A DNA stretch of 34,467 nt. Origin: Patescibacteria group bacterium. Lineage in GTDB: Bacteria; Patescibacteriota; SICC01. Each line of letters opens with the position of its first letter. Position 1 is the stretch's first letter. The stretch covers positions 1-34,467 of the forward strand of contig SICC01000006.1 in assembly GCA_009694835.1 (NCBI GenBank). The letters are read 5' to 3'. Below are positions 1 through 34,467 of this stretch, in pieces. Under the pieces are notes generated by a model. That model made no database searches, was not told where the DNA came from, and saw only the letters and a list, made by a program, of their open reading frames with translations. Both the position numbers and the translations under genes were made by a program.

Positions 1-438
1 CCGTCTGGCAAGAAGTTTCTGCCGCACGTGATCGAGCCATCCTGCGGCGTCGATCGAATAGTCTTCACTGTCCTGGCCGATGCCTACACTGAAGAAAAAG
101 ATGAGAAGGGCGACAACCGAGTTGTCCTTAAACTGAAGCCGTCCATCGCGCCAATCAAAGCCGCCATTCTGCCGTTGATGAATAAGCCGGAGTTGGCCAA
201 GGTTGCGTCCAAACTCCGTGATGATTTGGCGGGTGACTTCATGCTCGACTATGACGTTACCGGGTCGATCGGGAAGCGGTACCGTCGCCAAGATGAGATC
301 GGTACGCCACTCTGCTGCACCGTCGACTTCGACACGCTCGAAGATAAGGCCGTGACGGTTCGTGACCGCGATTCGCAGAAACAGGAACGCGTAAAAATCG
401 CTGAACTCAGCGACTATCTAGCTGAAAAGACTGCTTAG
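1..438 (+). CDS. glyS: Glycyl-tRNA synthetase, C-terminal part (truncated by window start)
   Basis: Open from base 1 (PSGKKFLPHVIEPSCGVDRIVFTVLADAYTEE...); VIEPSxGVDR class II motif 3 region and anticodon-binding domain (VLKLKPSIAPIKAAILPL...GSIGKRYRRQDEIGTPLCCTVDF). Confidence 0.93.
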   Translation, partial: PSGKKFLPHVIEPSCGVDRIVFTVLADAYTEEKDEKGDNRVVLKLKPSIAPIKAAILPLMNKPELAKVASKLRDDLAGDFMLDYDVTGSIGKRYRRQDEIGTPLCCTVDFDTLEDKAVTVRDRDSQKQERVKIAELSDYLAEKTA

Positions 439-746
439 ATCAGGCGGCCGCTAGCGGCTTGTTCTAGTAGAACATCTGTGTCTTCGGGAACCGTTGGGGA
501 TTGCGGCGGCCGTTCAGAATCGGGCGTATCAGAATCTCCGCTTTCAGTCTGTTCCAATGCCTTCCACAGACTCTGAACCTCTTCGTAGTCAGCGATAATC
601 GACTCGGTTGGCTTCTGCCCGAGAGTCCACATCCTAACCTGCCCGTCAGAATCAACGACAGTCTTAAACTTGCCGGCTTCGTTGGCAGCGCCAATCCGGG
701 ACGTTTTCTGAAGTGTTTCTATTTGAGTTTCGATGGGAGGGGTCAT
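435..746 (-). CDS. Hypothetical protein, acidic/proline-rich C-terminus (start moved to the internal ATG, MTPPIETQIE...)
   Basis: ORF convergent with glyS, stops overlap; no recognised family. The longer ORF start (830) has an atypical N-terminus. Confidence 0.5.
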   Translation of the reverse strand: MTPPIETQIETLQKTSRIGAANEAGKFKTVVDSDGQVRMWTLGQKPTESIIADYEEVQSLWKALEQTESGDSDTPDSERPPQSPTVPEDTDVLLEQAASGRLI

Positions 747-858
747 TTTGGTGTCGGGTGCCAAAGTGATTTCATATCCAACGTACGCTTTGCAGAACAG
801 ACTCGCAAGCATAAAAAATATTCCAGGCACGGAATCGCTAGTTAGAGCGAAAAAGGTC

Positions 859-887
859 TAGACAGAGTGTTTAGAGTAGGGTAGTAT
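859..887 (+). promoter_or_regulatory. Putative sigma-A promoter of mraZ/dcw cluster: TAGACA-17 bp-TAGTAT
   Basis: -35 TAGACA 859-864, -10 TAGTAT 882-887, spacer 17 bp, just upstream of the MraZ boxes and mraZ. Confidence 0.6.
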
Positions 888-898
888 GCCTGCAGCAG

Positions 899-923
899 TG
901 GGGAGCTATGGGGAAAAGTGGGG
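899..923 (+). promoter_or_regulatory. MraZ-binding repeats: three TGGGG boxes at 10-bp period
   Basis: TGGGG at 899-903, 909-913 and 919-923, i.e. direct repeats separated by 5 nt, matching the known TGGGN MraZ operator architecture. Confidence 0.8.
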
Positions 924-938
924 ATAAGCTCTACAACC

Positions 939-947
939 TGTGGATAA
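939..947 (-). promoter_or_regulatory. Consensus DnaA box TTATCCACA (plus strand TGTGGATAA)
   Basis: Exact match to TTATNCACA; a one-mismatch copy (TTATCCCCA) overlaps the third MraZ box at 919-927. Confidence 0.5.
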
Positions 948-967
948 CTCCCACCATAAAGGAACGC

Positions 968-1492
968 ATGACTAAATCACCGAAACCAGCAGAACGAAAG
1001 ACGGCTCAGAGAGCCGTCGATAGCGTATGGTCGTCCGATCACACGCTGTTCCTGGGTGAATATGCCCACAAGGTGGATGAGAAGGGGCGATTGGCCTTGC
1101 CAGCTAAGTTTCGTTCTAAGTTGACCGATGGTGCCGTCGTAACCTGCGGTCCAGATAAAGTCCTGCATCTCTACAGCACCGAACACTGGAAACCGTTAGC
1201 CGAAAAGATCGCCCAGCTTCCGAGCTGGTCATCGAAGGCCGCTCGCGTCTTGCAACGTACCGTCTTAGGAAACGCTACCGCCGTAACTCCGGATCGACAG
1301 GGGAGAATCCTTCTCCCGGTCAGTCTCCGGGAGTACGCCGGTCTCGCTTCTACTGATGCGAAGACCGCCGACGTCATTGTCGCCGGACTCTACAGCCGGA
1401 TTGAAATCTGGCCAGCCGAGCGGTGGGCGAAGGAACGACAGACGGCCGATCTCGATGAGATTGCCCCGAAGTTGGCCGACCTCGGCATTTAA
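968..1492 (+). CDS. mraZ: Transcriptional regulator MraZ
   Basis: LFLGEYAHKVDEKGRLALPAKFRSKL... and TAVTPDRQGRILLPVSLREYAGL, the two MraZ/AbrB-like repeats. Start ATG 968 preferred (AAAGGA upstream); the ORF start at 908 lies inside the operator repeats. Confidence 0.92.
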   Translation: MTKSPKPAERKTAQRAVDSVWSSDHTLFLGEYAHKVDEKGRLALPAKFRSKLTDGAVVTCGPDKVLHLYSTEHWKPLAEKIAQLPSWSSKAARVLQRTVLGNATAVTPDRQGRILLPVSLREYAGLASTDAKTADVIVAGLYSRIEIWPAERWAKERQTADLDEIAPKLADLGI

Positions 1493-1515
1493 CATTTGTG
1501 ATTAACGCTCGTTGT

Positions 1516-1676
1516 CTGTGAGCCGCTGGTGATGTTGTCGGGACTCATCAGCAGCTCACAGGCGGCGGGTTGAAAAAATCAAACCAGTTGTCTCATTACC
1601 GGCGCTCGCCGGTACCAAAAACCAAAAACGACAACAAAAAGTTCTTTCGGGTGTCCTCTTTGGACACCCGAAGGGG
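1516..1676 (+). other. Structured intergenic region between mraZ and rsmH (several strong hairpins, possible pseudoknot)
   Basis: Hairpins: CTGTGA(gcc)GCTGgTGATG/CATCAGCAGCTCACAG (1516-1562), TACCGGC-GCTC-GCCGGTA (1597-1614), TTCGGGTGTCC-TCTTT-GGACACCCGAA (1646-1672). Loop TTGTCG (1535-1540) is complementary to CGACAA (1629-1634). Confidence 0.55.
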
Positions 1677-1724
1677 CACCTTACAAATATTAATAGGTAA
1701 CTGACACCCGCGACTCGGTAGGAT

Positions 1725-2639
1725 ATGAACATGAACGATTCACCAGCCGCATCGCGGGTATCTGAAGTACCAGGACAACACGAGCCAGTATTGCTCGATG
1801 AAGTCCTCACGCACCTTACTTCTATCTTTGATCGACATCCGAAATCACACGTGGTTGATGCCACGCTTGGTCTCGGAGGTCACGCCGCCGCGCTCTTGGA
1901 ACGTGCTCCACGCGTCCAACTAGTCGGCCTCGATCGCGATGCTGCTTCTCTCAAGCTGGCAGCCGAACACTTGAAACCGTTTGGTGACCGAGTTCAGTTG
2001 GTTCACGCCAACTTTGCAGGTCTCGACACCGTCCTCCCGGACGGGTTCGCACCGGTCCAGGCGATCATCGCCGATCTCGGCATCTCGAGCTGGCAACTGT
2101 CCGAACGGGGATTCTCGTTTCAGACGGACAGGCCACTCGACTTTCGCATGGATATCTCTGAAGGAGATACCGCGGCCGACCTGGTCAACGGGTTGCCGGA
2201 AGCGGAGCTAGCCGATCTGATCTATCAATACGGTGAGGAACGGCGCTCGCGGCGAATTGCCAAAGCTATCGTGACCGCGCGCAAGCAGGAACGTATCGGC
2301 ACGACGACGCAGCTCGCTGACGTCGTCGAGGGGGCCGTACCGAGACGAGGGAGATTGAATCCCGCGACTAAGACGTTTCAAGCGCTGCGCATCGCGGTCA
2401 ACGACGAACTGGGCAGTCTCGAACGGGGACTGACCGCGGCCGAACAGGTTCTGAAGCCTGGCGGACGAATCGCCGTCATCACCTTCCATAGTCTGGAAGA
2501 CCGCATCGTCAAACGGCACGTCAAAGACTCCGAGCAGCTGACGGCGGTGAATAAAAAAGTCATCGTCCCAAGCCGCCAAGAGATTCGCCGAAATCCACGG
2601 TCACGGAGTGCCAAACTTCGCGTGGCTGAACGAATCTGA
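1725..2639 (+). CDS. rsmH: 16S rRNA (cytosine(1402)-N(4))-methyltransferase RsmH (MraW)
   Basis: HEPVLLDEVL, DATLGLGGHA, GLDRDAASL, DLGISSWQLSERGFSFQTDRPLDFRMD, FHSLEDRIVK motifs. Confidence 0.96.
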   Translation: MNMNDSPAASRVSEVPGQHEPVLLDEVLTHLTSIFDRHPKSHVVDATLGLGGHAAALLERAPRVQLVGLDRDAASLKLAAEHLKPFGDRVQLVHANFAGLDTVLPDGFAPVQAIIADLGISSWQLSERGFSFQTDRPLDFRMDISEGDTAADLVNGLPEAELADLIYQYGEERRSRRIAKAIVTARKQERIGTTTQLADVVEGAVPRRGRLNPATKTFQALRIAVNDELGSLERGLTAAEQVLKPGGRIAVITFHSLEDRIVKRHVKDSEQLTAVNKKVIVPSRQEIRRNPRSRSAKLRVAERI

Positions 2640-2661
2640 TCGCTTGAGTACTAACGGGTTC

Positions 2662-2685
2662 CCGCAACACCGAACGCAGTTGCGG
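2662..2685. repeat. Inverted repeat CCGCAAC-N10-GTTGCGG in the rsmH-ftsL gap
   Basis: CCGCAAC 2662-2668 and GTTGCGG 2679-2685, perfect 7-bp arms. Confidence 0.5.
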
Positions 2686-2731
2686 ACAGCCGAACGCACT
2701 TAAATACTTACTAACATTTGAAAGGGAGAGC

Positions 2732-3070
2732 ATGGGACGCTTATTAACCATCACGGCATCTGGCCAAACCGGTGTCGGCACACGCAAACGGACGCTCACT
2801 GGAGTGGGTGTTAAGGTCGGACCGGTCACGGTCCACTTAGTCTTGATCGTCGCTTGCACCTGTTTAGGTCTCTTCTACCTGGTTCAATCCAACCGGGTAT
2901 CGACCGCCAACCTGAAATTGAAGGAACAGGAAGCCCAGAAGGCTCAGATTGTCGAACAAAACGAACGACTCTCGACCGAATCCGCCAGACTCCAGTCAAT
3001 TCAACAGATTAAAAAGTCAGCCGAAGAACAAAAGCTGACCGGAAGCGGCAAAGCGGCGTACGCCGGCTAG
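2732..3070 (+). CDS. ftsL: FtsL-like small division protein (single TM plus coiled coil)
   Basis: Position between rsmH and ftsI; one hydrophobic TM (VHLVLIVACTCLGLFYLVQSN) followed by a heptad-like region; GGGAG SD. Confidence 0.6.
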   Translation: MGRLLTITASGQTGVGTRKRTLTGVGVKVGPVTVHLVLIVACTCLGLFYLVQSNRVSTANLKLKEQEAQKAQIVEQNERLSTESARLQSIQQIKKSAEEQKLTGSGKAAYAG

Positions 3071-3148
3071 TCGTTACCTACTACAGGCCGTAAGCTTAGG
3101 GGGTAGATAAAAACCAACCCCCGCTTTGGCTACAGAAGAATTGCCATC

Positions 3149-4852
3149 ATGAAACAAGAACTCAGCCTGCAACGTCGTCGGCTCATGCTCGTCAGCCTCG
3201 GCTTTCTGTTTTTGGCGACCTTTCTGGGGCTCCGTTTGATCCAGAAGTCGCTTATCCAGCACGGTACCTATCAAGCCCTGGCGAAAGGTCAGCAGTATCA
3301 ACAGACAGAATTAGTTGGGAAGCGCGGACAGATTCTGGTGAAAGACGGTCCCGGCACATCGACCTATCCGTTGGCGACCAATCAGACGTTGTATGCAGTC
3401 AATCTGGTTCCGTCGCAAATTGCCGATAAGCGGAAGACGGCCGATGAGCTCGCCAAATTAACCCAAGCCGACGCGCAGTATATTTACGACCAGATCAACA
3501 ACAATAAACAGTACGTTCCGCCGCTCAAACAAAAGCTCTCCTACGACGAAGCTCAGAAAGTGAAAGATTTGAAACTGGAAGGCGTTTACATTCGACCGCA
3601 GCCAACGCGATTCTATCCGGAAGATGGCTTAGCCTCGCAAGTTCTCGGGTTTGTGAATGGGGAAGGAGCCGGACAGTACGGAATCGAAGGACACTACGAT
3701 GATATGTTGGCCGGATCGTCTGGCCAGGTCGGAACGGCCAAGAATGCTACGGGTGAAGCTTTGGCATTGGGTGCTTCCAGTTACACTCCGCCCAAAGACG
3801 GCGACACGATGGTACTGACGGTTGACCGGAACGTTCAGTACCAGGCAGAGCAGGCACTTAGTAAAGCCGTTGATAAGTTCCATGCCAGCGGCGGCAGTGT
3901 GATTATTATGAACCCGCAGACAGGCGGCATTGTGGCGTTGGCCTCGCGGCCGACCTTTGATCCGAACCGCTACAGCGCCTACGACGTTGGGTCGTACACC
4001 AATCAGACGGAATCGCTGTCCTACGAACCAGGCTCAACCTTCAAAGTCATCGCCATGGGGGCGGCTTTGGATGCTGGTGCGGTCACCCCAACTACAACCG
4101 TCAATGGTACGGCCTCGGTTAAAGTTGGTGATCGCGAAATCTTCAACTCGGCCAAGAAACCGTACGGCTTGGAAACCATGACCCAGGTGATTGAGAACTC
4201 AGACAACGTTGGTATGGTTTTCGTCTCACGTCAGATTGGCGGACAGAAACTCTATGACTATATTAAAAAATTCGGATTCGGGACGCCGACCGGTGTCGAG
4301 TTGGCGGGTGAAATTAGTCCAACCCTCCCGGCCCTCTCAGGCTTGAATGAAGTGAACTTTGCGACCATGGCCTTCGGTCAGGGAATTTCGGTTACCCCGC
4401 TGCAGCTGATTACGGCCGTCAACGCCTACGCCAATCAAGGTAAGCTCATCCAACCGCATATCGTCGACCAAATTCAACACCAAGACGGCAAGGTTGAAAA
4501 CGTCGAAACCAAAGCCGTCCGCCAAGTGGTTAGTCCGCAAGCCGCCTCACAAATTACCGGGATGATGGTTCGAGTGGTCGAGGCTGGCGCCGGTAAACCA
4601 GCCGCGGTGGCGGGGTATCGGGTCGCTGGTAAGACGGGTACGGCTCAGATTCCTCAGGGTGGGGCTTATGAAGAGAACGCCACGATTGGTAACTTTGTCG
4701 GATTTGCCCCGGCCGACAATCCACGGTTTATCATGTTAGTGAAGGTTGATCGGCCTAAGGGGGTGACGTTTGCTGAAGAGTCAGCCGCCCCAACGTTCGG
4801 AGAATTAGCTAAATTCTTACTAACGTACTACAACGTACCTCCGAGTAAATAA
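3149..4852 (+). CDS. ftsI: Peptidoglycan transpeptidase FtsI/PBP3 family
   Basis: N-terminal TM; transpeptidase motifs STFK (EPGSTFKVIAMG), SDN (ENSDNVGMV), KTGT (VAGKTGTAQIP). Confidence 0.93.
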   Translation: MKQELSLQRRRLMLVSLGFLFLATFLGLRLIQKSLIQHGTYQALAKGQQYQQTELVGKRGQILVKDGPGTSTYPLATNQTLYAVNLVPSQIADKRKTADELAKLTQADAQYIYDQINNNKQYVPPLKQKLSYDEAQKVKDLKLEGVYIRPQPTRFYPEDGLASQVLGFVNGEGAGQYGIEGHYDDMLAGSSGQVGTAKNATGEALALGASSYTPPKDGDTMVLTVDRNVQYQAEQALSKAVDKFHASGGSVIIMNPQTGGIVALASRPTFDPNRYSAYDVGSYTNQTESLSYEPGSTFKVIAMGAALDAGAVTPTTTVNGTASVKVGDREIFNSAKKPYGLETMTQVIENSDNVGMVFVSRQIGGQKLYDYIKKFGFGTPTGVELAGEISPTLPALSGLNEVNFATMAFGQGISVTPLQLITAVNAYANQGKLIQPHIVDQIQHQDGKVENVETKAVRQVVSPQAASQITGMMVRVVEAGAGKPAAVAGYRVAGKTGTAQIPQGGAYEENATIGNFVGFAPADNPRFIMLVKVDRPKGVTFAEESAAPTFGELAKFLLTYYNVPPSK

Positions 4853-6114
4853 TGAAATCATTCTTACGCCGAATCCTCGTCTGGAAACTGACACTACTCA
4901 GCCGGTTAGTGCTGTGGCGACGAAAGCCGAACATCGTGGCGATTACGGGCAGCGTTGGGAAGACGACCACTAAAGCGTTAACTTCCCGGATGCTTTCGGA
5001 ACGCTACCGAGTGCGTTCATCCGAAGGGAACTTTAATACCGAGATTGGCGTGCCACTGACAATTATTGGTGCCAAACAACCGAAGCGAGCGGGAGATTGG
5101 TGGAACATCACGGTTGAGGCGATCGGCTTACTGTTTAATGGGGAAGACTACCCGGAACTATTAGTTTTGGAGCTAGCGGCCGACAAGCCTGATGACCTCA
5201 AGCATCTGACTTCATACATCCATCCCGACATCGCCATTGTCACGAATGTCCGAAACGTTCATTTGGAATTTTATGACAGTGTCGAACGAATCGCCGAAGA
5301 AAAGAGTTGGGTGGTAAAGCGGCTGAAGCCGGGTGGGGTAGCGGTCTTAAATCACGATGATCGCCGCACCAAGCAGATGCACACCTTGGCACCCGATCAG
5401 ACACTCTATTACGGCTTTGATGAGGCCTCGAATGTTTTTGTGACTGGCATCAAACAGTCGGCGCATGGTCAGACGGCCACGTTGCACTATCGCGATCAGA
5501 CTGGGGGAAAAACCGAGACGTATCCGGTAAAGACGCCGTTACTGGGGCGCCATCAGCTCTATGCGATTATGGCGGCCTTTGCGGCCGCTCGGGTTGGAGA
5601 AGTCGATCCGAAGCAGGCCCTTGAATCGATTGCAACCGTCCAAGCCCCGCCCGGCCGGCTTCGAGTACTCCGGGGCAAAAACAAGCTGACCATTTTGGAT
5701 GATACCTACAACGCCTCACCGCAGGCTGTTTTGGCCGCTCTGGAGACGCTGTATCACTTTAAAGGTCCGCACCGCGCCATCTTGGGCGATATGAAGGAGC
5801 TCGGTCAGGATTCTGTCAAAGGACATCGTGACGTTGGAGAAGTGGCTGGCAAGTTCCTCGATGAGTTAGTGGTTGTCGGCGAGGAATCGAACCACATTGC
5901 TGAAGCCGCTAAGACGGCCGGTATGAAACCGGACAAGATTCACTTTGCTGGTAATGCGATTGAGGCGGCCACGCTGATTAATCAAGACAAGAAGGGCGGA
6001 ACGGTCCTGGTTAAGGCATCTCACACCATTGGCCTCGAACAATCAGTCAAAGCGCTCCTCGCCGATCCTCAGGATGCGAAATATTTAGTTCAACCAGAGC
6101 CAGATAAGGCGTAA
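4852..6114 (+). CDS. murF: UDP-N-acetylmuramoyl-tripeptide--D-alanyl-D-alanine ligase-like (MurF), lacking the usual N-terminal domain
   Basis: P-loop VAITGSVGKTTTK near residue 30, NFNTEIGVPLTI, TNVRNVHLEFY, DDTYNASPQAVLAAL, GDMKELG; TAATG overlap with ftsI. Confidence 0.88.
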   Translation: MKSFLRRILVWKLTLLSRLVLWRRKPNIVAITGSVGKTTTKALTSRMLSERYRVRSSEGNFNTEIGVPLTIIGAKQPKRAGDWWNITVEAIGLLFNGEDYPELLVLELAADKPDDLKHLTSYIHPDIAIVTNVRNVHLEFYDSVERIAEEKSWVVKRLKPGGVAVLNHDDRRTKQMHTLAPDQTLYYGFDEASNVFVTGIKQSAHGQTATLHYRDQTGGKTETYPVKTPLLGRHQLYAIMAAFAAARVGEVDPKQALESIATVQAPPGRLRVLRGKNKLTILDDTYNASPQAVLAALETLYHFKGPHRAILGDMKELGQDSVKGHRDVGEVAGKFLDELVVVGEESNHIAEAAKTAGMKPDKIHFAGNAIEAATLINQDKKGGTVLVKASHTIGLEQSVKALLADPQDAKYLVQPEPDKA

Positions 6115-6144
6115 CGCGGTAAAATAGCCGGGAATACAAACACT

Positions 6145-7158
6145 ATGGATACCATTACTCAACTGACGAATATCTTCCTGCTCTCGACGGCGGCCTTTGT
6201 GTTGGCAATGGCGGCCACGCCGCTCTGGTCGCACGTGCTCTACAAGTACAAGTTCAGCAAACGGCTGCGGACGTTGGCAGTTGATGGATCAAAAGCCTCG
6301 GTATTCTTGAAGCTCCACGCCTCGAAAGCTAACACACCAACTATGGGCGGCTTGTTGATTTGGGTCACCGTGGCCTTAGTAACTATTACTGGCAACTTGT
6401 CGCGGGCCGAAACCTATCTGCCGTTGTTTACACTGGTGGCCGTCGGAATTATCGGTGCGGTCGATGACTACCTCAACATCCGTGGAATTGGTCCCAAGGG
6501 TGGCGGAATCCGCGCCTGGCACAAACTGGTCGCTCAATTCGTGATTGGGGCGGCTGGGGCCTGGTGGTTCTATGACAAACTCGGCTTTTCGATTCTGCAC
6601 GTTCCGGGAGTAGGGGACTTCGACATCGGTATTCTCTACGTCCCGCTGTTCATCTTAGTTATCGTGGCTACTACCAACGCCGTCAATATCACCGATGGGT
6701 TGGATGGGTTAGCCGGTGGATTACTGGCGATTGCCTTTACGGCCTTCGGAGCCTTGTCCTACGTGAACGGTTTATTCGCCCTGGCCGCCTTCTGCGCCAC
6801 GATTACCGGGGCACTGTTGGCCTTCCTCTGGTTCAACGTCTATCCCGCCCGATTCTTTATGGGCGATACCGGGTCGATGGCGCTCGGGGCCACCTTAGGG
6901 GTCGTGGCCGCCCTGAATGACGCTATCTTAGTGTTGCCCGTAATCGGCTTTGTATTCATGGCTGAGACGCTGTCCGTCATCATCCAACTCTTCTGGCGAC
7001 GGGTATTCCATAAGAAGCTATTCCGCTCTACTCCGATCCATCACCATTTCGAGGCCATCGGCTGGCCGGAGACCAAAGTCACTATGCGTTTTTGGATTAT
7101 CGGGTCAGTCTGTGCCGTGGTCGGATTGGTGATCGGTGTGATTGGCCGAGGCGGTTGA
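6145..7158 (+). CDS. mraY: Phospho-N-acetylmuramoyl-pentapeptide-transferase
   Basis: TPTMGGLLI, GAVDDYLNI, NITDGLDGLAGG, FMGDTGSMALG, HHHFEAIGWPE; polytopic. Confidence 0.96.
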   Translation: MDTITQLTNIFLLSTAAFVLAMAATPLWSHVLYKYKFSKRLRTLAVDGSKASVFLKLHASKANTPTMGGLLIWVTVALVTITGNLSRAETYLPLFTLVAVGIIGAVDDYLNIRGIGPKGGGIRAWHKLVAQFVIGAAGAWWFYDKLGFSILHVPGVGDFDIGILYVPLFILVIVATTNAVNITDGLDGLAGGLLAIAFTAFGALSYVNGLFALAAFCATITGALLAFLWFNVYPARFFMGDTGSMALGATLGVVAALNDAILVLPVIGFVFMAETLSVIIQLFWRRVFHKKLFRSTPIHHHFEAIGWPETKVTMRFWIIGSVCAVVGLVIGVIGRGG

Positions 7159-7159
7159 T

Positions 7160-8353
7160 ATGGCCGTGGCAACAAAGCACCGTCCTGACTACACTTTTTT
7201 CATCCTTGTAGCCGGCTTGGCGTTGTTCGGATTATTGATGATTCTCTCGGCCGGACAAGTCCAGTCCTTTCAGCTGAAAGGGAACGGCTACTACTACTTC
7301 CTGCAGCAGATTGAGGCTCTCGGAATTGGATTGATTGGTTTCTATATTGCCCAACGGATTAATTATCGCTGGTGGAAAAAGGCCGCGGTACCGCTACTGG
7401 TCGCCTCACTCATCCTCTTGCTCTTAGTGTTTGTTCCCGGAATCGGATTCTCCTACGGCGGAGCCACGCGCTGGATCAATACCGGACTATTCCCATTACA
7501 GGCCTCGGAAATCGCCAAACTAGCCTTAGTGATTTACTTGGCGACGTGGCTGTCGTCTAAAGGTTCAGCCATCCGGAGTTTTCAGAAGACGGTCCTGCCG
7601 TTTGTCGGAGTGATCGCGGCCATGGGGTTATTGGTGATGCTTGAACCGGATATGGGAACCACCTCGATCTTGCTGATGATTGGTATTGTGATGTTCTACA
7701 CCGCCGGCGCGGCCGTTCGTCACATTGGTATTTTGCTTGGTTCGGCCCTTGGTGCGATGGCACTGTTAGTAGCGGTAGCCCCGTATCGCATCAACCGGTT
7801 ACTGACCTTTCTCGATCCGACCAAAGATACCCTTGGGACAGGCTATCATGTCCAGCAAGCCTTGGTAGCAATCGGTTCTGGGGGAGCGTTCGGGCTCGGC
7901 TTCAACAACTCGATTCAGAAACACTTTTTCTTGCCGGAGCCGATGAACGATTCGATCTTTGCCATCATTGCCGAGGAGCTGGGATTCTTTGTAGCTGGCG
8001 CCGTCATTTTCGCCTTCGGGTATCTAGCGGTTCGCGGTTTCCGGATTGCCCGGTTTGCCCCGGATGACTTTTCGCGGTTGTTAGTGACTGGCATCATCAC
8101 CTGGGTCGTCTGGCAGGCCATGGTCAACGTAGCGGCCATGCTTTCATTAGTACCGCTGACTGGCGTGACGCTGCCATTCATTAGTTACGGAGGATCTTCA
8201 TTAGTAGTTTTAATGACGGCTATGGGAATCGTTTATAACATCTCGAAATACACCGTTAAACACCGCGAGGAGGGCTCACATGCGAGTTCTGGTCGTCGGC
8301 GGAGGGAGCGGCGGACACGTCGTACCCGCGCTGGCAGTTTCAGCCGAGCTTAA
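7160..8353 (+). CDS. ftsW: Peptidoglycan polymerase FtsW (SEDS family)
   Basis: SEDS motifs (ATRWINTGLFPLQASEIAKLALVIYLATWLS, LEPDMGTT, NDSIFAIIAEELGF, PFISYGGSSLV). ATG 7160 preferred over 7142, which overlaps mraY. Confidence 0.93.
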   Translation: MAVATKHRPDYTFFILVAGLALFGLLMILSAGQVQSFQLKGNGYYYFLQQIEALGIGLIGFYIAQRINYRWWKKAAVPLLVASLILLLLVFVPGIGFSYGGATRWINTGLFPLQASEIAKLALVIYLATWLSSKGSAIRSFQKTVLPFVGVIAAMGLLVMLEPDMGTTSILLMIGIVMFYTAGAAVRHIGILLGSALGAMALLVAVAPYRINRLLTFLDPTKDTLGTGYHVQQALVAIGSGGAFGLGFNNSIQKHFFLPEPMNDSIFAIIAEELGFFVAGAVIFAFGYLAVRGFRIARFAPDDFSRLLVTGIITWVVWQAMVNVAAMLSLVPLTGVTLPFISYGGSSLVVLMTAMGIVYNISKYTVKHREEGSHASSGRRRRERRTRRTRAGSFSRA

Positions 8354-9398
8354 GCGGCGCGGAGCGGAGATTCTCTTTATCGGCAGCCAGAAGGTCGCTG
8401 ACCGGGAGTTAGTCGAAGCGGCCGGTTTTCCATTCGAGGCGGTTTCGGCGGGAAAGCTTCGGCGGTATTTCTCACTGACAACGCTGACCGAGCCATTTCG
8501 AATCTATGCCGGTTATCGACAAGCCAAGGCAATCATTAAGCGTTTCAAGCCAGACGTACTGTTTTCCAAAGGCGGCTACGTGGCCGTTCCGGTTGTGCGG
8601 GCGGCTAAGCGCCTCAAGGTTCCGATTGTGTTGCATGAGTCTGATCTCGCACCAGGCTTAGCCAACAAAATTGGTGGACGATCGGCGCAGTATGTAGCCG
8701 TATCGTTTCCGCCGGAGCAGATGGACTGGAAGCCAGCAGGTACGGTTGTCTATACCGGCAACCCTATTCGGAACGAAGTAACCAAAGGTTCAGCCACTCG
8801 AGCGTTTACAGAACTGAAGCTAGACAAGCAACTCCCGACGGTATTGGTACTAGGAGGTTCACAAGGATCAATCTCTAATAATAAAGTGGTCGGTGCTTCA
8901 CTGGTAGAGCTGCTACCCGTGACACAAATTGTTCACCAAACAGGTGAAGGCAAAGAGCACCATACATCTGAAGCCGCGAAAGCGCTTCCGCCAGAATTAG
9001 CTGAGCGGTACCATTCACGAGGATCGTTCTTTGGTGATGAGCAACTGTACTATGACGTACTGGCCGCGGCCGACCTGGTTATTAGCCGAGCCGGAGCAAA
9101 TACGTTAGCCGAAGTTGCAGCGGCCGGGAAGCCTGCAATCTTGATTCCTCATGAGGCGGGCAGCTCTGGCCACCAGGCCGAGAACGCCAAAGCCTTTGCT
9201 GACGCTAAGGCCGCAATTGTGTTGAGCGAAGCGGAGATGGCGACTGAAGGGGAGTTGGCTCGGGCCGTTAAGCGGTTGCTTCATGACCCCAGCCGTCGCT
9301 CGCAAATGTCACTAGCGGCTAAATCGCTCGCTAAACCGGAAGCCACTAAAGAAGTAGCTGACTTAGTCTGGAAAACGGGTGAGGCAAGCCATGGCTGA
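8280..9398 (+). CDS. murG: UDP-N-acetylglucosamine--N-acetylmuramyl-(pentapeptide) pyrophosphoryl-undecaprenol GlcNAc transferase
   Basis: VVGGGSGGHVVPALA, KGGYVAVPVVRAAK, VLHESDLAPGLANK, VLGGSQGS, ADLVISRAGANTLAEVAAAGKPAILIPH; GGAGG SD upstream. Confidence 0.95.
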   Translation: MRVLVVGGGSGGHVVPALAVSAELKRRGAEILFIGSQKVADRELVEAAGFPFEAVSAGKLRRYFSLTTLTEPFRIYAGYRQAKAIIKRFKPDVLFSKGGYVAVPVVRAAKRLKVPIVLHESDLAPGLANKIGGRSAQYVAVSFPPEQMDWKPAGTVVYTGNPIRNEVTKGSATRAFTELKLDKQLPTVLVLGGSQGSISNNKVVGASLVELLPVTQIVHQTGEGKEHHTSEAAKALPPELAERYHSRGSFFGDEQLYYDVLAAADLVISRAGANTLAEVAAAGKPAILIPHEAGSSGHQAENAKAFADAKAAIVLSEAEMATEGELARAVKRLLHDPSRRSQMSLAAKSLAKPEATKEVADLVWKTGEASHG

Positions 9399-10782
9399 CT
9401 CTAAACACCTGCACTTTCTCGGGATCTACGGCCATGCTATGCGTGGGCTAGCCGCCGCCGCACAGGAGCTCGGCAATACAGTCACTGGTACAGATGATGG
9501 AAAGTATCCGCCGACCGAATGGCTGGAAGCGCATCCGGATATTCAGACCTGGAATAAGCCGGCCGTATCGCACCTTAAAGATATTGATGAAATCATCATT
9601 AGTGGTCATATTCAACCGGACCACCCAGAGCTCGTAGCGGCTCAAGAAAAAGGAATTCCGGTTCGAAGTTTTCCGGAGCTGGTTGCAGAACTGACCAAAC
9701 GCGCCCGGCGGATTGTGGTGGCTGGAACCCATGGGAAAACGACGACGACCTCATTACTGACCTGGATTTTCGAGACGGCCGGACACCATCCGGACTATCT
9801 AATTGGCATCAAACCGCATAACTTTGACTCAAGTGTTCGCCTGGCTGGGTCGCGAGTGGCGGTGATTGAAGGGGATGAGTATCGAAGTTCACAACTCAGT
9901 AGCGACTCGAAATTCGTTCACTATCATCCGGACGTGCTCGTACTGACCTCAATTGAAATGGATCACCCAGATTTCTTTAAAGACCTGGCAGATATCACCG
10001 GACGCTTTAAAACCCTGGTGGCGTCGGTGCCAAAAAAAGATGGACGGTTAGTGTACTGGAAGGGAAGTGAGACAGTCCGGAAAATAGCCACGTCCGCCAA
10101 GGCCCCAGCTGACTCGTACGACGCCGCTGATGCTGATTGGTCGAGCTCCCAAGTGCGTTTTGGACCAGACGGTATCCAGTTCACACTCCGTCACCACGAC
10201 GAAGACATTGGTCAGTTCCAGACACGTCTCTATGGCCCTCACAACGTCCTGAACGCGACGGCAGCCATTGCCGTGGCGCTTGAGGAAGGTGTGGCGGTAG
10301 ATGTGGTTCAGCAAGCCCTGGAGACGTTCGAAGGTTCATCGCGGCGGTTTGATTTGATTACTGAGCCAGGGGATACGGTGACAGTTTTAGACGATTACGC
10401 GCATCATCCGACCGAGGCCAAGGCTACTATCGAAGCAGCCACATTACATTTTCCGGGTCGGGTGATTGCAGTGTATAAGCCGCACACATATTCTCGAACA
10501 CAAGAATTGCTCAAGGAATACCACGGGGCTTTTGGCGATGCCGACGTAATATTCATTACTGAAATTGAATCAGCCCGAGAAGAGTCGAAAGCTAAGACGG
10601 TGAGCGGTGCCGACGTAGCCAAGGGTATCGGAAAGAACGCGAAGTACGTCGCGGACCGGTCAAAGTTATTGAAAGCAGTGCTCGATGCCGCCGAGCCAGG
10701 AGACACGATTGTCTCGATGTCGGTAAATGGTAACGACGGTTTTGCCGAAGCGCTTGCTGCAAAACTTAAGGAAAGAGCATAA
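9391..10782 (+). CDS. Mur ligase in the murC position; more Mpl-like than MurC-like
   Basis: FLGIYGHAMRGLAAAAQELGNTVTGTDDGKYPP, AGTHGKTTTTSLLTWI, VIEGDEYRSS, SKFVHYHPDVLVLTSIEMDHPDFF, LDDYAHHPTEAKATIEA. ATG 9391 preferred over GTG 9379. Confidence 0.88.
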   Translation: MADSKHLHFLGIYGHAMRGLAAAAQELGNTVTGTDDGKYPPTEWLEAHPDIQTWNKPAVSHLKDIDEIIISGHIQPDHPELVAAQEKGIPVRSFPELVAELTKRARRIVVAGTHGKTTTTSLLTWIFETAGHHPDYLIGIKPHNFDSSVRLAGSRVAVIEGDEYRSSQLSSDSKFVHYHPDVLVLTSIEMDHPDFFKDLADITGRFKTLVASVPKKDGRLVYWKGSETVRKIATSAKAPADSYDAADADWSSSQVRFGPDGIQFTLRHHDEDIGQFQTRLYGPHNVLNATAAIAVALEEGVAVDVVQQALETFEGSSRRFDLITEPGDTVTVLDDYAHHPTEAKATIEAATLHFPGRVIAVYKPHTYSRTQELLKEYHGAFGDADVIFITEIESAREESKAKTVSGADVAKGIGKNAKYVADRSKLLKAVLDAAEPGDTIVSMSVNGNDGFAEALAAKLKERA

Positions 10783-11588
10783 TGGCCAACCGACGAAGCG
10801 CACCGAATAGAAAACGGAACTTAGCTGACCGGACGAGCTGGCAACCGCGAGGGACTAACCGCCGGGCCGGAATCAGCGGTCGGGTTATCACGGCGTTGGT
10901 GTTGATTGCGGTGCTGATAGGGATCATCGGATACGTCCTGATATTCGCACCATTCCTTTGGATCAATGAGGTGACCGTGAAGGGAACCAAGAACCTTGAT
11001 GCGGAAAAGATCTCACAGTCGGCCGATGCCGCCGTCGAAAGTCATTTTGGACCGATAACCTCACGCAGCATTTTTCTGATTAATGAGGCTGCGGTGGCGG
11101 CTGCCATTAAGCGTAGTAACGATGACGTGGCCAAGGTGCAGGTAACCAAACAATGGCCGAATTCACTGACGGCTGACATTACGGAACGAGAGTCGACCTT
11201 GCTCTGGCAGACTAAGGATAAGTTCTATTTGGTTGATCAACAGGGAATCGCCTTCGAAGAGACGCAGCCCAAAGAAGGACTGGTGAAAGTGGAAGACTCA
11301 ACCGGATTGCCGGTAGAGGTAGGGAAGCAGATTGTGTCCTCATCCTTCATCAAAGAATTGAATGACATTCAGCAAGAGATGAAGACGGCTGGATTCGTGG
11401 TGACTGGCTTCCGAATTCCGGAAAGTACGTTCGAGGTGCAGGCGGTAACGAATCAGGGCTATTACGTGTTGTTCGATACTACGCGCTCAATTCCGTTCCA
11501 GGTCGATGCCCTCAAGCGAGCGGTTCAGCAGGGGAAGCCCTCGCAATATGCTGACGTCCGGGTTCCGGGCCGGGTATACGTTCGTTGA
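10782..11588 (+). CDS. ftsQ: FtsQ/DivIB-like cell division protein (POTRA)
   Basis: Basic N-tail, one TM, then FLWINEVTVKGTKNLDAEKI... POTRA-like and KVQVTKQWPNSLTADITERESTLLWQ; TAATG overlap with upstream ligase. Confidence 0.85.
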   Translation: MANRRSAPNRKRNLADRTSWQPRGTNRRAGISGRVITALVLIAVLIGIIGYVLIFAPFLWINEVTVKGTKNLDAEKISQSADAAVESHFGPITSRSIFLINEAAVAAAIKRSNDDVAKVQVTKQWPNSLTADITERESTLLWQTKDKFYLVDQQGIAFEETQPKEGLVKVEDSTGLPVEVGKQIVSSSFIKELNDIQQEMKTAGFVVTGFRIPESTFEVQAVTNQGYYVLFDTTRSIPFQVDALKRAVQQGKPSQYADVRVPGRVYVR

Positions 11589-11637
11589 TATTTCGCCTAT
11601 ACTAAGGCGTTATTAATCGAAGGTAAGGAGAAATCGA

Positions 11638-11988
11638 ATGGCTGTAGAAGAAGCAGAAAAATCAGGCGAGCGCGCGGCGCTTTTAGATCAAATCAAGGTT
11701 TTGGATCACGGTCCTGCCGAGTTCATGGCTGAGCATGCGCAGTGGATGAGAAATATTCGCCCAACGGCTATTGAGGTCGAAGACATGTATGAAGCACTTG
11801 GTCTTCCAGAGCAGGAGATTGCGGACCGACTGACGGAAATAGATCTGTTTTATACTCAGCAAGCCGCCGACCTCCTTGAGAAGGGGGTAGCTAGAGAAGC
11901 CGCTCCCTACATGCGTTTAGCTGCAGAGTGTCGGGACCGAGCGGCTCATAATTGGAAACAAGCAATTGAAGGAATGATACGCGGATAG
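11638..11988 (+). CDS. Hypothetical protein, predicted helical, 116 aa
   Basis: Complete ORF with strong SD (GTAAGGAGAAATCGAATG); no recognised family. Confidence 0.65.
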   Translation: MAVEEAEKSGERAALLDQIKVLDHGPAEFMAEHAQWMRNIRPTAIEVEDMYEALGLPEQEIADRLTEIDLFYTQQAADLLEKGVAREAAPYMRLAAECRDRAAHNWKQAIEGMIRG

Positions 11989-12046
11989 CTGTATAGGCGC
12001 GTTGAGAGTAAGGGGAGAAATAAGAATACGTCGCACAACGTAACTT

Positions 12047-12499
12047 TTACGACGTTTCTATCAGCGTACCCAAAAGGCTGTTTGCCCGCACCATTTGAGA
12101 ATAATCTGCCAACGCTGGAGTGAAGGCTTGCAACTTTCTTGCACTCGTGACAGCTTTGAGCTTTAGGAGCTCAACTCGTTCGGTCTCTTCCCAGAACCCC
12201 ACTTGATAGAACGCGCTTATTTCCCCTGTTCGGACATCTAAGACCTTGATCATTCCCAGGAAGCGGTAATCGTCGAGCAACTCGGCGGCAACTGTTGGGA
12301 GCAGTCGATATGTCTGCACAACCTGTTCATCGTCTATGGGTGATGGAAGAAGCAGTTGCTGCCACTCATTTGTGTGGCCTGGCTCAATGAGCTCTGGACG
12401 GGCTACATATAAATCGTCGGCTCTGGTACGAATACTATTCAGAGTGAACCGACCATCTTCTGGCGGCAGTTCTGCAGGGTTAGGTCGTTCAGTGCTCAT
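12047..12499 (-). CDS. Hypothetical protein, 150 aa
   Basis: ORF without competing conserved frame, ATG start, convergent with the upstream plus-strand gene; no recognised family. Confidence 0.6.
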   Translation of the reverse strand: MSTERPNPAELPPEDGRFTLNSIRTRADDLYVARPELIEPGHTNEWQQLLLPSPIDDEQVVQTYRLLPTVAAELLDDYRFLGMIKVLDVRTGEISAFYQVGFWEETERVELLKLKAVTSARKLQAFTPALADYSQMVRANSLLGTLIETS

Positions 12500-12540
12500 A
12501 ACCGACTATTCTAGCCGGTCGGCAGCAAAATATACAGTTT

Positions 12541-12771
12541 CTAGAGGAAGCTGCTGGATTGTGTCAGGATTGAAAAAATCGTAATGCCGACGAAGATGAC
12601 CAGGACGAGTGCGGCTACCGACAAGCCAATCTTTCCAAACGGAATGACCGATTTCGGTGTAGGCGGTTTATGGTCTTCCGGCATTTCGAAGACTTCATGA
12701 TTGCCCTGATAATCCTGCTTCCCCTGGCGCAGGTGTTCCCGAAACGATTTTGGTAGCTGTGATTCGTTCAT
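12541..12771 (-). CDS. Small C-terminally anchored membrane protein
   Basis: 76 aa with a C-terminal TM (IGLSVAALVLVIFVGITIFSIL), 2 nt from the upstream VirD4-like gene. Confidence 0.55.
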   Translation of the reverse strand: MNESQLPKSFREHLRQGKQDYQGNHEVFEMPEDHKPPTPKSVIPFGKIGLSVAALVLVIFVGITIFSILTQSSSFL

Positions 12772-12773
12772 GA

Positions 12774-15542
12774 TTAGAATTTGATTACGGTGTCTTCGTT
12801 CAGCTCGTCACCTTGAGCTGGTGCGGACGGTGCCGGAGCAGCCTGAGGAGTTGGTTGAGGCTGGGGCGCGGGCTGAGGGCGCGATTGTGGCTTCGGGGCT
12901 GGTTTTCGTTCTGGTTGAGCTTTTGGTTGCGGCCGCCCGACCGGTTTCGGATCCGGCTGAGGTTTCTTTGCTTGCGGCGGCTTTGGCTGTGGTTTAGGTT
13001 TTATTTCAGCTTTCGGCTTTGGGGCTGGAGCGGGCTGAGTCCCCACTTGATCCGCGAAAACACGTTCCTTGTCGAGGTACGACTGGAAGCGACGTTTCTT
13101 GTCATCTTCAGAGGCTTCCGGGGAACCCGTACTCCCCTCCTCAATTTCAGATTCAACGTTGTCCCGACTAGACGAATATTTCTCACGCGTCTTAGTGACC
13201 ACTTCGTCACGGTACGGCGTAGTCTCACTCGGCAGCGGAATAGTCTTGGCCGAGAAGGCGGCACCGGTTACGCCATCAACGGCTAGTTTGAGGTAAATGT
13301 GGTACTTATCAAGATTGACCACGTCGACCTCGGTGAAGACAGGTTCGAATTCGCGGGCCAGCCACTGCGCGTCGGCGGCCCCAACTCGAAAGCTAATAAT
13401 CGTACCAACGTTGCCAAAGACGGCGTCGCGGACTTCTTCTGGCATTTGGGAAATGTATTGATTGGCCAACGCCAGGTTTAAACGATACTTTCGGGCTTCG
13501 GACAGGATCGAGACAAAACTCTCGGTGGCAAAGTTTTGAAACTCATCAACGTAGAGGAAGAAGTCTTTTCGTTCGGATTCGGCAATGTCGGCCCGACTCA
13601 TAGCGGCCAGCTGAATCTTTGTAATCATCATGGCACCAAGGAGGGCGGCCGAGTCTTCACCCAACTCCCCTTTCGAAAGCTTGAGCAGCAAGATCTTGCC
13701 GTCATCCATGACTTCACGGAGATTGATGGCCGAGCGCTTCTGGCCGACGATATTCCGGATGGTGGTCGAACCGAGGAACTGGCCGACCTTGTTCTGAATC
13801 GGGGCGATGGCTTCGGTCCGGAAGCGGTCGTTGTACCCGCCGAACTCCTCGACCCAGAATTCCTTCACGACCGGGTCCTCAATGTGCTTGATCACTTCCT
13901 CGCGAAACTTGGCATTAGCCAGCAGTCGCGGTACGTCGAGTAGCGTTGATTCCGGGTAATCGAGCAGGGCCAGGACGGTATTTCGTAGAATATGTTCCAG
14001 TCGCGGCCCCCAGGAGTGGCCGTAAATTTTTTCGAAAATACTGACAATGCCGGAAGCCACTAACGGCTTGGCGTCCTTGTCAACTTTTTCGAGAATATTG
14101 AAGGCAATCGGGTGTGAGCGGTCGGCCGGATTAAAGACAATGACGTCTTCGACCCGATCACTTGGAATATGGTCGAGAATACTTTCGATGAAGTCACCGT
14201 GTGGGTCGACCACGGCCACTCCCCGTCCGTTGTGCATATCGGCCAGCACCATATTCTCGAGCATATTGGTCTTACCCATGCCCGTCTTACCGATGGCGTA
14301 GACGTGGCGGCGGCGGTCATCTTCCTTCAGCCCGAAGCGCGTCAGGTGGTTGCGGAAGCTTGTCTCCGCGAACACGGACAGTCCTTTTTCACTTCCTTCG
14401 AACGGCAGGTCCTTTGGTGGCTCACCCTTGCTGGAAGCCGTCCAGGAAATCGTTGGCGTTTCGACTGAAATGTTCGGAAGATGGAAAATTGAGGCCAGCT
14501 CTTCGATATTCAACGTCAGTCCCTTGCCTATAAACATCCGGGCACGGTACGGCGGAATGACCTTCTCGATTTTGGTTTGGATCTTACCAGCCGTAAAGCC
14601 GTTGAGGTTGGTGGTGTTGTACTGCTTGAAGGCCCCAACGGCCCCGTTCAAACGGTTGCGAGCTTGGGCTGGACTGGAGGACACTGCCACGATTCGAATC
14701 TTAGTTTCGTAGCCAAGCTTGGCCGACTTCTCTTTCAGGCCAGCACTGATGGCTTCGTCGACTTGGACCGGTTGTGGTGGTGCCGGTTTGGACGCTCCCC
14801 CGCCTCCGGTCGTTGGTTGTGGCGAACTGGTGGCGGCACTAAACAGTTCACCAATGAATCCGCCGATACCGCTGAGGAGGCCGGACGCTCCCCCCCGGCT
14901 TCCGCCGCTCTGCAGCCGTTTCAGTTCAGCTTCGCCCTTATTGCGCCAGCTGTCATCAACTGGTCGAGCCAGGATTTGGATCCAGAGTTCTTCTCCGTCG
15001 TTCAAGTCACCGAGCACGGCGGTGATGCCAGACAACGGGTCGACATCCTCGAAGTTCAAGAAGGTCTTAATTGGATAGACATCTTTGCGGACCAGTTTCA
15101 GTTCCGTACTGGCGACGGACTTGCCGGCCAGGTCGGTGTCGCTATCGACATAGTCATCGGCTTTGGCGATGGCGGCTTTCGGGTACTGGGCGTAGATCTG
15201 GCCTTCGACGAACGACTTCTGAGCTTCCGGCACATAGACATAGAAATTGATTCGATTATCTTTCGAAGCGATTTCCATGCCAATCTGCTCCTGCATACCG
15301 CCCTCGAAGAAGAGCGCGCGGGAGTTCTTGTGAATACCGTGGAGTGAGGCGAACATCTGTTCGGCCGCCACTGGGGCTTTCTCGTTTTCCTTTGGGACGC
15401 TGACGCGGAGCAGGACGTACTTCTGACCATCAACCCACTGGCGTTTGCGGAAATGCTGAATCGCCAGGAACAACAGTACCGGTACGATGATCCACCATGT
15501 ATACATGAGGATCGTGAGAAAGAAATTCACGATCGAATCCAT
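12774..15542 (-). CDS. VirD4/TraG/TraD-like (type IV secretion coupling/HerA-FtsK superfamily) membrane ATPase with Pro/Lys-rich C-terminal tail
   Basis: N-terminal TM; Walker A AIGKTGMGKTNML; VVDPHGDFIESIL; Walker B FFLYVDEFQNFATESF; SEARKYRLNLALANQYISQM; tail rich in PKPQP repeats. Confidence 0.88.
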   Translation of the reverse strand: MDSIVNFFLTILMYTWWIIVPVLLFLAIQHFRKRQWVDGQKYVLLRVSVPKENEKAPVAAEQMFASLHGIHKNSRALFFEGGMQEQIGMEIASKDNRINFYVYVPEAQKSFVEGQIYAQYPKAAIAKADDYVDSDTDLAGKSVASTELKLVRKDVYPIKTFLNFEDVDPLSGITAVLGDLNDGEELWIQILARPVDDSWRNKGEAELKRLQSGGSRGGASGLLSGIGGFIGELFSAATSSPQPTTGGGGASKPAPPQPVQVDEAISAGLKEKSAKLGYETKIRIVAVSSSPAQARNRLNGAVGAFKQYNTTNLNGFTAGKIQTKIEKVIPPYRARMFIGKGLTLNIEELASIFHLPNISVETPTISWTASSKGEPPKDLPFEGSEKGLSVFAETSFRNHLTRFGLKEDDRRRHVYAIGKTGMGKTNMLENMVLADMHNGRGVAVVDPHGDFIESILDHIPSDRVEDVIVFNPADRSHPIAFNILEKVDKDAKPLVASGIVSIFEKIYGHSWGPRLEHILRNTVLALLDYPESTLLDVPRLLANAKFREEVIKHIEDPVVKEFWVEEFGGYNDRFRTEAIAPIQNKVGQFLGSTTIRNIVGQKRSAINLREVMDDGKILLLKLSKGELGEDSAALLGAMMITKIQLAAMSRADIAESERKDFFLYVDEFQNFATESFVSILSEARKYRLNLALANQYISQMPEEVRDAVFGNVGTIISFRVGAADAQWLAREFEPVFTEVDVVNLDKYHIYLKLAVDGVTGAAFSAKTIPLPSETTPYRDEVVTKTREKYSSSRDNVESEIEEGSTGSPEASEDDKKRRFQSYLDKERVFADQVGTQPAPAPKPKAEIKPKPQPKPPQAKKPQPDPKPVGRPQPKAQPERKPAPKPQSRPQPAPQPQPTPQAAPAPSAPAQGDELNEDTVIKF

Positions 15543-15553
15543 AAGACCCTAGA

Positions 15554-16660
15554 TTACCCTTTCACGCCCTCGGCAATAACGTATTGGGACTTTCCAACGC
15601 GCGCAAATTTGGATTTGTCTTGGAGATTAATCAGGATGGTATTCTCCGAGACGTGTCGTTGCTTGAGCACTTTTTCCATGACGTCGGCACGTTCCATTGG
15701 CTCACCCGATGTGGTCAGGACTTGCTTAATGACGTCTGAGACCGTACCGGTCAGGTAGCCCCAATCTTTCAGGGCGTAAATCCCCCGACCAATCAGCACG
15801 AATTCATCACCGTTGATGAGCTCGTTATGCACGGCCTGGGTAGTGACGGGTTTCGCATCGAATTTGGCTTCCCTGATCTTCTCGGTGATGTCCTTGAAGT
15901 GGAGCGGTGTCTGCGTCTCTTTTAAGACGAACAATGTTTTCTCACGAATGTTCTTCGGGTTGATGTCTGACCAGGTGGCCAGACCGTAATGGGTGGCGTC
16001 AGCCATGACGAATCCTTTACTGTATTGCAGAACGGATTCGACCAGTGGCTCGGTGACCAAGTGGGCGTGGTCGCCAAGTTGGTCTTGTTTGGTGACGGCA
16101 TCCAGCAGTTCAGCCGGTGTCAGCGATTTCTTAGCGGTCTTGAGGGCGCTAACAAGTAGCGGTCGGGCGGCATTTGCAGCTTCTAGGTGGGCTTTGGACA
16201 GCCCATACGACGCGTCGACTTCTTTAGACTCAGCTTCGAGAACGACTTCACCAGAGGCTTCGAGCAGGAACTTCATCGAGTTGATGCTAGCTGGTGTCTG
16301 TTGGCTTTCTGGCAGGAATTCCTGGGCTAGTTGGGTTTGTCCCATCACTCCCCCGGCTTCACGAATCAGTCCCATCGCGAGGCGGAGGATGTCGGTCAGC
16401 GGACCTTTCTTTAACTGGTCTTTGAATTTGGTCAAGCCCTGTTTCTCGATCTGGCGGACGCGTTCGCGACTAACCCCGTAGCCGGATCCAATCTCTTGGA
16501 GCGTCTCAACTGATCCGTCGCGCAGTCCTGAGCGCCTGGCAATGACCTCAGATTCACGCGGCCGGAGCTCGTCTAAGGCGGCGAGTACGGCTTCGTGGGT
16601 CGGAACCTGCTTCTTGAGCTGGTCCTGGGTAATCTGAATGATGGTTTTTAGGTCAGCCAT
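15554..16660 (-). CDS. Sigma-70 region 4-like HTH protein with HARE-HTH (RpoE delta-like) domain
   Basis: LRPRESEVIARRSGLRDGSVETLQEIGSGYGVSRERVRQIEKQGLTKFK (sigma region 4.2); TLFVLKETQTPLHFKDITEKI...NELINGDEFVLIGRGIYALKDWG (HARE-HTH-like). No region 2. Confidence 0.8.
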   Translation of the reverse strand: MADLKTIIQITQDQLKKQVPTHEAVLAALDELRPRESEVIARRSGLRDGSVETLQEIGSGYGVSRERVRQIEKQGLTKFKDQLKKGPLTDILRLAMGLIREAGGVMGQTQLAQEFLPESQQTPASINSMKFLLEASGEVVLEAESKEVDASYGLSKAHLEAANAARPLLVSALKTAKKSLTPAELLDAVTKQDQLGDHAHLVTEPLVESVLQYSKGFVMADATHYGLATWSDINPKNIREKTLFVLKETQTPLHFKDITEKIREAKFDAKPVTTQAVHNELINGDEFVLIGRGIYALKDWGYLTGTVSDVIKQVLTTSGEPMERADVMEKVLKQRHVSENTILINLQDKSKFARVGKSQYVIAEGVKG

Positions 16661-16688
16661 GGCTTTTATTGGGAATAAGACGTCTTTT

Positions 16689-16717
16689 GAGTGAGTTGGT
16701 TACTATATCACTTACTC
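16689..16717. repeat. Imperfect inverted repeat GAGTGAGT-N13-ACTTACTC flanking the -10 element
   Basis: 7/8 arm match; centred on the TATAGT hexamer. Confidence 0.45.
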
Positions 16718-16730
16718 GTGCTTTTGTCAA
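16702..16730 (-). promoter_or_regulatory. Near-consensus promoter TTGACA-17 bp-TATAGT upstream of the sigma-r4/HARE-HTH gene
   Basis: Minus strand: TTGACA (16730-16725), 17-bp spacer, TATAGT (16707-16702). Confidence 0.8.
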
Positions 16731-16753
16731 GAGCTAGAGGCGTTCAGGCAACT

Positions 16754-16777
16754 AAAAACAGCGGCTATGAACCGCTG
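16754..16777 (-). terminator. Intrinsic terminator
   Basis: Minus strand CAGCGG-TTCATAG-CCGCTG followed by TTTTTAG, downstream of the 16811-17014 gene. Confidence 0.7.
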
Positions 16778-16810
16778 GTGAGCACAACGACCGGTAACGG
16801 ACGAATGAAA

Positions 16811-17014
16811 TCAGGTCTTAGTTTTCTTCTTAACGACCAATCGAACGAGTTTGATCAATTGGAAGTAGACCACACCAGCTAGGGCTAGTCCGGTCAGGGA
16901 GAGGATATCCGAACTGTTCAAACCGAATCCCCCGGCTACCCAAACAATGCCGATGGCGGCCAAGGCGTAGAGGCAGATGACATTGACGCGGCGGAATGTG
17001 TCGTAGAGGCTCAT
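16811..17014 (-). CDS. Small membrane protein (two predicted TMs)
   Basis: 67 aa: VICLYALAAIGIVWVAGGF and SLTGLALAGVVYFQLIKLV; flanked by minus-strand terminators. Confidence 0.55.
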   Translation of the reverse strand: MSLYDTFRRVNVICLYALAAIGIVWVAGGFGLNSSDILSLTGLALAGVVYFQLIKLVRLVVKKKTKT

Positions 17015-17029
17015 ATTTCTAGTAGGAAT

Positions 17030-17058
17030 AAAAAAATCGGCCGTGTTTCGGTCGATTT
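17030..17058 (-). terminator. Intrinsic terminator
   Basis: Minus strand AAATCGACCG-AAACA-CGGCCGATTT followed by a run of T. Confidence 0.7.
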
Positions 17059-17134
17059 CCCTTATGCGTAACGGCTGTGCCGCGTTCTCCGTTTACTCAT
17101 CAACTTAACAGAAAAAGCCTTGGTTGTCAATGAT

Positions 17135-17524
17135 TTACGCCTGTGGACCGAGGCGGAATCGAACCGCCGACACAGGTTGTTCACGTATAGCGTCAGCTTC
17201 AGCCACGTTCTTCAGCGATGCAACGGTCAACTTTTCCCATTCGTCCACGTAGCGCGGTGGAATCACCAGCCAGTTCTTCATGAATCGACCCTTTTGAGGT
17301 TCAAAGTAACCAACGTCTGGCTCATCCAGCCAAGCTTCTACGTCGGCTGGTGGTAATTTCACTAACAGACTGTCATGCCAGTAGGTCACAGCAATCTTGC
17401 CGTTGGCGGCTTTAAGGCACGGATGCCCCATCATCTGACTGACGGTGACACCTTCATCGCGCAACCCATGAGCAATGCTTTCAAATACGGGCTGATGATC
17501 TCCGGCGGCCATGCTATTCGCCAA
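17135..17524 (-). CDS. TfoX/Sxy N-terminal-domain-like protein, 3' end running through a tRNA fragment
   Basis: VTVSQMMGHPCLKAANGKIAVTYWHDSLLVKL...YFEPQKGRFMKNWLVIPPRYVDEW resembles the TfoX_N fold family; final residues VSAVRFRLGPQA are encoded by tRNA-like sequence. Confidence 0.6.
   Translation of the reverse strand: MANSMAAGDHQPVFESIAHGLRDEGVTVSQMMGHPCLKAANGKIAVTYWHDSLLVKLPPADVEAWLDEPDVGYFEPQKGRFMKNWLVIPPRYVDEWEKLTVASLKNVAEADAIREQPVSAVRFRLGPQA
17144..17176 (-). pseudogene. Truncated tRNA 3' end (variable loop, T-arm, acceptor 3' strand), possibly tRNA-Phe-derived
   Basis: Minus strand CCT-GTGTC-GGCGG-TTCGATT-CCGCC-TCGGTCC-A: perfect T-stem/loop, 7-nt acceptor strand and discriminator A; no matching GGACCGA 5' half nearby. 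Confidence 0.65.
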
Positions 17525-17798
17525 TCTCTTCTATCGCTTCGGCCAGCTTGATGTCTTTTTCCGTCACTCCCCCGGCGTCATGCGAGGAGAGATTCAGCGT
17601 GACTTTGTTGAAGCGGATGTCGATATCCGGGTGGTGGTCCTGCTCTTCGGCCGCACTGGCGACGTGGTTCACGAAATCCATCGCTTGCCCAAAATCTTCG
17701 AACTCGAAGGTCTTGGTTATCGACGTACCGGAAGCACTCCATCCTTCGAGCGGGCCGAGGCGGGAGTCGATTTCGTCAGCGGTGAATGCTTTTGACAC
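17514..17798 (-). CDS. Pterin-4-alpha-carbinolamine dehydratase family protein
   Basis: FEFEDFGQAMDFVNHVASAAEEQDHHPDIDIRFNKVTLNLSSHDAGGVTEKDIKLAEAID-type signature. Confidence 0.9.
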   Translation of the reverse strand: MSKAFTADEIDSRLGPLEGWSASGTSITKTFEFEDFGQAMDFVNHVASAAEEQDHHPDIDIRFNKVTLNLSSHDAGGVTEKDIKLAEAIEEIGE

Positions 17799-17802
17799 GT
17801 TC

Positions 17803-18057
17803 CTATTTTACAACGGGATGCCGTTTTCGCAGGAGGCGCTGAAAGAACAGCGTGAACCACAGGGTCGCGGTAAAGACATTGACGATAGCCGTGAACCAGA
17901 GCGAGAGGCTGGCAAACGTCACGACAAAAATGCTTAAGATGGCCGCCGTAATCAGACTGGTAGCTGGGGCGGGTTTTTCCTTGGCGAGGACGGTCGGAAT
18001 GAGCGAGAGCGTGATAATGAACGATCCTCCGGAAATGACCAGGTCTTGCCAGCTCAT
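17803..18057 (-). CDS. Small polytopic membrane protein
   Basis: From internal start MSWQDLVISGG, ATGA overlap with the secA stop; three hydrophobic stretches. Confidence 0.6.
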   Translation of the reverse strand: MSWQDLVISGGSFIITLSLIPTVLAKEKPAPATSLITAAILSIFVVTFASLSLWFTAIVNVFTATLWFTLFFQRLLRKRHPVVK

Positions 18058-20846
18058 TTCTTGGCCAGGTTCGCTTGGTGCTCCGGAGAATTGATCAAGC
18101 CGCATTTCTTATACTTCAAACCAGAACCACACGGGCATGGGTCGTTGCGACCGACTTTCGGTTCACTGGAGGTGGAAGCGTTGGGGGCTTTCTTGTTACG
18201 TGATTTTACGGTGACGGTGGCGCTACCCTCTTGGGTGGTGGTAGCTTCGGGCTCACTTGGCTTGGCCAGCTCTTCGGCGTGATCCGGTGAAATAGTTTCG
18301 GACTTTCCGTCCGGCGTGCGAACAGTAACTTGTGGGTCTGACTTCGGAGTACCAACGCCCGGTGTCTGGTGTTCGTCGAGTGGTTCTTCACCAGGCTCTT
18401 TCTTGCCAATAACTGGCTTACCCGATGATCCCTTCTCGCCGCCCTTGGTGGTATTAACGTTACGGGCGGCCAATTCCACGTCCGTCGGTTTCTGTTCCTC
18501 GGCCATGCTGACCTTGAAGATGGTGTGCGTAAACTCGGCTTGGATGTTTCCGAGTAGTTGCTCGAACAAGCGGTAGCCTTCGCCTTTGTATTCTGTCAGC
18601 GGGTCCTTCTGGCCATACCCGCGCAAACCGACGCCTTCACGAAGGTGTTCCATAGCGTCCAGGTGATCCACCCAAAGCTGGTCGATGGTTTGAAGCATCA
18701 GGAGTCGTTCGAGCTTCCGGACGTTTTCTTCACCTTGCTGGGTCTCCTTTTGGCCATAGGCGTCGCTCAGAATATTAACCAGAGCTTCGCGGAGTTTGTC
18801 TCGCTCGCGAACAGCCTTGAGTGACTCGGCCAGATTACCGTCGGCTGGGACGATTGAGTTGATGCCTTCGGAGATCTTTTGGTAATCCCACTCGCCGGGG
18901 TCATCCCCTGGCGTATGGATGGCCAAGAGCAAGTCGACTTCTTGGGCAAACATATCTTTGACGTCCTGCTTGAGATCTTCTTGCTCGAGGATCTTTCGGC
19001 GGCGAGTATAAATAACTTCACGATGGGCGTTCATGACATCGTCGTATTCCACGACGTGCTTGCGGATGTCGAAGTTGTGCCCTTCTACCTTCTTTTGGGC
19101 CGACTCGATGGATTTGGAAATAATCTTGGCTTCAATCGGTTGGTCGTCCGGTAACTTTAACTTCTCCATCACGCCCTTGATCCGATCGCCGGCAAAGATG
19201 CGCATTAGGTCGTCTTCAAGTGAGACGAAGAATTGTGATGAACCTGGATCACCCTGACGAGCCGCGCGACCGCGGAGCTGGTTGTCGATTCGCCTGGCCT
19301 CGTGGCGTTCCGATCCAATCACATGCAAGCCACCGACTTCGGCTACGCCTTTACCGAGTTTGATATCGGTACCGCGTCCGGCCATATTAGTCGAAACGGT
19401 CACAGAGCCAGCCTTGCCCGCCCCCGCAATGATGTCGGCTTCTCGAGCGTGATTCTTGGCGTTCAAGATCTCATGCTTCACACCGGCAGCTTTGAGGTGC
19501 TTGGCGAGCCGTTCCGACTTCTCGACCGCAATCGTACCGAGCAAGACGGGCTGCTTCTTCTCGGTCCGCACTTTGACGTCCTGAGCAATGGCTTTGAACT
19601 TGGCGTCCTCGTTTTTGTAGATGAGGTCGTTCGAATCTTTTCGAACATTCGGCTTGTGGGTCGGGACCACCACCACGTCGACGGAGTAAATCTTGCCGAA
19701 CTCTTCCTTCTCCGTCTCAGCCGTACCGGTCATACCGCCGAGTTTCTCGTACAGACGGAAGTAGTTCTGGAACGTGATGGTCGCCATCGTCCGCGACTCT
19801 TCCTTGATCTCGACGCCTTCTTTGGCCTCGATAGCCTGGTGAAGTCCTTCCGAGAAGCGCCGGCCCGGTTGGAGTCGTCCGGTGAACTCATCGACGATGA
19901 TTACTTCTCCGTCTTTGACGACGTATTGCTTGTCGCGGAGGTAGAGTACCTGGGCCTGAAGGGCTTGTTCGAGGTGGTGGACTTGTGAAAGGCCACCAGC
20001 TTCGTAAATATTCTTCACGCCGAGGAACTCCTCGACCTTTTTGATGCCGGCGTCGGTTAGCGGAACGGCCCGGCGTTTTTCGTCGACAGTGAAGTCTTGG
20101 TCTTTGACGAGTTTCGGAACGAGCCCGGCAAAGCGTTTGTAGGCTTCCCCGCTCTTCTCAGCCGGGGCAGAAATAATTAACGGCGTGCGGGATTCATCGA
20201 TCAGAATAGAGTCGACCTCATCGACGATGGCGTAACTTAACGGTCGCTGAACGACTTCTTCCATCGAGCTGACCATGTTGTCACGCAGATAATCAAAGCC
20301 GAACTCATTATTAGTACCGTAGGTGACGTCGGCGGCGTAGGCTTCCTTCTTCTCGTCTTGTGGCTGCTCGTGGTAGATGGCCCCGACAGAGAGTCCCAGG
20401 AACTGGTAGACCTGCCCCATCCATTCCGTATCGCGTTTGGCGAGGTATTCGTTGACAGTGACCACATGGACACCCTTGCCGGCTAAGGCGTTCAGGTAGA
20501 CCGGCAGCGTGGCCGTCAGGGTTTTACCTTCACCCGTCTTCATTTCGGAAACGCGGCCGTTATGGAGAGCGTAGGCACCCATCAATTGAACGTCGAACGG
20601 ACGCTCCTTGATCACCCGACTGGCGGCTTCGCGGACAACGGCGAACGCTTCGGGCAAGAGGTCGTCCAGAGACTCCCCTTGCTCGATTCGCTGCCTAAAC
20701 TCTCCCGTCTTCTTCTTTAGTCCGGCGTCAGTTAGCTTCTTAGTGTCGTCGGCCAAGGCGTTAATTTTTTTGACAGCCTTACCCGCCCGCCGCAGTTCAC
20801 CCGCGGTGGTATCGCCCGACAGTCGTTTGAATATTCCTAAGGCCAT
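18054..20846 (-). CDS. secA: Preprotein translocase subunit SecA
   Basis: MKTGEGKTLTATLPVYLNAL, VDEVDSILIDESRTPLIIS, TNMAGRGTDIKLG, HEARRIDNQLRGRAARQGDPGSSQFFVSLEDDLMR; C-terminal Zn motif GRNDPCPCGSGLKYKKC. Confidence 0.98.
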   Translation of the reverse strand: MALGIFKRLSGDTTAGELRRAGKAVKKINALADDTKKLTDAGLKKKTGEFRQRIEQGESLDDLLPEAFAVVREAASRVIKERPFDVQLMGAYALHNGRVSEMKTGEGKTLTATLPVYLNALAGKGVHVVTVNEYLAKRDTEWMGQVYQFLGLSVGAIYHEQPQDEKKEAYAADVTYGTNNEFGFDYLRDNMVSSMEEVVQRPLSYAIVDEVDSILIDESRTPLIISAPAEKSGEAYKRFAGLVPKLVKDQDFTVDEKRRAVPLTDAGIKKVEEFLGVKNIYEAGGLSQVHHLEQALQAQVLYLRDKQYVVKDGEVIIVDEFTGRLQPGRRFSEGLHQAIEAKEGVEIKEESRTMATITFQNYFRLYEKLGGMTGTAETEKEEFGKIYSVDVVVVPTHKPNVRKDSNDLIYKNEDAKFKAIAQDVKVRTEKKQPVLLGTIAVEKSERLAKHLKAAGVKHEILNAKNHAREADIIAGAGKAGSVTVSTNMAGRGTDIKLGKGVAEVGGLHVIGSERHEARRIDNQLRGRAARQGDPGSSQFFVSLEDDLMRIFAGDRIKGVMEKLKLPDDQPIEAKIISKSIESAQKKVEGHNFDIRKHVVEYDDVMNAHREVIYTRRRKILEQEDLKQDVKDMFAQEVDLLLAIHTPGDDPGEWDYQKISEGINSIVPADGNLAESLKAVRERDKLREALVNILSDAYGQKETQQGEENVRKLERLLMLQTIDQLWVDHLDAMEHLREGVGLRGYGQKDPLTEYKGEGYRLFEQLLGNIQAEFTHTIFKVSMAEEQKPTDVELAARNVNTTKGGEKGSSGKPVIGKKEPGEEPLDEHQTPGVGTPKSDPQVTVRTPDGKSETISPDHAEELAKPSEPEATTTQEGSATVTVKSRNKKAPNASTSSEPKVGRNDPCPCGSGLKYKKCGLINSPEHQANLAKK

Positions 20847-21247
20847 CAGGCAGACTCGTCTCCCTCGGGAGCACGCAAGTCAGGTTCGATTGAAGCCTCG
20901 TCTTTGGCTTTGGTCAAATCTTTACGGATGTGGTCCCGGTAACGTTCTTCTTGGCGGCGCAGCGGCTCGCGCAGCTTATTCACGCAGCCATCGATGGCGG
21001 CGTGCATTTCCGGAGCGGAAAATTCCATGTTGACGATATCTTTCTCACCCAAGTTAGAGATGGTGATATGGCAGGTATTCCGGGTGTCGGCTGTATTCGA
21101 TGGAGTACGAGTCAGCTTGATGTCAGCGAGTGCACCTTCCTGATGCTTCGGAATAATCAGCTTCTCGAGCTTGCCAACCTTCTCGGTGGCGTAGTCTTTT
21201 GAATCGACTGGTACGTCGTCGCCAACCGTGGTGATTTGGATTCTCAT
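20846..21247 (-). CDS. hpf: Ribosome hibernation-promoting factor (HPF/RaiA family)
   Basis: MRIQITTVGDDVPVDSKDYATEKVGKLEKL...CHITISN...DMHAAIDxxVNKLxxQ-like signature; adjacent to secA as in many bacteria. Confidence 0.82.
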   Translation of the reverse strand: MRIQITTVGDDVPVDSKDYATEKVGKLEKLIIPKHQEGALADIKLTRTPSNTADTRNTCHITISNLGEKDIVNMEFSAPEMHAAIDGCVNKLREPLRRQEERYRDHIRKDLTKAKDEASIEPDLRAPEGDESA

Positions 21248-22458
21248 GTAGTAGTTCCGTCTGGCTCAATTTTCTTAAATGACAGGTGCTCGTGCAGTAC
21301 CTGCGGCATATCTACACTACCATCGTCGTTCTGGTAATTCTCGGTAATGGCGATGATGGCCCGTCCGATAGCCACGGCGGTGTTGTTGAGCGTGTGGACG
21401 AACTCGCCGTTATGCTTAATCTTCAGACGTCGGGCTTGGAAATCGGTATCGTTTGAGTTCGAGGCCACTTCCATATACTTGTTGTCCCCTGGCAGCCAGG
21501 CTTCGATGTCATACTTCTTGGCGTTCGGTGCGCCCAGCTCCCGAGCGCAAATATTGAGGACTCGGAATGGAATGCCAAGCGAGGTCCAAAATTCCTCAGC
21601 CGTTTTTTGAAGCTTTTCGTGGGCTTCCCACGATTTACTTGGATCACTGAAAATAAACAGCTCTAACTTATCGAATTCATGGCCGCGCATGATTCCCTTG
21701 GTGTCTTTGCCGTAACTTCCCGCTTCCCGGCGGTAGACCGGCGCAAAGCCGATGTATTTTACGGGTAGCTCGTCTAACGTCTCACTGGCGTGGTAGCTGG
21801 CTAGAGGGACTTCAGATGTGCCGGACAGATATTTTTTCGCATCCTTTTCAGTCTCGTCTTCAACGGCGTAGATTTCGCTTACTTCCGCCGGAAAGAATCC
21901 TGTACCAAACATGGCTTCTTCATTAACAATACTCGGCGGTCGCATCGGCACGAAGCCTTTTTCCTGGTAGTAATCCATGGCGTAGCGGATGAGCGCAAAT
22001 TCTAGGTCGACTAAGGCACCTTTTAGAAACCAAAAACGATTTCCCGATACCTTAGCGCCGCGCTCAAAGTCGATCAGTGGTTTGATACCCGGAATCTCGT
22101 AGTGCGGTTTAGGATCATTAATTTTTGGCTTATTGCCGATTTCTTTCACCTCTTCATCAGCGTCGGTTGGAATGTCGCTTTCTGAAATATTCGGTAGTTG
22201 AAGGTAGAGCAGGTCGAATTCTTTATTCACTTTCTTCTGGTCAGTTTCGATCTTCTTCAGCTTTTCCTTGATGGCTTTGCCAGCCTTGGCGTCTTTGATT
22301 CTCTTTTGTTCAGCTCGGAGATCATCGAACTTTGATTGGTATTCCCGACGCAATCCATCGAGACGGATGAGCTTCATAACGTCGAGCTTCATACCGCGTC
22401 GTTCGACTTCATTGGTAATCAAATCAGGTTCGTCGCGGATGAGCTTGAGATCAATCAT
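21244..22458 (-). CDS. serS: Seryl-tRNA synthetase
   Basis: MIDLKLIRDEPDLITNEVERRG coiled-coil arm; GTSEVPLASYHASETL, PVYRREAGSYGKDTKGIMRGHEFDKLELF class II motifs. Confidence 0.97.
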   Translation of the reverse strand: MIDLKLIRDEPDLITNEVERRGMKLDVMKLIRLDGLRREYQSKFDDLRAEQKRIKDAKAGKAIKEKLKKIETDQKKVNKEFDLLYLQLPNISESDIPTDADEEVKEIGNKPKINDPKPHYEIPGIKPLIDFERGAKVSGNRFWFLKGALVDLEFALIRYAMDYYQEKGFVPMRPPSIVNEEAMFGTGFFPAEVSEIYAVEDETEKDAKKYLSGTSEVPLASYHASETLDELPVKYIGFAPVYRREAGSYGKDTKGIMRGHEFDKLELFIFSDPSKSWEAHEKLQKTAEEFWTSLGIPFRVLNICARELGAPNAKKYDIEAWLPGDNKYMEVASNSNDTDFQARRLKIKHNGEFVHTLNNTAVAIGRAIIAITENYQNDDGSVDMPQVLHEHLSFKKIEPDGTTT

Positions 22459-22658
22459 TCCAACACTTTCTTAGCAGCCTCAACCTTGTCCTTTGGCACT
22501 TTTATCTCGAATTCAGAACTAGCACCGAGGTAGGCGCTGGCGTCTCCTGGAACCAACACGACCGGAATCTTGGCCTCAGCCAACCGTTGCTGCATTAATT
22601 CAGCCATTGGCTCGTTCGGAGCTGTAGCTAGGGTGATCCAGTTTATATCTTCAGTCAT
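22455..22658 (-). CDS. DUF2007-like small protein
   Basis: WITLATAPNEPMAELMQQRLAEAKIPVVLVPGDASAYLGASSEFEIKVPKDKVEAAKKVL; ATGA overlap with serS. Confidence 0.7.
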   Translation of the reverse strand: MTEDINWITLATAPNEPMAELMQQRLAEAKIPVVLVPGDASAYLGASSEFEIKVPKDKVEAAKKVLE

Positions 22659-22690
22659 AGATTTAGTTTCGCTTAATTTCTATTTCTTCG

Positions 22691-24319
22691 CTATACGGCT
22701 GAAAGCAATTTAATTACCTTGGGTCGGTCGGCCGCCCAGAGGAACGTCGAAAGTCGTGGTCCGGTGTCTTGCCCAATTAATAAGTGATAGACGTCACCAA
22801 AGAAGGCGCGTTGGCGTTTGCGGTTAGCCATATCATCCAACTTTGGGTCCTTCGGTAAGGCGTAGACCAGATCTTCAATCTCCTTGACTGAATGAGCGCG
22901 CTTATTCTTCAGCTCTTTGACGAGCTCTTTGATGAGCTTCTTAGTTCCCGCTTTTACTTTCCTGGCGTAAGCGGTGTTTGGTTTATCGAGCAGGGCGACC
23001 ATCTCGTCTGGATTGTGATTCTCCAGCCAGTTGCGGGCTTTGGGAACTCGTTCTTTGATCGAATCAGCGTCATATTCCGGACCGAGGGAGCTGAGTAACT
23101 TGGTCAGCTTCTTGACGTCCCACTGGACAATTTGCCCCAGGGAGACAATCTGACGGAACGGCGCTGGCCGCAGTCGTTGGTCAGGAACCTTGCCGTCCGG
23201 GAAGCTTTCCCGCAAGGCAAAGTCGCGGGCGCGGTCGAGTTGGTTATTTTGGTAGGCCAGCATCTCGCGGTCGAACTCGTCGTACTGGCGGTAAATCTCA
23301 GTATCAAACGCCAGGCTAAAGTTCTGCTTTGGCGGACGTCGCAAGTATTGCCAGCGGAGCAGCGGAACCTCGTAGACATCGAGTAACTCGCTGGGTGAGA
23401 CTCCCGTCCCAGCTGAACCGGACATCTTGCCCGCTTCTCCTTGCAACCCAACTAATCCGTAGCCAATAAACACGGGCGGTGGGTAGTTGAAAATGTCACG
23501 GGAAATTCGGCTCGACGCGTCGCGGCTACCTCCGGGTGAAGCGTGGTCAGCTCCAGCTGGCTCGAATCCGACCTTTTCGTGCATCCACCGCATCGCCCAA
23601 TCAGTCTTCCAGGATAGTTTTACCAGCCGGTCTTTGCCGATGACGACCTGATCAGTTTGGTTGGTATCCTTACATTCGTAGGTCAGTGTCTTGTCGCCGT
23701 CGTAATTTACTACTCGGGTGTGGTCGGTACCGGTAAATCGTGAATAGACCGAGACGGGATAGAAGTCTTTGCGGTACGAGTCGAGCTCGAGATCATTTGC
23801 AGCTTTGGCCTTGTCTGACATCAGTGAAAAGAGAATTTCAGCAATCTTCTCACGATTCTTTAGGGCCGTGACGAGGTGCTTGTCATACTTCCCTGCAGCG
23901 TATTCCTTGGTTTGGTAGCGATACTCGAGCTCAATGCCGATTTCTTTGACGGAGGCTTCGAATAATTTCTCAAATCGTTCAGCGTAGGAGCCTTTTTTTC
24001 CGCCGTGCGGATCTGGAACGGCTGAGAGTGGTTTACCGAGTTCCTTTTCGAATTTTTGATCAATCCCCTCGGGGACCTTTCGGAAACGGTCGTAATCATC
24101 CCAGGTAAAAAGCGTACGAGTCTTCTTGCCCAAGTGCTGCAGGGCGCGCCCGACAGCAAAAGCCGTCATCACGTCGCGGAAGTTACCAAAATGAATAACC
24201 CCGGACGGGCTAATACCGGCGGCGGTGGTACATACTTTTTGATCAGGAAATTCGCCGAGTACTTCTTCGGCGGCGGCTTCAGCCCAATGGGGTGTCCCGG
24301 ATTTCTTTCTGTTTGCCAT
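22691..24319 (-). CDS. lysS: Lysyl-tRNA synthetase, class I
   Basis: AGISPSGVIHFGNFRDVMTAFAVGRAL (HIGH-like), GEAGKMSGSAGTGVSPSELLDVYEVPLLRWQYLRRPPKQNFSLAFD. Internal start MANRKKSG preferred over 24337. Confidence 0.93.
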   Translation of the reverse strand: MANRKKSGTPHWAEAAAEEVLGEFPDQKVCTTAAGISPSGVIHFGNFRDVMTAFAVGRALQHLGKKTRTLFTWDDYDRFRKVPEGIDQKFEKELGKPLSAVPDPHGGKKGSYAERFEKLFEASVKEIGIELEYRYQTKEYAAGKYDKHLVTALKNREKIAEILFSLMSDKAKAANDLELDSYRKDFYPVSVYSRFTGTDHTRVVNYDGDKTLTYECKDTNQTDQVVIGKDRLVKLSWKTDWAMRWMHEKVGFEPAGADHASPGGSRDASSRISRDIFNYPPPVFIGYGLVGLQGEAGKMSGSAGTGVSPSELLDVYEVPLLRWQYLRRPPKQNFSLAFDTEIYRQYDEFDREMLAYQNNQLDRARDFALRESFPDGKVPDQRLRPAPFRQIVSLGQIVQWDVKKLTKLLSSLGPEYDADSIKERVPKARNWLENHNPDEMVALLDKPNTAYARKVKAGTKKLIKELVKELKNKRAHSVKEIEDLVYALPKDPKLDDMANRKRQRAFFGDVYHLLIGQDTGPRLSTFLWAADRPKVIKLLSAV

Positions 24320-24333
24320 AAAATCAACTAGTA

Positions 24334-24368
24334 CCATTATCGCAAGCCTAGGCAGGCTTGGCTAATGG
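24334..24368. repeat. Inverted repeat CCATTA(tcgc)AAGCCT(aggc)AGGCTT(ggc)TAATGG upstream of lysS
   Basis: Two nested perfect 6-bp arms directly upstream of the lysS start region. Confidence 0.6.
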
Positions 24369-24371
24369 GCA

Positions 24372-24426
24372 TTCAAAAAAAAATCCCTCGGAGCGGAGTC
24401 CTCGGGATGACGCCTGAATCGGCGTC
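24372..24426 (-). terminator. Terminator region after greA: two hairpins then a T run
   Basis: Minus strand TGACGCC-GATTCA-GGCGTCA, then ATCCCGAGGA-CTCCGC-TCCGAGGGAT followed by TTTTTTT. Confidence 0.75.
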
Positions 24427-24904
24427 ACTTTTTGCCGATAGAGACGATGTGGTACTTGGTAGCACCACGTGGCGTTTCGACTTCGACTGATTCTCCGACC
24501 GCGGCTCCGACCAGGGCTTCCCCGAGCGGCGATTCGTGGGAAATCATCCCATCATCCGGATTGGCGTCGGTCGGACCAACCACGGTGAAGGTCGAACTGC
24601 TTCCGCCGGTCTTTACTTTGACGGTGGATCCAAGGGTTACCTTCCCGCCTTCGCCGGCGTTAGCCTTCACAATCTTCGGATTCTCGAGCATGTGGTTCAG
24701 TTCGGTAATCCGCCCCTCAACAAAGGCCTGCTCATTCTTGGCGTCCTCGTACTCCGAATTCTCAGAGAGGTCACCGTAAGAAATGGCTTCTTTAATCCGC
24801 GCCAGAACTGCCGGACGGCGGGTATCCTTGAGGTCTTTCAACTCCGCCTTGAGCTTATCGAGCCCGGCGGCAGTGAGGACGGCTTGGTCGGTTGTTTCAG
24901 GCAT
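24425..24904 (-). CDS. greA: Transcription elongation factor GreA
   Basis: LTAAGLDKLKAELKDLKDTRRPAVLARIKEAISYGDLSENSEYEDAKNEQAFVEGRITEL and SPLGEALVGAAVGESVEVETPRG. Confidence 0.96.
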   Translation of the reverse strand: MPETTDQAVLTAAGLDKLKAELKDLKDTRRPAVLARIKEAISYGDLSENSEYEDAKNEQAFVEGRITELNHMLENPKIVKANAGEGGKVTLGSTVKVKTGGSSSTFTVVGPTDANPDDGMISHESPLGEALVGAAVGESVEVETPRGATKYHIVSIGKK

Positions 24905-24958
24905 GATTTCTTTAAATCTAGGGATAAATAATGCCCCGAATGGGCTGGGGTGGCAGTA

Positions 24959-24988
24959 ATCCTAGCACCGCTTCTATATGGGGGTCAA
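24959..24988 (-). promoter_or_regulatory. Putative greA promoter TTGACC-18 bp-TAGGAT with extended -10 TGC
   Basis: Minus strand TTGACC (24988-24983), TGC preceding TAGGAT (24964-24959), immediately after folD stop. Confidence 0.5.
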
Positions 24989-24993
24989 CCGGG

Positions 24994-25821
24994 CTAGCGT
25001 GAAAGGTCGTAAACGTTTTCCAAGAGACTGGCGACGGTCATAGGCCCGACTCCCCCAGGAACTGGAGTGATGGCCGAGGCTTTGGCTTTCACTCCTTCGA
25101 AATCAACATCCCCCGTAACCCCATCTTCCAATTTGTTGATTCCAACGTCGATGATCGCTACCCCTTCTTTCACCATATCGGCGGTTATCAAGTCGACGTT
25201 TCCTGTGGCCACAATCAGGACATCGGCAGATTTTGTGGCGGCGGCCAAGTCGGCGGTGGATCGATCAACGCGAGTGACCTTGGCACCGCGTTGTTCGAGC
25301 AAGATTGAAAGCGGTCCGCCCGTTAACTTTCCTTGTCCCACCACAGTGACGTTTCGATCTTCGATTGAAATGTTGTATTCCTCAAGCAGCGTTAGAATTC
25401 CCCGCGGCGTGGCCGGGATAACACCGGGTTCACCAGCTTCGAGTCGGCGAAGGTTTTCCGGGGTCAAGCCATCAGCATCTTTAGCGGCGTCGACTGTGGC
25501 AAATACTTCCCGCTCGTTGACGCCGTCTGGCAGCGGCAGTTGGACGATATACCCATCAATCTCTTTGTTGGCATTGAAGGCTTCGGCGGCCGCAATCAGA
25601 TCAGTTTGAGTAGCGGTAGGACCGAGATCTTTGGTATCGCAACGCCAACCCAGGTCCTTAGCGGCTACCTGCTTATAGCCCACATAGGTTTCCGTAGCCG
25701 GGTTGTCGGTCGCGACAATAATTCCCAATCCTAAGGGGCGGTCAGATGCTTCTGCTAATCGCTTTAAGTGCTTGGCCGCGATGGCCGTCCCGTCGATAAT
25801 CACTGGTTTTCGCTCTGCCAT
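24994..25821 (-). CDS. folD: Bifunctional methylenetetrahydrofolate dehydrogenase/cyclohydrolase
   Basis: TYVGYKQVAAKDLGW, YIVQLPLPDGVNE, KDADGLTPENLRRL, VVGQGKLTGGPLSILL, PVPGGVGPMTVASLLENV. Confidence 0.94.
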   Translation of the reverse strand: MAERKPVIIDGTAIAAKHLKRLAEASDRPLGLGIIVATDNPATETYVGYKQVAAKDLGWRCDTKDLGPTATQTDLIAAAEAFNANKEIDGYIVQLPLPDGVNEREVFATVDAAKDADGLTPENLRRLEAGEPGVIPATPRGILTLLEEYNISIEDRNVTVVGQGKLTGGPLSILLEQRGAKVTRVDRSTADLAAATKSADVLIVATGNVDLITADMVKEGVAIIDVGINKLEDGVTGDVDFEGVKAKASAITPVPGGVGPMTVASLLENVYDLSR

Positions 25822-25832
25822 GGGATTTCTCC

Positions 25833-25856
25833 GTTGCTATCTTACAACGTAGCAAC
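25833..25856. repeat. Inverted repeat GTTGCTA-N10-TAGCAAC in folD leader
   Basis: Perfect 7-bp arms immediately upstream of the folD SD (GGAG). Confidence 0.5.
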
Positions 25857-25875
25857 TGGACTATCATAGCCTAGA

Positions 25876-27825
25876 TTACGTCTTCGGTTTCGGTGATTCT
25901 TTCGGCTGGACTTTGAAGTAGGTATCAAGGATTCGTTTGACGGCCGGCAAGGCTACGTCAGAACCTTCACCACCACCTTCAATCATTACCGTCACCACAA
26001 TCTGCGGGTCGTCACAGGGTGCATAGGCCGTAAACCAGGCGTGTGAGTTGGTTTCCTGGGCAAACTCGGCCGTTCCCGTCTTGCCACAGACGTGGACTGG
26101 GAAATCCCTGAGCTCGACGGCGGTTCCGCTGGTAACGGCTTTTCGCATCCCCTCTTGGACTTGCTTGATCACATCGCTGTCGACCTTCAGATTGACGATC
26201 GGTTCGGCCGGAATGTCCTTTTTGTTGGCTGGGTTGTCGGCGTTCTCCACCGAACGGACCAGGTGTGGCTTGTAGGCGATTCCGTTGTTAGCGATGGCAG
26301 CTGTGTAGGTCGCGACTTGGAGCGGCGTGGCCAAGTCGTAGCCCTGCCCAATTCCCATCTGGTAGGTATTACCGATGTACCACGGTTCGTCGAAGGTCTT
26401 TTCCTTGTAGCTCGGGGTCGGGACCAACCCTTTATGTTCATCAGGTAAATCGATACCGGTCTGCTTGCCGAGTCCAAACTGTCGCATATAGTCGGCCAAC
26501 TTATCTTCGCCGACGCCGCGTTGGTTGCCGTATCCGCCGGAAACTTTATACATAAACACGTCTGAACTAACTGCCAAGGCACCCGCAGCATTCACACTCC
26601 CATGTCCTTTGGGATCCCAGTCAACGAATTTTGACCCGCCGACATCGATTGATCCGGGTGAAGAAACGTAGGTGTCGGCGTTTACCACTCCTTCGGCCAA
26701 GGCGGCCGTACTGGTAATCAACTTGAAGGTTGATCCTGGCGGATACTCACCGGAGACTGGTCGATTGAAGAGTGGTTTTTTTTCATCAGTTGCCAATTTC
26801 TGATATTCATCGTTCGGAATGCCATTAACGAAGCGGTTATTGTCGAAGCTTGGTTCGGATATCATCGCCAGTACTTCCCCGTTCTTCGGATTCAGAGCTA
26901 CGGCCGAACCGCCAGTGGCCTTGTGCTTCGAGGAGCTGATGCCGTTCTGGACCGCCAAGCTCATCGACTTCTGGAGGTCAGGGTCAATCGCGAGCTGAAG
27001 ATTATGGCCACTGATTGGATCTTCTGATTGCAGCTCTTTGATCGACTCTCCTTGGGCATTGACCTCGACTCGCCGCTTACCTGGCGTGCCACGTAAGTCG
27101 CCCTCATAGACTGACTCGAGTCCGGTCTTGCCGACGTAATCAGAAGCTTGGAAGTCGGTATGCCGTTTCAGGTCATCTTCCGAGACGCGTCCGGTGTAGC
27201 CAAGCACATGTGAATACAGGTCGGGAGCGGCGTACTGGCGCTGCGGATTGTCCTGAACTTGAACGCCAGCCAAGTTTGAGGCTTTGATTCGGAGCAACAC
27301 CGAGGCGTCTCGGTCAAGTTTGTCAGCCACCAAGACTTGTTGGCCGTAGCGTAGCCCTTTAGACTCAGCCGCCCGACGGATGTCATCAGCTGGCTTCTTA
27401 GTTGAATCGGAAATCTTCTGATAGATCTCCGTGCGCTCTTCAGTCTTTCGTGGCAACTCGGCGGGCACAATTGTCACTTCAAAGTTTGGGATATTCTGGG
27501 CCACCAATCCCTGCTTGGAGTCGTAGATAACGCCGCGCGGTGCCCGGACGTCAGTTTCGCGAATACGGTTACCTTCCGCCAAGGCTTTATTTTGGTCGAA
27601 GTTAGCAATCTGCAGAATAATCAACCGTCCGGCCAATAGCAGCAGCACTCCAATTAGCGCGATTGAGAAAAAGCGTAACCGGCTCTGACTGCCTTTACGT
27701 TCCTTGGCTACCTGCTCCGGATGTTCGTCGGTCCGTAGTGCCCCGGCCCAGGACTCAGCATCATGACCAGAATCATCAATATCCAGGTCAAGTGGTTCGC
27801 CAGCTTGGAAGGGATCTTTGCTCAT
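25876..27825 (-). CDS. mrdA: Penicillin-binding protein 2 (elongation transpeptidase)
   Basis: PBP dimerisation domain (NRIRETDVRAPRGVIYDSKQGLVAQNIPNFEV), PGSTFKLITSTAAL, SSDVFMYKV, CGKTGTAEF. Confidence 0.94.
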   Translation of the reverse strand: MSKDPFQAGEPLDLDIDDSGHDAESWAGALRTDEHPEQVAKERKGSQSRLRFFSIALIGVLLLLAGRLIILQIANFDQNKALAEGNRIRETDVRAPRGVIYDSKQGLVAQNIPNFEVTIVPAELPRKTEERTEIYQKISDSTKKPADDIRRAAESKGLRYGQQVLVADKLDRDASVLLRIKASNLAGVQVQDNPQRQYAAPDLYSHVLGYTGRVSEDDLKRHTDFQASDYVGKTGLESVYEGDLRGTPGKRRVEVNAQGESIKELQSEDPISGHNLQLAIDPDLQKSMSLAVQNGISSSKHKATGGSAVALNPKNGEVLAMISEPSFDNNRFVNGIPNDEYQKLATDEKKPLFNRPVSGEYPPGSTFKLITSTAALAEGVVNADTYVSSPGSIDVGGSKFVDWDPKGHGSVNAAGALAVSSDVFMYKVSGGYGNQRGVGEDKLADYMRQFGLGKQTGIDLPDEHKGLVPTPSYKEKTFDEPWYIGNTYQMGIGQGYDLATPLQVATYTAAIANNGIAYKPHLVRSVENADNPANKKDIPAEPIVNLKVDSDVIKQVQEGMRKAVTSGTAVELRDFPVHVCGKTGTAEFAQETNSHAWFTAYAPCDDPQIVVTVMIEGGGEGSDVALPAVKRILDTYFKVQPKESPKPKT

Positions 27826-27834
27826 AGAGTAGGG

Positions 27835-28365
27835 CTAGGTAAAGCGCCGCCGTAAGGCGCCGAGCAGGCTCACAAACATCGCAAACACGATGACGGTACC
27901 GACTACGTTCAGTGTAGCGACCTGCAGGAGCTCCGCCAAAAACGGGAAATTACTCCTCGTTAGAACCATAACCACTAAAATAACCAGCTCATAGATGATG
28001 GCGGCCAGCAGGGCGGCACTCAATCGGGTCGGCCAGCCTAGGTCGTCAACCGGCGGACGGACCACCAGCCAGATCGAGGCGTACCCGAGGCCACTCGCAA
28101 TCATCAGCAGTCCGAGGTGATGTTGAGCGTAGAGATCGAGAAGGGCACCGGAGGCCAAGGCCAACCACAGTCCAGTGCGCAAGTGACTGGCACTGCCAAC
28201 GTGGGCGCGCGCGGGACCGGTCACGGAGCTGCCGGGAGCCAATCCCCAGGCTAAGGCGGCCGCCAATCCGAAGGCTGGCATGATGGCGGTGGTTATTTGC
28301 GGCCAGAGTGAGACTTGGATGGAAAGGATGACCAGCCACGCCAGGATGGCTAGTACGCGGATCAC
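27835..28365 (-). CDS. mreD: MreD-like rod-shape membrane protein
   Basis: Polytopic, between mreC and mrdA, SGALLDLYAQHHLGLLMIASGLGYA typical of MreD. Confidence 0.75.
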   Translation of the reverse strand: MIRVLAILAWLVILSIQVSLWPQITTAIMPAFGLAAALAWGLAPGSSVTGPARAHVGSASHLRTGLWLALASGALLDLYAQHHLGLLMIASGLGYASIWLVVRPPVDDLGWPTRLSAALLAAIIYELVILVVMVLTRSNFPFLAELLQVATLNVVGTVIVFAMFVSLLGALRRRFT

Positions 28366-29132
28366 GATTTTTGCCCGGTAATAATGAAGACAGACTCAAG
28401 CTTGCGGAAGTCAGCCGCTGGCCGGACTTCGGCTGACTGGAACACATCCGGATCGCGCTTGGTTACCTTACCGACATTTCCAACTACTAAACCTTTTGGG
28501 TATTCACCGCCAAAACCAGAGGTAATCAGGGTGTCATTTTCTTTCAACTGGTCAGTCTGCGGAACCATCTCAAGTTCTAAGCCGAATCCTCGAGCGCCGT
28601 GAACCAACCCGGAGGCCCGGGTTTCCTGATCAAGCACTGGGACGGCACTGGAGAAGTCGGTGATTAATTGAACCTTGGCCGTTGACGGTGTGGTGTCGAC
28701 GATGCGTCCGACTAAGAGTCCGCCGGTAACGGCCACCATGTCTTTCTTAATCCCCGACGACGACCCTCGGTCAATCGTCAGAATCTGTTGGTAATTGGTC
28801 GGATCCTGGCTGATGATGCTGGCTTGGGTGAGCTTGTAGTTCCCGGTTTGAGCGAACCCGAGCTGGTTACGGAGGGCGTCGTTCTCCAACTTGGCTTCCT
28901 TCAGTCCAGCCAACTGCCCTTCCAAATCCCCCACCTTTTGCTGTAAGTCAGCGTTTTCCTTTTCAAGGCTCGACTTACCGCGAATTTGGAGCGTCTTGGT
29001 AATCGGCTCGAGTGTCAGTCCCACAATACTTTCAATCGGTTTGAGAATACCGATGGCGTTAAGAAGCACTAAGAGCACCACCAGCCCGACGGCAATAGCG
29101 ATGTTGGCAGCGACCGGTAGTTGGCGATTCAC
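28362..29132 (-). CDS. mreC: Rod shape-determining protein MreC
   Basis: N-terminal TM, coiled coil (LEKENADLQQKVGDLEGQL), ILTIDRGSSSGIKKDMVAVTGGLLVGRIVDT.. typical beta domain. Confidence 0.9.
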   Translation of the reverse strand: MNRQLPVAANIAIAVGLVVLLVLLNAIGILKPIESIVGLTLEPITKTLQIRGKSSLEKENADLQQKVGDLEGQLAGLKEAKLENDALRNQLGFAQTGNYKLTQASIISQDPTNYQQILTIDRGSSSGIKKDMVAVTGGLLVGRIVDTTPSTAKVQLITDFSSAVPVLDQETRASGLVHGARGFGLELEMVPQTDQLKENDTLITSGFGGEYPKGLVVGNVGKVTKRDPDVFQSAEVRPAADFRKLESVFIITGQKS

Positions 29133-29147
29133 GGTCGGATACTGTGG

Positions 29148-30206
29148 TTACGCGGTTGGTGGTTTTTCGTATTCTTGGGCCATGCGGACGTCTTTCAACA
29201 GACTCATATCTTCGAGGACGAGCCCGGTACCGCGGACCACTGTTGTCAGCGGCTCGTCAGCGATGTAGACCGGAATCTTCGTCTGTTCAGCAATCAACTT
29301 GTCGATGCCGCGAAGCAACGCACCACCGCCAGCCAGAACCACGCCGCGGTCTAGAATGTCGGCCACCAGCTCTGGCGGAGTCTCTTCGATGCTCGACTTG
29401 ATGGCGTCGACAATGCCTGTAACGGATTTACTAATCGCTTGGCGAATCTGCTCATCGTTAACGCGGACGGCTTTTGGCAGCCCAGACACTAAGTCGCGGC
29501 CGCGCATCTCGGCTTCACGCGGTTTATCGAGTGGCCAGGCTGACCCGATCGAAATCTTAATTTCTTCCGCGGTTCGTTCACCAAGCTGCAAGTTGAATTC
29601 ATCGCGGGCAAACTGCTGAATATCGCGATTAAGTTCATCTCCGGCGGTTCGGACGGAACGGGACATCACTACCCCGCCAAGGCTCAGCACAGCCATTTCG
29701 CTCGTACCACCACCAATGTCGACAATCAGACAGCCGGTGGCTTCCTGAACGGGCATGCGGGCTCCGATGGCAGCGGCCATTGGCTCTTCGATGAGGTAGA
29801 CACTGCGAGCACCAGCACTGCCGGCGGCGTCTTCAACGGCGCGTCGTTCTACTTCAGTCACACCGGACGGAATACCGACCACCACACGCGGGCGCGGGAA
29901 GATGGTGAACCCTTCCTTGTGGACCTTGTCGATGAAGTATTTGAGCATTTGCTCAGTCACTTCAAAGTCGGAGACGACGCCATCGACCAGCGGTCGGGTG
30001 GCCACAATGTGAGCGGGGGTGCGGCCGACCATCTTCTTGGCCTCGTTACCAATCGCCAGGATTTGGTTAGTCTGCTTGTTAACGGCCACCACGGACGGCT
30101 CGTTAATGACGATGCCGCGGCCACGGACGTAGACCAACGTGTTAGCGGTACCGAGGTCGATACCGATGTCGCGGGAGAAGTAGCCGAGGAATTCGTCGAA
30201 AATCAT
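29148..30206 (-). CDS. mreB: Rod shape-determining protein MreB
   Basis: DIGIDLGTANTLVYVRGRGIVINEPSVVAV, IVDIGGGTSEMAVLSLGG, GVVLAGGGALLRGIDKLI. Confidence 0.98.
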   Translation of the reverse strand: MIFDEFLGYFSRDIGIDLGTANTLVYVRGRGIVINEPSVVAVNKQTNQILAIGNEAKKMVGRTPAHIVATRPLVDGVVSDFEVTEQMLKYFIDKVHKEGFTIFPRPRVVVGIPSGVTEVERRAVEDAAGSAGARSVYLIEEPMAAAIGARMPVQEATGCLIVDIGGGTSEMAVLSLGGVVMSRSVRTAGDELNRDIQQFARDEFNLQLGERTAEEIKISIGSAWPLDKPREAEMRGRDLVSGLPKAVRVNDEQIRQAISKSVTGIVDAIKSSIEETPPELVADILDRGVVLAGGGALLRGIDKLIAEQTKIPVYIADEPLTTVVRGTGLVLEDMSLLKDVRMAQEYEKPPTA

Positions 30207-30217
30207 TGGTGGGTAAT

Positions 30218-30244
30218 AAAAACCGGGCGATTGTTTCGCTCGGT
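30218..30244 (-). terminator. Intrinsic terminator between proS and mreB
   Basis: Minus strand ACCGAGCGA-AACAA-TCGCCCGGT followed by TTTT; U run ends about 11 nt before mreB ATG. Confidence 0.7.
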
Positions 30245-30301
30245 GTATTTTTTCCTTATTGACCGGTTAATCGTACCGTTCAGCCGTCTAAGCAGCAAGT
30301 C

Positions 30302-31549
30302 TTAACGAGTCTCCGAAAGCTTGTTGACAGCATCTTTCAATGGAATGAGCTCAGTCTTGTCGGAATCTCGTTGTTTCAATTCGACTGAATCCTTTTCCAA
30401 CGTTTTTGAGCTGACAGTGACGCGCTTCGGTATACCAAGTAAGTCAGCGTCGTTGAACTTCACGCCGGCTGAGTCGTCGCGATCATCATAGAGCACCTCG
30501 ACGCCAGCTTTTCCGAGCTCATCATAAAGTTTCTCGGCCGCCTTCTTTATAGCGTTATCTTTGCCAATATCGAGCAAGTGGACCTGGTAGGGCGCGACTG
30601 CTTCTGGCCACATAATACCCTTGTCGTCGTGTGAGGTCTCGACGATCGTCCCCATGGCGCGGCTCGGCCCGATGCCGTAGCTGGCCATAATCGGCGTCTG
30701 GCGCTTTCCGTCTTTGTCGAGGTAGGTCACTTTGGCCGCTTCTAGGAACCGAGTTCCTAATTTAAAGATGTTCCCAACTTCGATGGCTTTGCCTGCTTTG
30801 ACCGTCTGGCTACCCTTCTTGTCGCCGACCTTTCCTTCAAAAATCTCTTCATTCTGAGCGAATTTCCGATCGTCAGTGTAGTAGACGGTATCTTCTCCGG
30901 CGTCCGAGAAGACTTGGAACTCATGTGAATACTCCGTAAAGGCACCACCGGAGGCTTCAACGACCCAGGCGTCCAAGCCGAGCCGCTGGTAGATTTTCAA
31001 ATACGCTTCAATCATTCCGTCATAGAAGGTGTCGAGATCTTTTTCGTCCCGATGAAAGCTGTAGAGGTCTTTCATGATAAATTCGCGGCCGCGGAGTAAA
31101 CCTGACTTAGCGCGCGGTTCATTTCGGAACTTAGCCTGAATCTGATAGACCGCCGACGGTAAGTCCTTATAGCTCTGAATATGTTGCTTACCGATAGCAG
31201 CGATAATCTCTTCATGAGTCCAGCCGAGACCATACGGCTTTCCGGAATGGTCTTCGAACTGATACATCACCTCTTGAACATCTTTGTCGTCCCAGCGCCC
31301 ACTGGCTTTCCACGGTGCGGCTGGGTGAAGCGCTGGCATACTCAATTCCTGACCGCCAATGGCATCCATTTCCTCTCGGATGATTTGCTCGACCTTTCGG
31401 TAGACTCGCCAGCCAAGTGGCAAAAAGCTGTAGATACCGGCCGCCAATTGGTCCAGGTAGCCGCCTTGAATCAAGAACGCGGCATTAGCCGAGTCCGCGT
31501 CGTTCGGTGCTTGGCGGAGCGGTTTAGTGAAGCTCTGAGAGAGTTTCAT
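30302..31549 (-). CDS. proS: Prolyl-tRNA synthetase
   Basis: FLIQGGYLDQLAAGIYSFLPLGWRVYRKVEQIIREEMDAIGGQELSMPALHP, KFRNEPRAKSGLLRGREFIMKDLYSFH, SYGIGPSRAMGTIVE. Confidence 0.97.
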   Translation of the reverse strand: MKLSQSFTKPLRQAPNDADSANAAFLIQGGYLDQLAAGIYSFLPLGWRVYRKVEQIIREEMDAIGGQELSMPALHPAAPWKASGRWDDKDVQEVMYQFEDHSGKPYGLGWTHEEIIAAIGKQHIQSYKDLPSAVYQIQAKFRNEPRAKSGLLRGREFIMKDLYSFHRDEKDLDTFYDGMIEAYLKIYQRLGLDAWVVEASGGAFTEYSHEFQVFSDAGEDTVYYTDDRKFAQNEEIFEGKVGDKKGSQTVKAGKAIEVGNIFKLGTRFLEAAKVTYLDKDGKRQTPIMASYGIGPSRAMGTIVETSHDDKGIMWPEAVAPYQVHLLDIGKDNAIKKAAEKLYDELGKAGVEVLYDDRDDSAGVKFNDADLLGIPKRVTVSSKTLEKDSVELKQRDSDKTELIPLKDAVNKLSETR

Positions 31550-31586
31550 ACGTCTAGTTTACCGCGATATTGGATTCTGGCGCGGC

Positions 31587-32669
31587 TCATCGCGTCAAGT
31601 CAAAGTAGGTTATCACCACGATCAGCGCGAGCAGTAGGAAGAATCCAGCCGCGTGGATGGCCTGCTCGGTCTTTTGGCTGATTGGCTTACCGCCACGCAG
31701 CGCTTCAATACCGACGAACAGCAGTCGCCCGCCGTCGAGGGCTGGAATTGGCAACAAGTTAAAGATGGCCAGACTGAGTGAAATAATCGCAATGAAACGC
31801 AGGACAACGAGCGATCCGAGCGCAATGGCGTCTCCGGTTAACTTGGCAATGCCGACCGGTCCGGCTACTCCCTGCGGCACTGATCCGGATGAGAATAGCT
31901 TCGCAAAGACGTCGACGATAGCGGTTAAGGTGGCAGCACTAATCGCCACGGTTTCCATGCCGGCAATAATCGGCGCTTCCCACTTGGGGTAACTCAGTTC
32001 GGTGTAATTATCTTTCGGGGCGATGCCAATACGGCCTTTGCTGGCACCCGAAGCGGCTGGGGTTACTGAAACTGATTGAGCTTGACCGTCACGTTTGATA
32101 TCCATCGTCACCGCTTGGCCAGGAGATTGCTGGAGAATATGCGGTACCTGGGTATTGCAGTTGATTGAGGTACTTCCGATTTTGGTAATCGTGTCCCCCG
32201 TTTTCAGGCCAGCTTTACTAGCAGCTCCGCCGTCACTGACGGCCGCAATGCTGACCGTATTCTGATACTTAGCGTTCGGAATATCGCTCGGACAGAGGGC
32301 GATTGGCTGCATATTAAACAGGAAGCCAATAGTCAGCAGTATGTAGGCCAATAACAGGTTCATAGTGACGCCGGCGACTAATACTCTGGCTCGCACCCCC
32401 ATCGATTGACTCGCGAATGAGCGTTTCGATTTTGACTTCCCATCCTCGCCCAACATTTTCACGAATCCGCCAAGCGGGACCGGATAAATAGTGTAGAGGG
32501 TTTCCCCTTTTCTGACCGAGAAAATCTTTGGCAGGAGCGGTAAGCCGAATCCGAACTCCTCGACCTTAATACCGTTTCGGCGAGCGACAATGAAGTGTCC
32601 GAATTCGTGCACGAAAATCAGCAGCCCGAAAATGAGCAGGAACCCGACGATAGTAATGACGATACTCAT
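31587..32669 (-). CDS. rseP: RIP/site-2 metalloprotease RseP
   Basis: FVHEFGHFIVARRNGI (HExxH), PDZ region GGAASKAGLKTGDTITKIGS, NLLPIPALDGGRLLF. Confidence 0.95.
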   Translation of the reverse strand: MSIVITIVGFLLIFGLLIFVHEFGHFIVARRNGIKVEEFGFGLPLLPKIFSVRKGETLYTIYPVPLGGFVKMLGEDGKSKSKRSFASQSMGVRARVLVAGVTMNLLLAYILLTIGFLFNMQPIALCPSDIPNAKYQNTVSIAAVSDGGAASKAGLKTGDTITKIGSTSINCNTQVPHILQQSPGQAVTMDIKRDGQAQSVSVTPAASGASKGRIGIAPKDNYTELSYPKWEAPIIAGMETVAISAATLTAIVDVFAKLFSSGSVPQGVAGPVGIAKLTGDAIALGSLVVLRFIAIISLSLAIFNLLPIPALDGGRLLFVGIEALRGGKPISQKTEQAIHAAGFFLLLALIVVITYFDLTR

Positions 32670-32717
32670 AACGTTTGTTTTGTTTTATTCTACCGGCCTC
32701 GGGCGATATCTGCTTGA

Positions 32718-33413
32718 TTAACTGCCGTAGCGCCGCTGTCGGGCCGCAAAGTCAGTCAACGCCGCAGCCAGGTCGGTCGGCCGAAAGTCGGGCCAATTCT
32801 TTTGGCTGAAGTACAGCTCGGCGTAGGTTCCCTGCCACGGCATAAAGCCTGACATCCGACGCTCACCACTGGTCCGAATGATCAGATCGACGTCAGGGAG
32901 TTCTGGGTCATACAGGGCTTTGGTAAAACTGGCTTCGGTAATTTCTGCGGGTTTCTTTTTAGCGAGTTTTTTAGCCGCGCTGACAATCTCGGAGCGACCG
33001 CCGTATGACAGGGCTAACGTAAACGTCATCCCCGTGTTGTCCTTGGTCTTATCAATTGCATCATTAAGGGTTTTCTGAAGCGCTTTCGGAAACCGTTCAA
33101 TCTGTCCAATAGCTTTGATCCGGATGCCGGCGTGGTTCAATTCATTAACACGATTTCGGATACCGCGTTCAAACAGCTTAAACAGATACTGGATTTCTTT
33201 TGGATCACGTTTCCAGTTTTCGGTTGAGAATCCCCAGACCGTTAAATTATTAATGTCCTGGTTAGGCGCATCTAACACCACCGGCCATAAGGCCTTGTAG
33301 AGTCCGTAGTAGTGTCCCCGCATGACTGACAGTCCTCGAAGCTTGGCCCAACGGCGGTTACCGTCCAAGATAATAGCGACGTGATTCGGAATAAGTTCTT
33401 TGGTTCGGCTCAT
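32718..33413 (-). CDS. uppS: Isoprenyl (undecaprenyl-type) diphosphate synthase
   Basis: NHVAIILDGNRRWAKLRGLSVMRGHYYGL, LTVWGFSTENWKR, ALSYGGRSEIV, DLIIRTSGERRMSGFMPWQGTYAELYF. Confidence 0.95.
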   Translation of the reverse strand: MSRTKELIPNHVAIILDGNRRWAKLRGLSVMRGHYYGLYKALWPVVLDAPNQDINNLTVWGFSTENWKRDPKEIQYLFKLFERGIRNRVNELNHAGIRIKAIGQIERFPKALQKTLNDAIDKTKDNTGMTFTLALSYGGRSEIVSAAKKLAKKKPAEITEASFTKALYDPELPDVDLIIRTSGERRMSGFMPWQGTYAELYFSQKNWPDFRPTDLAAALTDFAARQRRYGS

Positions 33414-33943
33414 ACGGTCTCGATTTCTTGCTGCTTAGCCTTGGTCATTTCTTCCAGCTTCTGCTGAGCCTCGCTGGCGTTTTGATCAACTAGCTTCTTG
33501 AAGCGATTCATCTCATCTTCAGCTGGATCATCCCGTTCCGCTTTCTTGATTGCCTCTTGCCGAACGTTTCGTACAGAAATTTTGGCGCTCTCAAGTTTCT
33601 CACCGGCTAATTTAGAAAACTCTAAGCGTCGCTCTTCGGTCATGGCCGGCACGGTGACCTGGATAGTGACACCATTGTTCGAAACCTGACCGACTTCAGC
33701 CTGGGTGAGGGCATCTTCAATTGGTTTAACGAGTCCCTTGTCCCACGGTGCCACGGCAATCACGGTAGCTTCCGGCACACTGACCTGAGCCAGTTGTTTA
33801 ACTGGCGTTGGGGTTCCGTAGGCATCAACTGAAACGTCAGTTACTAAAGCCGGATTAGCGCGTCCCGTTCGAATCTGCGTCAACTCCCCTGTCAGATAGT
33901 CGACGACCTTTTGAAATTCCTGTTTGGCTTGTTCTGGGTTCAT
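33410..33943 (-). CDS. frr: Ribosome recycling factor
   Basis: [88 protein letters not shown]. Confidence 0.97.
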
Positions 33944-34467
33944 GATTTAGTCACAATCGTGCCGACAGGCTTTCCTTGGATAACGTCCTTGAGGGTGTTC
34001 TTGGCAAAGATATCAAAGACGATAATCGGCAGGTTATTTTCCCGGCAGAGCGAGATAGCGGTAGCGTCCATCACGCCCAGCTCGTTAGTAAGGACGTCAG
34101 TATAGCTGATGTGTTGATGGCGGACAGCTTTGGGATTCTGCTTAGGATCTTGGTCGTAGACACCATCAACCGTGCTTCCCTTCAGAAGGACTTCGGCGTC
34201 AATTTCCAGGGCACGTAAGGCCGCGGCGGTGTCGGTCGTAAAGTAGGGATTGCCAATCCCGGCCGCGAAGATAACCACTCGCCCTTTTTCCAAATGACGC
34301 ATAGCTCGGCGCCGGACGTACGGTTCGGCGACGGCCGGCATACTCAAGGCCGATTGGACCCGTGAGGTCGTCCCGATGTGTTCTAGGGCATTCTGGAGCG
34401 CAATCGCGTTCATGACGGTTGCCAGCATTCCCATTTGGTCGGAGGCTGCTCGCTCAATCGGTAAATC
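33940..34467 (-). CDS. pyrH: Uridylate kinase, truncated by window end
   Basis: Reading frame open to 34467 ([24 protein letters not shown]...); [47 protein letters not shown]. Confidence 0.96.

Follow-up and report, generated by a model that had tools for sequence, protein, structure and literature searches.

How do ultra-small, regulator-poor bacteria couple division to replication? The question is raised by the main promoter of the division and cell-wall (dcw) cluster of a Patescibacteria group bacterium (GenBank assembly GCA_009694835.1), where a preliminary description had placed MraZ boxes beside a perfect DnaA box and proposed that the two proteins compete for shared sites. We analyzed the 34,467-nucleotide stretch that carries this promoter (contig SICC01000006.1, positions 1 to 34,467, forward strand; hereafter, the window), its source genome (G000, a 578-kb assembly that is 83% complete), and mraZ upstream regions gathered across the phylum. 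The closest relatives of G000 are G001 and G002; the class consists of three genomes in all, so close-range conservation depends on two relatives.

The predicted dcw promoter and its putative MraZ boxes

The window opens with the dcw cluster: mraZ, rsmH, an FtsI-type PBP, a Mur ligase, mraY, ftsW, murG, and murC, with a weak match to ftsQ. The first gene, mraZ (968 to 1492, + strand, ATG at 968), encodes 174 amino acids, matches PF02381 (E = 1e-29), and scores 98.1 bits against TIGR00242, slightly below the cut-off of 98.35. A Shine-Dalgarno-like AAAGGAA precedes it at 958 to 964. The second gene, rsmH (mraW), occupies 1725 to 2639 on the same strand, and the cluster continues from there with the FtsI-type PBP. 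The homologues that bear names are from Patescibacteria.

Upstream of mraZ, the predicted dcw promoter, called from consensus and conservation, has a −35 hexamer TAGACA (859 to 864, + strand) that is the same in G001 and G002. After a 17-nt spacer, the −10 hexamer TAGTAT (882 to 887, + strand) aligns with TATTAT in G001 and TATGAT in G002. Transcription would start near 894. Three direct repeats then follow on the + strand with a period of 10 bp: box 1, GTGGGGAGCT (898 to 907); box 2, ATGGGGAAAA (908 to 917), an ATGG variant that aligns with the most conserved box of the phylum, GTGGGGAAAA; and box 3, GTGGGGATAA (918 to 927). The array thus carries three TGGG/GTG repeats and lies between the −10 hexamer and the first gene of the dcw cluster, as in an MraZ operator. 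The window has a single TGGGG trio at this spacing (899, 909, and 919); when up to two mismatches are allowed, shuffles give 0.05, and the exact form was absent from 300 Markov windows. A relaxed trio (RTGGNGN4RTGGNGN4RTGG) is present once per genome in G000, G001, and G002, solely at mraZ. RNA structure across 895 to 985 shows no excess over shuffles (z = −0.5).

In 133 mraZ upstream regions from the phylum, we counted 237 GTGG pairs with a 10-bp offset on the coding strand and 0 on the opposite strand. Anchoring on the best box revealed regular boxes at −20, −10, 0, and +10, with additional GTGG both within the −10 region and next to it. A clear MraZ array is present in 126 of the 133 upstream regions and in 213 of 228 overall, so that 213 Patescibacteria mraZ promoters carry GTGG repeats at 10-bp intervals downstream of the −10. 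Together, the 10-bp array, its location 3' of the −10, and its conservation throughout the phylum support well the MraZ operator that the preliminary description had proposed, and the promoter hexamers, the TGGGG trio, and the DnaA 9-mer at 939 to 947 all lie where it had placed them.

Several other features of the window were recorded. A 131-aa open reading frame divergent from mraZ (435 to 830, − strand) has no Pfam match and no relative in G001 or G002, and may not be a real gene. Directly past the dcw cluster is a gene for a 922-aa TraD/TrwB-like ATPase (12774 to 15542, − strand); it adjoins a sigma-like gene (15554 to 16660, − strand) whose product has an N-terminal sigma-70 region 4 followed by a HARE-HTH domain and is not a full sigma factor. 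The gap between mraZ and rsmH contains a strong hairpin (1641 to 1676, z = −7.0) that recurs in G001 and G002 with an altered yet paired stem and the flanks TTCTTTCGGG and CCCGAAGGG..ACCTTA; it has no Rfam match, nor does Rfam match anywhere in the window. A second long hairpin 3' of mraZ (1507 to 1571, z = −5.5), followed by an A run on the + strand, is a possible processing or attenuation site.

The terminal element at 939

The 9-mer at 939 to 947 reads TGTGGATAA on the + strand and is a perfect DnaA box, TTATCCACA, on the − strand, where it fits the pattern TTATNCACA. Its spacing from the array had been described as a step of +20, in register with the boxes. That step came from aligning TGTGG with TGGGG; in the GTGG frame, the positions are 898, 908, 918, and 940, which puts the element 22 bp past box 3. 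Box 3 itself includes TGGGGATAA, which does differ from the DnaA 9-mer by one mismatch, as had been noted. The CAC core belongs to the DnaA box, and because the mismatch falls inside it, TGGGGATAA is a poor candidate.

TTATCCACA occurs once in the window (0.18 in shuffles). The whole-genome count called for in the preliminary description gave three occurrences in 578 kb versus two for the reversed control, so the 9-mer is unremarkable by itself; it is the location that is notable. No second TTATNCACA was found in the window, including outside the array, and with three in the genome the site does not belong to a multi-box cluster. The sole other exact TTATCCACA sites in the genome are G000:C8:25980 and G000:C1:3911. 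One of these two lies shortly 5' of the ATG of a frame that by eye resembles methionine sulfoxide reductase B, and the other lies just 3' of a frame that by eye is response-regulator-like.

Conservation in relatives, which the preliminary description had named among its checks, was divided. GTGGATAA is kept in G000, G001, and G002, with about one extra turn before the terminal element in G000. The leading T that completes the DnaA 9-mer is kept in G001, whereas G002 has an A and reads AGTGGATAA. Within the larger set, a terminal GTGGATAA element with at most one mismatch is found in 65 of 126 regions versus 1.8% in shuffles. It is located mostly 12 to 13 bp past the last regular box, with jumps of +11 to +14 or +21 to +23, a pattern that the +22 step in the window matches. 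Given this recurrence and the GTGGATAA at 940 in the window, the element at 939 is part of the conserved anatomy of the putative operator; as judged by alignment, it is the conserved terminal element and not an isolated extra.

By its sequence, the 939 copy is compatible with use by MraZ, by DnaA, or by the two together. We give an even chance to the first of these, under which TGTGGATAA at 939 would be purely an MraZ element and its likeness to a DnaA box coincidental, GTGGATAA being eight ninths of that box. MraZ is a ring of eight in the relatives that have been studied, and the element would then be the last contact of the octamer. Exact terminal GTGGATAA is preceded by T in just 26 of 52 cases and followed by C in half, so MraZ-type use accounts for the 939 copy without DnaA. 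With the T present in only half and lost in G002, the copy is not assignable to DnaA by sequence. The same reading is favored by box −10 of the array, which also frequently reads TGTGGATAA, and by the forward-only orientation of the array. Against it, the terminal element is off the 10-bp frame (+11 to +14), and a non-G fifth base is found in 6 of 32 terminal sites preceded by T versus 2 of 28 without T, a weak difference. This reading also leaves unexplained the 9-mers outside the array described below, which occur in both orientations.

The DnaA of G000 is equipped to read such a box: it matches PF08299 (E = 4e-28), and its domain IV retains the motif GGRDHTTV.HA, here GGRDHTTVIHA. Since the sequence at 939 satisfies the DnaA box, DnaA can probably bind there as well. 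The dnaA-dnaN gap of the family of G000 contains boxes of the types TCATCCACA, TGTGCAT, and TGTGTATGA, all of which keep TGTG; the sites in G000 and G001 that keep the T therefore fit, and the T-less site in G002 does not. The oriC-like boxes in this family resemble TCATNCACA or TGTGNATGA, so it is uncertain that TTATCCACA is the preferred DnaA site of G000.

DnaA 9-mers beside mraZ across the phylum

We counted exact TGTGGATAA/TTATCCACA outside the array, in a zone from −300 to −46 (22.3 kb, 126 genomes). There were 18 forward and 17 reverse occurrences, in 35 of the 126 genomes and 23 families. In the same zone, 300 permuted 9-mers gave a mean of 0.2 and a maximum of 3, compared with 35. A replicate of 58 further, non-overlapping promoters yielded 29 occurrences (permuted mean 0.1, maximum 2). 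In a blind count of all 9-mers outside the array, TTATCCACA ranked first, appearing in 66 of 204 segments versus 0.69 expected. DnaA 9-mers outside the array are thus enriched about 100-fold upstream of mraZ in many families. Because kinship inflates such counts, we used as guards the number of families represented, the replicate set, and promoter controls. Among the controls, the rpsL promoter had 0 DnaA 9-mers in 9.6 kb and the ftsZ promoter had 1 in 11.7 kb, versus 18 in 9.9 kb for mraZ in the same relatives. The frequency per mraZ locus is similar to that at the dnaA locus (15 in 30 loci).

The sites are concentrated near the gene. At 105 mraZ loci, 67 sites lie in the final 300 bp versus 11 in the other ~290 kb. 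Like DnaA boxes, the outside sites tolerate variation at the fifth base, and 84% of them begin with the T. Overall, 117 of 213 promoters contain one or more exact 9-mers in the interval from −300 to +46. In some divergent lineages the MraZ array is present but no DnaA 9-mer lies near mraZ, though their relatives have DnaA; the trait is thus common without being universal. In the divergent lineages L304, L305, L306, L308, L318, and L321, TGTGGATAA is followed, at a distance of ~20 to 110 bp, by a GTGG pair with more GTGGG boxes beyond it. Terminal and upstream DnaA boxes showed no anticorrelation of the kind expected if one replaced the other. We also considered whether loss of the box is tied to a missing DnaA. 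Three genomes without a DnaA match (G003, G019, and G029) lack the box, but so do DnaA-bearing relatives (G007, a relative of G029; G037 and G054, relatives of G019), so the losses lend no support to this idea.

These separate boxes beside the mraZ promoter indicate DnaA as a putative second regulator in many lineages. They might instead be datA-like titration or replication-timing sites with no role in transcription, which we regard as unlikely. One box per locus at a variable distance and on either strand would suit such a role, but single boxes are poor titrators. Two observations suit a transcriptional role: the outside sites peak no farther than 200 bp from the mraZ start, and those in forward orientation cluster near −60 to −63 relative to the anchor box, immediately 5' of the −35. 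It is very improbable that TTATCCACA near mraZ reflects chance or a general intergenic enrichment in AT-rich genomes: the 9-mer does exceed its reversed control genome-wide in many relatives, but the rpsL control is empty, the ftsZ control is nearly so, and permuted 9-mers yield only 0.1 to 0.2.

For the phylum, the proposed link between replication and division is therefore supported, since the TTATCCACA excess lies upstream of mraZ and not of rpsL or ftsZ. At 939 itself the link is only a candidate.

Comparison with known systems and a model for dcw control

The promoter resembles that of E. coli mraZ (Eraso et al. 2014, as cited in PMC8475190), which likewise has three GTGGG-type boxes at 10-bp spacing 3' of the −10, with mraZ at the head of dcw. 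In the MG1655 sequence (NC_000913.3), the boxes GTGGGAAATT, GTGGGGCAAA, and GTGGGAATAA are laid out as in the window. Unlike the window, the E. coli locus lacks both TTATNCACA, over the 851 bp covered, and a terminal GTGGATAA. MraZ boxes have been described as repeats of 7 nt, separated by 3-nt spacers and located 3' of the −10 (PMC7761207), and MraZ sites as AAAGTG[T/G] repeats (PMC8475190). The sites of Burkholderia cenocepacia share the 10-bp period, the GTG core, and the overlap with the transcription start, but they comprise four boxes, and no DnaA site is described (PMC7761207). Those of Mollicutes (Fisunov 2016, via PMC8475190) share the GTG core and the overlap with the transcription start, again with no DnaA site described.

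At the E. coli mioC promoter, overlap between a site for MraZ and a DnaA box is already reported (PMC4446571, citing Eraso 2014). As at our locus, MraZ and DnaA sites there share one promoter and link division to replication. In contrast, mioC is beside oriC and outside dcw, whereas in G001, a single-contig genome, a long distance separates mraZ from dnaA (88 kb and 445 kb). DnaA acts as a transcription factor at Caulobacter crescentus ftsZ and Bacillus subtilis ftsL (reviewed in PMC8203912). Those promoters, too, place DnaA sites at division genes, but the candidate site in the window is inside the mraZ operator itself. mraZ is absent from that review, and our search of openly available literature found no paper linking mraZ and DnaA boxes in Patescibacteria.

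The explanation that we favor, and consider likely as a whole, is a dcw promoter autorepressed by MraZ, with a terminal element at 939 that is also compatible with DnaA, and with DnaA as a second regulator in many lineages. The main promoter of the division and cell-wall cluster would be shut off by its own first product: MraZ would sit on the three GTGG/ATGG boxes, which are spaced by one turn and span roughly +4 to +33, and its presence over the first transcribed bases would block RNA polymerase at the transcription start. Wherever boxes for it are present, DnaA would be a second input that varies over the replication cycle, and on hybrid boxes MraZ and DnaA would be mutually exclusive. We infer the binding by either protein, the repression, and the competition from sequence. 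The broader proposal, that DnaA directly controls dcw in much of Patescibacteria through boxes at the mraZ promoter, including MraZ/DnaA hybrids, and so links replication to division in one step, is more tentative, and we place it somewhat below an even chance.

The overlap of MraZ and DnaA sites, so far on record at E. coli mioC, would thereby extend to the dcw cluster. If the proposal is true, these gene-poor cells would couple the initiation of replication to division in a single step, and the DnaA box, which leads the over-represented words in mraZ promoters across the phylum, would offer a concrete, testable answer to how their division is coupled to replication.
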